NCBI RefSeq assembly: GCF_000166395.1
Contig: NC_014655.1
Span: 1,674,001-1,738,000 of the forward strand
Source of the DNA: Leadbetterella byssophila DSM 17132
Lineage (GTDB): Bacteria; Bacteroidota; Bacteroidia; Cytophagales; Spirosomataceae
Direction: 5' to 3'
Length of the DNA stretch: 64,000 bases
Shown here piece by piece: positions 1-64,000 of this stretch (position 1 is the first letter of the stretch; the number at the start of each line of letters is the position of its first letter). The translations under genes were made by a program, and so were the position numbers. The notes below the pieces were generated by a model. That model had not been told where the DNA came from. It made no database searches and saw only the letters and a list, made by a program, of their open reading frames with translations.

Positions 1-423
1 GATGATTAAGATAAACACCATAGTCACCACATTCTTCCAGAATGAATGCCAAGGCTTTAATTTCATAAACTCCCCAAAACAACCGCAATCTGTAACCCTA
101 TTGAAATATGCCGAATAAAAAGTCAGGAATGTAAAGAACGTCATCATAAGCAGCGCTACCCAAGCAGTATAACGCAACTTAAAACCAAAGAACAATGCTA
201 CCCCTACCACTAGTTCCATACAACAGAACAGAACGGAAAGTGTAACTGACATTTCACTCAAACCTATGAACAGACCTTCCAAAACAGGTATATCCATAGC
301 AAATACCTCAAAATATTCTTTAAGCTTTAAGGCAGTACCATAAGGATCCACTACCTTCAAAAAACCTGAGAACATAAGGTACATCCCAACCACAATCCGA
401 GAAAAAATAGCAAGTATCTTCAT
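1..423 (-). CDS. BT_3928-family DoxX/MauE-like membrane protein, C-terminus cut by window edge
   Basis: I translated this reading frame by hand from the ATG at 421-423; it stays open for 141 codons to the first base of the window, so the 3' end is missing. The visible part begins MKILAIFSRIVVGMYLMFSG, contains several hydrophobic membrane segments, and carries the motif TDCGCFG followed by LKPWHSFWKN. This motif is typical of the BT_3928 branch of the DoxX/MauE membrane family in Bacteroidota. The paired cysteines resemble those of MauE, which helps disulfide chemistry, but the function of this branch is not established. It lies 6 bases downstream of the DUF1599 gene on the same strand, so the two are probably one operon. 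This gene pair next to folP is a common arrangement in the phylum. Confidence 0.8.
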   Translation of the reverse strand, partial: MKILAIFSRIVVGMYLMFSGFLKVVDPYGTALKLKEYFEVFAMDIPVLEGLFIGLSEMSVTLSVLFCCMELVVGVALFFGFKLRYTAWVALLMMTFFTFLTFYSAYFNRVTDCGCFGEFMKLKPWHSFWKNVVTMVFILII

Positions 424-429
424 AGGCTT

Positions 430-966
430 TTACTGTTGGCCGGATTGAATTTCACTCAGTTTGATCAAACAAAAAACAGAATAATTTATAATATCTTGAT
501 AACCGGATCTAATTCCTTCAGAGATGATGGTTTTTCCTCCGTTATCTTCAATCTGCTTAATTCTCATTAGTTTCATCAAGATTATGTCTGTCATGGAACT
601 TACCCTCATGTTCCTCCATGCTTCATTATAATCATGATTTTTATTAAAAAGAAGAGCCTTTACCTTCTCCACTTCTTCTTTATAACCTGCCTCTACGTCT
701 TGAATATTCTCTCCATTTTCCATTAACATCAGAGCCATCACACAATAGTTAATGATTCCAATGAATTCAGGAACTTCCCCTTCATCCACCTTAGAAAATC
801 CGTTCTCCTGCAAAGTGCGAATTCTCTTAGCTTTGATGTATATCTGATCCGTGATAGAAGGAAGACGAAGTATCTTCCATGAGGTTCCATAGTCCATATT
901 CTTCTTTGAAAATATATCAAAGCAGAGGGCTATTATTTTAGAATATTCAGTTTCGGTCTTAGGCAT
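430..966 (-). CDS. DUF1599 domain protein with internal duplication
   Basis: A 178-residue soluble protein matching DUF1599, a domain grouped with nucleotide-modification-associated proteins; its biochemical role is not known. The sequence shows two copies of one motif. The first (about residues 20-50) has KKNMDYGTSWKILR, then SITDQIYIKAKRIRTLQ. The second (about 105-140) has KNHDYNEAWRNMR, then SMTDIILMKLMRIKQIE. The internal repeat and the conserved DY..W pattern are seen directly. There is no signal peptide. It is divergent from folP with only 37 bases between the start codons, and upstream of the BT_3928-family gene on its own strand. Family assignment is secure; function is not. Confidence 0.85.
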   Translation of the reverse strand: MPKTETEYSKIIALCFDIFSKKNMDYGTSWKILRLPSITDQIYIKAKRIRTLQENGFSKVDEGEVPEFIGIINYCVMALMLMENGENIQDVEAGYKEEVEKVKALLFNKNHDYNEAWRNMRVSSMTDIILMKLMRIKQIEDNGGKTIISEGIRSGYQDIINYSVFCLIKLSEIQSGQQ

Positions 967-1003
967 ATATAAATTTCAATAGTTTTTGTTTTTTTTGCAA
1001 ACT

Positions 1004-1840
1004 ATGAAAAATACAATAAATATAGGCGGTAAGGTTCTTGTACTCGATGAACCCGTAGTTATGGGAATCCTTAATAGTACGCCGGATTCATTTTACAAAG
1101 ATAGTAGATTTAATCCTAAAGAGGAAGGTTTTATAAAAAAAGCTACATCTATGGTAGAGGCTGGAGCGAAGATTATGGACATAGGAGGATACTCTACTCG
1201 TCCGGGTGCGGCTTTTGTTAGTGTACAGGAAGAAATAGACCGAATAGTACCGGCAGTAGAAGCCATAAAGAGGCACTTTCCTCAAGTAGGCATCTCGGTT
1301 GATACTTTTAGAAGTAAAGTGGCTAAATACGCGATAGAAGCTGGTGCACATATCATCAATGATATTTCTGGGGGGGATTTTGATGAAGATATGTTTTCTA
1401 TAATTATCAAGTATAAACCTGTATATGTCTTGATGCATCAAGCGGGCAAAAATACAGAAGACATGCATATCCCCTACCCGTATAAAGATATAGTACAGGA
1501 AGTAAGTGATAAACTCTTCAAAAAAGCCAATTTTCTACGTGAAAATGGAGTAAAAGACATTCTTTTGGATCCGGGCTTTGGTTTCTCCAAAACCATTCGG
1601 GACAACTACGCCCTTTTGCAGAACCTACATTTGCTTAACAACCCACATTTCCCCCTTTTAGTGGGAATGTCCAGGAAATCGATGATCTATAAGAGTTTGG
1701 GCATCACTCCTGAAGAAAGTCTTCCCTATTCCTTATACCTACATAATTATGCTGTGGAGCGCGGTGCACGCATTATTAGGGTACATGATGTTCCTGAAAC
1801 CATGAAAATGCTTCAGCTTTTTCAATTATTAAATCAATAA
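1004..1840 (+). CDS. folP: Dihydropteroate synthase
   Basis: Condenses 6-hydroxymethyl-7,8-dihydropterin pyrophosphate with p-aminobenzoate to dihydropteroate in folate synthesis (cytoplasm); target of sulfonamides. The family signatures are visible: GILNSTPDSFYKDSRF near the N-terminus, GAKIMDIGGYSTRPGA, SVDTFRSKVAKYAIEAGA with NDISGG, LDPGFGFSKT, GMSRKSM and RGARIIRVHDV at the C-terminus. The frame could open six codons earlier at a TTG (986), but the ATG at 1004 gives the usual family N-terminus and is chosen, making 278 residues, a normal FolP length. It is divergent from the DUF1599 gene. Confidence 0.96.
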   Translation: MKNTINIGGKVLVLDEPVVMGILNSTPDSFYKDSRFNPKEEGFIKKATSMVEAGAKIMDIGGYSTRPGAAFVSVQEEIDRIVPAVEAIKRHFPQVGISVDTFRSKVAKYAIEAGAHIINDISGGDFDEDMFSIIIKYKPVYVLMHQAGKNTEDMHIPYPYKDIVQEVSDKLFKKANFLRENGVKDILLDPGFGFSKTIRDNYALLQNLHLLNNPHFPLLVGMSRKSMIYKSLGITPEESLPYSLYLHNYAVERGARIIRVHDVPETMKMLQLFQLLNQ

Positions 1841-1907
1841 TTAACCGCATAATAACTTTTTCTTGATAAAATAATACGATTACAGGAAGGAGGCTAGCCA
1901 TTTTTTA

Positions 1908-1915
1908 TATATTTG
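1908..1915 (+). promoter_or_regulatory. Bacteroidota -7 promoter box
   Basis: TATATTTG fits the Bacteroidota sigma-ABfr -7 consensus TAnnTTTG exactly and lies 24 bases before the ATG of the T9SS cargo gene at 1940. No clear -33 TTG element was found at the ideal spacing. Confidence 0.6.
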
Positions 1916-1939
1916 TGCAAAACATAATATCATTCAATC

Positions 1940-3709
1940 ATGAGAAAATTATTACTATCTCTCTTCTTGATATTGAGCGGCTATTTCGCTTCTGCACAAT
2001 TGAACGCTCCTCAGTTGGAGTTTAGTGACATCACTAAAACAGGTTTCAAAGCTACAGTTGTCCCAGATGACACTACCGGCGTTAGAGGCATTGAAGTGAT
2101 TGTCATAGGTAATGGGGTTAATGACACCACACTACATGCATTATCCGGAGGTAGCACTTTTATCACGGCGGTTTTTAGTAACCTATTACCAGGAGCATCC
2201 TATGATGTTCATGCAAGAGTCCTGGATTGTGTAACCCCTCCATGCACTACTGAAAGTGCCTACACTAGCAAAGTGGTTACAACTTTAGTAGCTGCAGCTC
2301 CTAGAGCAGCACTAGAAACCACTAGCAACTGTCCTCAATATGTAGGACTAACTTGGACGATTCCTAATACAGGAGGTCCTGTTACTAACATCATCGTGAT
2401 GAAGTCTCACGGGGGACCATGGTATCATTTGAGTGATCTACCTCCATATACTACTGAGTACTATGACTTTGATGCCCAACCAGGAATTTATACTGCATAC
2501 AAATTATATACTGTAAATGCTTTAGGCGAACTTACAGAATCTAATACAGTAAGTGTAACGGTAAGACCATACGTAGCTCCTGCTGCACCTATGAATCTTC
2601 GTGCAGTGAGCAAAACCAATAACAGTATCACTGTTATGTGGGACAATCCTGAGGAAGACTGGGTATGTAGATCAGATATCAGAGCTTCTTACTATATCTC
2701 CCTAAAAAGAGCTTGGGAATCAGAATATAAAGTTTACGGAGTAACTTATCCGAATGCTAATACATTTACGATCGAAGGTCTAGAGGAAAATGAATGGGTG
2801 GATATAGCCGTATGGTCATTCAGCGATCAACATATTCAAGGAGGCTGGGCCTTCTTGAGAGACAAAACGCATGGCCCTGCCGTTAAACCAACTAACGTTA
2901 TTGGAGTAGCTTACAAAGATAACTTTGACAACTGGGCCCTAGGCATAAGTTGGAATCATGCAGGTGATGATGCAGATTACTACTATATCGATTATAGCTT
3001 AGATGGAGAAAACTGGACAAACTTAGCTTTTGTAAAAACAGGTGTTAACGTTATCCAACACGTAAACTTGAACGAAGGACTTCTTTACACTTATAGAGTT
3101 AAAGCTGGAAACTATATCTACGGAGAGTCTGACTACGCTTATATGGATGGATATGTAAGTGTTACTCCTGATAAAGCTCCAACCGCACCTTATGGACTAA
3201 AAGCAAGTTGGTCAGGATCAGATGTAGTTCTTACTTGGGTTGACGACACAAATAAAGAAGAGAAATACATCATTGAGCGTTCTACAAAAGAAGATGCTGA
3301 CTTTGCTAAAGTTGGTGAAGTAGCAAGAAACAAAGAAACGTATACAGATGCCCTTGGAGCAAATCCGGCAGATACTTACTATTACAGAGTTAAAGCTGAA
3401 AACGCGGTAGGTTCATCTGATTACTCTAAAGTAGTGAAGGTTACAAAGACTACTGGTGGTGGCGGTGCTACAATGGTAGTTTATCCTAACCCTACTGCAG
3501 ATAAGATCAATGTAAACGTTCCTTCAGAGCTTAAAACTGCTCCGGTAGAAGTGAATGTTTATAATCAAATCAATCAATTGATCTATTCAAAAACCTTCAA
3601 GGCAGACGCTCAAATTGAAGTGAACCTTAAGAAATTCACTCCGGGTGCTTATAACGTAGTTGTATCTTCCGGTAACTTTAAAGAAACTAAGAAGATTGTT
3701 AAAAACTGA
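1940..3709 (+). CDS. Secreted multi-fibronectin-type-III protein with T9SS sorting domain
   Basis: 589 residues. A clear signal peptide (MRKLLLSLFLILSGYFASAQ) is followed by about four to five beta-sandwich repeats with fibronectin type III signatures, for example the segment with PAAPMNLRAVSKTNNSITVMW (about 213-310) and one with KAPTAPYGLKASWSGSDVVL (about 413-500) ending in YYYRVKAENAVG. The last 75 residues (MVVYPNPTADKINVNV to ETKKIVKN) match the type A C-terminal sorting domain of the type IX secretion system, so the protein is expected at or beyond the cell surface. No catalytic domain is visible. It may be an adhesin or matrix protein; the binding partner is unknown. It has its own promoter and a strong terminator, so it appears monocistronic. 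Confidence 0.88.
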   Translation: MRKLLLSLFLILSGYFASAQLNAPQLEFSDITKTGFKATVVPDDTTGVRGIEVIVIGNGVNDTTLHALSGGSTFITAVFSNLLPGASYDVHARVLDCVTPPCTTESAYTSKVVTTLVAAAPRAALETTSNCPQYVGLTWTIPNTGGPVTNIIVMKSHGGPWYHLSDLPPYTTEYYDFDAQPGIYTAYKLYTVNALGELTESNTVSVTVRPYVAPAAPMNLRAVSKTNNSITVMWDNPEEDWVCRSDIRASYYISLKRAWESEYKVYGVTYPNANTFTIEGLEENEWVDIAVWSFSDQHIQGGWAFLRDKTHGPAVKPTNVIGVAYKDNFDNWALGISWNHAGDDADYYYIDYSLDGENWTNLAFVKTGVNVIQHVNLNEGLLYTYRVKAGNYIYGESDYAYMDGYVSVTPDKAPTAPYGLKASWSGSDVVLTWVDDTNKEEKYIIERSTKEDADFAKVGEVARNKETYTDALGANPADTYYYRVKAENAVGSSDYSKVVKVTKTTGGGGATMVVYPNPTADKINVNVPSELKTAPVEVNVYNQINQLIYSKTFKADAQIEVNLKKFTPGAYNVVVSSGNFKETKKIVKN

Positions 3710-3727
3710 TAGTAATAATACACCAAA

Positions 3728-3760
3728 AAGAGGCAGCTTTCTTTAGCTGCCTTTTTTTTT
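3728..3760 (+). terminator. Rho-independent terminator after the T9SS cargo gene
   Basis: Perfect 8-bp stem AGGCAGCT / AGCTGCCT (3731-3738 with 3745-3752) with a 6-base loop and a run of nine T. Confidence 0.92.
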
Positions 3761-4600
3761 GCCAGAGTAACTCATAGTTTATCCTAAAGACATCACTCAA
3801 CGAATGAATTAGTTAATGTCTAGGCATATCGCCATAAAAATAGGGACTTACTATATAAAAGGGAGATTAGGAAATACATAGCACTTAAAAGCAACCCCTT
3901 CTGACCTGAAATTAAAATCCCTCCTCCATAGAATTAATCTTCTTATCCGTGCTTAAGCTCAATCTTATAAATTTGAATCCTACCGAAATTAAAAAATGCA
4001 ATACAACATTTGCACTTAACTATCCCCTTAATGATCTAAAGCATGGATGAATAAATCAAAAGAATACAATTACTAGTTAAAAGGGATATTTAATACCTGT
4101 ATTATCCATCCTATTTTGCAATCAGCCCTTCTGAATGATTAAAAGAATCTTATGGAAGATTCAAGATCTATGGAAGAAAAAGATAAGAAATGGGCCAAAG
4201 ATGTGGTCTTTAAAAGAAGTTGCTCGTTTTTTGCTATAAAAAGGCGAATAGTAGAGCATCCTTCCTAAATACAATGTAATAGCGTACGAAACAAAACAGT
4301 AAGCCTAGAGGCATTCTAACTAACAGCGAAACATTATGGTCTAATATTGCGAAAGCCACAGAGAAACCAAACTTTTGTAGCTCAACATTTAAAACACAAT
4401 GTACCGACTTAAACATCCAACTTCCACTCATTCAAAAAACAAGAACACATTTTATTTTATTAGCTAATAGTCTGCTGTAAAGAGATAAAAAGACGTTCTA
4501 AAGCCAATGCTCTAGTATAAGGAATATAAGCGAATAGAAGCCTTCGTATGGGTCCGAAAACGGGCCTTGCAAAATCCTAAACCCAATAGAAATTGAGGAA
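3761..4600. other. Gene-poor interval, no supportable gene
   Basis: About 840 bases between two terminators. All six frames are broken often. The longest frames are a 65-codon minus-strand frame (4234-4431), whose hypothetical product matches nothing I recognise, and a 38-codon plus frame from 4152. No tRNA, RNase P, tmRNA or SRP RNA signature was found. The stretch could be decayed sequence, but I cannot name a parent gene. Confidence 0.6.
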
Positions 4601-4601
4601 C

Positions 4602-4630
4602 AAAAAAAGCCTCTCCAAAAGGAGAGGCTT
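4602..4630 (-). terminator. Rho-independent terminator after atpG
   Basis: On the minus strand an 8-bp stem GCCTCTCC / GGAGAGGC (4609-4616 with 4621-4628), AAAA/TTTT loop, then seven T. It lies 20 bases beyond the atpG stop codon. Confidence 0.92.
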
Positions 4631-4649
4631 TCGTATAGTCATCAAAACT

Positions 4650-5528
4650 TTACTGCTTTAAGGCTTCTGCACCACCAACGATCTCAAGGATCTCAGTAGT
4701 AATCGCAGCCTGACGAGAGCGGTTATATTCAATCTTCAAGGACTTCAACAATTCGCCACCGTTATCAGTAGCTTTATCCATAGCAGTCATCCTAGCACCG
4801 TGTTCAGCGGCGTTAGAATCTAAAACAGCTTTGAACAATTGAAGTTTGATAGCCTTAGGAATAAGATCCAAAAGGATTTCTTCTTCTGAAGGTTCAAATA
4901 TATAATCTACGTTAGAGGTAGCTGCTTCTTTTTCTTCATTGATCAAAGGAAGCATACGCTCAGCCCTTACGATCTGAGTGGCTACGTTCTTGAACTCGTT
5001 GTAGATCAATACCACTTCATCATATACTCCGTTTGCGAAATCTTCCATGATTCCTTCGGCCGCATTCTTTGCTGTTTCAAAAGAAAGACGGTTGAAGATA
5101 TCGGAATATTCAGCATTTAAACGAGCATTTCTTCTCTGAAACGCTTCATACCCTTTCTTACCCAAAGGGAAAAGAGTCACGTTTCCTTTTTCAGCCTGAG
5201 CAGCATAATTCTCGGAAATATATGCTGCCGTAGCTTTGATAATATTGGAGTTAAAGGCTCCACATAAACCTCTGTCTGAAGTAACCAGGACAATCAGCAC
5301 ATTGTTCACCTCTCTCACTTGAGTGTAAGGGCTGTTAGCTCCTACCTCAGTGTTCTCAGAAACTTGAGCGATAAGTTCGTTCAATTTTTGAGAATAAGGT
5401 CTTAATTGTGTGATCTTATCCTGTGCTCTCCTCAGTTTCGCAGCAGAAACCATTTTCATGGCTTTTGTGATCTGCATGGTAGAGTTTACGGAAGCGATCC
5501 TATTTCTTACTTCTTTTAATGAAGCCAT
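4650..5528 (-). CDS. atpG: F1Fo ATP synthase gamma subunit
   Basis: Central rotor shaft of the F1 sector, coupling proton flow through Fo to ATP synthesis at the inner membrane. 292 residues, normal length. The conserved terminal helices are visible: MASLKEVRNRIASV with MQITKAMKMVSAAKLRRAQ at the N-terminus, the middle motif DRGLCGAFN, and the C-terminal helix NRSRQAAITTEILEIVGGAE. It follows atpA by 7 bases on the same strand and is followed by a strong terminator, so atpA-atpG form the end of a transcript. The usual upstream subunit genes are not adjacent. Confidence 0.97.
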   Translation of the reverse strand: MASLKEVRNRIASVNSTMQITKAMKMVSAAKLRRAQDKITQLRPYSQKLNELIAQVSENTEVGANSPYTQVREVNNVLIVLVTSDRGLCGAFNSNIIKATAAYISENYAAQAEKGNVTLFPLGKKGYEAFQRRNARLNAEYSDIFNRLSFETAKNAAEGIMEDFANGVYDEVVLIYNEFKNVATQIVRAERMLPLINEEKEAATSNVDYIFEPSEEEILLDLIPKAIKLQLFKAVLDSNAAEHGARMTAMDKATDNGGELLKSLKIEYNRSRQAAITTEILEIVGGAEALKQ

Positions 5529-5535
5529 TGTTTAC

Positions 5536-7125
5536 TTAGTTGTTTGCGTACTTCTGAGCTAGTTCCTTACCGAATTTAACGATGTAGTCAGTGTCTTCTT
5601 TATCTAATTTTCCTTTTGAAAGATTAGCGATAACCTCAGGACGAGTAGAATTCAATAGAGACAAGAACTCACCTTCAAATTCCTTAACTCTGTGTACAGG
5701 AACTTCGTCCAATACACCGTTAATAGAACCATAGATAATAGCTACCTGATCACCTACAGCTACAGGTTGGTACTGACCTTGTTTCAAGATTTCCTGGTTT
5801 CTCTTACCTCTTTCAATCACCAATTTAGTTGCAGCATCCAAATCAGAACCAAATTTCGCGAAAGCTTCCAATTCACGGAACTGAGCCTGGTCAAGTTTCA
5901 AAGTACCGGCCACTTTCTTCATGGATTTGATCTGAGCGTTACCACCTACACGAGATACAGAGATACCTACGTTAATAGCCGGACGGATACCTGCGTTAAA
6001 CAAGTTAGATTCCAAGAAAATCTGACCATCTGTAATGGAGATCACGTTAGTAGGAATATACGCAGAAACGTCACCTGCCTGAGTCTCGATAATTGGAAGA
6101 GCTGTCAATGAACCACCACCTTTTACTTTATCTTTCAAAGAAGGAGGAAGGTCATTCATTTCTTTAGCGATTGCATCAGATTCGTTGATCTTAGCCGCAC
6201 GCTCCAACAATCTTGAGTGAAGGTAGAATACGTCTCCAGGATATGCTTCACGTCCTGGTGGACGACGAAGAAGTAGGGAAACTTCACGATAAGCCACCGC
6301 TTGTTTCGATAAGTCATCATATACTACAAGAGCAGGTCTACCTGTATCACGGAAATACTCTCCAATAGCTGCCCCTGTAAACGGAGCGAAATATTGCATA
6401 GGAGAAGGATCAGAAGCATTCGCAGCTACGATAGTAGTATAAGCCATAGCTCCGTACTTCCTCAAAGTCTGCTCTACAGCTTTAACAGTAGAAGCTTTTT
6501 GACCACAAGCTACGTAGATACAGTATACTGGTTCTCCTTTGTCGTAGAATTCTTTTTGGTTGATGATGGTGTCTATACAAACCGCAGTTTTACCGGTTTG
6601 ACGGTCACCAATCACAAGCTCTCTTTGTCCTCTACCGATTGGAATCATGGCATCTACCGCCTTGATACCTGTTTGTAAAGGTTCAGTTACTGGTTGACGA
6701 TAGATTACACCAGGAGCTTTTCTCTCCAATGGCATGTCAAACGTTTCACCTGAAATAGGACCATTACCATCGATAGGCTCAGCAAGTGTGTTCACTACTC
6801 TACCGATAATTCCGTCTCCTACTTTCACGGTGGCAATAGCACCGGTACGCTTTGCCGTAGCACCTTCTTTGATTTCAGAAGAATCACCCAGCAATACCAC
6901 CCCTACGTTATCTTCCTCCAAGTTAAGCGCCAGTCCTTTCAGACCGTTTTCAAAAGAGATCAATTCTCCTTGTTGTACTTTTGAAAGGCCATAGATACGA
7001 GCTACTCCGTCCCCTATCTGAAGTACGGTACCTACCTCTTCTAATTCTGCTTCGGTTCTTGCCCCGGCCAGCTGCTCACGCAGGATGGCAGAAACCTCAT
7101 CTGGTCTTATCGATGCAATTGACAT
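5536..7125 (-). CDS. atpA: F1Fo ATP synthase alpha subunit
   Basis: Non-catalytic nucleotide-binding subunit of the F1 hexamer. 529 residues. The N-terminal beta-barrel begins [19 protein letters not shown]. The Walker A motif [10 protein letters not shown] follows RGQRELVI, and the family signature [14 protein letters not shown] is present. In many bacteria atpA follows atpH in a BEFHAG order; here the next gene upstream (7296-8003) encodes an unrelated DUF4412 protein and is closed by its own terminator at 7231-7274. atpA must therefore have its own promoter in the roughly 100 bases before it. I found only imperfect -7 candidates there, such as TTATTTCG. Confidence 0.97.
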
Positions 7126-7230
7126 ATAGTATTTTTTTGTAAAACGATTTGACTGCTAAACCCTACGCTTTTGATTCATAGGGATTTTCGGACGCGAAAT
7201 AAGCAATAAAATTTGACATTTCCCATAAAA

Positions 7231-7274
7231 CGACAAAAAAATACAGCCTAAGCTTGTATTTTTCTTAGGCTGTA
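7231..7274 (-). terminator. Rho-independent terminator of the DUF4412 gene
   Basis: 11-bp perfect stem TACAGCCTAAG / CTTAGGCTGTA (7242-7252 with 7264-7274), followed on the minus strand by a T-rich run. It separates the DUF4412 gene from atpA. Confidence 0.88.
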
Positions 7275-7295
7275 GATTAATCCATGTTCCTCCAT

Positions 7296-8003
7296 TTAGA
7301 ACATGGATTTGTATTCGCTTGCTCGAAATGTATAATTGATATTGGTCTTACTATCTTTAAGTAACATCTCTGAAATATCACCCTTATCTCCTTTCACTGT
7401 ATAGCCTAAAACTGCTCTTCCTTCTTTTGCCATCTTCACCAGTTCCGGATGCGCATTATAGGCAAAATAATTAGGTTGCTTCCCTCCTATACCGCCAGAA
7501 AAAGATTTCGCCATACTGGTAGCTAATTTTGCAATTGCTTCCACCCTGTTCTTTGAAATCCACATGGTGATATCTGATTTCTCTCCCTCTTTGACGATTT
7601 TATATCCTTCACAAGGTTCATTCATTATGGTACGTGTCTCTCCGGATTTCGTGATCTTAAATTTCTCATTTTCCTTTTCAATGCTTTGTACCATTTTGTC
7701 ATCTTTGAAATTCACACCCATCATGATTTTACTACTCATGAATGTAAAAACCCTCAGATTATTTAAATCCATAATCATGAAATCTATCCCTGCGCCTTTA
7801 TCGCCCAGATTCATCTTTGCCCCCACAATGCCTTCCTTATTTCCAAAATAATATTCCTGCTCCAAAGTGGTGGTCTTCCCTTTCTTATCCTTACTGATCA
7901 GTTCATAAATCATGGCCGAATGAAAAGTATAGGAAGCGTCAGGTTTCTGACCTTTAGAAATCAATGGCAGTACACTTAAAAGGATAAAAAGTACTTTTTT
8001 CAT
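7296..8003 (-). CDS. Secreted DUF4412 domain protein
   Basis: 235 residues with an N-terminal signal sequence (MKKVLFILLSVLPLISKGQ). The rest matches the DUF4412 pattern found in Bacteroidota: a beta-rich periplasmic protein with a segment RTIMNEPCEGYKIVKEGEK followed by MWISKN, which in this family reports on a protein-linked property whose role is unknown. One cysteine remains in the mature part. It is monocistronic, with its own terminator just downstream. I cannot assign a function beyond the envelope location. Confidence 0.75.
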   Translation of the reverse strand: MKKVLFILLSVLPLISKGQKPDASYTFHSAMIYELISKDKKGKTTTLEQEYYFGNKEGIVGAKMNLGDKGAGIDFMIMDLNNLRVFTFMSSKIMMGVNFKDDKMVQSIEKENEKFKITKSGETRTIMNEPCEGYKIVKEGEKSDITMWISKNRVEAIAKLATSMAKSFSGGIGGKQPNYFAYNAHPELVKMAKEGRAVLGYTVKGDKGDISEMLLKDSKTNINYTFRASEYKSMF

Positions 8004-8050
8004 TTTTTAATTGAGTTTTATTTTAATAAAATTACAAAATTTTAATTACT

Positions 8051-8761
8051 ATGTATAGACTTAGTGTCATTCTATTGCTTTTGGTAAACGCATGTACTCC
8101 ACAAAAAGACAACTTACTGACAGAAGAGGAGTTAGCTGAAGGTTGGGAACTTTTATTTGACGGCTCCAGCCTCAAAGGCTGGCATCTTTATAATGATACA
8201 ACAAATAAACCTTCAGCTTGGACCGTCCAAAACGGAATCTTACGCTACATGGCAGATTCTTTGAAAGTAGAACATGAAGATCTGGTAACTAACAAAGAAT
8301 ACGAGAATTTTGATTTCCGTTTTGATTACCGGCTATCTCCAGAAGGAAATTCAGGTGTATTTATTAATGTGGTAGAAACCAAAGAAAATCCTACTGCATG
8401 GGCTACCGGCCCCGAGTATCAATTATTAGATACCCTACATCCGGATTATAAAAACAATGTTAAAAAGAGAGCCGGCTGCCTATATAACTTTTCACCCCAA
8501 CTAACAGAGGTTACACCTAAAGGCAATGAGCACTGGAACCATGGACGTATAGTTCAAAAAGATGGTCATGTTCAGTTCTTCCTTAACGATATACTTACCG
8601 CGGAAGAAGATTTTAAATCAGAAGAGTGGAAAAAGCAAATTGCGGAAAGCAGTTTTAGCTACTTCCCGCAATTTGGCAAGGCTACTAAAGGTAAAATAGC
8701 CCTTCAAAAATGGTATAAATCTGTGGAGTTTAAGAATATCAAAATCCGAGTATTGGATTAA
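8051..8761 (+). CDS. DUF1080 (3-keto-disaccharide hydrolase-like) lipoprotein
   Basis: 236 residues. The lipobox LLVNAC puts the lipidated cysteine at residue 15. The mature part is one DUF1080 domain, a concanavalin-like beta sandwich: EGWELLFDGSSLKGWHLY, NSGVFINV, GPEYQLLDTLHPD, KPKGNEHWNHGRIV-like EHWNHGRIV and a C-terminal SVEFKNIKIRVLD. Members of this family act on or bind glycans, and several are described as 3-keto-glycoside hydrolases; the substrate here is unknown. Its stop codon overlaps that of the uronate transporter gene (shared TTAA, 8758-8761), so the two are tail to tail with no room for a terminator. Confidence 0.8.
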   Translation: MYRLSVILLLLVNACTPQKDNLLTEEELAEGWELLFDGSSLKGWHLYNDTTNKPSAWTVQNGILRYMADSLKVEHEDLVTNKEYENFDFRFDYRLSPEGNSGVFINVVETKENPTAWATGPEYQLLDTLHPDYKNNVKKRAGCLYNFSPQLTEVTPKGNEHWNHGRIVQKDGHVQFFLNDILTAEEDFKSEEWKKQIAESSFSYFPQFGKATKGKIALQKWYKSVEFKNIKIRVLD

Positions 8762-10104
8762 ATCTCCACTAGTTTCATTTTAGGAACCAAAGTTTTCATT
8801 ACTATCCAAGCCACTAAATATGCAACAGCACATATGGTAAACATGATAGTATAACCGGTTTCAATATGTCCTAAAGCCTTATAGTGATCAAACAACGCAC
8901 CGCCAAGTTTGGTCACTACTACCCCTCCTAATCCTCCGGCCATACCACCGATACCTACAACAGAACCTACAGCCTTCTTAGGGAACATATCAGATACCGT
9001 AGTAAAGATATTCGCTGACCATGCCTGGTGGGCAGAAGCTCCTATACCTATTAGTATTACAGGTACCCAGAAAGATATATGACCAAAGGGTTGTGCCAAT
9101 AATACTACTAAAGGAATCACAGCTATGGTCAACATAGCACGCATACGTCCATCATATGGAGCATATCCCTTATTTATAAAATACGTAGGGAAATATCCCC
9201 CTCCTATACTACCTATCATAGTCATACTATATAGAACTGCCAAAGGTAACATGATACTTTCTCCCACCATTTGGTACTGATCCTTTAAAAAAGCAGGCAA
9301 CCAGAAAAGGAAAAACCACCATACTCCATCTGTCATAAACTTACCGAAAGCAAAGGACCAGGTCTGACGGAAGGTCAATAACTTCATCCAACTCACCTTT
9401 TCTCCTTCCACTGGCACCGGTTCCTCACTATCCGACTGGATATAGGCTAACTCTTCAGCTGACAAACGCTTCTGATTCTCCGGCTTCTCATACAGAAACA
9501 ACCAAAATACTAACCAGACAAAGCCTACCAAACCAATGATGATAAAAGCAGCTTCCCAACCCCAATGCGAGGCGATCCAAGGCACAGTTAGTGGAGCCAA
9601 AATAGCACCTACGTTAGCACCGGAATTAAATATACCTGTAGAAAAGGCCCTTTCTTTCTTTGGAAAATACTCAGCTGTAGCCTTGATAGCCGCCGGGAAG
9701 TTCCCTGCTTCTCCAACAGCCAGAACGGCTCTGGAGACCATAAACCCTACTACCGACAAGGAAAAGGCGCTAAGTCCGGTCCATCCCAAGATGGCCAAAG
9801 TCTTCTCTCCCACCGGAATGGAGTACGCATGTAATACTGCTCCCAAAGACCATATAATAATGGCCCAAGCATATCCCCATTTGGTACCTAATTTATCTAC
9901 AAATCTTCCCGCAAATAGCATGGAAATGGCGTAGGTAAATTGGAAGACCGCCGCAATATTGGCATAATCCGTGTTTGACCACCCAAATAGCTCCTCTAAC
10001 TGAGGTTTAAGTAAACTTAAAACTTGTCTATCCAGATAATTCACCGTGGTGGCGAAGAACAAGAGCGCACAGATGGTCCAACGGTAATTTGTAATTTTCT
10101 TCAT
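8758..10104 (-). CDS. exuT: ExuT-type MFS hexuronate transporter
   Basis: Inner-membrane symporter of the anion:cation symporter branch of the major facilitator superfamily, probably importing galacturonate or glucuronate. 448 residues with about 12 membrane helices. The start MKKITNYRWTICALLFFATT with VNYLDRQVLS is characteristic of ExuT and relatives. RFVDKLGTKWGYAWAI is the loop motif after helix 2, and VGEAGNFPAAIKATAEYFPKKER is also typical. It is the last gene of an eight-gene operon starting at 18518, 10 bases after eda, which supports a uronate substrate. The exact substrate is inferred from context. Confidence 0.9.
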   Translation of the reverse strand: MKKITNYRWTICALLFFATTVNYLDRQVLSLLKPQLEELFGWSNTDYANIAAVFQFTYAISMLFAGRFVDKLGTKWGYAWAIIIWSLGAVLHAYSIPVGEKTLAILGWTGLSAFSLSVVGFMVSRAVLAVGEAGNFPAAIKATAEYFPKKERAFSTGIFNSGANVGAILAPLTVPWIASHWGWEAAFIIIGLVGFVWLVFWLFLYEKPENQKRLSAEELAYIQSDSEEPVPVEGEKVSWMKLLTFRQTWSFAFGKFMTDGVWWFFLFWLPAFLKDQYQMVGESIMLPLAVLYSMTMIGSIGGGYFPTYFINKGYAPYDGRMRAMLTIAVIPLVVLLAQPFGHISFWVPVILIGIGASAHQAWSANIFTTVSDMFPKKAVGSVVGIGGMAGGLGGVVVTKLGGALFDHYKALGHIETGYTIMFTICAVAYLVAWIVMKTLVPKMKLVEI

Positions 10105-10114
10105 GAGGTTAAGG

Positions 10115-10720
10115 TTAAATATGTGTAAAACATTCTTCCAGTATGGAAGCTATTTGATCAGGTTGATTTTTGAACAATTGAGAACCGAGCCCTACCGCAT
10201 TTACTCCGGCAGAAAACCATTCTTTTAAACTAGCAGCCGTGGGTTCTACTCCTCCGGTCACCATAATTTTAACATCAGGCATAGGCCCTCTCAATGCCTT
10301 AACATAGGATGGCCCCACCACATTCCCCGGAAAGATCTTCACACAAGATGCTCCCATTTGTAATGCAGAGTGTATTTCAGTGGGAGTCAAGGTCCCGGGA
10401 ATCCAGGGAATTCCAGCTTCTATACAAACCTTACCTACAGATGCAGTAGTAAATGGCTGAACTACAAAACGGGCCCCGGCTTCAATAAATTTTTCAGCTG
10501 TTTGCGGATCTCCTATAGTTCCTATGCCCAAAAGTAGGTCAGAATAGGTGTTCTTTGCCACTAATTCAGAAAAAACCTCAAGCGCCTGCTCTCCTCTATT
10601 CGTAAATTCAAATACCCTCACTCCGCCTCTATAGCAGGCATCTACTACAGCCTTAGCCGTATCAAAATCAGAGTGGTAATAAACGGGCACCAATGGGCGC
10701 TCAAATAAGGTTGACATCAT
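10115..10720 (-). CDS. eda: KDPG / 4-hydroxy-2-oxoglutarate aldolase
   Basis: Cleaves 2-keto-3-deoxy-6-phosphogluconate into pyruvate and glyceraldehyde-3-phosphate, the last step of uronate breakdown. 201 residues, normal length. The class I aldolase residues are visible: Glu38 and Arg42 in FEFTNRGE, and the Schiff-base lysine Lys128 in CVKIFPGNVVG, with VTGGV near the C-terminus. The first two codons are both ATG, so the start may be one codon later. It follows kdgK by 5 bases and precedes exuT by 10 bases. The second activity is family knowledge, not seen here. Confidence 0.94.
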   Translation of the reverse strand: MMSTLFERPLVPVYYHSDFDTAKAVVDACYRGGVRVFEFTNRGEQALEVFSELVAKNTYSDLLLGIGTIGDPQTAEKFIEAGARFVVQPFTTASVGKVCIEAGIPWIPGTLTPTEIHSALQMGASCVKIFPGNVVGPSYVKALRGPMPDVKIMVTGGVEPTAASLKEWFSAGVNAVGLGSQLFKNQPDQIASILEECFTHI

Positions 10721-10725
10721 ATCTA

Positions 10726-11730
10726 TTATAATCGGTTAAGGATCTGTTCTATACTTTGAGATGTAGCATCTCCGTATTCCTGTAGTTTACCAAATGCCGC
10801 TGACGCTGCAAAATTTATGGTCTCTTGTGGAGTTGACTGATTAACCAATCCGTAAAGTAAGCCGGCCATAAAACAATCCCCACTTCCTACTTTGTCTACC
10901 ACATGATCTACTCTAAACTCAGGCGAATCTACAAAATCATTACCTGAAAGCAAAGTTGCATAGTATTCAATGCCCTCTGGAAGGGTATCAAACCGGAAGG
11001 TATAAGCTACTTTTTGAACATTTGGATACCTATTCATAAGTTCATTGGCGCTTTCCTTGCCGGCTTGCAAATACTCTTCTTTGCCTACTTTATTCTGTGC
11101 TACTTCACCATCAATAGGAATATCCAATAAGGTATTTGCTGCCCAAATGTTGCCCATCACCAGATAACAATATGGTATAATTTGAGGGACAATTTCCACC
11201 GGATCTTTACCATATTTCCAGAGCTTTGCCCTATAGTTCAGATCAAATGTAACCTTTATTCCTCTGCTATGTGCTTCTTTAGCTGCAGCAATACATAGGT
11301 CTGCCACACCCTGATTTAAAGCAGGACTAATGGCACTCAGGTGAAAATACTCAACTCTATCAAAAAGTTGATCCCAGTCCATATCGTCAGCCCTTAAGGC
11401 TGAAAATGAAGAGTGGGCTCTGTCATAAATTACTCCTGCATTCTTAAGATCCGCCCCTTGAGGCAGCATATAAACACCTATTCTTTCTCCTCCCCAATGG
11501 ATCTTGTCCGTTCCAATATTTTTGGACTGCAAATACTGTACTATATCTTGAGACAAACCATTTTCAGGCAATGCCGAGAAATAAGAAACCGGAACATCCC
11601 AAGCCGCTAAAGCCTGGGCTGCATTTAATTCAGCCCCTCCAACAAATACGGGAAAGCTAGATTCTTCTATCCATACTCCGCCTAAACGGGGAGAAAATCT
11701 CAATAAGATTTCACCAAACGTTAATACCAT
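10726..11730 (-). CDS. kdgK: 2-keto-3-deoxygluconate kinase (PfkB family)
   Basis: Phosphorylates KDG to KDPG. 334 residues with the ribokinase/PfkB layout: N-terminal FGEILLRFSP and a GGAELNAAQALAAW glycine motif, and a C-terminal DKVGSGDCFMAGLL in which Asp285 is the expected catalytic base (the usual form is GAGD). The ATG overlaps the uxaC stop codon by one base (TGATG), so translation is probably coupled. Assignment to KDG rather than another sugar rests on the operon, which makes KDG from galacturonate and feeds eda next door. Confidence 0.9.
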   Translation of the reverse strand: MVLTFGEILLRFSPRLGGVWIEESSFPVFVGGAELNAAQALAAWDVPVSYFSALPENGLSQDIVQYLQSKNIGTDKIHWGGERIGVYMLPQGADLKNAGVIYDRAHSSFSALRADDMDWDQLFDRVEYFHLSAISPALNQGVADLCIAAAKEAHSRGIKVTFDLNYRAKLWKYGKDPVEIVPQIIPYCYLVMGNIWAANTLLDIPIDGEVAQNKVGKEEYLQAGKESANELMNRYPNVQKVAYTFRFDTLPEGIEYYATLLSGNDFVDSPEFRVDHVVDKVGSGDCFMAGLLYGLVNQSTPQETINFAASAAFGKLQEYGDATSQSIEQILNRL

Positions 11731-13127
11731 CAGAATTTGAAGAATTGTGCTGCGTTATTGTAACATATGTTTTGAATCACTTGCCCCGTCCAGCTGATAT
11801 CATTAGGTAATTCTCCATTTTCTATGTCTTCCCCAAACATATTACATAGTATCCTTCTGAAATATTCGTGTCTAGGAAATGACAAGAAGCTTCTGGAGTC
11901 TGTCAACATACCTATAAAGCGCGACAATAGGCCCATATTAGACAAAGCATTCATCTGACGAATCATACCGTCTTTCTGGTCCAAAAACCACCATCCCGAA
12001 CCAAATTGAATTTTACCGGCAATGGATCCGTCATTGAAGTTTCCAATCATGGTCGCAATAACCTCATTATCTGCAGGATTAAGGTTGTAAATGACTGTTT
12101 TCGCCAATTGGTCAAACTCATCTAACTTACCTAAAAATTTAGACAAAGCCACCGCTTGAGGGAAATCACCTATACTGTCCCAGCCTGTATCAGGACCTAG
12201 CGTTCTCAATGCCCTTCTATTATTATTTCTCAACGCGCCCAAGTGAAATTGTTGCGTCCACCCTAAACCACTATACATCACTCCTAGCGCATGTAGAATA
12301 GCCGACTTATACACTTTGCTGTCCTCAAGACTTGGGTTCCCCCCCGCTAATACGGCCTTGAATACCTTATCTGCAGCTTCAGGGGTAAAATCTTCTGCAT
12401 AGATTTGTTCCAGGCCATGATCTGCTAACTTACACCCTAAGGCATTGAAAGCCTGCGCTCTGCTGTTCAACGCTTTTACTAAGTCATCGTAGCTTGCAAT
12501 GGTAAATCCTACAATCTCTTCCAACTTCCTTACATAACTCACAAACGAAGGAGCATCAATAAGTATGAATTTATCCGGACGGAAGGTTGGCAGCATTTTC
12601 AATTCCGTATTTTCTGCTGCAAAGGTTTGGTGATGTTCCAAAGTATCCAATGGATCATCTGTAGTACATACTACCTTAACATTCATCTGCGTTAGCAGAT
12701 TTCTACAGGAATGTGAGGTCTCTTGAAGCATCTCCGAGGATCTATTGTAGATTTCTTCGGCAGTATTTCCATTCAAAATATCCTTTATACCAAAATACCT
12801 TTGAAGTTCCAAATGAGTCCAGTGATACAAAGGGTTTCTCAGGGTATAGGGCACGGTTTCAGCCCATTTCTGAAATTTCTCTCTATCTGACCTCTCTCCG
12901 GTACAATAGGATTCATCCACCCCATTGGCGCGCATGGCCCTCCATTTATAATGATCTCCATATAACCAGGCATGCGCAATATTCTTGAATTGAAGATCCT
13001 GAGCAATCTGATCAGGAGGCAAGTGATTATGGTAATCTATGATAGGCATATCTCGCGCATATTCGTGATACAGCCTTTCTGCAGTCTTGCTTTGCAGTAA
13101 AAAATTCTCGTCTAAAAATGCTTTCAT
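11730..13127 (-). CDS. uxaC: Glucuronate/galacturonate isomerase
   Basis: Interconverts D-galacturonate and D-tagaturonate (or glucuronate and fructuronate), the first cytoplasmic step for free uronates. 465 residues, normal length. The amidohydrolase-like metal motif is visible at MPIIDYHNHLPPDQ (His33 and His35). WLYGDHYKWRAMRANG and TDDPLDTLEHH are also family-typical, as is the C-terminal FPRHEYFRRILC. It starts 11 bases after the uxaA stop and overlaps kdgK by one base. Confidence 0.96.
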   Translation of the reverse strand: MKAFLDENFLLQSKTAERLYHEYARDMPIIDYHNHLPPDQIAQDLQFKNIAHAWLYGDHYKWRAMRANGVDESYCTGERSDREKFQKWAETVPYTLRNPLYHWTHLELQRYFGIKDILNGNTAEEIYNRSSEMLQETSHSCRNLLTQMNVKVVCTTDDPLDTLEHHQTFAAENTELKMLPTFRPDKFILIDAPSFVSYVRKLEEIVGFTIASYDDLVKALNSRAQAFNALGCKLADHGLEQIYAEDFTPEAADKVFKAVLAGGNPSLEDSKVYKSAILHALGVMYSGLGWTQQFHLGALRNNNRRALRTLGPDTGWDSIGDFPQAVALSKFLGKLDEFDQLAKTVIYNLNPADNEVIATMIGNFNDGSIAGKIQFGSGWWFLDQKDGMIRQMNALSNMGLLSRFIGMLTDSRSFLSFPRHEYFRRILCNMFGEDIENGELPNDISWTGQVIQNICYNNAAQFFKF

Positions 13128-13138
13128 CTTTTATCTTG

Positions 13139-14782
13139 TTAGAGAGAAACTCCTCTTTTCCACGGAATAAAGTCTTCTTGATTATGCTTTACGGAGAGTG
13201 CCTCGCGCCTTCCACTTGCCACTTCTATCACATATTCTAATATTCTTTCACCCGCTTGTTCTATAGTTTCCTTTCCTTCTATAATGGTACCTGTATTTAT
13301 ATCTATAATGTCTGGCATCTTTTCGTAAAGAGGCGTATTTGTAGACAATTTGATCACCGGTGCAATGGGATTCCCTGTAGGCGTACCCAACCCCGTAGTA
13401 AAGAGCACAATATTGGCTCCTGAACCCACTTCTGCTGTAGTGGATTCCACATCGTTTCCAGGCGTACAAAGAAGGTTTAAGCCTGGTTTGCTTACCTTTT
13501 CCGGATAATCCAGCACATCTGTAACCGGTGAAGTGCCTCCCTTCTTAGCCGCTCCGGCTGATTTTATTGCATCTGTGATAAGACCGTCCTTGATATTACC
13601 AGGTGAAGGATTCATGTAAAAACCGGACCCCACTTCTTCAGCACGCTGGTTATAGGTACGCATCAAGTGATTAAACTTTCCGGCTAATTCTTCTGTTACG
13701 CAACGATTACTTAACTCCTGCTCTACTCCACATAATTCAGGGAATTCAGCAAGAATAACTGTTCCACCTAAGGCCACTAAAAGGTCTGAAGTGTATCCTA
13801 TAGCAGGATTTGCGGAAATACCGGAAAATCCATCAGAACCTCCACATTCTAACCCTATCACTAACTTAGACAGGGGAGCAGGCTGACGCTGTACCTTATT
13901 AGCCTCTACTAATCCCGCGAAGGTTTGTTTTATAGCTTCAGAGATCAATCTTTCTTCTGTACCTAAAGCCTGCTGTTCAAAGAAGTATACTGGCTTATTC
14001 GCTCCACCTCTTTTATTGATTTCCTCCTGAAGCATGCTGTATTGGGCGTTTTGGCACCCTAAACTTAGAATGGTAGCACCTGCTACATTTGGATGTGTTA
14101 TATATCCTGCCAATAGTCCACAGAGGGCCTGTGCGTCCTGCCGCGTTCCTCCGCAGCCCATATCATGCGTCAAGAATCTCACTCCGTCTACATTCGGAAA
14201 AAGCCTCTCTTGAGCAGGAACAGTATTTGACACCTGAATATCTGCATTGAGGATCTCCTCTATGCTTTTCCCCGACTTATAAAGGTCTACTAATTGTTCT
14301 GTTTGTCTATGGTACTTATCGTGTGAGGCATATCCTAGTTGGTCCACTAGGGCATTCTTCATCACATCCAGATTTCTGTTTTCGCAAAAGACCAGAGGAA
14401 GAACTATCCAGTAATTTGCAGTACCCACAGAACCGTCAGCACGGTGATATCCCAGAAATTGCCTGTTTTTGAATCTACTCACATCCGGCTGAGTCCAATC
14501 GGTTTTTCTCTGTCCGATAGTGAAATCTGCAGAAGCATGTTGGACATTAAAAATACTTATCCACTCTCCTTGTTTAATGGGCTGCTTAGCTTTACCTACA
14601 AGAACTCCGTACATGATAATTTCATCTCCTACTTGGAAATCATATTCGGCGTACTTGTGTTTCGCATTGACGTCTGTGACCAGGGTTATGTTTTTGTCGC
14701 CATAAGCAACTGTAGTACCTGCTTTTAAATCCTGAAGCGCGACGATAACATTGTCTGAAGGGTGAACTTTTAGAACTTTCAT
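13139..14782 (-). CDS. uxaA: Altronate dehydratase
   Basis: Dehydrates D-altronate to 2-keto-3-deoxygluconate. 547 residues in the single-chain form: a short N-terminal SAF domain (about 1-95, with GTTVAYGDKNI and GKAKQPIKQGEWI) followed by the large UxaA dehydratase domain. In the latter GYHRADGSVGTANYWIV, THDMGCGGTRQDA, LGLECGGSDGFSGISANPAIG-type GLECGGSDGFSG and LCTPGNDVESTTAEVGSGAN are visible. The conserved cysteines fit an iron-dependent family. It overlaps the uxaB stop by 4 bases (ATGA). The first family member choice is altronate rather than galactarate because uxaB and uxaC are adjacent. Confidence 0.94.
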   Translation of the reverse strand: MKVLKVHPSDNVIVALQDLKAGTTVAYGDKNITLVTDVNAKHKYAEYDFQVGDEIIMYGVLVGKAKQPIKQGEWISIFNVQHASADFTIGQRKTDWTQPDVSRFKNRQFLGYHRADGSVGTANYWIVLPLVFCENRNLDVMKNALVDQLGYASHDKYHRQTEQLVDLYKSGKSIEEILNADIQVSNTVPAQERLFPNVDGVRFLTHDMGCGGTRQDAQALCGLLAGYITHPNVAGATILSLGCQNAQYSMLQEEINKRGGANKPVYFFEQQALGTEERLISEAIKQTFAGLVEANKVQRQPAPLSKLVIGLECGGSDGFSGISANPAIGYTSDLLVALGGTVILAEFPELCGVEQELSNRCVTEELAGKFNHLMRTYNQRAEEVGSGFYMNPSPGNIKDGLITDAIKSAGAAKKGGTSPVTDVLDYPEKVSKPGLNLLCTPGNDVESTTAEVGSGANIVLFTTGLGTPTGNPIAPVIKLSTNTPLYEKMPDIIDINTGTIIEGKETIEQAGERILEYVIEVASGRREALSVKHNQEDFIPWKRGVSL

Positions 14783-16212
14783 TTTGAGTTAATTTCTGTC
14801 CAAACGGCTTTTGCTCCTTCCGTTTGAAGCAAATTCAAGTAATGTGATACCTTTTTAGTTAATCCTGGGACTTGGTTTAAATCCTTACCCCAAAAATCAG
14901 TTCTTCCTAAGACAGTTTTGGTCCATTCCTCTACGTCTGCCGTATTCATATCCTTAAAAGCTGCAGCCTGTTGATCCTGAATCCAGTAGGATTGGCCATT
15001 AAATTCACCAAACCATTTGCCGTCTTCCTGACGAACAGGTCGCATAAAATGCAAATAAGCCGCCAAACCTGCTGATATTCTGTCCGGTGCGAACTGATCC
15101 AACAAAGCTACGATTCGCATTTCAATTTTTTGGGTATAATTCAAAGTAATATTGATCCAAAAATGTTCTATAGAAGGATTTCTAAAACGATCTATTACCT
15201 GAGCTCCAAAAGCTTCTGCTTCACCTTCTTTCAATGCATAGGGAATAGCAGGACCAATCTCTTTCTGCATCAAGTCCGTTAAGAACTTTGAAAAACCAGG
15301 ATCCTGCATAGCATCTTTCACAGTAGGAAATCCGGCAAAGAAGGCCAAACCGCAAGTCAAGGTATGTGTTCCATTAAGTAACCTCAGCTTAAGCTCTTTA
15401 TATTTGGTTATATCTTCTTCCACAAATGCTCCATTCCCCGTAAAACTTAGCTTTTCCTTCACCTTCTCATCGCCTGAAATGGCCCAAAGTGCATAGGGTT
15501 CCGCCATGATAGCCAGGGAGTCTTCATAAGCTAATTCCTTTTTGATCTGTTCAGCCACTTCCCCTTTAGGAGTTCCGGGAACTATACGGTCCACCAGGGA
15601 ATTACAGAAAGTCACTTCCTGTTCCAGCCATTGATAAAAATCCTCCCCTAATGAATTGAATTTAGCCAAATCTTCCACAATCTTCCTCAGCTTTGTTCCA
15701 TTGTCAGAGATCAATTCAGTAGGTATAACTACGATACCTCCATCTTTTCCTAAGGCTTGGAATCGCTTATGAAGTACTCCTAAAAGTTTACCCGGGAAGG
15801 AATTTGGAGCATCTGTTCCCAGAGTTTCTTCTTCATAGATAATCCCCACTTCCGTGGTATTAGAGATGATTACCTCTAAATCTTTACTGGTAGCCACTTT
15901 CAGTACTTCGTCCCACTCTTCTTTCGCCGAAAGAATTCTGGAAATAGCAGTATTTACCTCATTCTTTTCTACCCAATTTCCATTTTCATAACCCCGAATG
16001 CATACGGTATAGAGATAGTCTTGATCTTTAAATTGATCTGTGCCACCTTGAGAGGTGCTCTTCACCATCACAATTTTCCCAAGAAATCTACCTTCCTTAT
16101 TCGCTTGATCAATGATATAATCGGGAAGTGCCCGAAGCAGAACACCTGTTCCAAATTGCAATACTTTTTCCGGTAAAACCGGCACGTTGTAGGTTTCCTT
16201 TGATAATCTCAT
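14779..16212 (-). CDS. uxaB: Tagaturonate reductase (altronate oxidoreductase)
   Basis: NADH-dependent reduction of D-tagaturonate to D-altronate. 477 residues of the long-chain mannitol dehydrogenase family. The Rossmann start VLQFGTGVLLRALPDYIIDQAN and IVMVKSTSQGG, the segment VIISNTTEVGI, the motif CNSLVDRIVPG and the C-terminal LRLLNGTHTLTCGLAFF with its catalytic Lys/His neighbourhood are visible. It lies between the NTF2-like gene (3-base gap) and uxaA (4-base overlap). The alternative UxuB (fructuronate reductase) is less likely because uxaA/uxaC flank it. Confidence 0.92.
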   Translation of the reverse strand: MRLSKETYNVPVLPEKVLQFGTGVLLRALPDYIIDQANKEGRFLGKIVMVKSTSQGGTDQFKDQDYLYTVCIRGYENGNWVEKNEVNTAISRILSAKEEWDEVLKVATSKDLEVIISNTTEVGIIYEEETLGTDAPNSFPGKLLGVLHKRFQALGKDGGIVVIPTELISDNGTKLRKIVEDLAKFNSLGEDFYQWLEQEVTFCNSLVDRIVPGTPKGEVAEQIKKELAYEDSLAIMAEPYALWAISGDEKVKEKLSFTGNGAFVEEDITKYKELKLRLLNGTHTLTCGLAFFAGFPTVKDAMQDPGFSKFLTDLMQKEIGPAIPYALKEGEAEAFGAQVIDRFRNPSIEHFWINITLNYTQKIEMRIVALLDQFAPDRISAGLAAYLHFMRPVRQEDGKWFGEFNGQSYWIQDQQAAAFKDMNTADVEEWTKTVLGRTDFWGKDLNQVPGLTKKVSHYLNLLQTEGAKAVWTEINSK

Positions 16213-16215
16213 TTC

Positions 16216-16629
16216 TTATTGGGGTAGTTTAACAGCTTGTCTGGCAACTAGAATCCATGCACCTTTTTCCTTTGTCCAAACAGTTAAAATATGAAGTTTA
16301 ATAGATCCCGGAACACCACCATCAAAGGTGTCTGCATCTAAGATATGACGAACCACTGCGGTGTTTCCCACTACATTGATCTTTTGTTCCTTCAGGTCTA
16401 TTCTTCTAAAATCTGATTTTTTTGTGACCAAAGTTTCTACAAACTCTGCTCTGGATTCCACTTTTGAACTGGAATGTCCATAGCTCAGGTCAGGATGTGT
16501 GATCTTCTCTAACTGGGCCTTATTAGGATTGAGCATGAGCTGACGTAGCTCTTCCACTCTATTTTCTACTTCCTTAACGGGATCTCCTGCCATAAAAAGG
16601 GCACTTAACATGATGATTAATGTTTTCAT
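16216..16629 (-). CDS. Secreted NTF2-like / DUF4440 protein of unknown role
   Basis: 137 residues from the ATG at 16629, which overlaps the upstream GH105 stop as ATGA; an ATG four codons earlier is possible but less economical. A short hydrophobic N-terminus (MKTLIIMLSALFMAGDP) suggests export. The remainder has the small cone-shaped NTF2/SnoaL fold signature: VEELRQLMLNPNKAQLEKI, HPDLSYGHSSSKV, VVGNTAVVRHILDAD and HILTVWTKEKGAWILVARQAVKL. Such proteins bind small molecules or are simple isomerases or esterase-like scaffolds. The position between GH105 and uxaB suggests a role with unsaturated uronates, but this is inference only. Confidence 0.8.
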   Translation of the reverse strand: MKTLIIMLSALFMAGDPVKEVENRVEELRQLMLNPNKAQLEKITHPDLSYGHSSSKVESRAEFVETLVTKKSDFRRIDLKEQKINVVGNTAVVRHILDADTFDGGVPGSIKLHILTVWTKEKGAWILVARQAVKLPQ

Positions 16630-18518
16630 TTCAATATCCAATGGGTTAGATCTCTTAAAGCTTGCATGTTTTCAAATTCCGGACCTATGATACGTCCGTC
16701 AACGTATTCGTTATATAACCATGGGTCTCCTATAACAAAAACCCTTCCTTTGCCATAATTTGCCGTAGCTATAACCACATCATCTCCCTTTTTTACCAGG
16801 GCTTTTGCTCCCTTTTCAACCTTCAATGTAACGATCTCCTTTGCATAGATCTTCCTTGTATTTCGGAACACATCATTACCTGTAGGAATGTTCACCGCCG
16901 CCAATTCATAGTCTTTCCCACCGGGGATGAAATTGATATTCTTCCCTGTAAATGATATCCCAAAGGCCTTAGCTAATTCATTAAACTTAGGAATCTCACA
17001 ATTCGTGGTATCATTCGCCATAAGTACGAGAGTCCCTCCATTTTTCACCCAGTCGCTTATCACTTTTACGTGTGTAGCATTAATATAATTAGGTGAAGCT
17101 GTTTCCTTTGGAGTATCCGGATCTACAATTATATATGCTTGAGCATTTTTTAAGTTTTGGGCGGTTGGGGCCTCTTTTAATGCAGTTGTTTTAGCACCAA
17201 GGTGCGTAAATACTTGCCCCCAGATCCAAAATCCGGAGTGCATTCTGTCTTCCCAGGTGTAGTGAAACTGCTCCGTATCCCCGTTTATATCTTTCCTGAA
17301 TTCCCTGTTGAAGTAATAATCAAGAGCCACAGTTTTGGGCTTAAGTGGGGCTCTTTCTTTCAGGGCTTCTATCTCAATGCTGGCAAAGATGAATGGCCCT
17401 ACACCTTTTAAATCATTCACTCTTTGAGGCTCACTTAAATAATACTCATAACTACCATCTCTGTAAGGATTTCCGCCTAATCCTCCTACACTCACCGTAT
17501 GGTGATACGAAAGGGATCCATCCGCTTCCTCTTTTACAAATTCTTTAAGTATGCCATTGTATCCTTTTAGCGCTACTTGTGCATATTTTGGATCAATATA
17601 CCCTAATCTTGCACCTTTAGCTAAAGCATATACAAACATGGCTGAAACAGAAGCTTCCTTATAATTTCCCTCTCTTTTAGGCATATCCAGAATTTGGTAC
17701 CAAAGTCCTGATTGCGGGTCTTGATGTTTTTGGATGGCTGGTGCTAATCTTTTCAGATAGGAAACTAATTTAACTCTACCTTCATGTCCCTGGGGAAGAT
17801 AATCCAGAACCTCTACCAATGCCATGGCATACCAGCCCAGAGCTCTTCCCCAAAAATGTTTAGAAAGTCCAGTTTGTGGGTCTGCCCATTTTTCCTGTCT
17901 CTTTTCATCATATGCGTGGTAAATCAGTCCTGACTTCTTATCCACCGCATATTTCTCAATGAGATCAAACTGCTGAATGACATGGTCTATTTGTTCCGGT
18001 TTTTTGAATAGAGTTGCATATTCTACAGCAAAGGGTTCTGCCATAAAAAGGCCATCAAGCCACATTTGATAGGGGTAACGCTGCTTGTGCCAATACCCTC
18101 CCTCTGAGGTTGTGGGTTGATTTTCTAATTGCTTCCAAAGCAAATCGGCCGCCTTTTTATATTTTTCTTTTTGTGGAAGGGACTGAACATATAAGGTCAA
18201 TAGCATTCGCCCTGTAGAAATATTATCCAGGTTGAAATCATCGTATTTATAAGATTTGATGCTGCCATCCTCCTGAACATAGAGATCCAGCTCCTTCTTT
18301 ATAAAATTGAAATAGCGGGCATCACCCGTCTGCACCCAAACCTTTTCAAGTGCCTTCAACACCAAACCTTGCTCGTAATCCCATCTTGCAGGCTTATTGG
18401 GTGCCACTTTTATACTATCCGGATTCCATTTCATAAAGGAATCTGCCATGCGTACAGAATAATTTTTCTGAGCATGAGCTCCCCAACAAATCAACATCAA
18501 CAACAAGGCTTTTTTCAT
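16626..18518 (-). CDS. GH105 unsaturated rhamnogalacturonyl/galacturonyl hydrolase with C-terminal extra domain
   Basis: Removes the unsaturated uronic acid left at the non-reducing end after lyase action. 630 residues. Signal peptide (MKKALLLMLICWGAHAQ), then an (alpha/alpha)6 GH105 domain (about 20-390) with NKPARWDYEQGLVL, RYPYQMWLDGLFMAEPF (Asp155 aligns with the catalytic Asp of YteR) and HFWGRALGWYAMALVEVLD. The C-terminal part (about 390-630) has GGTLVLMANDTTNCE and GKGRVFVIGDPWLYNEY, resembling the glutamine-amidotransferase-like domain (DUF4350-type) that some family members carry. First gene of the eight-gene operon; a LacI-type operator candidate lies about 130 bases upstream. Confidence 0.9.
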   Translation of the reverse strand: MKKALLLMLICWGAHAQKNYSVRMADSFMKWNPDSIKVAPNKPARWDYEQGLVLKALEKVWVQTGDARYFNFIKKELDLYVQEDGSIKSYKYDDFNLDNISTGRMLLTLYVQSLPQKEKYKKAADLLWKQLENQPTTSEGGYWHKQRYPYQMWLDGLFMAEPFAVEYATLFKKPEQIDHVIQQFDLIEKYAVDKKSGLIYHAYDEKRQEKWADPQTGLSKHFWGRALGWYAMALVEVLDYLPQGHEGRVKLVSYLKRLAPAIQKHQDPQSGLWYQILDMPKREGNYKEASVSAMFVYALAKGARLGYIDPKYAQVALKGYNGILKEFVKEEADGSLSYHHTVSVGGLGGNPYRDGSYEYYLSEPQRVNDLKGVGPFIFASIEIEALKERAPLKPKTVALDYYFNREFRKDINGDTEQFHYTWEDRMHSGFWIWGQVFTHLGAKTTALKEAPTAQNLKNAQAYIIVDPDTPKETASPNYINATHVKVISDWVKNGGTLVLMANDTTNCEIPKFNELAKAFGISFTGKNINFIPGGKDYELAAVNIPTGNDVFRNTRKIYAKEIVTLKVEKGAKALVKKGDDVVIATANYGKGRVFVIGDPWLYNEYVDGRIIGPEFENMQALRDLTHWILK

Positions 18519-18647
18519 GCCATTCCAAAAGTTATATTGTACAAAATCAAGATTGAATACACATTATACCAATGTTACAAACGGCATAATGCAGCTAAGT
18601 ATAGAAAGAAATAATGGCACCAGCACAGCCTGCCTGAGAAAAAAATT

Positions 18648-18664
18648 ATGGCAACGTTCCCGAA
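18648..18664. promoter_or_regulatory. Candidate LacI-family operator A
   Basis: TGGCAACGTTCCCG-type site: core GGcAAC-GTTcCC with dyad centre at 18655/18656. It lies in the 247-base gap upstream of the GH105-uxaBAC-kdgK-eda-exuT operon. The same word occurs at two other pectin promoters in the window. Confidence 0.6.
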
Positions 18665-18765
18665 AATGGGTATTCTAGTAAATTACTAAGTTTATCCCCT
18701 CAGGTAATAGAAATAATCATCATTAAGTCACCTTTGTAAGAACTTTAAAACAGTATAGCATTATT

Positions 18766-19596
18766 TCAAGGCAATACTTTTTTTAAAAAGGAATGAGTAT
18801 AGCTCACTGCATCCGAAAGCCAAGGTCTTTTTAGGCAAAAATCATGAGGGGCATCTTCAAATTTATGTGCTTCAGAATAGATATTCCATTGTGCTAATCG
18901 CGCTTGAAACTCCCTTCTACCCGCCTGCATTCTGTTTACACTGCTATTCAGAAATAAATGAGGGGGAGTCTTTTCTGAAACGTGGTTTAATGCCGAGGCT
19001 TCCTCCCAATGCTTCGTACTAAAATCTTTGGGATACCCAAACCATCTAGTGGCAGCAGAAGGCTTTTTACTATCATCTCCTTCCCCACTCTCCGGATGTA
19101 TGAATGCTAGAATACCATCCATATTGATGACCGCATGAATCCTCGTCTTATCCTTTCCATACAAATCAGAATCCCAGGTGGTTCCTAGTAATGAAGCCAG
19201 TTGACCCCCTGCTGAGAAACCCAATAAGGCCAGTTTATTCTTATCTCCTCCTACCATTGCTGCATTCTTATGCATAAAAGCAATGGCGGCTTTTAGATCC
19301 TTGACAGCTGCGGGATATAGTCCTTCTCCCGAGAGTGTATATTGGACTGACAGACATACATAGCCCAATTTTGAGAGGGTATCTGCCCAAGCTCGCATCT
19401 GCGCGGGTTCTCCGCTTGACCACCCTCCTCCATGAATAAGCATTATCATTGGAGCTTTTGATATTCCGGATGCACGGTGTACCTCAATCTTTCTACCTGG
19501 AGCATAAGACATCAACAAATCCGGCTCTCTACCTTTGACAAGATCTTGCGCAAAAAGACTGTGACAGATCACAATCAGAATCCATACCCTAAACAT
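18766..19596 (-). CDS. Secreted alpha/beta-hydrolase, probable carbohydrate (pectin) acetylesterase
   Basis: 276 residues with a signal peptide (MFRVWILIVICHSLFAQ). The fold is that of BD-FAE / acetyl-xylan-esterase-like serine hydrolases. The oxyanion motif HGGGWSSGEP, the nucleophile elbow LGFSAGGQLAS and the late histidine in EDAPHDFCLKRPW are all visible, so the triad seems complete. It sits between the PL10-led operon and the GH105-led operon and shares the regulatory gap with PL10. Removal of acetyl groups from pectin is the likely job, by context. A perfect -7 box precedes it on the minus strand. Confidence 0.82.
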   Translation of the reverse strand: MFRVWILIVICHSLFAQDLVKGREPDLLMSYAPGRKIEVHRASGISKAPMIMLIHGGGWSSGEPAQMRAWADTLSKLGYVCLSVQYTLSGEGLYPAAVKDLKAAIAFMHKNAAMVGGDKNKLALLGFSAGGQLASLLGTTWDSDLYGKDKTRIHAVINMDGILAFIHPESGEGDDSKKPSAATRWFGYPKDFSTKHWEEASALNHVSEKTPPHLFLNSSVNRMQAGRREFQARLAQWNIYSEAHKFEDAPHDFCLKRPWLSDAVSYTHSFLKKVLP

Positions 19597-19615
19597 AAAT
19601 TATTAGATTTTCACT

Positions 19616-19623
19616 CAAAAATA
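19616..19623 (-). promoter_or_regulatory. -7 promoter box of the esterase gene
   Basis: Minus-strand TATTTTTG fits TAnnTTTG and ends about 20 bases before the esterase ATG at 19596. Confidence 0.5.
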
Positions 19624-19756
19624 AGGTATTATTTCTATTTTATTGTACTTTTCAAAGAGCACTTTCCTGTGTTGTCTCCCTAAATTTACTCTCCAAAACA
19701 GGCCCGATTTCCCATAATTTGCCGGATTCAATGCCCTAACCTTCTTGTGAAAGGAA

Positions 19757-19785
19757 ATCGGCAACGTTACCGATAACGTTCCCGT
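19757..19785. promoter_or_regulatory. Candidate LacI-family double operator B
   Basis: Two dyads 12 bases apart. The first, ATCGGCAACGTTACCGAT (19757-19774), is symmetrical at all but one base pair. The second is centred at 19777/19778 (GATAAC-GTTCCC). They lie between the divergent esterase gene and the PL10-CE8-SusCD operon, 75-100 bases before the PL10 start. Confidence 0.68.
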
Positions 19786-19860
19786 AAAAAAAACAATTAA
19801 ATCTTTGCTTATTTCAAGTACCCCAAGCATTCTTGTCATAAGGATAGTCCTACAAAACTG

Positions 19861-20892
19861 ATGATAAAGTTGCCAATACTATATGCTTTAATTGTACTTT
19901 TCTGGGCTTGCCAAAAACAAGTACCCAGCTCTCAGATCACAGATCCGGTGGCAGAAAGGATGTTAGTATATCAAAGAGACAATGGTGGCTGGCCTCAACC
20001 GAACGGAGACCCGATTGATTACGAAAAAGAACTCAGCCCAGCCGAGAAGGAGAAGATTGAAAGCGAAAAGCACTTTGAAGATACCACAATAGATGATGAT
20101 GCCACCACAAGAGAGATCAGGTATCTAGTAGAAGCTTACTCCAACACGAAAAATCATCATTACCTCCATGCAGCCAAGAAAGGCATTCTTTATTTAATCA
20201 ATGCCCAAAATAGTGCTGGAGGCTGGGGACAGTTCTTCCCTGACACAAGTTCATATCGTAAACATATTACTTTCAATGATAACTCCATGATTCATGTATT
20301 GGAAGTATTAAAAAAGGTATCAGAAGGCAAGGAATCCTACGAAGTTCTACAAAAGGAATTTTCCTATCCTGCACGTCTAGCTGTAGAAAAAGGAATTCAG
20401 TGCATACTAAAATGTCAATACAAACAAGGCAATACCTTGACGGTTTGGTGTGCTCAGCACGATAGAAATACCCTGCAGCCTGCATCCGCCAGAACCTTTG
20501 AACTGGCATCCCTAAGTGGTTCTGAAAGTGTGCAAATTCTTAAATTCCTCATGGAATTAGAAACACCTAGTGAAGATATAAAGAAGTCTATCCAATCAGG
20601 AGTAGCATGGTTTGAAAAAGTAAAGATATTAGACCGAGAAGTAGAAACCTTATATGATGAAAATGGTAAGGCTATTGATAGGCGACTTAAGTTTTCTCCC
20701 GGAAAGATTCTGTGGGGCAGATTCTACGATTTACAAACGAACCAGCCTTTTGTGGTGGGTAGAGACGGGATTAAAAAGGAGAAACTGGAGGAAATTGAAC
20801 TAGAACGTAGGTTAGGTTATTCCTACTTTGGAACCTATGCAGAGAAACTACTTAAAACAGATTACCCGGCATGGAGACAAAAATGGCTATAA
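19861..20892 (+). CDS. PL10 family pectate lyase, lipoprotein
   Basis: Cuts de-esterified polygalacturonate by beta-elimination, producing unsaturated ends. 343 residues. N-terminal lipobox LFWACQ (Cys17) suggests an outer-membrane lipoprotein. The PL10 motifs are visible in order: YQRDNGGWPQPN, TIDDDATTREIRYLVEA, GGWGQFFPD (usually GGWPQ), HITFNDNSM, WCAQHDRNTLQPASARTFE, LASLSGSESVQILKFLM, LWGRFYDLQTNQPFVVGRDG and RRLGYSYFGTYAEKLL. First gene of the PL10-CE8-SusC-SusD-lipoprotein operon, downstream of double operator B. Confidence 0.92.
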   Translation: MIKLPILYALIVLFWACQKQVPSSQITDPVAERMLVYQRDNGGWPQPNGDPIDYEKELSPAEKEKIESEKHFEDTTIDDDATTREIRYLVEAYSNTKNHHYLHAAKKGILYLINAQNSAGGWGQFFPDTSSYRKHITFNDNSMIHVLEVLKKVSEGKESYEVLQKEFSYPARLAVEKGIQCILKCQYKQGNTLTVWCAQHDRNTLQPASARTFELASLSGSESVQILKFLMELETPSEDIKKSIQSGVAWFEKVKILDREVETLYDENGKAIDRRLKFSPGKILWGRFYDLQTNQPFVVGRDGIKKEKLEEIELERRLGYSYFGTYAEKLLKTDYPAWRQKWL

Positions 20893-21821
20893 AACTACTT
20901 CTTTTGGTCCTTTTGGCCATCCCCACCTTAGGTCAGGATGCTGATTTTGTAGTAGCAAAAGATGGATCCGGAGATTTCCTTACGGTACAGGAAGCTATCA
21001 ATGCCGTTCCTGATTTCAGGAAGAAGAGAACTATAATCTTGATAAAGCCGGGAGTTTATAAGGAAAAAATAGTGCTTGCAGAATCTAAGTCTCAGGTCAC
21101 TCTGCTAGGCGCGGATCCTACAGTCACTATTTTAACATATGACGACTATGCTACCAAGCCGAACCGTTTTGGAGAAGAGATGGGCACCACAGGATCATCC
21201 TCCTTTTATGCCTTTGGGGAAGGGTTCGCAGCAAAAAACATTACATTTCAAAATACCGCGGGACCTGTAGGCCAAGCTGTGGCCATATGGGTTAAAGGAG
21301 ATAAGTCGTATTTTGAAAATTGCCGATTCCTTGGATTTCAAGACACCTTGTATACCTATGGCAAGGAAAGTAGACAATACTACAAAAACTGCTACATAGA
21401 AGGAACGGTAGATTTCATCTTTGGCTCTTCTATAGCCTTATTTGAGAACTGTGAGATCTTTTGCAAAGGAAAAGGATACATAACTGCAGCTTCTACCCCA
21501 CAGTGGAGACCCTACGGATATGTGTTTAAAAACTGTATAATCAAAGGGGAAGAAAAAGAAAGCCATTATCTAGGCAGACCTTGGCGCCCCTATGCCAGAG
21601 TGGTTTTTCTGGATTCCGAACTATCTGAGGTTATAAAGCCGGAAGGCTGGGACAACTGGAGAAATCCTGAAAACGAGAAGACAGCATTTTTTGCTGAACT
21701 TGGAAACAGAGGCTCTGGAGCTAAAACAGATAAAAGGGTGGCTTGGGCCCAGAAAAAATTGGAAAAAGGAGACTTTGAATGGAACAAAATATTTGGGGAT
21801 TGGACCCTAGAAAATCAATAA
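20871..21821 (+). CDS. CE8 pectin methylesterase
   Basis: Hydrolyses methyl esters of homogalacturonan, making it a substrate for PL10. 316 residues, right-handed beta-helix. From the first Met the catalytic residues are Asp158 (FLGFQDTLYT), Asp181 (GTVDFIFGSS) and Arg236 (LGRPWRPYARVVF), with Gln136 in GQAVAI. The signal peptide may begin at the fifth codon (20883, MAIKLLLLVLLAIPTLGQ), which is equally possible as a start. The gene overlaps the end of the PL10 gene by 22 bases (10 from the later start), so the two are transcribed together. Confidence 0.94.
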   Translation: METKMAIKLLLLVLLAIPTLGQDADFVVAKDGSGDFLTVQEAINAVPDFRKKRTIILIKPGVYKEKIVLAESKSQVTLLGADPTVTILTYDDYATKPNRFGEEMGTTGSSSFYAFGEGFAAKNITFQNTAGPVGQAVAIWVKGDKSYFENCRFLGFQDTLYTYGKESRQYYKNCYIEGTVDFIFGSSIALFENCEIFCKGKGYITAASTPQWRPYGYVFKNCIIKGEEKESHYLGRPWRPYARVVFLDSELSEVIKPEGWDNWRNPENEKTAFFAELGNRGSGAKTDKRVAWAQKKLEKGDFEWNKIFGDWTLENQ

Positions 21822-21832
21822 TTTAACCTTAA

Positions 21833-24800
21833 ATGTGTATGCGTAAATTTACCAAAAACGTACTACTGCTATTGGCCATCCTATTGTCCTTTGGTAGTAT
21901 TGCTCAAACTCGAATTACGGGTACAGTCAGCAGTTCTGATGGCGAAACCTTACCCGGCGTCACGGTAAGGGTGAAGAACGGAACTGCAGCTACCGTCACA
22001 AATGTCGAGGGCCAGTATGAAATTTCAGCTCCCAGAGATGCAACTCTAATTTTCAGCTTCCTGGGAATGAAAACCCAAGAAATAGCTTTAAATGGAAGAA
22101 ATATCCTCCACGTAATCCTTGAAAATGATGAAAACACACTGGAGGAAGTCGTAGTTTCCATAGGATATGGATCTGTAAGAAAGAAAGACCTGACTGGAGC
22201 GGTTTCCTCCATAGGAAGTGATAAACTCAGTGCCATTCCTGTGGCCTCTCCTATGGAAGCCATTGCCGGTAGACTAGCGGGTGTGCAAATCTCAACCACA
22301 GAAGGTTCTCCAGACGCTGAAATGAGAATTAGAGTTCGGGGTGGAGGGTCCATCACGGGCGACAATACTCCTTTGTTTATAGTGGATGGCTTCCCTGTAT
22401 CTTCCATCTCTGACATCGCTCCTACAGATATTGAATCCATAGACGTGCTTAAAGATGCCTCTTCCACCGCCATCTATGGTGCCAGAGGAGCGAATGGTGT
22501 AATTATTATCACCACCAAAAGCGGTAAAGCTGGGAAAATGAGTGTAAGCTTTAATAGCTATGGAGGATTCAAAAACCTGGCGAATAAACTGAATGTGCTC
22601 ACTCCCTATGACTATGCCCTTTGGCAGTACGAAAGAGCCTTGCTAGCTAATAGTCTAACTGATTATACCAATTACTTTGGAAACTTTCAGGACATTGACC
22701 TGTACAAAGAGGTTACACCCAATGATTGGCAAGATATTACCTTTGGAAGGACAGGATACATGTTTAATAATAATGTAAACGTGAACGGCGGTAGCGAAAA
22801 GACGAAGTATACTTTGTCCTACACTAATATTCAGGATAAAGCCATTATGCAGTTATCTGCATTCCAAAGGGATAACCTGACCTTCCGTCTGAACAATAAA
22901 CCTTATAAAAATGTGGCACTAGACCTCTCTGTGAGGTATTCTGACACAAGGATAGAAGGCGGTGGTACGAATGAGCAAAATGCTTACTCCTCTGCGGATT
23001 CGCGTTTGAAATTTGCCATGATCTATCCTCCTTTCCCGGTAGCCGGTTTAACCTCATCTGATGATACAGATGAAGGATTCAACCTCTTTAGCCCTATCCG
23101 ATCTCTTCAGGACAATGACAGGTATCAAAGAAGAAAGAACTACACCTTTAACGGTAGTGTATCTTGGAACATCCTTTCTGATTTGATGTTGAAGGTAGAA
23201 GGAGGTCTAGATGACTATAGAGCCATGGATAATAGATTCTATGGTACCAGTACCTATTATGTGAACAATGTACCTTCAGCAGAAAATCAAGGCTTACCGG
23301 CCATATCTTTCGAAAAGCAAGGTAGACAATCCCTAAGAAACACCAATACCCTCAATTATGATTTTAACAAGATCATGGCGCAGGGACATAAGTTAAACTT
23401 GCTTGTTGGTGAAGAGTTTATCCATACCACCAGAGATATCTTTACCTCTATAGTTCATGGATTTCCCAAAACCTTCAACTTTGATGATGCCACCAAATTA
23501 TCATCTCAAGGTTCAGCTAACTCCGTAGAAAATTACCTCTATCCGGATGAGAAACTACTGTCCTTCTTTGGTAGAGCGAATTATGATTACAAAGGCAGAT
23601 ATCTTCTTTCTGCTACATTTAGAGCAGATGGCTCTTCCAAGTTTTCGGAAGGAAATAGATGGGGCTACTTCCCTTCTGTAGCAGCCGCTTGGAGAATTTC
23701 TGACGAAGACTTTATGAATTCCACTTGGATCAATGATCTGAAATTAAGAGCTAGTTACGGTACAGCCGGTAATAACAATATTCCTGCCGGACAAATGGCT
23801 CAAACCTTTAACGTGAGTACTACCACATGGGTAAACGGCTTCAATAGCTTCTGGGCTGCTTCAAAAACCATGGCCAATCCTGACCTTAAGTGGGAAACAA
23901 CGATCACCCGAAACGTAGGGATTGATTTTGCCACGTGGAAAGACCGACTTACAGGTACCATCGATGCTTACGTCAACTCTACTAAAGATCTCCTTATCCT
24001 TTTCCCTACTCCAGGAACAGGATATGACAATCAGTACAGAAACATGGGTGAAACCCGTAACCGTGGTATTGAATTTACGCTAAATGCCTTGGCAGTAAAA
24101 TCGAAGAAGTTCGAATTAAATGTAGGAGCTAATATCAGCTTCAACCGTAATAAGATTATCTCCTTAGGACAAATGGAGAACTTCTACGGAGAATCCGGTT
24201 GGGCCTCTACAGAAATCGGTGCAGATTATTGGATTGCAACAGGTGGTTCCGTGGGTGAAATGTACGGTTATATCAGTGATGGACGCTACGAGCTATCTGA
24301 CTTTTCCGGATACAATGCCTCCACAGGAAGATGGATCTTAAAGGATGGAGTTCCTGATGCCTCCTCTGTGATAGGTACAATTCGTCCGGGAAGTATGAAG
24401 TTGAAAAACCTAACGGAAGGAGATAATGTGGTTAACGTGTCAGATCGTACAGTGATTGGAAATGCTAATCCCAAACACACCGGAGGCTTCAATTTGAGTG
24501 CCAGATATGGTGATTTCGACCTGGCCGCTATCTTTAACTGGAGCTATGGCAATGACATATATAATGCCAATAAAGTAGAGTATACCTCAACTTCTAAGTA
24601 CCATTCTAGAAACATGATAGACCTGATGGCCAGTGGCAACAGATGGACAAACCTCACACCGGATGGAAGAATCAGCAATGATCCTGCGGAGCTTGAAGCC
24701 ATGAACAAAAATACTACCCTTTGGTCACCTTACATGAGTAGATATGTATTTAGCGACTGGGCCGTAGAAGATGGTTCATTCTTAAGATTAAACACGGCTA

Positions 24801-25018
24801 CGGTAGGCTATACGTTACCACAAGCCCTTACATCAAAGGCTAAGATTCAGAAATTACGTTTCTACGCTACCGGCTATAATCTTTGGTTACTTACCAAGTA
24901 TTCCGGATTTGACCCAGAGGTTTCTACGCGCAGAAGAACCCAACTCACCCCGGGAGTGGATTATTCCGCTTATCCTAAGAGTAAAATGTTTGTATTTGGT
25001 TTAAACTTGAATTTCTAA
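21833..25018 (+). CDS. susC: SusC/RagA-family TonB-dependent outer-membrane transporter
   Basis: Imports pectic oligosaccharides across the outer membrane with its SusD partner. About 1060 residues. Signal peptide (the ATG at 21839, third codon, gives MRKFTKNVLLLLAILLSFG and is a plausible true start), a carboxypeptidase-regulatory-like domain (TRITGTVSSSDGETLPGVTV), the SusC signature VVVSIGYGSVRKKDLTGAV, the plug (PLFIVDGFPV, DVLKDASSTAIYGARGANGV) and a long beta-barrel ending in aromatic FVFGLNLNF. It is 11 bases after CE8 and 4 bases before SusD. Substrate inferred from the pectin context. Confidence 0.95.
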   Translation: MCMRKFTKNVLLLLAILLSFGSIAQTRITGTVSSSDGETLPGVTVRVKNGTAATVTNVEGQYEISAPRDATLIFSFLGMKTQEIALNGRNILHVILENDENTLEEVVVSIGYGSVRKKDLTGAVSSIGSDKLSAIPVASPMEAIAGRLAGVQISTTEGSPDAEMRIRVRGGGSITGDNTPLFIVDGFPVSSISDIAPTDIESIDVLKDASSTAIYGARGANGVIIITTKSGKAGKMSVSFNSYGGFKNLANKLNVLTPYDYALWQYERALLANSLTDYTNYFGNFQDIDLYKEVTPNDWQDITFGRTGYMFNNNVNVNGGSEKTKYTLSYTNIQDKAIMQLSAFQRDNLTFRLNNKPYKNVALDLSVRYSDTRIEGGGTNEQNAYSSADSRLKFAMIYPPFPVAGLTSSDDTDEGFNLFSPIRSLQDNDRYQRRKNYTFNGSVSWNILSDLMLKVEGGLDDYRAMDNRFYGTSTYYVNNVPSAENQGLPAISFEKQGRQSLRNTNTLNYDFNKIMAQGHKLNLLVGEEFIHTTRDIFTSIVHGFPKTFNFDDATKLSSQGSANSVENYLYPDEKLLSFFGRANYDYKGRYLLSATFRADGSSKFSEGNRWGYFPSVAAAWRISDEDFMNSTWINDLKLRASYGTAGNNNIPAGQMAQTFNVSTTTWVNGFNSFWAASKTMANPDLKWETTITRNVGIDFATWKDRLTGTIDAYVNSTKDLLILFPTPGTGYDNQYRNMGETRNRGIEFTLNALAVKSKKFELNVGANISFNRNKIISLGQMENFYGESGWASTEIGADYWIATGGSVGEMYGYISDGRYELSDFSGYNASTGRWILKDGVPDASSVIGTIRPGSMKLKNLTEGDNVVNVSDRTVIGNANPKHTGGFNLSARYGDFDLAAIFNWSYGNDIYNANKVEYTSTSKYHSRNMIDLMASGNRWTNLTPDGRISNDPAELEAMNKNTTLWSPYMSRYVFSDWAVEDGSFLRLNTATVGYTLPQALTSKAKIQKLRFYATGYNLWLLTKYSGFDPEVSTRRRTQLTPGVDYSAYPKSKMFVFGLNLNF

Positions 25019-25022
25019 GGAC

Positions 25023-26813
25023 ATGAAAAGAATAATAAGCATACTTGCCCTTACTACTATATTAAGTTCATGTAAGGACGTTCTTGAGGCGCCTACAAAA
25101 TCTTCCTTAGATGAATCTGTCATCTTCTCTACCCCTAGTTTAGCGGAAGGTGCTATTGCAGGTGTTATCCAATCCTTCGCGGAAACCAACTCATACCGAG
25201 GAAGATATTTGGTTTTCTATGGGATTAATACTGATACCGAGGTATATAACTCTGTAAAGAATACTACATCTGAGCAGGCAAGGCTTTCTAATTACAACAC
25301 GAATGTCAATAACTCTCAAATGAACACAGACAATAATGCCTGGGCGAAGTTCTATGAGGGAATTGAAAGGGCTAACCTAGCCATACGAGGCTTGAGAACC
25401 TACGGAAACGTGCAACAAAATAGAGAACTGGCTCAACTACTAGGTGAAATGCTCACCTTGAGAGCAGTGGTGTACAGTGACCTACTTAAAGGTTGGGGTG
25501 ATGTTCCAGCAAGGTTTGAACCTTTAACTTCTGAAACGGTTTATTTAGAAAGATCAGACAGAGATGTCATATATAAACAATTGCTTGCTGATCTTGAAGA
25601 AGCCGCTGAGCTTTTAGCATGGCCAAACGAAACTCCGGCAACTCAATCTGTGGAAAGAGTGAATAAAGCCTTTGCTAAAGGACTGAGGGCTCGTCTAGCC
25701 CTAGCAGCGGGAGGGTACGGACAAAGGCCAGATGGCACCGTTAGAAGAAGTACAGATCCTGAATTGGCACCGGACAAAATGTACGCCATAGCTAAAAAGG
25801 AATGCTTAGACGTAATCAACAGCGGTACAGCCAGACTTTTAGGATTTGAAGAAGTTTGGAAAACCTTTGCTGCAGAAACAAATAGAGCGGGACTGGAGTC
25901 CTTATGGGAAATTCCATTCAGTGAAGGTAGAGGAAGAGTAATCTTTGACCTGGGTGTTAAACATGATGTAGTTAGTGATTACACCGGCCAAAACCGTGGA
26001 GGAACTAACGGCCCAAATCCCATCATGTATTACGAATATGAAAGAGAGGACGTTAGAAGAGACGTAACCTGTGTTCCATATAAATGGGTAGCAAACGCCT
26101 CCTCACCTAAAGGAGTAAAACAAGACCCTGTAGGATTAGGTACTTGGTATTTTGGAAAGTACAGATACGAATGGCTTAACCGTAGAGTCACTTCCACAAA
26201 CGATGATGGCCTTAACTGGATGTATATGCGCTATGCTGACATCTTGTTGATGGCAGCTGAAGCTATCAATGAACTGGATGGTCCTGGAGCTGCGGCTCCG
26301 TATCTAAAAATGATTCGCGACAGAGCTTATCCTAACCATCCTCAAAAGGTTACGGAATACATGTCAAAGGTAACTGCCAGCAAGCAAGCTTTCTTTGAAG
26401 CCATAGTACATGAGAGAGCATTGGAATTTACAGGAGAGATGCTTAGAAAGGCCGATCTCATTCGTTGGAACTTACTGAGCAGCAAACTGGCTGAAGCGAA
26501 GACAAAATTGCAGCAATTAGAAAACAGAGAAGGAAAATATGCACAGCTTCCTAGCAAAATCTATTATACCCTAGCCCCTGATAATGAAAAGGTCATTATC
26601 TATGGCTTAAACTTTGGTGATACAGATGCTGCTGGCGCTGCTTTAGGATATGAATCCAATAAGACTTGGACCTTAAGTGCATCTAGTGATGCTGTAAAAT
26701 ATTGGGATGCCCTGTATTTAAGGAATCCAGACCAACAGCAATTCTGGCCAATCTGGCAAGTCTTCTTAGATACAAGCAATGGTAAACTATCCAATGACGG
26801 ATATAACTTTTAA
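25023..26813 (+). CDS. susD: SusD/RagB-family glycan-binding lipoprotein
   Basis: Surface lipoprotein acting as the lid of the adjacent SusC. 596 residues. Lipobox TILSSCKD (Cys17) with an acidic residue just after, in line with surface export in Bacteroidota. The SusD fold signatures are visible: AIAGVIQSFAETNSYRGRY, NNAWAKFYEGIERANLAIRG, MLTLRAVVYSDLLKGWGDVP, LRARLALAAGG and the C-terminal YMRYADILLMAAEAINEL, followed by FEAIVHERALEFTGEMLRKADLIRW. It starts 4 bases after the SusC stop and is 6 bases from the next gene. Confidence 0.95.
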   Translation: MKRIISILALTTILSSCKDVLEAPTKSSLDESVIFSTPSLAEGAIAGVIQSFAETNSYRGRYLVFYGINTDTEVYNSVKNTTSEQARLSNYNTNVNNSQMNTDNNAWAKFYEGIERANLAIRGLRTYGNVQQNRELAQLLGEMLTLRAVVYSDLLKGWGDVPARFEPLTSETVYLERSDRDVIYKQLLADLEEAAELLAWPNETPATQSVERVNKAFAKGLRARLALAAGGYGQRPDGTVRRSTDPELAPDKMYAIAKKECLDVINSGTARLLGFEEVWKTFAAETNRAGLESLWEIPFSEGRGRVIFDLGVKHDVVSDYTGQNRGGTNGPNPIMYYEYEREDVRRDVTCVPYKWVANASSPKGVKQDPVGLGTWYFGKYRYEWLNRRVTSTNDDGLNWMYMRYADILLMAAEAINELDGPGAAAPYLKMIRDRAYPNHPQKVTEYMSKVTASKQAFFEAIVHERALEFTGEMLRKADLIRWNLLSSKLAEAKTKLQQLENREGKYAQLPSKIYYTLAPDNEKVIIYGLNFGDTDAAGAALGYESNKTWTLSASSDAVKYWDALYLRNPDQQQFWPIWQVFLDTSNGKLSNDGYNF

Positions 26814-26819
26814 TGGGAC

Positions 26820-28355
26820 ATGAAAAGAACATTTAATTATATACTTAGCGCGGCAATCCTCTTAGGGAGTGTAGCCTGCGAGGATAATCTACCGGAAGAG
26901 ATAAGCACCCTAAACGTAAGTAGGGTCTTCTCTCCTACCGGTTTGGAGGCGAGGATTGTTAACCAAACTTCCATAAGGGTTAGTTGGGCCGCGGTCAAAA
27001 ATGCCAAATCCTATAGTATTCAAGTATTTGAAGGACAAAATACTAGTGGAACTCCAGTATGGTCAAAGGACGGCATAGCCTGGGAAGAAATGCCTTACAC
27101 CATTCCTGCACTCAATGGAGAAACCCTATATACCGTTCAAGTAAGGGCTAATGGGGACGGAATAGCAGATTCAAAATGGTCCGGCGTAAGTATCACTACA
27201 AATGCGGAACAGCTTTTCTTACCTGTGGATCCGGAAGAAATAAAAGCTACTCAAGTAACTTTAAAATGGACTGCTGGGTCTGAAGCTGACCGCATACTCC
27301 TTATGCCGGGTGAGAAAACGCACACCCTCACTCCATCTGAAAAAGCGGAAGGAAAAGCTACAATAACTGGGCTAGCAGGTGAAACTACCTATACCGCTAG
27401 ATTAATGAGGGGTACGGCTACCAGAGGCACCATCACTTTCACTACACCAATAGACCTTGGTGATGCAATAGTTATTAATCCGGGGGATGATATCACTACC
27501 ATCTTCCAAAATGCCAAAGAGGGAGATGTGTTTGGTCTTCTTCCTGGTACTTATACCTCAGGAGATATTACTATCAGTAAATCTATCTCCATTAAAGGTG
27601 CCAGACCGAACGATAAACCAGTTCTTAAAGGAACCATCTTTAGAGTTAGCGAAGGTGCTGGTCTAGACTTAAAAGACCTACATTTAGATGGAACGGGTTC
27701 TCTGGATGGAAATCAAACCATCATCTACGCAGCAGGAAACTTTAAGCCCCTGAGCATTGACGGTTGTATCATCAGAAACTACACCAAAGGTACTCTTTAT
27801 GTAAACAATGCCACATTAATTGAATCTGTGAGTATTTCAAATACTATATATTCAGAAATTGAATGTAATGGCGGGGATTTTATTGATTTCAGGAACGGTC
27901 TGACTCCTAAGTTTGATTTCTTTAATAATACTGCCTATAATTCAGCCCTGGCCAGAGATTTCTTCCGCATGGATGCAGGCGGGTCTACGAATTTCCCTGA
28001 TGTGCAAAGCATCATTAGCATTAGAAATAATACTTTCAACAATGTTTCAAATGGAAATAACAGAAGAATGTTATATATCCGTTTGGCCAATCATGAGATT
28101 AGCTTTGAAAAAAATATGGTAACTAATACTCAGGGGTATCATACGAATCAAGCCTCTACGAACATTGTGAAGTTTGATAAGAACAATTATTTCAATGCTC
28201 CAAACTTTAAGGGAAGTACTCAGTCGGGAGCTAAGAATGACCCATCCGGTACCACTCTGGATCCAGGTTATACGAATGCTGCAGGAGGTAATTTTAAAGT
28301 AAGCAATGAAGAGTTACGCTTCCAAGGTATTGGAGACCCGCGGTGGTTACAATAA
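26820..28355 (+). CDS. Surface beta-helix lipoprotein with FN3 and DUF4957/DUF5123-like domains
   Basis: 511 residues. Lipobox LGSVAC (Cys20) followed by ED, fitting surface lipoproteins. Then a fibronectin-type segment (about 40-210, TGLEARIVNQTSIRVSW and ETLYTVQVRANGDG; a second copy IKATQVTLKWTAG) and a right-handed beta-helix (about 215-510) starting NPGDDITTIFQNAKEGDVFG with ITISKSISIKGARPNDKPVL. Together this is the DUF4957 / DUF5123 layout often encoded beside SusCD in pectin loci. No lyase or hydrolase catalytic signature could be picked out. It is probably a glycan-binding partner, but weak lyase activity is not excluded. Confidence 0.82.
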   Translation: MKRTFNYILSAAILLGSVACEDNLPEEISTLNVSRVFSPTGLEARIVNQTSIRVSWAAVKNAKSYSIQVFEGQNTSGTPVWSKDGIAWEEMPYTIPALNGETLYTVQVRANGDGIADSKWSGVSITTNAEQLFLPVDPEEIKATQVTLKWTAGSEADRILLMPGEKTHTLTPSEKAEGKATITGLAGETTYTARLMRGTATRGTITFTTPIDLGDAIVINPGDDITTIFQNAKEGDVFGLLPGTYTSGDITISKSISIKGARPNDKPVLKGTIFRVSEGAGLDLKDLHLDGTGSLDGNQTIIYAAGNFKPLSIDGCIIRNYTKGTLYVNNATLIESVSISNTIYSEIECNGGDFIDFRNGLTPKFDFFNNTAYNSALARDFFRMDAGGSTNFPDVQSIISIRNNTFNNVSNGNNRRMLYIRLANHEISFEKNMVTNTQGYHTNQASTNIVKFDKNNYFNAPNFKGSTQSGAKNDPSGTTLDPGYTNAAGGNFKVSNEELRFQGIGDPRWLQ

Positions 28356-28387
28356 CGAGTTAATTTATGGCTATAAATCGCTAAAAA

Positions 28388-28413
28388 TTGCCGGCTTTTG
28401 TCCGGCTTTTTTT
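28388..28413 (+). terminator. Rho-independent terminator of the PL10-SusCD operon
   Basis: Stem GCCGG / CCGGC (28390-28394 with 28402-28406), T-rich loop, then seven T. Located 33 bases after the last gene of the operon. Confidence 0.85.
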
Positions 28414-28442
28414 ATGAAATTTGGGGCTAATTTGATACGACT

Positions 28443-29378
28443 ATGCTTATCATTTCTGACGATAAAATTAAAGAGCATCTAGGCTATGCCGGACTGATAG
28501 AGTCCTTAAGAAATATTTTCTTATCTGACTATACCATGCCTTTACGCCACCATCACTTCTACACTACTCCCGAAGGATTAGAAAATACCTTAATCTTGAT
28601 GCCCGTGTGGAATCAAGATTACATAGGAATGAAGCAAGTGACCGTAGCTCCGGGAAATGCCCAACTAGGCATACCCTCGATCTTTGCCAGATATATTCTG
28701 AGTGATGCACGTACAGGACAGCCACTAGCTATGATGAATGCGGCTGAATTAACTTCCAGAAGAACTGCATGTACTTCTGCCTTAGCAGCGAATTATCTAT
28801 CCAGAAAAGATGCTAAAAACCTATTAATAGTAGGAAGTGGAAAAGTAGCTCAACACCTGGGTCAGGCTTACGCCGCCATCAGAGATTTAGAAAGTATAGA
28901 AGTTTGGGCCAGAAATAAAGAAAAGATGGCTGAGTTAGTTCAGGATCTACAATCCAAAGGACTTCCGGCAAAAGAATCAAATAACCTGGAAGAATCCGTA
29001 CGAAATGCTGACATTGTTTCCTGTGCCACCCTTTCAGAAACGCCTGTCATATTAGGGGACTGGGTGAAACCGGGAACTCACTTAGACATGATTGGTTCCC
29101 ATAAGCCGAACACCAGGGAGACAGATAATGTAGCCATACGCAAGAGTACCATTTTTGTAGACTCTAGAATGGGGGCATTACACGAAACCGGTGAATTAGC
29201 CATCCCTATAGCTGAGGGAATCATCTCAGAGGAAGATGTGAAAGCAGATATTACTGAACTCATCAGAGGTATACACGGAGGCAGAAGCTCCGAAGAAGAA
29301 ATTACACTATTTAAATCTGCAGGATTAGCTGTTGAAGACTTAGCAGCCGCCCTGATGGTTTTTAAACGGTGTATATAA
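28443..29378 (+). CDS. Ornithine cyclodeaminase / mu-crystallin family protein
   Basis: 311 residues of the OCD/mu-crystallin family of NAD(P)-dependent enzymes; members include ornithine cyclodeaminase, alanine dehydrogenase and delta1-pyrroline-2-carboxylate reductase. The substrate-binding half (MLIISDDKIKEHLGYAGLIE; GMKQVTVAPGNAQLGIPS; MNAAELTSRRTACTSALAA) is followed by the Rossmann motif LLIVGSGKVAQHLGQAYAA and DMIGSHKPNTRETDN. A candidate -7 element TAATTTG lies about 10 bases before the ATG. The specific substrate cannot be read from the sequence, and the neighbours do not help. Confidence 0.88.
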   Translation: MLIISDDKIKEHLGYAGLIESLRNIFLSDYTMPLRHHHFYTTPEGLENTLILMPVWNQDYIGMKQVTVAPGNAQLGIPSIFARYILSDARTGQPLAMMNAAELTSRRTACTSALAANYLSRKDAKNLLIVGSGKVAQHLGQAYAAIRDLESIEVWARNKEKMAELVQDLQSKGLPAKESNNLEESVRNADIVSCATLSETPVILGDWVKPGTHLDMIGSHKPNTRETDNVAIRKSTIFVDSRMGALHETGELAIPIAEGIISEEDVKADITELIRGIHGGRSSEEEITLFKSAGLAVEDLAAALMVFKRCI

Positions 29379-29390
29379 ATGGTTGAATAA

Positions 29391-29420
29391 TAAAAAAGCG
29401 GCTGCTTAGCCGCTTTTTTT
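29391..29420. terminator. Bidirectional terminator between convergent genes
   Basis: Stem AAGCGGCT / AGCCGCTT (29396-29403 with 29408-29415), flanked by A-run on the left and T-run on the right, so it can serve both converging genes. Confidence 0.92.
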
Positions 29421-30288
29421 ATTGTAATGCTCTTTTTGCTGCTGCTTTCTTTTTCCAATTGAACCATTTATCACCTAAGACCTTATTAAAGATCTCATCC
29501 AAATGAGTCATAATACCTACTTGCCAGAATCCAAGTAGTCTATCAGAAATATGCGGACTAAGGGAACGTACGGCAAAACCTAAGCCGGCGGTATTGTATT
29601 CAATATGATGCCAATACCCCGCAGGCATAAATATGGTATCCCCGGGTCCAATCACACAATCATAGCCTTGTACCCTAGCTAGTTCAGGATACTTTTCAAA
29701 ATCAGGGTTATTTACGTCTATAGATGTATGAGTAGAGAACGGATATTGGTACAACTTTTTAGAATACTCCGGAGCAAACATCACCACTCTTTTATACCCT
29801 ACTAACTCTGTTAAGAAAACACAACTATTATCCATATCTCTATGAATACGAGTGATGGCCCCTTGTCCCCCAAAGAACGCTAAAGGTAAAAATTCAACGA
29901 CCTTATCTGCTATCTTAGGAAACTTGAAATGCTGGTGTAATTCCTTCTTATGTTTGAATACATTAAACAGAAACAAACGTTTAGTGGTAGGTTTTTCTTG
30001 AATCAGTTCCAAATATTCACGGAACTTCATCTTTTTCCCCGCGGACTTATAAGATCTGTCATCTTTCCTCTCCTCTGACTCATCATCAAAAACCCCCACT
30101 TCAATATGACCTAACTCTTTGGCAAAGTAATCAAAGGACCACTGATAGACCTGAGCGTCTTTGCCATACATGTGCTTAATAATAACCGGTTTCTGAGGAA
30201 TCATGTATTTTTCCTGAAATTCCTCTCTCGTAATGTTTTCAACCCTGTCTACGGTTAAACTGAGATCGATGGATAAATCTGTTGGCAT
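29419..30288 (-). CDS. JmjC-like cupin (Cupin_8) iron/2-oxoglutarate oxygenase
   Basis: 289 residues with the cupin-8 / FIH-like layout of Fe(II)/2-oxoglutarate-dependent oxygenases. The N-terminal motif IPQKPVIIKHM is typical. The iron-binding triad is visible: His149 and Asp151 in RIHRDMDN and His227 or His228 in GYWHHIEYN, preceded by GPGDTIFMPAG. These enzymes usually hydroxylate proteins, tRNA bases or small molecules; the substrate here is unknown. Monocistronic and convergent with the cyclodeaminase gene, sharing a terminator. Confidence 0.88.
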   Translation of the reverse strand: MPTDLSIDLSLTVDRVENITREEFQEKYMIPQKPVIIKHMYGKDAQVYQWSFDYFAKELGHIEVGVFDDESEERKDDRSYKSAGKKMKFREYLELIQEKPTTKRLFLFNVFKHKKELHQHFKFPKIADKVVEFLPLAFFGGQGAITRIHRDMDNSCVFLTELVGYKRVVMFAPEYSKKLYQYPFSTHTSIDVNNPDFEKYPELARVQGYDCVIGPGDTIFMPAGYWHHIEYNTAGLGFAVRSLSPHISDRLLGFWQVGIMTHLDEIFNKVLGDKWFNWKKKAAAKRALQ

Positions 30289-30341
30289 ATTGCTTTAATA
30301 ATGGATACGAATATAACGAAGGTTCAGGGTACTATTGTTCC

Positions 30342-30381
30342 TAAAAGAAAAAATTCCTGCATCGAAAATCGTTGCAGGAAT
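30342..30381 (-). terminator. Rho-independent terminator of the coiled-coil protein gene
   Basis: Minus strand stem ATTCCTGCA / TGCAGGAAT (30353-30361 with 30373-30381) followed by TTTTTC. It lies 38 bases beyond the stop at 30419. Confidence 0.85.
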
Positions 30382-30418
30382 CTGATAGAACCCTATAAAC
30401 CATTATGATATGCTATCT

Positions 30419-31366
30419 TTATTTGATCTGGAAATTTCCAGTTCCAATTTTAAATCCTTCCGAGTATAACTCTACCGCGTATACGCCTGAGTTAAACTCT
30501 TGACTTTTTTGGTAGTACATAGCTACCTTTTGATCATTGTTTGTGTAAGGTACTGATTGACGTACAGAATATCCAATTTCTTTTCCTGCAAAATCAATCA
30601 CTCCTCCTCTACCCATGTCATTTAATACCGCTCCATTTGGATCTAGTATTCTGAGGTACACGTCTTTATTTGTTTGTTCTGTCAGTGGATTAGAAGGAAG
30701 GCTGTAAGTCACTTTTAATTGATCAATCTTTTTACTCTTAATCTTTCCATCTTTTTCCTTTCCCTTAGACGTCAAACCTACCACTTCCACATTAACAGCT
30801 TTCAAAGCCGCAGCTGTGTTCACTTTATGTTGTAGATCCTTATTCTTAGTAGACACTTCATCTACTACATTTGTCAAGGAGTCTTTAGCAGCAGAAAGAT
30901 ATGTATTTTGAGTAATTACCTCTTCTTTTTCCGTCTTTAAGGTCAGATTTTCCGAAGCCAAAAGCCCGTTTTCTTCCCTCAATTTCATGATTTCTTCGTC
31001 TTTAGCAGCTAAGAACTTCTCATACTCTGCTATCTTGTCGTTATATTTCTTTGCTGAGAAGCTTGATGAAGATCTCAAGTTTTTGATATCTTTCTCTAAT
31101 TCAGCTTTGATTTTCTCCAACTCTTCGACGCTTCCTCCTAATGACTCAACCTCTAAAATTTTTGCTTCCAGAGCTCTAGAAATAGAATCTAATTTTACTC
31201 TTGTATCAGATAATTCTCCTACTTTGGTATCTAATAAACCTTGAAGGTCTTTATTTTTTGTTTGTGTATTGAAATAAAGGTACCCAACTAATGCTAACGC
31301 CGCCAATAAAACTATAACTCCTATACGAAGTGCTCCTGAGTTATTGTTTTGATTTGAAGTTTCCAT
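30419..31366 (-). CDS. Single-pass membrane protein with long coiled coil
   Basis: 315 residues from the ATG at 31366 (METSNQNNNSGALRIG); an upstream ATG at 31414 would add 16 residues that read like leader sequence. One TM helix near the N-terminus (GVIVLLAALALVGYLYF), then a heptad-rich coiled coil (about 35-185: KNKDLQGLLDTKVGEL, KAELEKDIKNL, EYEKFLAAKDEEIMKLREEN) and a C-terminal beta-rich domain (about 190-315: IKSKKIDQLKVTYSLPSNPL, ending GFKIGTGNFQIK). Resembles widespread Bacteroidota envelope proteins without known function. Same strand as the two-component genes but 94 bases downstream of them. Confidence 0.75.
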   Translation of the reverse strand: METSNQNNNSGALRIGVIVLLAALALVGYLYFNTQTKNKDLQGLLDTKVGELSDTRVKLDSISRALEAKILEVESLGGSVEELEKIKAELEKDIKNLRSSSSFSAKKYNDKIAEYEKFLAAKDEEIMKLREENGLLASENLTLKTEKEEVITQNTYLSAAKDSLTNVVDEVSTKNKDLQHKVNTAAALKAVNVEVVGLTSKGKEKDGKIKSKKIDQLKVTYSLPSNPLTEQTNKDVYLRILDPNGAVLNDMGRGGVIDFAGKEIGYSVRQSVPYTNNDQKVAMYYQKSQEFNSGVYAVELYSEGFKIGTGNFQIK

Positions 31367-31460
31367 ATGCTTTCCTAACGCTTTGTGTTTTTTGATGCTA
31401 CAAAGTTGTGTCACTGACCTTAAACCCGAATTAATCTAGAATTAAATTTGGCTTAAAATA

Positions 31461-32843
31461 TTAGGCTTTAGGAAATGAGAGTATAAAGGAGTTACCATTA
31501 GATCCTGGTACTATACTCAATTTGATCTTCAATAGAAGCAAGATCTGCATAACAATGGCCAATCCTACTCCATGTCCCCGTTTCCCTTTTGCCGTAGCAT
31601 CTGACCTGAAAAAAGGTTCCAGGATCTTAGAAACCTCCGTTTCCGGGATAGGCTTACCTTCATTGTAAATCTCTATAGCTAGACCACCATCCCCTTCTCT
31701 TAAAGTAACCTCTGCTTTCTGTTCTAAGGAGAACTTACAAGCATTATCCAGTAGATTCTTAAAAACGATTTTCAAAGCCTCCTCATTTACGGGGAAGATC
31801 AATAATTCTTCATCATCCGGAATCTCATCCAGATTTAAAAGTACTTTACAGTCCGGATTCCACCTTTTAAACTCCGCCACTCCCGCTAATAGAATCTCAT
31901 CTATTCTCAGTTTTTTTAAGGGCAACTCCTTATCTGAAGAACTGATACTAGCTAACTCTAACAATGCATTAGTCAACTGATTCAGCATTAATGTATCAGA
32001 GCGCAATGACATGATCTGCTGATAGAACTCAGGCTGATGCTTATATTTCATCTCCATGATTTCTATCTGCGTAAAGATCTTTGTTAATGGATTTTTCAAT
32101 TCATGAGATACATTTGCGATAAACATCCTCTGCGTATTCACCGAACTTTCTACCCTTTGTAACAACTGATTGATGGTCTTCGCAATAAAGCCTATCTCAT
32201 CCTGCTTATTTGGATAATCTAGACGTTTGGAAAGATTACCTGGAAAAATGGCGTCCAGTTGCCTGGCCATACTGGCAATAGGAGACAGTGCCCTATCTGC
32301 CATAAACCAGGAGATATAAGCTATAAATAATAAGGCCACAAGGCAAAGGATGATTAGAATATCCCTTAGATTATTCAAAGCCTCCCTTTCATAAACATCT
32401 TTGGCACTAATAACAACCCAATAGTTCTTGATCTTTATAACTGAGATCTTATACTTATCACGGGAAATATTATTTACCGCTTTACTGGTATCTTGAGGAT
32501 TGATAAAACTTCTATGAAAACTTTCCTTTAAGATATCTGTAGTGAAGACAAAGAGGTCTCGCTGTGGATCATAAATAGAGGTCATTTCTTCCGTAAGCAT
32601 ACGCTCATCAGAATTACGCACCAAATCTTGTAAAGCCTTTTGATCTGCGCTATATGCAATGCGCAAGGAAGCCGTAACTATAGCCCTTTCCTGCAATCCA
32701 TTATAGAATCTACTGTTCAGGTATAGCCTACTGAAAAGATATATACTGGTACAGAATAAGAGGAAAAGCACACTAACCATAAGCAAAATCTGCAAGGTTA
32801 GTCGCTGACGAATGTTTAAGCTATTCAGAAATTTCCTCAACAT
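31461..32843 (-). CDS. Sensor histidine kinase
   Basis: 460 residues. TM1 (about 14-36), a periplasmic sensor region of about 120 residues, TM2 (about 160-180) then a HAMP domain. The phospho-accepting His247 sits in FIANVSHELKNPLTKIF, followed by the ATPase domain with N box KNLLDNACKFS and G box GHGVGLAIV. Its start overlaps the end of the response regulator gene by 7 bases. Domain order and overlap are directly visible; the signal is unknown. It belongs to the orthodox OmpR-type kinases. Confidence 0.95.
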   Translation of the reverse strand: MLRKFLNSLNIRQRLTLQILLMVSVLFLLFCTSIYLFSRLYLNSRFYNGLQERAIVTASLRIAYSADQKALQDLVRNSDERMLTEEMTSIYDPQRDLFVFTTDILKESFHRSFINPQDTSKAVNNISRDKYKISVIKIKNYWVVISAKDVYEREALNNLRDILIILCLVALLFIAYISWFMADRALSPIASMARQLDAIFPGNLSKRLDYPNKQDEIGFIAKTINQLLQRVESSVNTQRMFIANVSHELKNPLTKIFTQIEIMEMKYKHQPEFYQQIMSLRSDTLMLNQLTNALLELASISSSDKELPLKKLRIDEILLAGVAEFKRWNPDCKVLLNLDEIPDDEELLIFPVNEEALKIVFKNLLDNACKFSLEQKAEVTLREGDGGLAIEIYNEGKPIPETEVSKILEPFFRSDATAKGKRGHGVGLAIVMQILLLLKIKLSIVPGSNGNSFILSFPKA

Positions 32844-33520
32844 TTCATTACATATCCCATGCCTATCTGGGTGTGAATCAGTTTGACATCAAAGTCCTTG
32901 TCTATTTTTTTGCGAAGGAAATTCACATATACTTCGATGACATTTGTGCCTGTATCAAAAGTAATATCCCAGATCTTTTCAGCTAATTCCACCTTAGAAA
33001 TCACACGACCCACATTACTCATAAAGAATTCCAATAGGCTGAACTCCTTTGCCGTTAATGTAATCTCTTTATCTCCTCTCTTTACGGCCTTGGTATCTAC
33101 GTTCAGTTCTAGGTCCGCCACCCTAAGTATATTCGATTTTTGAATCACCGCATTTCCTCTACGGGTTAAGGCACGAATCCTAGCCCTCAATTCTGAAAAT
33201 TCAAATGGTTTACTAAGATAATCATCTGCACCGGAATCTAATCCTGTAATGATGTCTTCTGTAGTGCCCAAAGCCGTCAATAACAGGATTGGGGTATGAT
33301 TTCCATTGTCTCTTAAGGTTTTACAGAGGGTTAAACCGTTGATTTCCGGTAAAATAATATCACTAATAATAAGAGAATACTCATTCCTTTCTGCCAGAGT
33401 TAAGCCCATTTGTCCATCATAGGCTATATCCACTTGCGCATTATTCTCCTCTAATCCCTCCTTAATTAGATTCAAGGTTTTTACCTCATCTTCAATGAGT
33501 AATATCTTTAAGCCCTGCAT
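32837..33520 (-). CDS. OmpR-family response regulator
   Basis: 227 residues. Receiver domain with the acidic pair ED at 10-11, phospho-acceptor Asp54 (IISDIILPEING), Thr82 and Lys104 (YLSKPF). A winged-helix DNA-binding domain follows (about 130-227: VKRGDKEITLTAKEFSLLEFF, TNVIEVYVNFLRKKID, HTQIGMGYVMKC). Overlaps the kinase gene and is divergent from the CHAT gene, with 117 bases between starts. Targets are unknown, and nearby genes on either side are only candidates. Confidence 0.96.
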   Translation of the reverse strand: MQGLKILLIEDEVKTLNLIKEGLEENNAQVDIAYDGQMGLTLAERNEYSLIISDIILPEINGLTLCKTLRDNGNHTPILLLTALGTTEDIITGLDSGADDYLSKPFEFSELRARIRALTRRGNAVIQKSNILRVADLELNVDTKAVKRGDKEITLTAKEFSLLEFFMSNVGRVISKVELAEKIWDITFDTGTNVIEVYVNFLRKKIDKDFDVKLIHTQIGMGYVMKC

Positions 33521-33637
33521 AGAATAAGCATTTATCTGTGTTTACACTCCAAAGAAACATAATATTATGATATTCACTATGCACTAAGTAAGATTTATTG
33601 AGGAAAGTTTGTATTTTGACAACCACAAATAAACACT

Positions 33638-36424
33638 ATGATAAGATTTATCCTTTTTCTCATCATTGGTGGCCCCATTTACGCCCAAACCAATCCATTA
33701 GCTGACAGCCTCCGTATCATGCAAGTATATGGAGAAGAATTTGATTTACGTGCTAATGAGAAAGATCCAACGGCTCGCCTGTTAGCCAAAGCTAATCAAT
33801 TGATACTGGAAGAAAAGGACAAAGAAGCCTCCGCTATATTAGATAAGATAATAAGTTCCAAAGAAAAATTTTGGTACCAGGTCACAAAATCTCGCTTACT
33901 TACTTTAAGAGGGGAATATGACCAAGCTGTGGAAATACTTCAAAAATTAAATCCCAAGAAAGGAAGTGCTGAAGCCGCCATTAAAGAACTCGAGATGGCC
34001 AAAAACATGGAGCACAAGCAGGAGTATGTAGAACTAGTGAAGCACTACGAGAAATCCCTGGAGCATCTCAAAAAAACCTCCTACACCTACCTTTTAGGTA
34101 CTGTCCTAAACGATTTAGCATTTGCTTATGACGAAGCAGGATTTCGGCATAAAACCATACAATTCTCTGATCAGGCATTAAAAATCTTTATGGAGCACTA
34201 TCCGAAAGATTATAGCATCGTGAGTGTCTGCTTTAATAACTTACTTTTCTACGTGATAGAATACGGAGATAAAAAGAAAAGTTCAGAGGTTCACGAGAAG
34301 TACGTTCAATATATGGAGCACTTCTTAGCCAATAAGAAAAGCTTTTCAGCTCCTAAAAAATTTGAAGATTTACATGCTGAAGGCCTTTACCGCTTAAGTG
34401 ATTTACGCTACACATGTTTCAAGAATGGAGACATACTAGGGGCACTTAACCGACTAGAAACCTTCCACAAAAGAGCCCCAAAGGCATGGTCTCAAGAAAA
34501 CGTAGGTATTGTAAACTCTGGAATAGAAGCGGCACAATACCAGTTCCGGCAGCAAAAAAGATTCGATCTCGCACTTAAATACACTCATCAGATAGGAAAA
34601 TACAAAAAAACTTCCTACACCGAGATGAAGAAGAATGCAGCCTTCGCCCTAACTTATTATGACGCCAAGGATTACAAAAAGAGCTTACCATATACATTAA
34701 AATGTCTGGAGGAATTTGATTTCCCCAAGGGTTCAAAAAGCTGGCAAACCTTAATGGCCTTAAAAGCACACCTGGAATCCAAACTTAAAATGGATCCTTT
34801 ATCTACCTTAAAAACCCTTTTTGACGCTACTTTAAAGGAAGATATCAAAGAATTTAATCCTGATAAATATCCTCAACATATCAACAAAATATTCATCCAG
34901 GTATTGATTCGTGCAGCTTGGGTCTCTAACGAACTAGACAAGCCCCAAGATGCTACTTTCTATTTCCGATTAGCCGCAAAAATCTTTGAGAAATACTATC
35001 AAAATGGATATTACAACGATAGCTTAGGAGAAATTTTGGATGATCTGGAAGATGGACTATACCAGGATAAGGGTTCTGAAAAAGAAATCATTGAAAACTT
35101 AAATCAATTAGAAAGAATCACAAACGCCCACCTTTGGGGTAGATTCTCCTCCAAATATCTTCAGAATTTAAATCTCCCAAAAGAGGAGTTACAAAGGAAG
35201 AACCAACTGGAACTACGAAGAAACCAGTTGAGCCGCACGTATGAATTAGAGCTGGCTAACCATCGAGAAATAAAGGAAATAGATTTACAACTAGACGGAA
35301 TCCAAAATAGATTATCTGCCGTTTCCAAAGAGTTTGCCATCTTAAGCGCTACTAAATTTGACGTAAGAGAGGTTCAAAAGCTGTTAAAGCCTAAAGAAGT
35401 ACTGGTCAAGTATACCACAGGTTCAAAAAATATATATGCCCATATCATCACCCAGAATTCTATCCAATTAAAACCTTTAGGAGAAATTGAAACTGTTAAG
35501 AAGCATACTCAAACCTTCATTGATGAGGTAAAGAAGATCAAGCACCTCTCATCTCAAATTTACCAACCCTTACGCGAGTCTCTGATCCACCCTTTGGATC
35601 TGGAAAAATATGAATCCATAGTTTTTATATCAGAGGACTTCCTGAGTTATGTTCCTTTCGAACTCTTGTTTAAAAGTATGAAACCGGTATCTCATGCCTT
35701 CAGCTTTAAAAACCTTTTGCTGACACGCATGAACAGTACTCCTCTTAGTATATCAGGTAATTTAGCAGGTTTTGTCCCTACCTATCCAAATAGTCAAAGG
35801 GATCTAAAATTCACCAGACAAGAGCTAAGTAATATCGAAGATTATATTGGCTCCACCTCTCTTTTTGAAGGGCCACAAGCATCTAAACAGAGTTTCTTAG
35901 GCAGTGTAGGTAAATACAGGATCCATCATTTGGCCATGCACTCAGAAATGGATGATGAAGATTTCGAGATGTCCAGCTTATCCTTCTATGCAGAAGAGAA
36001 ACTTCATTTCCACGAGATATATTCCTTAAATTTCCCTTCTGAAATGGTAGTATTGAGCGCTTGTAATACCGGATCCGGGCAATACTTAAATGGAGAAGGA
36101 GTCATGAGCTTGGCCAGAGCTTTATCCTATGCCGGAGTCAGATCATCTTTAACCAGCTTATGGCAAGTACCAGATAAGGAAAGTGCAGAACTGATGGTCT
36201 TGTTTTATAAATATCTATCCAAAGGGCTGGAAAAAGACCTTGCCTTAATCAAAGCGAAAGAAGAATTTATAGAAAATCATCCCATGCACTCTCACCCTTA
36301 TTTTTGGGCCGGATTTATACTGACGGGTGATACCCGCCCCTTGAAGGAAAAGAAAAATTATACCTATCTTTTACTCGGACTAGGACTCATCGCAGCCGTA
36401 CTAGCGTACAGGAAATTAAGGTAG
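33638..36424 (+). CDS. Membrane-anchored TPR-CHAT (caspase-like) protein
   Basis: 928 residues. Signal peptide (MIRFILFLIIGGPIYAQ), then a long helical TPR-type region (about 30-500), a coiled stretch (510-570), and a CHAT domain (about 590-900). The caspase/separase dyad is present: His768 in HHLAMHSEM (canonical AtHG) and Cys809 in VVLSACNTGSGQ, with GEGVMSLARALSYAGVRSSLTSLWQV following. The C-terminus is a TM helix (YLLLGLGLIAAVLAYRKLR). Topology therefore predicts TPR and CHAT in the periplasm. It overlaps tail to tail by 9 bases with the anti-sigma-like gene. CHAT domains are proteases or signalling relatives; activity here is inferred from the intact dyad. Confidence 0.9.
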   Translation: MIRFILFLIIGGPIYAQTNPLADSLRIMQVYGEEFDLRANEKDPTARLLAKANQLILEEKDKEASAILDKIISSKEKFWYQVTKSRLLTLRGEYDQAVEILQKLNPKKGSAEAAIKELEMAKNMEHKQEYVELVKHYEKSLEHLKKTSYTYLLGTVLNDLAFAYDEAGFRHKTIQFSDQALKIFMEHYPKDYSIVSVCFNNLLFYVIEYGDKKKSSEVHEKYVQYMEHFLANKKSFSAPKKFEDLHAEGLYRLSDLRYTCFKNGDILGALNRLETFHKRAPKAWSQENVGIVNSGIEAAQYQFRQQKRFDLALKYTHQIGKYKKTSYTEMKKNAAFALTYYDAKDYKKSLPYTLKCLEEFDFPKGSKSWQTLMALKAHLESKLKMDPLSTLKTLFDATLKEDIKEFNPDKYPQHINKIFIQVLIRAAWVSNELDKPQDATFYFRLAAKIFEKYYQNGYYNDSLGEILDDLEDGLYQDKGSEKEIIENLNQLERITNAHLWGRFSSKYLQNLNLPKEELQRKNQLELRRNQLSRTYELELANHREIKEIDLQLDGIQNRLSAVSKEFAILSATKFDVREVQKLLKPKEVLVKYTTGSKNIYAHIITQNSIQLKPLGEIETVKKHTQTFIDEVKKIKHLSSQIYQPLRESLIHPLDLEKYESIVFISEDFLSYVPFELLFKSMKPVSHAFSFKNLLLTRMNSTPLSISGNLAGFVPTYPNSQRDLKFTRQELSNIEDYIGSTSLFEGPQASKQSFLGSVGKYRIHHLAMHSEMDDEDFEMSSLSFYAEEKLHFHEIYSLNFPSEMVVLSACNTGSGQYLNGEGVMSLARALSYAGVRSSLTSLWQVPDKESAELMVLFYKYLSKGLEKDLALIKAKEEFIENHPMHSHPYFWAGFILTGDTRPLKEKKNYTYLLLGLGLIAAVLAYRKLR

Positions 36425-37066
36425 TTCTTCAAGTACTTTCTTAGCCATTTCCTGCACAGGATTTTCGTATTGAGTTAGCTTCATAAACAGGGTTTTCGCC
36501 TCCTGGGTCTTTTGGGTTCTTTGAAGACTCAACGCCAAATACCATTTTGCATAAGCAGAGATATCCGCATCCTCAGCGTTTACTTGCTTTAAAACTGACA
36601 CAGCTTCTTCATTTTTATCCAACACCAAAAAACACACCCCTTTATACAAAAGCACTTCCGGAGTTTGTTCTAATTTATCAAACTCCTTCAAAGCCTCCTC
36701 GTAATTGCCAGCTTCATACGCTGAAAATGCCGTAGAGACCGGATATTTCGTATCACGAACGGAGGGTTGGATCAAATTTGGCAAAGGTCTAAAATAGGCC
36801 TGATCTGAAAACTCCCTTTTGGGAAAGAAAACAATGCTTAATATGATGATTGCAGCGGCTGCACCTACCCACCAATAATTCCTTTTTGGCTTTTCATCCA
36901 GTCCTTGCAAATAGGTCTTTAATTCTTTCCTCGCAATTCCCTGCTTAACGGCACTTAAAAATTCAAATTCCTTCTTCCATTCGGGATCGGAATCAATCTT
37001 GTTCTTTACCTCCTGAGCTTCCTCAGCATTAAGTTCACCCAGAATATATTTTTCAATCCTTTCCAT
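36416..37066 (-). CDS. Membrane anti-sigma-like protein with periplasmic TPR domain
   Basis: 216 residues. The N-terminal cytoplasmic part (1-63; MERIEKYILGELNAEEAQEVKNK) has the helical start seen in ECF anti-sigma factors, but no HxxxCxxC zinc motif. One TM helix (about 64-84, WWVGAAAAIIILSIVFF) and then a periplasmic tail with TPR-like repeats (about 110-216, FSAYEAGNYEEALKEFDKL). It overlaps the ECF sigma gene by 14 bases and the CHAT gene by 9 bases. An anti-sigma role is inferred from position and topology. Confidence 0.8.
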   Translation of the reverse strand: MERIEKYILGELNAEEAQEVKNKIDSDPEWKKEFEFLSAVKQGIARKELKTYLQGLDEKPKRNYWWVGAAAAIIILSIVFFPKREFSDQAYFRPLPNLIQPSVRDTKYPVSTAFSAYEAGNYEEALKEFDKLEQTPEVLLYKGVCFLVLDKNEEAVSVLKQVNAEDADISAYAKWYLALSLQRTQKTQEAKTLFMKLTQYENPVQEMAKKVLEELP

Positions 37067-37559
37067 AATAATCTTTTAGTTGTTTGAGGCAGCGAGATTT
37101 TTGACTCTTTAGGACATCCTTTTTATCGTAGCCCATAATTTCTTGTATTTGCTCCAATTTTTTACCCTCGTAATAGAATAGCTTTAAAATTTCATAACAT
37201 CTTTTCCCTAATCGGGACAAGGCCGGCTCTAGATTCGGTATTTCTTCTTTTTCTTCCTGGTACCAATGGCTCTCCAGTTCATGTGGGTCAATCTCCCTCT
37301 GATTGCGCATACGTTTAAAGGCCATGTATTTCCCTATTGAGAACAGATAGGTTTTTAATTCCACACTGAGATCATCACATTTACCTTTTTGCACATTTTC
37401 TACAAAAGCTATTATAGCATCCTGATATATATCCGCGATCTCCTCTTTCGAAAGGGAGTAGCGAGACAAAAACAGAATAAACCCTGCACGGTATTCTTTA
37501 TAGATCTGGCCTATGGTCTCACGGTTCCCCGATTTGACTTCTTCGATTCGTTTATCCAT
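37053..37559 (-). CDS. ECF-type RNA polymerase sigma factor
   Basis: 168 residues. Region 2 is visible around FLSRYSLSKEEIADIYQDAIIAFVENV, and region 4 in RLGKRCYEILKLFYYEGKKL with IQEIMGYDKKDVLKSQKSRCLKQL as the helix-turn-helix. Short linker between them and no other domains, as in extracytoplasmic function sigma factors. First gene of a two-gene unit with the anti-sigma-like protein. It is divergent from the OmpA gene with 87 bases between starts. The target promoter is not identified. Confidence 0.92.
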   Translation of the reverse strand: MDKRIEEVKSGNRETIGQIYKEYRAGFILFLSRYSLSKEEIADIYQDAIIAFVENVQKGKCDDLSVELKTYLFSIGKYMAFKRMRNQREIDPHELESHWYQEEKEEIPNLEPALSRLGKRCYEILKLFYYEGKKLEQIQEIMGYDKKDVLKSQKSRCLKQLKDYYGKD

Positions 37560-37646
37560 TCTTTTGTGCTATTCTAAAAAAAAAGTAAACATTTCATGCT
37601 TACCTCCGGACCACGCTGACACTAAGAACAAAAAAAGACAAAAATA

Positions 37647-38981
37647 ATGAGAAGTAAAATACTGATCCTTTTATTGTTAAGCTGGTCTTTAGGATTTGGA
37701 CAAATTATTGACCCAAAAGAAACAGCAAAAAGAAAAGCAGAAGACCGCACTAATCGCGGTATTGACAGAACTCTTGATAAAGGTCTGGATAAAGTAGAAG
37801 AAGGTATAGGCAGTATATTCAAAAAGAAGAACAAAGAAGAAAAGCCTAAAGAGGATAAAAAATCATCTACTAAGAAGGACAAAAATTCTCCCAAAGAGAC
37901 TGAAACTATTGAAGAAGATGCTGAAAATTCAGCAGATACTAAAAAATCTGCACCTGCTAAGGCATCCCTTCAGTCTTATACTAAGTTTGACTTCATTCCG
38001 GGAGAAAAGGTCATAGGTTCAGAAGATTTCATGCAAGATGCAGTGGGAGATTTCCCTGCTAAATGGAATTCTAATGGTTCCGGAGAAATCTCCACCATTC
38101 ATGGAGTACAAGGACACTGGCTTGCATTGAGTAGCAAAGGCGTATTCTACCCGGAATTTATAGAGGATCTGCCTGAAAACACCACCATAGAATTTGACAT
38201 GGCCGTGTCTGATGATTTCTCTGAAATGCAATCCGGCCTAAAAGTTTTTATGGTAAAAAAAGACGCTAGGAATACTTTATTTGACCAATTTTTCTCAACA
38301 GATGCACAGGCTACCGTAATCATTCATCCATATGGGGCTTCTAATGGTGGTTACAGCAAATTCATAGCCTTTGATAAAAATGGGCAACCTCTAGTTGATA
38401 ATCAGGCTGCACTCACGAATTGGAAAGCCAGTGAAATAAATCGCATTTCCATCTGGAAACAAAAAACCAGATACAGAATGTATATCAACGAAACCAAAAT
38501 TTGGGATATCCCTAGAGCTATAGACCCTACCGTCCAGTATCAACTGCTATTTGCCACGTATCCTTGGACAGGGTCCATCTATATCTCTAATCTAAGAGTA
38601 GCTGCAGGTGCTCCGGACACCAGAAATAAATTAATTACGGAAGGAAAATTCGTAACACGCGGAATCACCTTTGATGTCAATTCGGATAAGATTAAGCCGG
38701 AATCTTATGGAGTGATCAAAGAGATTGCCACAGTCTTACAAGAGAATTCCGGAATCAGGGTAAAGATCGTTGGACATACAGACAGTGACGGAGATGACAA
38801 GTCTAACCTCACCCTTTCACAAAAGCGAGCAGCCTCAGTGAAGAACTTTTTGACTTCCGAGTTTAAGATTGATGCCGAGAGGCTTGAAACCGAAGGTAAA
38901 GGAGAATCTGAGCCTTCTGAACCAAATACCACTCCTCAAGGAAAGGCGAATAACCGAAGAGTAGAATTTATCAAACTCTAA
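37647..38981 (+). CDS. Secreted OmpA-family protein with charged linker and beta-sandwich
   Basis: 444 residues. Signal peptide (MRSKILILLLLSWSLGFGQ), then a lysine/glutamate-rich low-complexity linker (about 45-105), a laminin-G-like beta sandwich (about 115-325; SEDFMQDAVGDFPAKWNSNG, TTIEFDMAVSDD, SIYISNLRVA), and a C-terminal OmpA peptidoglycan-binding domain (about 335-444) with FDVNSDKIKPESYGVIKEIA, GHTDSDGDDKSNLTLSQKRA and NRRVEF. It lacks an obvious beta-barrel, so it is probably a periplasmic or outer-membrane-associated linker protein. First gene of a four-gene envelope operon. Confidence 0.85.
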   Translation: MRSKILILLLLSWSLGFGQIIDPKETAKRKAEDRTNRGIDRTLDKGLDKVEEGIGSIFKKKNKEEKPKEDKKSSTKKDKNSPKETETIEEDAENSADTKKSAPAKASLQSYTKFDFIPGEKVIGSEDFMQDAVGDFPAKWNSNGSGEISTIHGVQGHWLALSSKGVFYPEFIEDLPENTTIEFDMAVSDDFSEMQSGLKVFMVKKDARNTLFDQFFSTDAQATVIIHPYGASNGGYSKFIAFDKNGQPLVDNQAALTNWKASEINRISIWKQKTRYRMYINETKIWDIPRAIDPTVQYQLLFATYPWTGSIYISNLRVAAGAPDTRNKLITEGKFVTRGITFDVNSDKIKPESYGVIKEIATVLQENSGIRVKIVGHTDSDGDDKSNLTLSQKRAASVKNFLTSEFKIDAERLETEGKGESEPSEPNTTPQGKANNRRVEFIKL

Positions 38982-39026
38982 AATAAACCTCTGGGTCGGG
39001 GCTACGCCTCCGGCCTAAATACCACT

Positions 39027-39341
39027 ATGAAACAAGGAAAAACACCAGCCATCTTAGCCTATATCACCATCTTGGGATGGATTGCAGGGCTACTCATGAA
39101 TCAGCAAGAGAAATCCCCCTTTGCCAGTTATCACTTGCGACAAGGCCTAGGCCTCTTTTTGACGGGATTTGCCTTCTCCTTCATAAACATCATTCCACTT
39201 CTAGGACAATTTGTCTTCCTTATTGGATTTGTAGTTCTATTTATCATGTGGATTAACGGCCTCCTCAATGCTCTTAATGAAAAAGAGAAACCTGTACTAT
39301 TTCTAGGCGAGTATTACAACAAATGGTTCCATTCCTTATGA
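39027..39341 (+). CDS. Small DUF4870-like membrane protein
   Basis: 104 residues with three hydrophobic helices (AILAYITILGWIAGLLM; GLGLFLTGFAFSFINIIPLLG; LIGFVVLFIMWINGLLNA). The pattern SPFASYHLRQGLGLFLT matches the DUF4870 / import-component-like family of small inner-membrane proteins. Function unknown. It overlaps the next gene by 4 bases (ATGA). Confidence 0.78.
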   Translation: MKQGKTPAILAYITILGWIAGLLMNQQEKSPFASYHLRQGLGLFLTGFAFSFINIIPLLGQFVFLIGFVVLFIMWINGLLNALNEKEKPVLFLGEYYNKWFHSL

Positions 39342-40069
39342 AAAAGCTCTTAATATTCTTACTCCCATTAGTATGGGCTTGTGGTTCAAAGAAATCCGCA
39401 GATTTAGAAGACACGCTAGAAAAGTATATTAAAAAGTCGGACGAGTCAAACCCTAATTCCTGCTTGATGAAGTATCAAGACAAGTTAGACGATCTACTTA
39501 CGCTAGCCATGGTCTGCAAAGCCACCGGCTTCAAGGCAGAAAATGCAGATACCTCCTATTCTAAGATCATGAGAAACCCGGAATATCATAAGGTAAATTA
39601 TTCGTTTAAAAACAAACGTATGGGTAAAGTACCGGCCTTAGATGGCATTTATGAGTTGAATGACCAAATAAGCGTAGGAGCCATTAAACCTATGACATTA
39701 GAGGAATTCAATAGAGATTACAAACCCGCCACTGAGGAGCAGGTGGTGGCTGCTAAAGAAGCTCTAGATGATGCATTAGAAAATAATGAAGAGGTAAAGG
39801 AAATTCGAAAAAAGGCTGAAACAGTCAGTGACGAGCAAATCAAAAAGACAGGAGGGGTATTAGTAGATATGTTCAAAAAGATATCCGAAGGCTACAGAAA
39901 TGTAGAGGGAATAGGAGGAGCCGCGAGATGGAACATCATCACCACAACCTTGAACGTTTGGCATGACGGTACTCATTTTGAGTTGGTGGTTAATATAGAT
40001 AATGATGTCGACAAAAATAAGCAAGTTGCCTTGAGCCTTGCCAAAGAAATTCTGGCTAAATGCCGTTAA
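39338..40069 (+). CDS. Unknown lipoprotein
   Basis: 243 residues from the ATG at 39338, chosen because it overlaps the previous stop as ATGA and gives a clean lipoprotein signal (MKKLLIFLLPLVWAC, Cys15); a start five codons earlier is possible. After the Cys the mature protein is charged and helical (LEDTLEKYIKKSDES; EFNRDYKPATEEQVVAAKEALDD) with a beta-rich end (ARWNIITTTLNVWHDGTHFELVVNI). I do not recognise the family. Co-transcribed with an OmpA-family gene, so it is probably an envelope component. Confidence 0.8.
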   Translation: MKKLLIFLLPLVWACGSKKSADLEDTLEKYIKKSDESNPNSCLMKYQDKLDDLLTLAMVCKATGFKAENADTSYSKIMRNPEYHKVNYSFKNKRMGKVPALDGIYELNDQISVGAIKPMTLEEFNRDYKPATEEQVVAAKEALDDALENNEEVKEIRKKAETVSDEQIKKTGGVLVDMFKKISEGYRNVEGIGGAARWNIITTTLNVWHDGTHFELVVNIDNDVDKNKQVALSLAKEILAKCR

Positions 40070-40125
40070 AATCGTTCTAAATCCTAACATTTGGGGGCTC
40101 AGTTCTACTGGGCTCCTCTAAAATC

Positions 40126-40731
40126 ATGAAAAAACTCCTACTCCTCTTTGCCTTATTTAGTTTCCAAAGTACAGCTCAGAAGCCTATCGTTTTCAAAGAG
40201 GTTTGGGTTTGGGAATATACGGATGAAGACGGTCAAAAACAGGAAATGGCCATCTATCACCTTCCGTCCAAAAACTATTGGCTTTTCACACCCGAATCCT
40301 ACGGTTCAAGTGGAGAAATGATTTCCTATATCTTAGCAAAGCCAAACGGAGAATACACCTTTGCCTTTCAAAATGAACATAGGAAAAAACTAGACCTTCA
40401 AACCGTTAAGTTAAACTTCCTCGCTCCAAAACCACTGCCGCCAATAGGTCAGAAGACAAAAACCTTTGGAGATACCTTTCTAGGATTTCCACTGATAACC
40501 GGGAAAGAACATAAAGGACCTGGTGGCAGTACTATCTATTTGGCACCAACTAAAAGTTCACTACTACCCATTCTTTATTTTAATTCTTTAGAAGGAGATG
40601 CAAAAATACCCGTCCATTTTCCTGTTACTCTACCGGGAAATATAATCCCATTAGAAGAGGTAGAAAATGGACAGGTAAAGTATACATTTAAATTTAAATC
40701 CAATACCGAGTATTGGGTATACCAGTATTAA
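40126..40731 (+). CDS. Unknown secreted protein
   Basis: 201 residues with a signal peptide (MKKLLLLFALFSFQSTAQ). The rest is beta-rich with aromatic stretches (EVWVWEYTDEDGQKQEM; FKFKSNTEYWVYQY). No recognisable domain. It follows the unknown lipoprotein by 56 bases. The word CTAACATTTG in that gap resembles a -7 element but has an extra base in the spacer, so it may or may not have its own promoter. It ends in TTAA, shared with the stop of the convergent GH28 gene. Confidence 0.75.
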   Translation: MKKLLLLFALFSFQSTAQKPIVFKEVWVWEYTDEDGQKQEMAIYHLPSKNYWLFTPESYGSSGEMISYILAKPNGEYTFAFQNEHRKKLDLQTVKLNFLAPKPLPPIGQKTKTFGDTFLGFPLITGKEHKGPGGSTIYLAPTKSSLLPILYFNSLEGDAKIPVHFPVTLPGNIIPLEEVENGQVKYTFKFKSNTEYWVYQY

Positions 40732-43055
40732 CGAAAAGCCGAGGACTTCGATTTGCTTAAAAACTTAATTCCGTCCTTTGGATAAGAAGTATTGAGCAAA
40801 CGAATCTTCTGACTCCTTTCCCCATGAATTTCTAAAAATGTACCGGGGCGATTTGCATGTTTCATCTGATCAAAAAGTACATTCTTGCTGTTTTGTACTT
40901 GAATCAAAGCCCCATCCTCTTTCGTCTGCACTCCCACATTCTTTAATTGGATATCCTCTGCTTCTATGATCAGAATACCTTTGTCTGATTTAAAATGAGA
41001 ATCTTCAATTTTGATTCCCCTAATGGGCATTTCAGGCAAACCTCTCAGTACAATAGCGGAAACTGCCCCATGACTTACTACATTTTTGATATAGAAGTTT
41101 TTGAACTGTGGGGTACCTTCATTCACCGGTTGAGGTGCGATAACCGGTAGAGCATGGCTATCCCCATCTAATGGAACGGGATCCTTTGCCTCGTAGTACA
41201 TATCAAATAAGATAGCCTCCCCAGGGATATTGTTCATAGCTATATTGCTGATATAGATATTCTCTACCACACCACCTCTATCTCTTTTGGTCTTAAACCT
41301 CAACCCTATATCTGTCCCTAAGAAGCTACAATTATCCACAAACACATTCTTAACTCCTCCAGACATCTCTGATCCTATCACAAATCCGCCATGTCCGTGG
41401 AAGACGGTAGTATTCTTGATAATGACATTCTCCGTGGGAACGCCTCTTTTTCTACCCTGTTCGTCTCTGCCAGATTTTAAGGTGATGGCATCATCTCCCG
41501 TATCAAAGGTACATCCATCCACTATGGCATAAGAACAAGATTCTAGATCTAAGGCATCATTATTCTGACCAAACCAAGGATTTCTAACATTCACGTTTCT
41601 AAGGGTAATGTGCTTGCTCAAAAGCGGATGCAAGGTCCAGGCAGGAGAGTTTTGAAAAGTAACCCCTTCAATCAGTACATTCTCGCATTCTGTTATACTG
41701 ATCATATTGGGTCGCAAGAAATCTTTTACCGTCATATAATCTTCTAGGGTTTTTCCTTCTACCCAAAGATTCGCCCAATCTCTCACATCTTCGTTTCCAT
41801 ATCTGGACTGTTCACTAGGGTACCAGGCATCTCCTTTCTTACCCACTACTCCACCGGACTCTACTAATTTCCTCCATTGGGTACTGGTCAATTTATTCTT
41901 CTTCACCTGCTTCCATACTTCACCAGACCCGTCCATGATTCCCTGTCCAGTGATTGCGATATTCACTTGGCCTACCGCCCAAATGGGTGCATGGCAGCGA
42001 AGAGCCTTTTGACCTTCCCAGGTAGTCTCTACTATAGGATAATCGTCTCTATTATTACTAAATTGTAGCAATGCTCCCTTTTGCAGATGCAGGTTAACAT
42101 TACTTTTCAACTTCAAAGGTCCAGTAACCCACACTCCTGCAGGAATCAGTACCGTTCCTCCTCCTGCCTCATGTGCCAAATCTATGGCCTGAGCTATGGC
42201 TGTAGTGTTCACCGTAAATCCATCTGCCTTAGCTCCATATCGTACAATATTGAAAGTATCTTTCCGGAAATAAGGCTCGTAAACTAGAGGCAGTTCAAAC
42301 TCATATTTATCAGCAAAGACTGACTTCTTCAAAAAGTTTCTTAGGGGATGAGAGGTCTCAACCAAAGCCTCCGCCACAGCCTTTGCCATCAATCGAGCAC
42401 CATAGGGGGAAAAATGGGTATTGTCAGTGATACCCTGTGGAAACTTTGGAAAGAAGCCACCAGTAAAATGCATGAAGATTTTCTTCGAAGATTCCACTCC
42501 ATGCGCCTCGATGATGGCTTGGCTTTTGGCATGTAAATCAATTAGTGCCAATTTATGCTTCGCAGCCACTTCCTTTACAACTTCAGGATAGGCTCCATGC
42601 TGATCCACAAACTTACCGTTTTCATCAAATTTCCGGCGCATGACAGGGGTCATTAGAACAGGAGTAGCTCCTTTTGCCTGAATCTCCTGAATATACCTTT
42701 CCAGATTCCTACGATAATCTGTGTTTGCCTCAGCGTACCTGAGGGTATCGTCTTGTTTTTGATCATTGTGACCAAACTGTATAAAGACAAAATCTCCCTT
42801 TTGCAACTGGTCATGTACGGCTTTCCAATGTCCCAAGCTGCGGAAACTTTTGGTGCTCCTCCCATTAACTGCATGGTTCTGTATCTCTACGGCATCCGTG
42901 AAGAGCTCAGGAAATACCTGACCCCAACCGGTCTCAGGCGCATCTATAGGCTTTTTGTTCGCCATGGTGGAATCACCAATCAAGAATATTCGTTGACGAG
43001 GCACCTGTAGGGACATCAATACCCACAGGCTGCACAGTAGCAAGAAGTTTTTCAT
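40728..43055 (-). CDS. CE12 rhamnogalacturonan acetylesterase fused to GH28 polygalacturonase
   Basis: 775 residues. Signal sequence, then an SGNH/CE12 esterase (about 20-240) with GDSTM (nucleophile Ser29), FGHND and the C-terminal DNTHFSPYGA, which supplies the catalytic Asp/His. A GH28 right-handed beta-helix follows (about 265-760): FNIVRYGAKADG, GPLKLKSNVNLHL, NNDALDLES, FDTGDDAITLKSGRDEQGR, HGHGGFVIGSEMSGG and RFKTKRDRGG. Catalytic acidic residues of GH28 are present. One chain thus combines deacetylation with backbone hydrolysis of pectin. Last gene of the kduD-kduI-CE12/GH28 operon. Confidence 0.94.
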   Translation of the reverse strand: MKNFLLLCSLWVLMSLQVPRQRIFLIGDSTMANKKPIDAPETGWGQVFPELFTDAVEIQNHAVNGRSTKSFRSLGHWKAVHDQLQKGDFVFIQFGHNDQKQDDTLRYAEANTDYRRNLERYIQEIQAKGATPVLMTPVMRRKFDENGKFVDQHGAYPEVVKEVAAKHKLALIDLHAKSQAIIEAHGVESSKKIFMHFTGGFFPKFPQGITDNTHFSPYGARLMAKAVAEALVETSHPLRNFLKKSVFADKYEFELPLVYEPYFRKDTFNIVRYGAKADGFTVNTTAIAQAIDLAHEAGGGTVLIPAGVWVTGPLKLKSNVNLHLQKGALLQFSNNRDDYPIVETTWEGQKALRCHAPIWAVGQVNIAITGQGIMDGSGEVWKQVKKNKLTSTQWRKLVESGGVVGKKGDAWYPSEQSRYGNEDVRDWANLWVEGKTLEDYMTVKDFLRPNMISITECENVLIEGVTFQNSPAWTLHPLLSKHITLRNVNVRNPWFGQNNDALDLESCSYAIVDGCTFDTGDDAITLKSGRDEQGRKRGVPTENVIIKNTTVFHGHGGFVIGSEMSGGVKNVFVDNCSFLGTDIGLRFKTKRDRGGVVENIYISNIAMNNIPGEAILFDMYYEAKDPVPLDGDSHALPVIAPQPVNEGTPQFKNFYIKNVVSHGAVSAIVLRGLPEMPIRGIKIEDSHFKSDKGILIIEAEDIQLKNVGVQTKEDGALIQVQNSKNVLFDQMKHANRPGTFLEIHGERSQKIRLLNTSYPKDGIKFLSKSKSSAFR

Positions 43056-43072
43056 TTATTTAAGGTGAATAA

Positions 43073-43097
43073 ACTCAGCGGCCGACTGCCGCTGAGT
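43073..43097 (-). repeat. Intercistronic perfect inverted repeat between kduI and CE12-GH28
   Basis: A 10-bp perfect stem ACTCAGCGGC / GCCGCTGAGT (43073-43082 with 43088-43097), 5-base loop. It lies in the 50-base gap between kduI and the fused esterase/polygalacturonase. Only TTTATTC follows on the minus strand, so a full terminator is unlikely; partial termination or mRNA processing is possible. Confidence 0.75.
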
Positions 43098-43105
43098 AAG
43101 TATGA

Positions 43106-43936
43106 TTAACGTAGTAGATTAAGATCTACAAAGTCCATATCCGTGTAGTCTTTATTTTCTCCACCCATTCCCCAAATGAAGGAATAACTGGCAGAACCTG
43201 CTCCAGAGTGGATGGACCAAGGCGGAGAGATTATGGCCTGATGGTTTCTCACCCACATGTGACGAGTTTCATCCGGTTTACCCATAAAATGCATCACCCC
43301 GTGCGCAGGATCCACATCAAAATAAAGATAGATTTCTGCTCTTCTGTCATGTACGTGAGGAGGCATAGTGTTCCAGATGCTACCATTGTGCAAAATAGTC
43401 AAGCCCATCACTAATTGACAGGAATCTATTCCGTCTGCATGAATGTACTTATATACCGTTCTGTGATTTGAAGTCTCAGGTGCTCCAATGGTCATAGGAA
43501 ACGCCTGCTCCTTAGTATACAGAGTGGTGGGGTAACTCGCGTGTGCAGGAGCAGAAAGGATATAAAACAGAGCCGGATTTCCTGCATCTTCTGAATGAAA
43601 TACTACCTCCTTCACTCCTTTTCCAATGTATAAGCAGGACAATTTATCCAAATCAAATCTTTGCCCATCTGCTAGGATATAACCTTTGCCTCCAACATTA
43701 ATGGCACCCAGCTCTCTGCGTTCCAAAAAGTACTCACTTTTCAGCGCATCATAAGTTCCTAATGTAAGGCTGTTGTTTACAGGTTTTGCCCCTCCCACAA
43801 TCAAACGTTCATAGTGAGAATACACTACCTGAATTTTGTCTTCCACAAATACCTGTTCCACCAGGAAGTTCTCCCTTAGTTCAGAGGTATTCATTCTCTC
43901 CACTTCCCGTGGACTACTTTCATATCTTATTTCCAT
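43106..43936 (-). CDS. kduI: 5-keto-4-deoxyuronate isomerase
   Basis: Isomerises 5-keto-4-deoxyuronate (from unsaturated galacturonide breakdown) to 2,5-diketo-3-deoxygluconate. 276 residues, normal length, double cupin fold. The family start MEIRYESSPREVERMNTSELRENFLVE and VYSHYERLIVGGAKP, the metal-binding HVHDRRAEIYLYFDV and the closing SPPWSIHSGAGSASYSFIWGM are visible. Located 12 bases after kduD and 50 bases before the CE12-GH28 gene. Confidence 0.96.
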   Translation of the reverse strand: MEIRYESSPREVERMNTSELRENFLVEQVFVEDKIQVVYSHYERLIVGGAKPVNNSLTLGTYDALKSEYFLERRELGAINVGGKGYILADGQRFDLDKLSCLYIGKGVKEVVFHSEDAGNPALFYILSAPAHASYPTTLYTKEQAFPMTIGAPETSNHRTVYKYIHADGIDSCQLVMGLTILHNGSIWNTMPPHVHDRRAEIYLYFDVDPAHGVMHFMGKPDETRHMWVRNHQAIISPPWSIHSGAGSASYSFIWGMGGENKDYTDMDFVDLNLLR

Positions 43937-43948
43937 TATAACAAAATT

Positions 43949-44710
43949 TTATCTTCCCATCCAGCCACCATCTACGGTTAAAATGGTGCCTTGTACATAA
44001 TCTGAAGCTTTTGAACACAAGAACACAGCAGGGCCTACAAAGTCAGCCGGCTCTCCCCATCTCCCCGCAGGAATACGATCCAAAATAGACTTGCTTCTAA
44101 CCGGATCATTTCTCAAAGCTTCTGTATTGTCTGTTGCTATGTATCCCGGTGCTATACCGTTTACATTCACGCCCCTAGTGGCCCACTCATTAGCAAAACC
44201 CTTGATCAAAGAACCTATGGCTCCTTTACTCGCTGCATAGCCAGGTACATTGATCCCTCCTTGGAAGGTAAGTAATGAGGCCGTAAATACAATCTTTCCA
44301 CTTCCTCTTTCTACCATTCCTTTGCCTATCTCACGCGTTAAGATAAACTGAGCGTTTAGGTTGATATTAATGACTTTATCCCAATATTCATCGGAATGCT
44401 CCACCGCAGGGGCTCTCAGTATGGTGCCGGCATTATTGATCAATATATCAATGACCGGATGGTCTGCTTTCACTTTCTCTATAAAAGCATACAAAGCGGC
44501 CCTGTCATTGAAATCAGCACGATATGGATAAAACTTCCTGCCTAATGCCTCTATGGCTTGCTGAACTTCTGAACCACTTTCAGGCATATTGCCAGAGACA
44601 CCTATCACATCTGCCCCTGCAGCAGCCAATCCTTCCGCCATAGCTTTGCCAATACCTCTATTACATCCGGTCACTAAAGCTAACTTACCACTTAGATCAA
44701 AAATCTCCAT
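43949..44710 (-). CDS. kduD: 2-deoxy-D-gluconate 3-dehydrogenase (2,5-diketo-3-deoxygluconate reductase)
   Basis: NAD(H)-dependent reduction of 2,5-diketo-3-deoxygluconate to KDG, which joins the KdgK/Eda route. 253 residues, classical short-chain dehydrogenase. Visible: nucleotide-binding TGCNRGIGKAMAEGLA, NNAG in ILINNAGTILRAP, the catalytic YAASKGA and the GYIATDNTEALRNDP loop that is characteristic for KduD. First gene of the operon; a perfect -7 box lies about 50 bases before its start. Confidence 0.94.
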   Translation of the reverse strand: MEIFDLSGKLALVTGCNRGIGKAMAEGLAAAGADVIGVSGNMPESGSEVQQAIEALGRKFYPYRADFNDRAALYAFIEKVKADHPVIDILINNAGTILRAPAVEHSDEYWDKVININLNAQFILTREIGKGMVERGSGKIVFTASLLTFQGGINVPGYAASKGAIGSLIKGFANEWATRGVNVNGIAPGYIATDNTEALRNDPVRSKSILDRIPAGRWGEPADFVGPAVFLCSKASDYVQGTILTVDGGWMGR

Positions 44711-44761
44711 TTTGCATTATTTTAATATATAAAAATTCCCAGTTGGATGAAATCTACACCT

Positions 44762-44769
44762 CAAATGTA
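44762..44769 (-). promoter_or_regulatory. -7 promoter box of the kduD operon
   Basis: Minus-strand TACATTTG fits TAnnTTTG exactly, with its end about 50 bases upstream of the kduD ATG. Confidence 0.55.
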
Positions 44770-44823
44770 TGTAAGGATATAGCTTAATGTAGAAGGAAGC
44801 AAACTAAGGCAACTAAAATTTTA

Positions 44824-44839
44824 TGCAAACGTTCCCGAA
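44824..44839. promoter_or_regulatory. Candidate LacI-family operator C
   Basis: TGCAAACGTTCCCGAA with the dyad centre at 44830/44831. The right half matches sites A and B exactly; the left half is weaker. It lies between the divergent kduD and lacI-family genes, about 60 bases beyond the kduD -7 box. Confidence 0.6.
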
Positions 44840-44971
44840 AGATTTTAATTCCCAAGTGCCTATAAAGAATTCCCATCGTACTGTTGTAAATCTAGCTCAA
44901 AAAAACGATATTTACCCTTTGCATCCACACCCCCTTAACCAGAAGGAAAATTGTACTTAAACTAGAAAATC

Positions 44972-45964
44972 GTGGGATCTATTACCATAAAAGATATTGC
45001 TAAGGCCTTGAATATTTCCATCTCTACCGTGTCACGGGCATTGAGAGATAGTTATGATATCAATGCCCAAACCAAACAGATGGTGGTAGAATATGCGGAG
45101 AAAATGAATTATCGTCCGAACCCCATAGCCCTTAGTCTAAAGGAGAATAAGAGCAGATCTTTGGGGGTGATCGTACCGGAAATAGCTAATACCTTCTTCT
45201 CCCAAGCCATTAACGGCATTGAAGAAGTAGCCTATGAAAGAGGATACCATGTGGTCATCTTCCAAAGCCACGAATCACAAGAAAGAGAGATTTCTAATAT
45301 TCAACACCTTTTCGCCAGAAAAGTAGACGGATTACTTATTTCCCTTTCAGGTTCGAATAAAGATATTTCCCACCTGGACGAATACAGAAAGAATAATTTC
45401 CCTATTGTGTATTTCGACCGCGTACCTGAGACTCCTGATGCGCATAAGGTAGTGGTAGATAACTTTGAAGGCGCATTCAAAGCCACAGAATACCTGATTC
45501 AAAAAGGTAAAAAGGACATTGCTCTCATTATCAGTCCACCTACCCTTTCCATAACACAAGAAAGAACAGCGGGTTATAAGAGCGCTTTAGAGAAATACAA
45601 TATACCGGTGAGGGAAGAGTTGATCAGGCATTGTTCTTTCCAAAAGGATGAAGCCGAACAGGCCATCAAAGCCCTTCTAGAAGAGCAAGAACCGGATGCT
45701 TTTTTTATGGGAAGTGACAGACTAGCACTCAATTGTTATGAAGCCTTCAAAAAGTGGAGCAACAGAAGAGATATCCCTCTGGTAGGATTCACGAATTTAG
45801 GCATTGCCCACCTTTTGGAACCTCATTTGAACACCATAGTCCAACCTGCCCTTGACATAGGGAGAAAATCTGCAGAGATCCTTTTGGATGTCATTGAAAA
45901 TAAAAGACGAGGCAAAGGCTTCGAAAAAGTAACCTTAGGAACAGAATTAAACTTCAGATCATGA
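44972..45964 (+). CDS. LacI-family transcriptional regulator (pectin/uronate)
   Basis: 330 residues from a GTG start. N-terminal helix-turn-helix SITIKDIAKALNISISTVSRALRD, hinge region (RPNPIALSLKENKSRSLGVIVPEI), and a periplasmic-binding-protein-like effector domain (about 62-330; NTFFSQAINGIEEVAYERG; FDRVPETPDAHKVVVDNFEGAF; DAFFMGSDRLALNCYEAF). Divergent from the kduD operon. Candidate operators with a shared LacI-type centre (AACGTT) are present here, before PL10 and before GH105, so it probably controls all three units and itself. The effector is unknown; a KDG-related compound is plausible. Confidence 0.93.
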   Translation: MGSITIKDIAKALNISISTVSRALRDSYDINAQTKQMVVEYAEKMNYRPNPIALSLKENKSRSLGVIVPEIANTFFSQAINGIEEVAYERGYHVVIFQSHESQEREISNIQHLFARKVDGLLISLSGSNKDISHLDEYRKNNFPIVYFDRVPETPDAHKVVVDNFEGAFKATEYLIQKGKKDIALIISPPTLSITQERTAGYKSALEKYNIPVREELIRHCSFQKDEAEQAIKALLEEQEPDAFFMGSDRLALNCYEAFKKWSNRRDIPLVGFTNLGIAHLLEPHLNTIVQPALDIGRKSAEILLDVIENKRRGKGFEKVTLGTELNFRS

Positions 45965-46066
45965 GTTACGAGATGTGGTTATTGTTCATCAAGATCAAGG
46001 ACAAAGGAGGAAGAAAGTAAGCCACTTTCAACACCTTTTTGTTTCACTTAATCACTAGTTTATTTT

Positions 46067-47437
46067 ATGGCAACGATCATAGAGCCCTTCCGCATTAAGT
46101 CGGTAGAGCCACTGCATTTTACTACCCCTTCAGAAAGAAAAGAAATTCTTCAAAAAGCGAAGAATAACCTGTTTTTAGTTGAGTCTGATCATGTACTCAT
46201 CGATCTCCTAACGGATAGCGGCACCTCTGCTATGAGTGCCCGCCAATGGGCCGGAATGATGGTAGGTGATGAATCTTATGCCGGTTCTCCCAGCTTTTAT
46301 CGCTTTAGAAATACGGTCCAAAAGATCACAGGCTTCACCCATATCATTCCTACTCACCAAGGTAGAGCCGCTGAAAAGATTCTCTTTACGCTGTATGGAG
46401 GTAAAGGTAAACACTTCGTATCAAACACCTTCTTTGATACTACCAGAGGAAATATTGAATACTCAGGAGCGGAAGCATGGGACTTCTTAACAGAAGAGGG
46501 TAAACAACCTCACCTCAAAGCAGATTTTAAAGGTAACCTGGACATTCCGGCATTAGAAAAGTTCATAGCTGAAAAAGGCGCAGAAAACATCCCCATGTGC
46601 GTCATGACCATTACTAATAACTCAGGAGGTGGTCAGCCCGTGTCCTTACAAAACATGAAGGAAACTGCAGCTTTGTGTAAAAAGCATGGCATACTGTTCT
46701 TCATTGACGCATGCAGATTTGCTGAAAATGCCTATTTCATCAAATTAAGGGAGAAAGGACAAGAAAACCGTAGCGTAGCGGAAATAGCCCGTGAGATCTT
46801 CTCTTTAGCAGATGGATGCACCATGAGCGCTAAGAAAGATGCTCTGGTAAACATAGGAGGATTCTTAGCTATGAACGATGACGAAATAGCCAGAGAAGCA
46901 AAAAACCTACTCATCATTACCGAAGGATTTCCCACTTACGGAGGCTTAGCCGGAAGAGATTTAGAAGCTATGGCTCAAGGTTTAGAAGAGGTTCTGGATG
47001 AAGAATACCTGAAATACCGTCTGAGAAGTATAGAATACATGGGAGAGAAACTAGAAAAAGTGGGTGTTCCTATGATCCAACCTACGGGTGGCCACGCCTT
47101 GTATCTGGATGCCAAAGCCTTCCTACCGCATATTCCTCCACATGAGTTTCCTGGAGTAGCTCTAGCTAACGCCTTGTACCTGGAGGGAGGAATTCGAGGT
47201 GTAGAGATAGGTAGTTTGATGTTCGGAAAATACAATGAACAGGGCCAACCTATTGCCCCTCCTATGGAATTGGTGAGATTAGCTATCCCGCGCAGAGTTT
47301 ATACCCAAAGCCATATAGACTACGTTTGTGAGATCATTTTGGAGGTATTTGCTAAGAGAAATACCTATAAAGGATATAAAATCGGCTACGAAGCCCCCTT
47401 GCTTCGTCACTTCACCGCTGAATTGGAAGCATTGTAA
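46067..47437 (+). CDS. tnaA: Tryptophanase (tryptophan indole-lyase)
   Basis: PLP-dependent beta-elimination of tryptophan to indole, pyruvate and ammonia. 456 residues of the tryptophanase / tyrosine phenol-lyase family. The start EPFRIKSVEPLHF, the motif LTDSGTSAMSARQWAGMMVGDESY, PTHQGR and the PLP lysine Lys257 in GCTMSAKKDALVNIGG are visible. Two diagnostic positions favour tryptophanase: Asp124 (FFDTTR; threonine in tyrosine phenol-lyase) and Ile381 (GVEIGSL; arginine in tyrosine phenol-lyase). It follows the lacI-family gene with a 102-base gap. It looks independent of the pectin locus. Confidence 0.9.
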   Translation: MATIIEPFRIKSVEPLHFTTPSERKEILQKAKNNLFLVESDHVLIDLLTDSGTSAMSARQWAGMMVGDESYAGSPSFYRFRNTVQKITGFTHIIPTHQGRAAEKILFTLYGGKGKHFVSNTFFDTTRGNIEYSGAEAWDFLTEEGKQPHLKADFKGNLDIPALEKFIAEKGAENIPMCVMTITNNSGGGQPVSLQNMKETAALCKKHGILFFIDACRFAENAYFIKLREKGQENRSVAEIAREIFSLADGCTMSAKKDALVNIGGFLAMNDDEIAREAKNLLIITEGFPTYGGLAGRDLEAMAQGLEEVLDEEYLKYRLRSIEYMGEKLEKVGVPMIQPTGGHALYLDAKAFLPHIPPHEFPGVALANALYLEGGIRGVEIGSLMFGKYNEQGQPIAPPMELVRLAIPRRVYTQSHIDYVCEIILEVFAKRNTYKGYKIGYEAPLLRHFTAELEAL

Positions 47438-47474
47438 TCAGGGAGGAGTCTAACTCCTCCCCAAAGAAAATTTG

Positions 47475-47482
47475 TATATTTG
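47475..47482 (+). promoter_or_regulatory. -7 promoter box that fixes the start of the AraC-type gene
   Basis: TATATTTG fits TAnnTTTG exactly. It overlaps a possible TTG start codon at 47480, which therefore cannot be in the transcript; translation must begin further down, at the TTG at 47504. Confidence 0.65.
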
Positions 47483-47503
47483 AGGCAGTTCAACTTGTTC
47501 TCA

Positions 47504-49312
47504 TTGAAAAAACTTCTATTTTTCCTATTCGCCTTTTCATCTTTACAGGCCCAAGTACGGCTGGAAGTATCTATAGATACCATACTCCTGCCGGATCAAC
47601 CCCTTTATATTGCCAGTTCTGCAAACGAATGGAATCCCAAAGACCCTCAATGGAAACTCAGAAAGATAGGCAGCAGGACGTATACTATTGATGTAGAGAA
47701 CATAGACTTTGAATATAAAATCACTCAAGGCAACTGGAACATCGTAGAAGGCACAGCTGATGGAAAGAAAATTCCAAACCGCCTTTTTTCAGAAACTCCC
47801 ACTATAGATGGGGTGAAGAAGATAGAGGTCAAAGGATGGGAACACCGACCTGAATTTGAAATCACCATCACCAAAATACCTGATAATACTCCCCCGGATG
47901 CAGCCATATACATCTCAGGTAATTTCAATAACTGGGAAGTGAAAGATGAACTTTTTAGGATGAAGAAACAGTATGACGGTAGTTATAAGATCAACATCTT
48001 CTCCCGTCAAAATGAGTTGCAATTTAAGTTTCATCGTGGCAACTGGAATTCTGCAGAGGGCTGGAAAAGTGGGAAAGCCCGCCCAAATAGAATTGTTAAA
48101 TCAGACGGACAAAACGTTCAGAATGTTTCTGTGGAGATTGAAAGTTGGGAAGATTTAGCTTCTACCTTTAATTTCTTTTCTCTCATTGACCTGATTCTAC
48201 TTTTTGCCGCTTTCCAGGGATTCCTACTGATGATAGTCATCCCTACTATGCAGGACTTTAATAAAGAAGCTAATCGCCTCCTCGTAATCCTACTGGGACT
48301 AGCGTCTTTCTTCATCTTCTGTAAAGTAGTAGCCTATTATAGAGATGTGGCTAACTGGTTCCCGAAATTGATCCTCTTACCTAACTTCGCCTTATTCACC
48401 TACGCACCTTTATTTTTCTTCTATATCCAAAAACTGTTATTTAAGAAGACCTTTACCAGAGATCAAGCATGGCCTCACTTCTTGCTCCCCATTATGCAAT
48501 TTTTGGTCTATACGCCCTATCTTTTTATGGAAGGAAAACGCTTCCAACATAAGATAGTGAACAATGAGGAAGACCTGAAATGGGTGTTTGCTAGTACTTT
48601 CTTCATAGCCATTTTCAGCAATCTCTACTATTATTTCAAAAGTAAAAAAAGCATTAGGAAGTATTCCGAATCCTATATACATGAAACGGCTTACCATCAA
48701 AATATCAACTATCTATCTACGGTACTTGTACTGTTTTTGATATGCATTCTGGCAGGCATCTTCATTGGATTATTGTTCATTTATGACCTATTCTTTGTCG
48801 ATATCACTTCCCTATTGGAGAATAGCATCAATCTGGTGTGGATAGCCTTCTCTTTGATAGGTTTTGTACTGGGATACTATGCCATACACCAACCGGAAAT
48901 CTTCAAGATCATTGAAACTGAACAAGAAAAACCGGAAGTTTCCAAAGCAAAACCCGCCATTTCCGAAAATGACCTGAGCACGTTTAAACAAAAAATGGAA
49001 GAAGTGATGTTGAAGGAAAAGCCTTTCTTGAATCCAAATCTCACCCTAAATGACCTGGCTACATTGATCAAAACTCCATCCCATAATGTCTCAAAGGTGA
49101 TCAGAGAAGGGTACCAAAAGAACTTCTTTGACTTTATCAACTGGTACAGAATTGAGGAGTTTAAGAACTATGTAAACCTACCTAAGTACCAAAACTATAC
49201 ACTTCTTGGAATTGCCTTCGAGGTGGGATTTAATTCTAAGACTGCCTTTAACCGAGCTTTCAAAAAAATGACCGGACAAACCCCAAGTGAATACTATCAA
49301 TCCCGAAAATAG
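47504..49312 (+). CDS. Seven-TM membrane AraC-type regulator with two periplasmic CBM48-like repeats
   Basis: 602 residues from a TTG start at 47504, chosen because earlier TTG codons lie in or right after the -7 box and this one gives a clean signal peptide (MKKLLFFLFAFSSLQAQ). Two tandem beta domains follow (about 18-110 and 112-212) with matching motifs: YIASSANEWNPKD and FEYKITQGNWNIVEG versus YISGNFNNWEVKD and LQFKFHRGNWNSAEG. They resemble E-set/CBM48 glycogen-binding modules. Then seven TM helices (about 218-445) and a C-terminal AraC helix-turn-helix (about 500-602: LTLNDLATLIKTPSHNVSKVI; GIAFEVGFNSKTAFNRAFKK). A one-component transmembrane regulator is inferred; the ligand is unknown. 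Confidence 0.85.
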   Translation: MKKLLFFLFAFSSLQAQVRLEVSIDTILLPDQPLYIASSANEWNPKDPQWKLRKIGSRTYTIDVENIDFEYKITQGNWNIVEGTADGKKIPNRLFSETPTIDGVKKIEVKGWEHRPEFEITITKIPDNTPPDAAIYISGNFNNWEVKDELFRMKKQYDGSYKINIFSRQNELQFKFHRGNWNSAEGWKSGKARPNRIVKSDGQNVQNVSVEIESWEDLASTFNFFSLIDLILLFAAFQGFLLMIVIPTMQDFNKEANRLLVILLGLASFFIFCKVVAYYRDVANWFPKLILLPNFALFTYAPLFFFYIQKLLFKKTFTRDQAWPHFLLPIMQFLVYTPYLFMEGKRFQHKIVNNEEDLKWVFASTFFIAIFSNLYYYFKSKKSIRKYSESYIHETAYHQNINYLSTVLVLFLICILAGIFIGLLFIYDLFFVDITSLLENSINLVWIAFSLIGFVLGYYAIHQPEIFKIIETEQEKPEVSKAKPAISENDLSTFKQKMEEVMLKEKPFLNPNLTLNDLATLIKTPSHNVSKVIREGYQKNFFDFINWYRIEEFKNYVNLPKYQNYTLLGIAFEVGFNSKTAFNRAFKKMTGQTPSEYYQSRK

Positions 49313-49380
49313 AATTTTCACCTAATTATCTGCAATTCAATTTTTTATATTAAGTTTAGGAAATTAAATACCAACACCTT

Positions 49381-52101
49381 ATGAAAAAAGCTCTCTTTAC
49401 TATCTTCCTATCTCTAGGAATGATGATTTCCTATGCGCAAAAAGCCCCTGAGTATGTAGGCAGCGTAGAAGGAATCAAGGAATACAAATTAGACAACGGA
49501 TTAAAGATTTTGCTCATTCAAGATCCATCACAAAGTAATGTAGTAGTGAACATTACTTACCACGTGGGCTCGCGTCATGAAGGGTACGGAGAAAAAGGCA
49601 TGGCACATTTACTTGAACACATGCTATTTAAGAGTACCAAAAACCTGGGTGATATCAAGAAAATGCTCTCCGATAAAGGCGGTAGAGCAAACGGCACCAC
49701 CTGGTATGACCGAACCAATTATTATGAAATCTTCCCTTCTTCAGATGAAAACCTGAAATGGAGCATTGAAATGGAGGCAGATAGAATGATCAACGCCACC
49801 ATTCTGCAAGAAGACCTAGACAAAGAATTCTCCGTAGTGCGAAACGAATTCGAAATAGGGGAAAATAATCCTGACGGTGTGCTTATGGAAAGAGTACTTT
49901 CCTCGGCTTATTTATGGCATAATTACGGGAATAGCACTATCGGCTCCAAGGAAGACATTGAAAGAGTCAAAGCAGATCGTCTGAGATTATTTTACGAAAA
50001 GTACTATCAACCAGATAATGCCACATTGATTATTGGAGGGAAATTTGACGAGAAGAAGGCACTAGAATACATTAGCACCTACTTTGGAAGCATTCCTCGT
50101 CCAACACGTAAACTAGATAAAACCTATACCGTTGAACCGGCACAGGATGGAGAAAGATTCGTAGAACTAAGAAGAGCCGGTGATGTACAGATCTTAGCGG
50201 CGGCGTATCATACCGCGGCATTTGCAGATAAAGATTTTGCGGCCATTGATGCCTTAAATGAAATACTTACAGCTGACCCTTCAGGAACCTTATATAAAGC
50301 ACTAGTTGATGGAGGAAAAGCCACAAGCGTTTACGGTTGGAATCCAAATCTACGAGATCCTGGCTTTTTATTCCTTTCTGTAACGGTTCCAAAAGACAAG
50401 AATCTAGAAGAAGCAAGATCCATTTTCATTTCAGAATTGAATAAGATTCCGTCCTTAAAATTTACCCAACAAGATTTAGATCGAGCAAAAACGAAAATCA
50501 TTAAAAACTTTGAAAACCTCAAAAACAATACCCTTGGTCTAAGCATTAACTTAACAGAAATAATAGGTGCAGGTGACTATCGTCTACTTTTTCTTTATAG
50601 GGATGCTGTGGAAAACCTTACTTTAGATGATATAAAAAGGGTAGCTACCAAATATTTCCTACCATCAAATAGAACCGTGGGAACATTTATACCCGAAAAA
50701 GAAGCAGTAAGAGTTAAACCTACAGAGATCTCTGACGAGAAAATTGTAGAGCTTACTCAGAATTATAAAGGCAAAGCAGAAGAAGAGGAAATCGCAGAAT
50801 TTGAAACCAGCATTTCCAATATCAAGAAAAACCTCTATACCAAAAATCTACCTTTTGGCATGAAACTAGGGGTTTTGAATAAGCCTGTCAAAGGTAAAAA
50901 GGTGATAGCCAACTTCCGATTCCCCGCTGGAAATCTGGAATCCTTACAAGGAAAAAATGAAATTTCCACTGTATTGAGCCAACTTTTACTTGCAGGTACC
51001 GCTTCCAAATCCAAAGAGCAAATCAAGGATCAGTTAGACCAGTTAAGGGCCTCTGTAAGTATGTACACCTCGGGCCAATTTTTAGTAGTATCTGTTAATA
51101 CCTATGAAAACACCTTTGAGGCTACTATGCAACTGGTCAATGAACTCCTAACCCAATCTACATTCCCTGAAGCGGAATTCAAAAAGGCAGTTCAAGAGAT
51201 TAAAACAGGGATAGAAGCGAGTAGAAATGATCCTCAAAGCATAGCCATGGGGCAAATAGGTAGATATACCAACAAATACCCAAAAGGTCATCCCTTCTAT
51301 ACCTCTACACCTGACGAACAAATCGAGGCTTTGAATAAAGTTACTTTGGCACAAGTAAAAGAGCTATTTAAAATATGGGGTTCCAACTATGGTTTTGGCT
51401 CAGTGGTTAGCGCAATTCCAGCAGATAAGGTAGAGGCCATAGTGAATAAAACCTTCGGTAAATGGACCACAAATGTCAAATATTCTAAAATCTATCCAGA
51501 ATATTTCCCCACTAAAGCCAAGGTACAAGAAGTCATCACTCCGGACAAAGAAAATGGTGTATTGGTTGGCCAGTTGAATTATCAAATGGACAGAAAATCA
51601 TCTGAGTATCCCGCATTTGTAATGGCGGATGCAATGTTAGGAAGTGGAGGGTTTATGGGCGATAGAATTTCTCAACGCTTGCGTGAAAAGGAAGGAATCA
51701 GCTACGGGGCTGGATCCTTTAATTCAGTCCCTTATGATCATAAAGTTGCGTCCTGGGGTAGTTATGCTTTCTTTAACCCGAAATTCAAGGACAAAGTAAT
51801 AGCAGCACTTACAGAAGAAATCACTAAAGCTCAGTCTTCAGGCTTTACGCAAGAAGAATTAGACGCGAATAAAACCAGCTGGCTTTCCGCCAGAAAAACA
51901 AATTTAGGCCAAGATGGCTATCTGTCTTCCACCCTAATTAATAATCTCCTGTACCTCGGTATTCCTTTAGAAGATTATGACGAATTAGAAGGAAAGGTCA
52001 AGGCTTTAACGCTAGACGAAGTTAACGCGGTAGCTAAGAAGTATTTTTCCATGGACAAATTAGTTTTTCTGATTGCCGGGGACTTCAATAAAAAAGATTA
52101 A
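49381..52101 (+). CDS. M16 family zinc metallopeptidase (pitrilysin-like)
   Basis: 906 residues, two tandem M16 halves. Signal peptide (MKKALFTIFLSLGMMISYAQ). The inverted zinc motif HLLEH (His76, Glu79, His80) in GMAHLLEHMLFKST is intact, with the distal glutamate region in EFSVVRNEFEIGENNPDG. The second half (about 490-906) lacks the motif, as is normal. Likely degrades peptides in the periplasm. A terminator follows at 52105. Its neighbours do not suggest a specific substrate. Confidence 0.93.
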   Translation: MKKALFTIFLSLGMMISYAQKAPEYVGSVEGIKEYKLDNGLKILLIQDPSQSNVVVNITYHVGSRHEGYGEKGMAHLLEHMLFKSTKNLGDIKKMLSDKGGRANGTTWYDRTNYYEIFPSSDENLKWSIEMEADRMINATILQEDLDKEFSVVRNEFEIGENNPDGVLMERVLSSAYLWHNYGNSTIGSKEDIERVKADRLRLFYEKYYQPDNATLIIGGKFDEKKALEYISTYFGSIPRPTRKLDKTYTVEPAQDGERFVELRRAGDVQILAAAYHTAAFADKDFAAIDALNEILTADPSGTLYKALVDGGKATSVYGWNPNLRDPGFLFLSVTVPKDKNLEEARSIFISELNKIPSLKFTQQDLDRAKTKIIKNFENLKNNTLGLSINLTEIIGAGDYRLLFLYRDAVENLTLDDIKRVATKYFLPSNRTVGTFIPEKEAVRVKPTEISDEKIVELTQNYKGKAEEEEIAEFETSISNIKKNLYTKNLPFGMKLGVLNKPVKGKKVIANFRFPAGNLESLQGKNEISTVLSQLLLAGTASKSKEQIKDQLDQLRASVSMYTSGQFLVVSVNTYENTFEATMQLVNELLTQSTFPEAEFKKAVQEIKTGIEASRNDPQSIAMGQIGRYTNKYPKGHPFYTSTPDEQIEALNKVTLAQVKELFKIWGSNYGFGSVVSAIPADKVEAIVNKTFGKWTTNVKYSKIYPEYFPTKAKVQEVITPDKENGVLVGQLNYQMDRKSSEYPAFVMADAMLGSGGFMGDRISQRLREKEGISYGAGSFNSVPYDHKVASWGSYAFFNPKFKDKVIAALTEEITKAQSSGFTQEELDANKTSWLSARKTNLGQDGYLSSTLINNLLYLGIPLEDYDELEGKVKALTLDEVNAVAKKYFSMDKLVFLIAGDFNKKD

Positions 52102-52104
52102 AGA

Positions 52105-52133
52105 CTAAGCCACCTACGGGTGGTTTTTTCTTT
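52105..52133 (+). terminator. Rho-independent terminator after the M16 peptidase gene
   Basis: Stem CCACC / GGTGG (52110-52114 with 52119-52123), TACG loop, then six T. Ten bases after the stop codon. Confidence 0.85.
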
Positions 52134-52162
52134 ATTTTCGTATATAACAAACTAATAACCAC

Positions 52163-53368
52163 ATGAAACTCACCTCCAACGAGCCTTTTTGGCTGGTAAA
52201 AAATGGTATCATAAATTCCTATCCCTCCTTAAATGATAACTTAGAAACGGATATCCTCATTGTAGGATCCGGCATAACCGGCAGTCTTATAGCCCATCAA
52301 AGCATCAAAGACGGATATAAAACCGTGCTGGTAGACAAAAGAGAAATAGCGAACGGAAGCTCATCAGCTACCACTTCCATGCTTCAATATGAAGTGGACA
52401 CTCCTCTCTGGGAATTGATTGAAATGATTGGAGAAGAAGGCGCAGTAGGAAGTTACCAGGCCTGTTATGATTCCATAGACATTCTAGAAAAACTAGTAAA
52501 AAACATCAAATCAGATTGTGGGTTCAAAAAGAAGGATTCCCTACTCTTTGCTAAATACAAAAAAAATGTAGCTGATCTGAAAAAAGAGCACCATACCCGA
52601 CTAAAACACGGCTTCAAAGGGGATTGGCTAGAAGCAGAAGAGATAGAAAAACGCTTTGACTTGAAAGGTAGCCATGGAGGTATACTCACTTTTCAGGGAG
52701 GAAGCATTGATGCTTTTAAGTTGGCCCATGACCTCTTGGAATACAATGCGAAAAAAGGTCTAAAGGTGTATGATAAAACGGAAATTACAGAGGTCACGTA
52801 TGGCAAAAAGCAAGTAAGGGCCACTACGGAATATGGAAACACCATCCAAGCTAAAAAAATTATTTACTGCAATGGCTTTGAAAGTACCTCCATTATCCCT
52901 GAAAAGTTTGTAAATCTACTAAGTAGCTACGCCATAGTTAGTGAGCCTTTTATTGATAAACCCTCCAAAATAAAGGATACCCTGATTTGGGATACGGGAG
53001 ATCCTTATATCTACATGAGAACCACAGATGATAATAGGATATTGATTGGAGGAGAAGATGATGAGTTCCAAAGTGCTAAGAGAAGAGACGCTTCTATCCG
53101 GAAGAAAAAAGCCCGTCTGGAAAAGATCTTTGAAAAGATGTATCCGGATGTAGAGTTCCGAACGGATTTTGCTTGGGCCGGAACCTTTGGAGAAACCAAA
53201 GATGGTCTACCTTATATAGGAGAACATCCCAATTTTCCCGGAGCTTACTTCGTCCTAGGTATGGGTGGGAACGGGATTACCTTCTCCGTTATAGGAATGG
53301 AGATGTTTTCCTTATTTATGCAAGGTGAAAAACATCCATTGAGCCAATACTGGAAGTTCAGGAGATAA
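52163..53368 (+). CDS. FAD-dependent oxidoreductase (DAO family)
   Basis: 401 residues of the D-amino-acid-oxidase-like flavoprotein family. The N-terminal FAD motif DILIVGSGITGSLIAHQSI and a C-terminal LGMGGNGITFSVIGMEMF are visible, together with RILIGGEDDEF and FAWAGTFGETKDGLPYIGEHP. These enzymes oxidise amines or amino acids; the substrate is not known. Monocistronic, with a terminator on each side. Confidence 0.88.
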   Translation: MKLTSNEPFWLVKNGIINSYPSLNDNLETDILIVGSGITGSLIAHQSIKDGYKTVLVDKREIANGSSSATTSMLQYEVDTPLWELIEMIGEEGAVGSYQACYDSIDILEKLVKNIKSDCGFKKKDSLLFAKYKKNVADLKKEHHTRLKHGFKGDWLEAEEIEKRFDLKGSHGGILTFQGGSIDAFKLAHDLLEYNAKKGLKVYDKTEITEVTYGKKQVRATTEYGNTIQAKKIIYCNGFESTSIIPEKFVNLLSSYAIVSEPFIDKPSKIKDTLIWDTGDPYIYMRTTDDNRILIGGEDDEFQSAKRRDASIRKKKARLEKIFEKMYPDVEFRTDFAWAGTFGETKDGLPYIGEHPNFPGAYFVLGMGGNGITFSVIGMEMFSLFMQGEKHPLSQYWKFRR

Positions 53369-53400
53369 AAAAAAGAGGGCTAATAGGCCCTCTTTCTATT
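53365..53400. terminator. Bidirectional terminator between the FAD oxidoreductase and glnS
   Basis: Stem AAAGAGGGC / GCCCTCTTT (53372-53380 with 53387-53395), flanked by A-run on the left and T-rich on the right; it can serve both convergent genes. Confidence 0.9.
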
Positions 53401-53401
53401 T

Positions 53402-55060
53402 TTAAGCAGGTTTCCAACTGTCTTTTAAGCCTACCGTCTTATTAAATATCAATTTTTCACCACTGTCCGGATCTAAAACAAAATATCCGTTACGGATAAA
53501 CTGATATTTGTCCTCTAATGTGGCCTTCTTCAGACTTGGCTCTACTAGAGCTTTCACCACTTGAAGTGAGTTTTCATTGATAAAATCTTTGAAATCCCCT
53601 TCTTCAGCGGCAGGGTTCTCTACCTTGAAGAGACGGTCATACAAACGAACCTCCGCTTCTGCAGCTTCTTGAGCATTCACCCAGTGGATCACTCCCTTCA
53701 CTTTTAGTCCACTTACATCTTCCCCACTCTTAGAGTTTTCAATGTATGAACATCTCAGCTCTGTAATCTTTCCTTCAGCATCTTTCACTACCTCATCACA
53801 CTGAATGATAAAGGCACCTTTTAACCTCACCATACCACCTGGCTTAAGACGGAAATATTTTGCTGGTGGCTCCTCCATAAAATCTGAAGCTTCTATAAAG
53901 ATCTCTTTACCAAAATTGACTTCACGGTGTCCCGATTCAGGATCTTCAGGATTATTTTCCAGTTTACAAACTTCCACTTTTCCTTCAGGCCAGTTGGTTA
54001 TTACCACTTTCAGTGGCTCAAACACGGCCATTACCCTAGTCGAAATCCGGTTTAGGTCTTCTCTTACAAAGAACTCCAATAGACTTACATCTATCAGGTT
54101 ATCTCGTTTTTGGATTCCTATACGTTCAGCGAAATCACGAATGGCCTTTGGCGTATATCCTCTTCTACGCATACCGGAGATGGTAGGCATACGAGGATCA
54201 TCCCAGGAACTTACAAATTTCTCATTGACTAACTGCAATAATTTACGTTTACTCATCACCGTATAGGTCATGTTTAAACGCGCGAATTCGTATTGTTTAG
54301 AAGGGAAGATTCCTAACTTTTCTATGAACCAATCATAAAGTTCACGGTGAGCTACAAATTCCAAAGTACAGATGGAATGGGTGATCTCCTCTATAGAATC
54401 ACTTTGGCCGTGGGCAAAGTCATACATGGGATAAACCTTCCATTTATCACCTGTTCTATGATGGTGCGCAAATTTAATCCTATACATAATAGGGTCACGC
54501 ATCAACATATTTGAGGAATTCAAATCGATTTTAGCCCTTAACACTCTGCTACCCTCAGGATATTTCCCTGCAGCCATACCTTCGAAGAGCTCTAGGTTTT
54601 CTTCTACAGATCTATCTCTGTAAGGACTAGGTTTCCCAGGAACCGTTGGGGTTCCTTTTAGAGCAGCCATCTCTTCAGAGGTACTATCATCTACGTAAGC
54701 ATAGCCGTCCTTAATCAACTTTATGGCATAAGCATAAAGCTGGTCAAAATAGTCAGAAGCATAGTACTCATTAACCCAGTCAAACCCTAGCCACTTCACG
54801 TCATTCTTGATAGAATCTACGTACTCCGTGTCCTCCGTCACAGGATTTGTATCATCAAACCTAAGGTTTGTTCCACCGCCGTAACGTTTGGCTAATCCAA
54901 AGTTTAAACATATGGATTTGGCATGCCCTATATGCAAATAACCATTGGGTTCAGGAGGGAAACGTGTTAAAATGCGTCCTCCATGACGGTTATTTTTTAA
55001 ATCATTTTCAACTATTTCTTCAATAAAATTGAGACTCCTTTCCTTGCCTTCCTCTGACAT
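53402..55060 (-). CDS. glnS: Glutaminyl-tRNA synthetase
   Basis: Charges tRNA-Gln. 552 residues, normal length for bacterial GlnRS. The class I signatures are visible: FPPEPNGYLHIGHAKSICLN (HIGH motif) and MTYTVMSKRKLLQLV (KMSKS-type motif), with RFDDTNP, ICTLEFVAHRELYDW and a C-terminal anticodon-binding beta-barrel region (about 340-552; VHWVNAQEAAEAEVRLYDRLF). Presence of GlnRS means the organism need not make Gln-tRNA only by transamidation. Monocistronic. Confidence 0.97.
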   Translation of the reverse strand: MSEEGKERSLNFIEEIVENDLKNNRHGGRILTRFPPEPNGYLHIGHAKSICLNFGLAKRYGGGTNLRFDDTNPVTEDTEYVDSIKNDVKWLGFDWVNEYYASDYFDQLYAYAIKLIKDGYAYVDDSTSEEMAALKGTPTVPGKPSPYRDRSVEENLELFEGMAAGKYPEGSRVLRAKIDLNSSNMLMRDPIMYRIKFAHHHRTGDKWKVYPMYDFAHGQSDSIEEITHSICTLEFVAHRELYDWFIEKLGIFPSKQYEFARLNMTYTVMSKRKLLQLVNEKFVSSWDDPRMPTISGMRRRGYTPKAIRDFAERIGIQKRDNLIDVSLLEFFVREDLNRISTRVMAVFEPLKVVITNWPEGKVEVCKLENNPEDPESGHREVNFGKEIFIEASDFMEEPPAKYFRLKPGGMVRLKGAFIIQCDEVVKDAEGKITELRCSYIENSKSGEDVSGLKVKGVIHWVNAQEAAEAEVRLYDRLFKVENPAAEEGDFKDFINENSLQVVKALVEPSLKKATLEDKYQFIRNGYFVLDPDSGEKLIFNKTVGLKDSWKPA

Positions 55061-55119
55061 ACTATCGCTTACTTTTTTGCAAATTTATGATTTTAGATAG
55101 CAAAAATCTTAATAAAAAC

Positions 55120-55890
55120 TTATTTTCCCTGGAACACCGGAGGTCTTTTCTCCAAAAAGGCCCTCACACCCTCCGCAAAGTCATGAGTATAACCACATAT
55201 GGTCTGGGCTTCAGCCTCCAGATTGAGTACCTCTTCCAGGTTCTTATTAAAGGAATGATTTAAGACTTGTTTCATCATGCCTATGCTCCGAGTAGCGGAA
55301 TGGGCATATTGATTAGCCAATTTCTCCACTTTCTCTTTATAATCCTTTCCAAAGTCTAGAATCAATCCCACTTCTTTTGCTTCCCTCATACTCACCTGCC
55401 TACCTGTACTGCACCATTCAAAGGTTCTCTGTGTGCCAATAATTCTAGGTAAGAAATACATTGATCCGGCATCCGGCAATAGGCCAATACCCACAAAAAG
55501 TTCAGTGAAATAGGCCTCCTCTTCTGCTATGATCACATCACATGCTAATGCCAAAGACATCCCTGCACCTGCCGCCAATCCATTCAGCGAACAGATAATA
55601 GGTTTTTGCAATCCGCGCATGGCAAGGATCAATGGAGTATACACTTGTTTAAGTATCTTCCCTAAATCTCTGTCTCCAATGCCCTCTTTTAAGTCCGCAC
55701 CACTGGAAAAGGACTTCCCCTCCCCTCCGCTGAGTATAACTACACGAACTTCCTCATCTTCTGCGCAGGCATCTATGGCCCTTTTCAATTCTTGCAGAAG
55801 TTCTCTACTTAAGGCATTGTAGGTTTCTGGTCTGTTTAAAGTAATATAGGCTTTGGCGCCTTGCTTTTCAAATAAGATGGTATTGTACAT
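55120..55890 (-). CDS. Enoyl-CoA hydratase/isomerase family protein (PaaG-like)
   Basis: 256 residues, crotonase fold. Visible: TLNRPETYNALSRELLQELK, the oxyanion motif SFSSGADLKEG, LNGLAAGAGMSLALACDVIIA, and the loop GIGLLPDAGSMYFLPRIIGTQ. The LPDAG stretch (rather than PGAGGT) resembles the PaaG/isomerase branch, in which the aspartate is a catalytic residue. The C-terminal FAEGVRAFLEKRPPVF is typical. No other fatty acid or phenylacetate genes are near, so the exact substrate is open. Confidence 0.88.
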   Translation of the reverse strand: MYNTILFEKQGAKAYITLNRPETYNALSRELLQELKRAIDACAEDEEVRVVILSGGEGKSFSSGADLKEGIGDRDLGKILKQVYTPLILAMRGLQKPIICSLNGLAAGAGMSLALACDVIIAEEEAYFTELFVGIGLLPDAGSMYFLPRIIGTQRTFEWCSTGRQVSMREAKEVGLILDFGKDYKEKVEKLANQYAHSATRSIGMMKQVLNHSFNKNLEEVLNLEAEAQTICGYTHDFAEGVRAFLEKRPPVFQGK

Positions 55891-55963
55891 TCTTAAGGTG
55901 TTGATGAGTAAAAATACTTAAAATCAAGGTATTTCCAAGGAAAAACTTATTACCCTTTAAAGA

Positions 55964-56352
55964 GAACTGTATTACCTGAAGATTTACTTACCCGAAGGAG
56001 AAGATCTTTACGAAATTTTAAGGATCTCTTGGCATCAAGAAAAGATTCAATGGATAGAAAAAACTAAACCTAAAAAGGGAAGGTTACTTAGTTTAGAATG
56101 GAAACCTACGCCTACTAGGCCGTAAAATACCACCTAAACTACTGAATACCCCACTATTGCAGATCCAGGTAAGAACAAGTTCTCCATCTACCTTATATCT
56201 CCTGCCTTTTGACCAAAACGTCTCTCAAGAATTATAGTTTCCCTTCCGATAAAAAGCCTGTAGTGGCTCTAAGGATTAGTTCCAAAAGTCTAATTAGAAT
56301 TCAACAACAGTAGAAAAAAATGGAAATCATCTTAGAATTCGAAGGCTTGTAA
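55964..56352 (+). pseudogene. Possible decayed gene
   Basis: In a region without intact genes, an open frame of about 53 codons has protein-like composition but no ATG (YLKIYLPEGEDLYEILRISW, then QEKIQWIEKTKPKKGRLL, ending at a TAA near 56122). A further open stretch in another frame (SDKKPVVALRISSKSLIRIQ) follows. The pattern of good protein-like segments in shifting frames broken by stops suggests a decayed gene of unknown family. I recognise no homologue and this call is tentative. Confidence 0.3.
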
Positions 56353-56419
56353 GGAATGACGAAAAAACCGTAAGAATACACAGTTTACTAGACGCACATT
56401 CTCAACTAATATCCCTTTC

Positions 56420-56456
56420 CTTTAAATAAAAAAAAGGAGACCAATAGGCCTCCTTA
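56420..56456 (-). terminator. Rho-independent terminator of the 39-residue gene
   Basis: Minus-strand stem AAGGAGGCC / GGTCTCCTT (56434-56442 with 56447-56455; one internal mismatch), followed by a T run. Located 20 bases beyond the stop of the small gene at 56476. Confidence 0.88.
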
Positions 56457-56475
56457 ACAATGCTGTGGTGATGGA

Positions 56476-56595
56476 TTAATACTTATAAACGGCTTTCCCC
56501 GGATAAAAACCTGGTTTTACTTTTTTAGCACCTATGGTATAAACTACTACTCCAACTGCCAAAGCAGCTATTCCAAACAATACTCCCTTTTTCAT
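56476..56595 (-). CDS. 39-residue single-pass membrane peptide
   Basis: Read by hand: ATG at 56595, TAA at 56476, 39 residues. The sequence begins MKKGVLFGIAALAVGVVVYT, a hydrophobic helix of about 17 residues after a KK start, followed by a short basic, aromatic tail (GAKKVKPGFYPG to VYKY). A good terminator 20 bases downstream supports a real transcribed unit. It is too short for most gene callers. No family is recognised. Function unknown. Confidence 0.68.
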   Translation of the reverse strand: MKKGVLFGIAALAVGVVVYTIGAKKVKPGFYPGKAVYKY

Positions 56596-56852
56596 AATAG
56601 TAAGCCTTTAATGTTCTTCTGCTAATTTAAATTCTTCGTCCTGATTTACAAGCACTTTGCGCCTTAAAATTACCTTAAAATTTAGTGTTCGGTTGTAAAT
56701 ATAAATATTTTCATCAAAATAGGATTATTAAAGGAATATTTTTTGTCTTTTTACTATAATACCTCTACATTAATTAACACATCCAAGCTTTAAGAAAATT
56801 TTAAGTTTTTAAGTACTTGGCAAGACAAATAATTAATACGCAAAAAATAGAC

Positions 56853-56860
56853 TAGCTTTG
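56853..56860 (+). promoter_or_regulatory. -7 promoter box before rsgA
   Basis: TAGCTTTG fits TAnnTTTG exactly. The rsgA ATG is at 56871, only 10 bases further, so the leader must be very short or absent. Confidence 0.6.
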
Positions 56861-56870
56861 TACTGTGAAA

Positions 56871-57785
56871 ATGTTAGAAGGTATAGTTTTCCGTTCCACG
56901 GGCAGTTGGTACGAAGTAAAAGACTTGGTACAGGGAAGAATGCATTCCTGTAGATTAAAGGGTAAATTCAAAATCAAGAACCTGAAAGTTACCAATCCCA
57001 TCGCTGTAGGAGATAAGGTTCTTTTTGACCCTGAAGAAGCCAGAATTGAAGATATTCTACCGCGTGAAAACTACGTTATCAGGCAGAGTGTGCATAAATC
57101 TGCACATGCTCACCTCTTGGCAGCTAATGTGGATCAATTGGTCTTAATAGCCACTCTAAAGAGCCCCAGAACTTCTTTAGGTTTCATTGACAGATTTCTG
57201 GTAACGGCAGAAACCTTCAGAATCCCTGCCATTCTGGTCTTTAACAAGATAGACCTCTATAATACTGAAGAGCTGGAATACCTCGAACAGGTGGGGGAAA
57301 TGTATACCGACTTAGGATATGGTTTTGCCACAACTTCAGCACTAGAAGGAAAAGGTATAGAGGAACTAAGAGAGACACTAAAAGGCAAGACCACTCTCAT
57401 TTCAGGACATTCAGGAGTGGGAAAATCTACCCTTATGAATACCCTGCTTCCGGAGTTAGAACTGGCTACCTCTGAAATCTCAGATTTTTCTGACAAAGGC
57501 GTGCATACTACTACATTCGCTGAAATGTTTGAACCGGAAGAAGGGACCAGAATCATTGACAGTCCAGGAATTAAAGAACTTGGATTGATTGATATAGAAA
57601 AGGAGGAATTAGCCCACTACTTCCCGGAATTCAGACGCTTGATGGGACAATGTAAATTTCACAACTGCCTCCACATCAACGAACCTAAATGTGCCGTCAA
57701 ACAAGGAGTAGAAGATGGGGAACTTTATATCAGCAGATATAATTCCTATCTTAGCATGTTTGAAAACGACGACAATAGAAGATAA
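56871..57785 (+). CDS. rsgA: Ribosome small-subunit-dependent GTPase A
   Basis: Circularly permuted GTPase helping late 30S maturation. 304 residues from the ATG at 56871; a GTG two codons earlier is possible. N-terminal OB fold (MLEGIVFRSTGSWYEV), the G4 motif FNKIDLY preceding the P-loop GHSGVGKST (179-187; permuted order), G3 DSPGI, and the C-terminal zinc cluster CKFHNCLHINEPKCAVK. The gene is directly behind a perfect -7 box. The next two genes follow on the same strand. Confidence 0.96.
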   Translation: MLEGIVFRSTGSWYEVKDLVQGRMHSCRLKGKFKIKNLKVTNPIAVGDKVLFDPEEARIEDILPRENYVIRQSVHKSAHAHLLAANVDQLVLIATLKSPRTSLGFIDRFLVTAETFRIPAILVFNKIDLYNTEELEYLEQVGEMYTDLGYGFATTSALEGKGIEELRETLKGKTTLISGHSGVGKSTLMNTLLPELELATSEISDFSDKGVHTTTFAEMFEPEEGTRIIDSPGIKELGLIDIEKEELAHYFPEFRRLMGQCKFHNCLHINEPKCAVKQGVEDGELYISRYNSYLSMFENDDNRR

Positions 57786-57827
57786 TAGCTTTAGCTGAAA
57801 AATATTTTCAAGTACTGCATTATAAAA

Positions 57828-58142
57828 ATGAAATTATTTTACTCAACCGATGAAGTTTGCACCCATTTGGGTATTCCCAGGACCACTTTGGAGTACTACC
57901 TTTTGGAGTTCAAAATAAACATCAAAAAGGCAGGAAGAAGCAGAAAATTCAGCCATAAGGACATAGAAAAGCTTCAAAAAATAGTAGACCTTATCCAGAA
58001 ACAAGGTCACACCATAGAAGGTACAAAAGAAAAATTAAAACAAAAAGCCAAGTCCCAGGCAGACATCGAAGAGATCGTAGACCGCCTTCAAGAGATCAGA
58101 AAATCCCTTGTAATTTTAAGGGATGGAATCGAAACCAACTGA
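57828..58142 (+). CDS. Small MerR-like DNA-binding protein
   Basis: 104 residues. N-terminal winged helix-turn-helix of MerR type (YSTDEVCTHLGIPRTTLEYY, then KINIKKAGRSRKFSHKDIEKL) and a C-terminal coiled coil (IEEIVDRLQEIRKSLVILR). No effector domain. The stop overlaps the start of dprA by 20 bases, so the two are translated in different frames over this stretch and probably coupled. The same arrangement upstream of dprA is seen in other Bacteroidota by my recollection. Target DNA unknown. Confidence 0.85.
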   Translation: MKLFYSTDEVCTHLGIPRTTLEYYLLEFKINIKKAGRSRKFSHKDIEKLQKIVDLIQKQGHTIEGTKEKLKQKAKSQADIEEIVDRLQEIRKSLVILRDGIETN

Positions 58143-59202
58143 TATACTGTACAAAATTGCCCTTAGTAGGCTGGAGGGCATAGGAGGTGTATTGTTCAAA
58201 ATTCTGATAACTCGCCTGGGTTCTGCTCAGGAGGTCTTTCAAACCCCTTTATCGAAACTCTCAAAAATACCGGGAATAGGACCGCAGTTATCCCAAAGTC
58301 TAAGACAAAAGACAGATGCCCTGCTAGAAGCAGAAAAGATCTTGAAATACTGCAACAAAAACAGGATCACGGTATTGGAACCTTCGGAGTACCCCTTATT
58401 GCTAAAACAAATCTATGATGCTCCTCCACTTCTGTATACCAAAGGACTAGGTTCTCTACAGGAGCATAAAACCCTAGCGGTGGTGGGTACTAGGAAAGCT
58501 TCCGCATATGGGAAAAGCATCTTAAATGAACTTATCGAAAATTTGACAGATGTGCAGATCATCAGTGGGCTTGCCTATGGAATAGATATTGCAGCTCATA
58601 AGGCCGCATTACAACATCAAAAAAGTACCGTGGCCGTGCTAGCGAATGGCCTCCATACCGTCTACCCTTCCGTCCATAAAAAAGTAGCTGATCAAATACA
58701 AGAAAATGGCCTTTTGGTTTCTGAACAGCCCCCATTTCTACCTTTACATCCTAATCAATTCATAGCCAGAAATAGAATAATTGCAGGATTAGCACAGGCA
58801 GTTTTGATCGTTGAGTCCAAACATAAAGGTGGATCCATGGTCACCGCTGAAATGGCCAATCACTACAATAGAGAAGTATTTGCTGTCCCGGGGGACCTGC
58901 ATAAACCCTTGTCTGAAGGTCCTTTGCAACTGATCCATGATCACAAAGCACAGATCTACCTCCATCCTAAGCAACTGAGTGAAATCATGCTTTGGACTCA
59001 AGAAGTAGCCCCTCGCCCTAAATGGGAGAACGAAAGTGAAAGATCTTTGATAGAAATTATAGCAAATTACCGGGAAATAGGGATAGATGAACTATCTTGG
59101 AGAACAGAAATACCTTTGAATCAATTAGCTTCGCATCTTTTAGAGCTGGAATTCAAAGGGGTGGTCAAACAACTACCTGGAAAGAAGTTTAGTCTAGCAT
59201 AG
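58123..59202 (+). CDS. dprA: DNA-processing protein DprA (RecA loader in transformation)
   Basis: 359 residues. N-terminal helix-hairpin-helix (LSKIPGIGPQLSQSLRQK), then the Rossmann-type DprA core with VVGTRKASAYGKSI, ISGLAYGIDIAAHKAAL, LANGLHTVYPSVHK, QPPFLPLHPNQFIARNRIIAGL, VESKHKGGSMVTAEMAN and FAVPGDLHKPLSEGPLQLI. A C-terminal winged helix (about 300-359) is present. It loads RecA on incoming single-stranded DNA; the presence of this gene makes natural transformation possible but not proven. It overlaps the MerR-like gene by 20 bases. Confidence 0.95.
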   Translation: MESKPTDILYKIALSRLEGIGGVLFKILITRLGSAQEVFQTPLSKLSKIPGIGPQLSQSLRQKTDALLEAEKILKYCNKNRITVLEPSEYPLLLKQIYDAPPLLYTKGLGSLQEHKTLAVVGTRKASAYGKSILNELIENLTDVQIISGLAYGIDIAAHKAALQHQKSTVAVLANGLHTVYPSVHKKVADQIQENGLLVSEQPPFLPLHPNQFIARNRIIAGLAQAVLIVESKHKGGSMVTAEMANHYNREVFAVPGDLHKPLSEGPLQLIHDHKAQIYLHPKQLSEIMLWTQEVAPRPKWENESERSLIEIIANYREIGIDELSWRTEIPLNQLASHLLELEFKGVVKQLPGKKFSLA

Positions 59203-59260
59203 GATCTTGAACTTCAAGTACTCCATTATTTGTTATATTATATAGGCCAATACTAATCGA

Positions 59261-61285
59261 ATGAGCTATAAACTTACGTCCGCATTTCAACCTACAGGTG
59301 ACCAGCCCCAAGCCATAGAACAACTCGTAGCCTCCGTCCAATCCGGTGAAAAAGCTACCGTACTTTTAGGTGTTACAGGTAGTGGAAAGACGTTCACTAT
59401 AGCTAATGTCATTCAACGCTTGGATATGCCTGTGCTGATCCTCAGCCATAACAAGACACTCGCGGCTCAGCTTTATGGAGAATTCAAACAATTTTTTCCC
59501 GAAAATGCCGTAGAGTACTTTATTTCTTATTACGATTATTACCAACCTGAAGCCTATATAGCCACCACAAACACCTACATAGAGAAAGATCTGATGATCA
59601 ATCAGGAGATTGACAAACTTCGACTCTCTACCGTATCCTCCCTCATGTCTGGAAGAAAGGATGTAATAGTAGTGGCCTCCGTGTCTTGCATCTATGGTGC
59701 AGGTAACCCAAATGAATTCAAACAAAGTATAGTTAAAGTAGGCGTGGGAGATACCATCAGTAGAAACCGCCTCCTATATGATTTAGTGGCCATACTATAT
59801 TCCAGAACAGAAGCTGAATTCAATAGAGGAACCTTCCGCGTCAAAGGAGACACCGTAGACATCTACCCCGGATATGCTGACTTCGCCATTAGAATCATCT
59901 TCTGGGGAGACGAGGTGGAAGAGATACAAACCATAGACCCCCATTCTGGAAAGAAAATCAAGTCGGAAACGAAGATTTCTATTTTCCCTGCTAACCTTTT
60001 CGTGACGGGGAAAGATGCACTGCAAACTTCCATCCGTCAGATTCAGGATGACCTGGTTACCCAAATCAAATATTTTGAATCTGAAGGCCGACAAATAGAA
60101 GCCGAACGCATTCAAGAAAGGACAGAATTTGATCTGGAAATGATGAGGGAATTAGGATACTGTAATGGTATTGAAAACTATTCCCGTTACTTTGACCGAA
60201 GAATGCCGGGAGAAAGACCCTTCTGTCTTTTGGATTACTTTCAAGATGATTTTCTATTGGTAGTAGACGAAAGCCATGTGAGTATACCTCAAATAGGTGC
60301 CATGTACGGTGGCGATAGATCCCGTAAAACCTCTCTGGTAGAGTACGGTTTCCGTTTGCCATCTGCTTTGGATAACCGACCACTGACCTTCCAGGAGTTT
60401 GAACAACTCACCCCTCAAACCATCTACGTGAGTGCTACACCTGCAAATTATGAGCTGAACAAGGCCGGTGGGGTTGTAGTAGAACAAATCATTCGTCCTA
60501 CGGGGCTCTTAGACCCTGAAATAGAGGTACGTCCGAGTCTAAATCAGATAGATGACCTATTAGAGGAAATCAACGATAGAATCAAGAAAGAGGAAAGAAC
60601 CCTGGTCACTACCTTAACCAAAAGAATGGCGGAGGAGCTAAGCAGATACTTGGAGAGAATTGGTATAAAGGTAGCTTACATACATTCAGAGATCAAAACC
60701 ATGGACCGAGTAGAGATCTTAAGAGAGCTTCGTCTAGGCACCATAGACGTTCTCGTAGGGGTTAACCTTCTCAGAGAGGGATTAGACCTTCCAGAGGTCT
60801 CTTTAGTGGCCATAATGGACGCTGATAAGGAAGGATTCCTTAGAGATAACAGGTCTTTGATTCAGACCATTGGTAGGGCGGCCAGAAATTCAAACGGGAA
60901 AGTAATCATGTATGCCGATAAGATCACAGGATCCATGCAGCAGGCCATAGATGAAACCCAAAGGCGTAGAGCCATTCAGATGGAGTACAACAAAGCTCAC
61001 GGTATCACGCCTAAGACCATTTTGAAAAGCAAAGAAGCCATTATGGAACAAACTTCCATTGCTGACTTTAAAGCTGTACCAAAAAGTTACTATGTTGAAC
61101 CGGATAAAGCGAATATAGCTGCTGACCCTGTAGTAGCCTATATGAATAAGGAGCAATTAGAGAAATTAATGCAGGAGGCCAAATCAAACATGGAAAAGGC
61201 CGCCAGCGAATTGAATTTCTTGCAGGCGGCCCGTTACAGAGACGAAATGCTCCAGTTGCAGGAGCGGCTTTCAAATCTGGCTTAG
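59261..61285 (+). CDS. uvrB: Excinuclease ABC subunit B
   Basis: Damage-verifying helicase of nucleotide excision repair. 674 residues, normal length. Walker A GVTGSGKT (Gly37 to Thr44), the damage-probing beta-hairpin YYDYYQPEAYIATTNTYIEKD, Walker B VVDESHV, motifs VSATPANYE, LVTTLTKRMAEEL and IQTIGRAARNSNG, and a C-terminal UVR domain (LEKLMQEAKSNMEKAASEL). Its stop overlaps the DUF4920 gene stop (61282-61285), tail to tail. It starts 58 bases after dprA. Confidence 0.98.
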   Translation: MSYKLTSAFQPTGDQPQAIEQLVASVQSGEKATVLLGVTGSGKTFTIANVIQRLDMPVLILSHNKTLAAQLYGEFKQFFPENAVEYFISYYDYYQPEAYIATTNTYIEKDLMINQEIDKLRLSTVSSLMSGRKDVIVVASVSCIYGAGNPNEFKQSIVKVGVGDTISRNRLLYDLVAILYSRTEAEFNRGTFRVKGDTVDIYPGYADFAIRIIFWGDEVEEIQTIDPHSGKKIKSETKISIFPANLFVTGKDALQTSIRQIQDDLVTQIKYFESEGRQIEAERIQERTEFDLEMMRELGYCNGIENYSRYFDRRMPGERPFCLLDYFQDDFLLVVDESHVSIPQIGAMYGGDRSRKTSLVEYGFRLPSALDNRPLTFQEFEQLTPQTIYVSATPANYELNKAGGVVVEQIIRPTGLLDPEIEVRPSLNQIDDLLEEINDRIKKEERTLVTTLTKRMAEELSRYLERIGIKVAYIHSEIKTMDRVEILRELRLGTIDVLVGVNLLREGLDLPEVSLVAIMDADKEGFLRDNRSLIQTIGRAARNSNGKVIMYADKITGSMQQAIDETQRRRAIQMEYNKAHGITPKTILKSKEAIMEQTSIADFKAVPKSYYVEPDKANIAADPVVAYMNKEQLEKLMQEAKSNMEKAASELNFLQAARYRDEMLQLQERLSNLA

Positions 61286-61734
61286 TTCTTTTGTACAAGT
61301 ACACCTTCAGCTAAGAAGGTAACATCTACTTTGTCTTCTGTGATCTTTTCGATCTCTTCCTTTGATTTCTTAGCGTCTTCAGCATAATGGCGTTGTTCAG
61401 CTACGCTTAGGGTTTTCAATGTAGGAACTCCTTCAAAGATCACCTTTTTACCAGCGATATCCTTTGGAACAAAGAAATCATAGTCTTTAAATTTCACCAT
61501 CATGGTTGATCCGTCTGTCTTCTTGATGGTCATCCAACATCCCTTCATCTGACAAACAGACTCCACCTCTCCTTCTATTTTCACTTTCCCACCAGAGAAC
61601 TCTTTCTTGTTCTCTAATACAGAAATGGGTTGAGCACCTTTAGCACTTATCTTCTTCCCAAAGGAATCATACTTCTGTCCAAAACTTAGTACAGAAACTA
61701 ACATAAATGCTACAGCAAAAAGTAATTTCTTCAT
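61282..61734 (-). CDS. Secreted DUF4920 domain protein
   Basis: 150 residues. Signal peptide (MKKLLFAVAFMLVSVLSFGQ) followed by one DUF4920 domain with VKIEGEVESVCQMKGCWMTI (two conserved cysteines with a Met, reminiscent of metal binding), VKFKDYDFFVPKDIAGK and ISLKEGVFLVKN-like end TFLAEGVLVQKN. Widespread in Bacteroidota, function unknown; the CxxxGCWM pattern suggests copper or another soft metal, but this is only inference. Monocistronic, tail to tail with uvrB. Confidence 0.82.
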   Translation of the reverse strand: MKKLLFAVAFMLVSVLSFGQKYDSFGKKISAKGAQPISVLENKKEFSGGKVKIEGEVESVCQMKGCWMTIKKTDGSTMMVKFKDYDFFVPKDIAGKKVIFEGVPTLKTLSVAEQRHYAEDAKKSKEEIEKITEDKVDVTFLAEGVLVQKN

Positions 61735-61857
61735 CGGTATTTAAAGTTATATTTTTACAAAAATACTAGTTATTAGGGGATTTAAAAGTGACAATCGTCA
61801 TACTTATACGAAAAACATAATTGCCCTCGTATATTAATTAACTCTAACCTTATAAAA

Positions 61858-62536
61858 ATGGACAGAAATGAATTTTTACAAATCTTGGGATGGATGCCTC
61901 TCTTATCCACTTGCCGCAAAAGTGATGATCCGGTAGCTAACGGGAGGGAAACCGGAACATTAAACGGTAGCTAACCGGAAAACTGTAGAATTACACCTTC
62001 TGAAACCATAGGCCCATACCCCAATAAAAATCCTGAAGGGGTGGTTTTTACTGATATCAGGGGCGACAGAGAAGGGGTACTGATGTATATTGAACTAAGC
62101 ATCAAGAATTTTAAAAACTAGTGTAGTCCGCTAGAAGGAGCTTGGGTTGATGTATGGCAATGTGATGCACTGGGCAATTATTCCCAATACGGATCATTTA
62201 CTAGTGTACACTGGCTCAGAGGTAGACAAAAAACAAATGCAGAAGGAAAGGTGCGTTTCACCAGCATCTTCCCAGGCTGGTAGAGCTCCACACATTCACG
62301 TACACGTGTATTCAGGAGCGGGAAAGTCAATCCTAGTCACTCAAATTGCATTCCCCAAATCCTTATGTGACGAGATCTATACCACTAAATCCCCTTATTC
62401 CCAAAAAGGCAAACAGGATACCACTAACGAAGGAGACAATGTTTTTGCAGATGGCTTTGCAGATGAGATGGGCACATTTGCGGGGAATGTCAACGAGGGT
62501 ATTACATTAAATCATAACACAGTAGTTTCAGTATAG
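61858..62536 (+). pseudogene. Intradiol ring-cleavage dioxygenase pseudogene
   Basis: Read by hand. From the ATG at 61858 the frame encodes a recognisable intradiol dioxygenase: ITPSETIGPYPNKNPEG, LEGAWVDVWQCDALGNYS, LRGRQKTNAEGKVRFTSIFPGW, then GRAPHIHVHVYSGAG and VTQIAFP. It carries three lesions: in-frame TAA at 61972 and TAG at 62119, and a TAG plus frame change at 62281, where the FPGW-to-GRAPHIHV region is disturbed. The normal family has the iron ligands Tyr, Tyr, His, His; the Tyr expected after FPGW is gone and only the His pair HIHVH remains. The gene is therefore dead unless sequencing is wrong. The last frame is open from 62147 to 62536. Confidence 0.88.
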
Positions 62537-63006
62537 TGAAAATTTATACCCGAGAAATGAGAATGGAGGGAATAACCCCTCCATTTGATATGGAGATTCT
62601 AGAAAGAAGAATAGAGGACAACTTTAAACCTGCCCCAGGTTGCTTTGTTCTCCCGCTTTCAGGCATGTGGAAATCTCCAAAATTAGGATATTTCAGTATT
62701 GGAGAATCGCTATTGGAAGGCGAAGAAAAATGGGGTCTGGTATTGAATTTAACTTCTTCCTCCCTTCCCCAAGGAATATACTCCATAGAAAACCCATGTC
62801 CTGGCATTCACTTTGAAAAGTATAAAGGTAGAGAAACACGTTCCAATTTATTTCAAACAGCCATCTGCCTGTATGTACTTGCAGGAGATTTCGATATTTC
62901 AGACCGAAATGTTTGTTGGGGAGACTTCCTATTCGTTCGAAAAAAGCAGGAGTTACAAGTGGAATGCTTGTCGGAAATAGGCCTAATACTATACCTTAAA
63001 ATCTAG
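62536..63006 (+). CDS. Unknown protein, possibly cupin-like
   Basis: 156 residues from a GTG that overlaps the pseudogene stop by one base; a later in-frame ATG at 62557 (MRMEGITPPF) is an alternative start. The sequence is beta-rich with SIGESLLEGEEKWGLVLNL and DISDRNVCWGDFLFVRKKQELQVECL, reminiscent of a cupin-like sensor domain, but no conserved metal motif is seen. I cannot place it in a family. Its end overlaps the ABC ATPase gene tail to tail by 18 bases. It was probably co-transcribed with the dioxygenase that has decayed. Confidence 0.6.
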   Translation: MKIYTREMRMEGITPPFDMEILERRIEDNFKPAPGCFVLPLSGMWKSPKLGYFSIGESLLEGEEKWGLVLNLTSSSLPQGIYSIENPCPGIHFEKYKGRETRSNLFQTAICLYVLAGDFDISDRNVCWGDFLFVRKKQELQVECLSEIGLILYLKI

Positions 63007-63600
63007 AATACTCAGAGTATCTTGACAAAAAGTATACTCTTTGGGTTCATTAGAGGAGATCAAAACGATCTTATGGGGAAGTAATTTTTGAACCTCTTCC
63101 ATATACCATTCATATCCCTTATGATCGATATTTGCGGTAGGTTCATCAAGAATGAGCACTTCATTCTCAGAAAAAAAAGCAAAGCCCAATTTCAGCTTCT
63201 GCTTCATTCCGGAGGAGAAATCCCGAATAAACTTATTGGAATGCTTTTCAAGGTTTAATTTCTCTAGAAAATCAAGAGTAGACATTCCGGAGATCAGTGG
63301 ACGGAATTTTTGATGAAAATCTACACTTTCTTTCAAGGTAAATTCTTCAATCAGTTCTAAATAAGGTGCTGAAATACCTAAGTATTTGTGCCAAACATCT
63401 TCCGGAAGATCATCGTATTCAATTTTCCCCTCATTTAGGGGAATTACACCGGAAATGGCTTTTACGAGAGTACTTTTTCCTGCACCGTTAGGGCCGGTAA
63501 TGGCCACCGGTTTCCCAACGGTGAAGGTATAACTAAGGTCACGAAAGATCCATTCTTTCGAATACTTCTTTCCTGCCTTATGCAAAGTCAATTGCTTCAA
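62989..63600 (-). CDS. ABC transporter ATP-binding protein
   Basis: 203 residues. Walker A GPNGAGKST, signature SSGMKQKLKLGFAFF, Walker B VLILDEPTANID and the H-loop region VLISSNEP. There is no TM segment, so it needs a partner permease that is not in this window on its downstream side. Start codon TTG overlaps the lpxA stop as TTGA, so translation is probably coupled to lpxA. The cargo is unknown; the lpxA neighbour hints at an envelope-related process. Confidence 0.88.
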   Translation of the reverse strand: MKQLTLHKAGKKYSKEWIFRDLSYTFTVGKPVAITGPNGAGKSTLVKAISGVIPLNEGKIEYDDLPEDVWHKYLGISAPYLELIEEFTLKESVDFHQKFRPLISGMSTLDFLEKLNLEKHSNKFIRDFSSGMKQKLKLGFAFFSENEVLILDEPTANIDHKGYEWYMEEVQKLLPHKIVLISSNEPKEYTFCQDTLSILDFKV

Positions 63601-64000
63601 GAGATTTCCACGTTTTTAGACACACCGCTTCGGATAATTCCTCTTTCAGAATTACGTATGAAGTTGATGATTTCATCTCTTTCAGGAGTAGCCGGCATTT
63701 CCAGCTCCACTTTATCTAATGCTTCGGAATTATTTAATTTCGAAAGGTAGATGATCCGATATATTTCCTGAATAGAGGCGATAGTATCTGTAGTATAACC
63801 TCTTCTTCTAAGACCGATAGAGTTTATACCAGCGTAAGATAAAGGTTCTCTGGCAGCCTTTACAAAAGAAGGAACATCCTTACGGATCAATGAGCCTCCT
63901 GACACCATCACATGTGATCCAATGTTCACAAACTGATGTATAGCAGAAGTTCCACCTATGATGGAATAATCTCCAATCTTAACGTGACCAGCTATCTGCA
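63597..64000 (-). CDS. lpxA: UDP-N-acetylglucosamine acyltransferase LpxA, N-terminus cut by window edge
   Basis: First step of lipid A synthesis. The visible 134 residues are the C-terminal part: the end of the left-handed beta helix (QIAGHVKIGDYSIIGGTSAI, HQFVNIGSHVMVSGGS) and the helical domain (DVPSFVKAAREPLSYAGINSIGLRRRG, IYRIIYLSKLNNSEAL, IINFIRNSERGI). The frame continues past base 64000. Its stop overlaps the ABC ATPase start. Confidence 0.92.
   Translation of the reverse strand, partial: QIAGHVKIGDYSIIGGTSAIHQFVNIGSHVMVSGGSLIRKDVPSFVKAAREPLSYAGINSIGLRRRGYTTDTIASIQEIYRIIYLSKLNNSEALDKVELEMPATPERDEIINFIRNSERGIIRSGVSKNVEIS

Follow-up and report, generated by a model that had tools for sequence, protein, structure and literature searches.

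Regulators that couple extracellular glycans to gene expression have been described in several forms. In Bacteroides thetaiotaomicron, SusR (BT3705) is an inner-membrane protein whose periplasmic sensor responds to maltose or maltooligosaccharides and which activates the sus genes, as stated in the portions of the two reports cited here (PMC3878776, PMC11633381). Its DNA-binding domain is said there to have no significant similarity to other known transcription factors (PMC3878776). Bacteroides also has hybrid two-component systems, which combine periplasmic glycan sensing and AraC-type output in one chain, according to the same portion of that report (PMC3878776). In Saccharophagus degradans, AraC regulators with six or seven transmembrane (TM) helices beside cellulase genes were proposed in 2008 to be detectors of extracellular polysaccharides, in the section cited (PMC2386152).

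We analyzed a stretch of 64,000 nucleotides from Leadbetterella byssophila DSM 17132 (the window), which encodes, at 47480..49312 on the forward strand, a membrane-bound regulator of the AraC type that is 610 amino acids long from a TTG start and carries two starch-binding-like repeats. A preliminary description of this gene regarded the fusion as undescribed. In a literature search with most subscription papers outside its scope, the architecture was not found described; however, polytopic AraC regulators beside polysaccharide genes have been in print since 2008 (PMC2386152, in the section cited). We computed the architecture, the predicted fold of the repeats, the association with starch loci, and an operator and its distribution. 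We consider it likely that the protein is a one-component, starch-responsive activator, with predicted ligand and DNA binding, that is SusR-like in action and not in build. The membrane protein probably senses starch fragments on the non-cytoplasmic side by means of its two modules and, with its C-terminal DNA-binding part, switches on a distant starch-uptake operon. Three other loci of the window were noted. Positions 40731-45961 encode a fusion of a GDSL lipase and GH28, KduI, a short-chain dehydrogenase (named from sequence) and a LacI regulator, and this region looks like a pectin/uronate locus. A second glycan-uptake locus, at 21833-28352, encodes SusC, SusD and an fn3-DUF4957-DUF5123 protein, and a 928-amino-acid protein with a CHAT protease-like domain is encoded at 33638-36424.

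The main open reading frame of the regulator begins at 47480; the start given in the preliminary description is a second in-frame TTG at 47504. Either start yields a signal-peptide-like N terminus ending in SSLQA/Q. On the basis of sequence and family alignment, the signal peptide comprises residues 1-24 (47480..47551), with a conserved Ala-Gln at its end. It is followed by two periplasmic repeats, one of residues 25-122 (47552..47845) and the other of residues 123-224 (47846..48151), both on the forward strand, as are the other parts of this gene. The parallel motifs from which tandem repeats had been proposed (EWNPKD and NNWEVKD, QGNWNIVEG and RGNWNSAEG) are present, and the repeats are homologous by hhalign, which aligns 38-row profiles of each over 98 columns with probability 100 and E 2.1e-40. 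A family-averaged hydropathy profile has seven peaks after the signal peptide, giving seven predicted TM helices at residues about 235-470 (48182..48889), a part of the window protein that no Pfam model covers. Residues about 513-610 (49016..49309) form the predicted cytoplasmic, AraC-type DNA-binding region, which exceeds the Pfam gathering scores of both HTH_18 (49.8 bits versus 33.6) and HTH_AraC (32.8 versus 26.6). Hydropathy and these Pfam scores confirm the seven hydrophobic helices and the C-terminal AraC helix-turn-helix that had been seen in the sequence, and the N terminus agrees with the signal peptide noted there.

The topology that the preliminary description assumed, with the helix-turn-helix inside the cytoplasm, agrees with loop charges. 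Lys and Arg are more abundant in loops expected to be inside, with a mean of 8.1 per protein versus 5.3 in loops expected to be outside, which fits a predicted outside N terminus and inside C terminus. A full-length structure model made from two rows was too weak for use (pLDDT 43.5). Membership in two known classes was rejected: at E <= 1, there was no Pfam match to a 7TM or extracellular domain of the 7TMR-DISM receptors, nor to the histidine kinase and receiver domains of hybrid two-component systems.

The preliminary description had called for structure prediction of the repeats. Our model of repeat 2 was built from only four rows, namely both repeats of the window protein and of homolog L006, and has a pLDDT of 75.5 and a pTM of 0.68. 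Foldseek ranks a CBM20 domain first (E 9.8e-4). VIA-align likewise places starch-binding domains at the top (Z 8.7-9.5, rmsd 2.2-2.7, 80-92 aligned), with Z up to 9.5 for those of CGTase, beta-amylase and glucoamylase, and with Z 8.7, rmsd 2.2 and 80 aligned for the glycogen-binding domain of AMPK-beta. By these comparisons, the single-repeat model has a starch-binding-domain fold of the CBM20/CBM48/AMPK-GBD type.

Profile searches against the CBM48 and AMPK-beta families had also been suggested, and no window repeat passes a Pfam gathering threshold, those of CBM48 and AMPK1_CBM included; for the N-terminal part of the window protein, the scores are 14.5 versus 26.8 for AMPK1_CBM and 14.6 versus 27 for X25. 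The proposed likeness to CBM48 modules therefore holds for a starch-binding-type predicted fold, but not for CBM48 in particular, since CBM20-type domains fit at least as well. Among relatives, repeat-2 rows weakly match AMPK1_CBM (15/38), CBM53 (10/38) and X25 are further weak matches of the repeats, and CBM_48 is weakly matched by 5/38 repeat-1 rows at E <= 0.1 (best E 2.8e-5); the unrelated Chibby is also among the weak matches of the repeats (12/38). Searched against PDB sequences, the repeat-1 profile gave weak matches (best E 0.23), and the best match of the repeat-2 profile was BoSusG (8dl1/8dge; E 0.0027), with ribosomal protein S2 also listed. Because these matches are weak and include ribosomal protein S2, the fold is not proven by sequence alone. 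The layout of BoSusG is given as CBM98-CBM48 in the portion of the report cited (PMC11633381).

Conservation within the repeats is pronounced. In repeat 2, W152, K183, W189 and N203 are found in 61/61 alignment rows and R204 in 60/61. The corresponding figures for repeat 1, among rows having it, are 57/57 for W51 and K80, 56/57 for W86 and 55/57 for R101. We take the conserved W/K/W/N positions to be equivalents of the AMPK-beta sugar contacts W100, K126, W133 and N150. The near-invariant Trp/Lys/Trp and Asn-Arg positions suggest ligand contact and are candidate residues for it. Elsewhere in the window's genome, the only match to the repeats at E <= 0.001 is the N-terminal domain of an esterase, which is encoded in the sus operon discussed below.

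A search for the same domain order in other genomes, as had been recommended, covered 200 genomes from the same GTDB family and revealed full-length homologs in 69, a count made by hand from matches that were either full length or cut off by a contig end. We fetched 60 loci, from 60 of these 69 genomes. All 60 relatives are full length, and the architecture is therefore no chance fusion; 56 have two repeats, and four have lost repeat 1. A phylum-wide profile search of 395 genomes matched 14 at E <= 1e-60, the window's own included. Sensor repeats are found in three more of these 14 (G345, G008 and G271), all of the same order, and in the other 10 the alignment starts only at about profile position 236, corresponding to a 7TM-AraC core without sensor. 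No relative was found in the viral contigs searched, and a search of genome contigs gave one locus.

The occurrence of this sensor-less core in 10 of the 14 genomes matched in the phylum-wide search and the loss of repeat 1 in 4/60 family members would be in keeping with a different role for the repeats. In such a scheme, the protein would still regulate starch genes, but the ligand would be sensed by the seven-helix domain or a partner, and the repeats would dock or dimerize. We regard this as unlikely, given that the Trp/Lys/Trp and Asn-Arg positions are so nearly invariant as to suggest ligand contact and that at least one repeat is kept in 60/60 fetched relatives. Sensing of the ligand by the repeats is our preferred reading.

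The gene neighborhoods of homologs associate the regulator with starch loci. It adjoins susC-susD in 45/60 fetched loci, usually with susE and with GH13 and/or GH53; this figure derives from a hand list, and the SusC and SusD clusters used are single-linkage and include generic SusC/SusD. The SusC-family gene is directly downstream of the regulator in 34 cases, separated from it by one gene in 10 and divergent in 2, and a SusE family member is at most six genes away in 44/61 loci. Pfam assigns the neighbors to SusC, SusD, SusE, GH13 (alpha-amylase and cyclomaltodextrinase), GH53 and esterase families. At the level of whole genomes, SusE is present in 63/69 that have the regulator, being missing from 6/69, versus 7/131 others (Fisher 1.3e-36, with kinship between genomes ignored). 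GH53 genes (PF07745, 4.2e-101), such as L066:11077-12201 and its relatives, lie inside starch loci with the operator described below in front. To our knowledge, GH53 comprises only beta-1,4-galactanases, which makes its presence beside GH13 and SusE puzzling. Two homologs, L108 in G025 and L052 in G045, have in common an upstream pair of neighbors (clusters 163 and 63) that are not sus genes.

Intergenic promoters between the regulator and susC share the sequence AARTGGRRCGA-N19-TAnnTTTG, in which we take TAnnTTTG to be the Bacteroidetes -7 element. This candidate operator was first spotted by eye in four promoters (L040, L048, L066 and L077), and these four are therefore not independent of its definition. 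When 200 genomes were searched with AARTGGRRCGA-N17-22-TAnnTTTG, 60 exact matches were found in 54 genomes, versus 12 matches (hand count) for a backwards control pattern in the same genomes. Matches occur in 50/69 regulator genomes versus 4/131 others (Fisher 1.9e-26, kinship likewise ignored), and the spacer is exactly 19 bp in 46 of the 60. Most of the matches (49/60) are intergenic and immediately precede SusC (34, including one at a distance of 408 bp), GH53 (12) or GH13 (3) genes. The remaining 11, left out of the sus-type count, comprise nine intragenic matches, one other intergenic match (L150) and one at a contig edge beside the regulator (L143). In L054, L081 and L086, the box is more than 380 bp upstream of susC. 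The operator also precedes sus-type genes away from the regulator in G029 (two genes, on another contig), G025 and G010, as well as an isolated GH13 gene in G186.

In the genome from which the window comes (G000), the regulator is located at 1.72 Mb, and about 0.8 Mb separates it from the only sus operon. This operon (2,518,764-2,529,009, reverse strand) has the order susC-susD-susE-GH13-GH13-esterase and contains the genome's only SusE match. The strict operator pattern has 0 matches in G000 and in its sister genome G093, and a looser search of G000 gave 3 matches versus 1 for the control. By comparing the two genomes, we found in both susC promoters a conserved block that contains the box AGGCGGGGCGA, which differs from the strict pattern at 2 of 11 positions and stands 20 bp before TAACTTTG in G000 or TATCTTTG in G093. 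For reference, the box in the susC promoter of a relative is AAGTGGGGCGA. G000 and G093 each contain a single perfect copy of the sequence TACAAGGCGGGGCGAA, upstream of susC in both, and the next-best match deviates at two positions in G000 and at three in G093.

The variant box is accompanied by a change in the protein. At residue 542 (49103-49105), which from general knowledge of AraC domains we place in recognition helix 1, Arg replaces the family's Asn; Asn is found in 59/61 homologs, and Arg only in the window copy and L037. Likewise, the genomes of the window copy and L037 are the only two in which C replaces T at position four of the box. R542 and the T-to-C change count as a single evolutionary event, but they would link the window regulator with the distant susC operator. 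Because of the operator variant, and because the window gene is the only full-length copy in its genome, we infer that this copy acts on the sus operon.

In a phylogenetic tree, the window copy groups with L037, L038 and L052, none of which is sus-linked, whereas the sus-linked copies from its genus form a separate clade. The gene also starts 42 bp behind a gene for a beta-eliminating lyase of the tryptophanase type. The window copy might accordingly have left the starch regulon and control its neighbors (the beta-eliminating lyase and an M16 peptidase) or something else. We find this improbable: the lyase neighbor is common only to L037, not to L038 or L052, the genome has a complete sus operon and no other full-length copy of the regulator, and the operator variant and R542 appear in the same two genomes. 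Control of the adjacent lyase and peptidase genes, considered as a candidate function by itself, was rejected, as these neighbors are not conserved beyond L037. A second susC/susD pair immediately precedes the sus operon in G000 and G093 (G000:C1:2529260-2533786, L098; L109:828-5406). In G046 (L055), orthologs of this pair (about 67-72% identical) lie behind the regulator and are preceded by the operator.

The likely explanation, in our view, is a one-component starch receptor. SusC would bring maltooligosaccharides into the periplasm, where they would bind the two starch-binding-like repeats. The seven-helix membrane part would pass the signal on, so that the membrane-tethered AraC domain changes, binds the 11-bp box, which precedes the -7 element TAnnTTTG by about 19-20 bp, and recruits RNA polymerase. 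The genes expressed would be susC and those behind it (susD, susE, two GH13 genes and the esterase), and in the window's genome the target would be the sus operon at 2.519-2.529 Mb, reached by looping to, or diffusion towards, the distant promoter. Starch as the ligand, activation and not repression, coupling across the membrane and action at a distance are what we infer from sequence analysis. The original proposal of a one-component membrane regulator that senses a glucan is supported by the predicted fold, the starch loci, the operator and the variant of the operator at the genome's own susC.

As to the direction of control, no conserved -33 box was seen in the aligned promoters, and the box is fixed 19-20 bp from the -7 element, which would be anticipated if an activator makes contact with RNA polymerase. 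Repression that starch relieves is in our judgment very unlikely; nothing specific speaks for it, although box position alone does not decide the matter. That galactan and not starch is sensed, given that 12/60 operator matches precede GH53 genes of strong identity, is highly improbable, as these loci also contain GH13 genes for cyclomaltodextrinase and amylase, the loci of the window's genome and of G093 each have two GH13 genes but lack GH53, and the repeat has a predicted starch-binding-domain fold.

We can now compare this predicted starch-responsive activator with known systems. ToxR/CadC-type regulators have a winged-helix domain at the N terminus and a single TM helix. The window protein resembles them in having a DNA-binding domain tethered to the membrane, but has seven TM helices and a C-terminal AraC domain. 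Like the Bacteroides hybrid two-component systems, it would combine periplasmic glycan sensing with AraC output in one chain; unlike them, it lacks kinase and receiver domains, and its coupling would be direct, as in a one-component system. Its repeats are like CBM20, CBM48 and AMPK-beta domains in the predicted fold of repeat 2 and in the pattern FNNW...K...W, but they score below the Pfam thresholds and are placed in a regulator, not in an enzyme or kinase.

The closest comparisons are with SusR and the regulators of Saccharophagus degradans. By association and predicted topology, the window protein is like SusR in being a starch-locus regulator with a periplasmic sensor and a cytoplasmic DNA-binding domain in one protein. 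It is unlike SusR, compared by description, in that its DNA-binding domain is of the AraC type. With the Saccharophagus degradans regulators, the family shares six to seven TM helices, an AraC domain and a location beside polysaccharide genes, the last of which does not apply to the window copy. Those regulators, again compared by description, belong to another phylum and concern another substrate, and the section cited mentions neither a starch-binding sensor nor an operator for them (PMC2386152).

Starch loci of the sampled environmental bacteria carry a regulator unlike SusR in appearance, and its sensor, operator and regulon are now predicted in terms of an 11-bp box, recognition-helix residue 542 and named candidate sugar-contact residues. 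This raises the questions of how a membrane-tethered AraC protein might act on a promoter 0.8 Mb away and to which signals the orphan 7TM-AraC proteins of this phylum respond. We tentatively suggest, with somewhat less than even confidence, that the protein is a founding case of a 7TM receptor joined directly to an AraC factor, with polysaccharide-binding modules of the type that anchors enzymes to starch as its sensor, and that the sensor-less 7TM-AraC core, which occurs across Bacteroidota and has no Pfam model, is a general one-component chassis that acquires sensors. Polytopic AraC regulators are a kind already known; what is new is the sensor of starch-binding type, together with the starch regulon and the operator.
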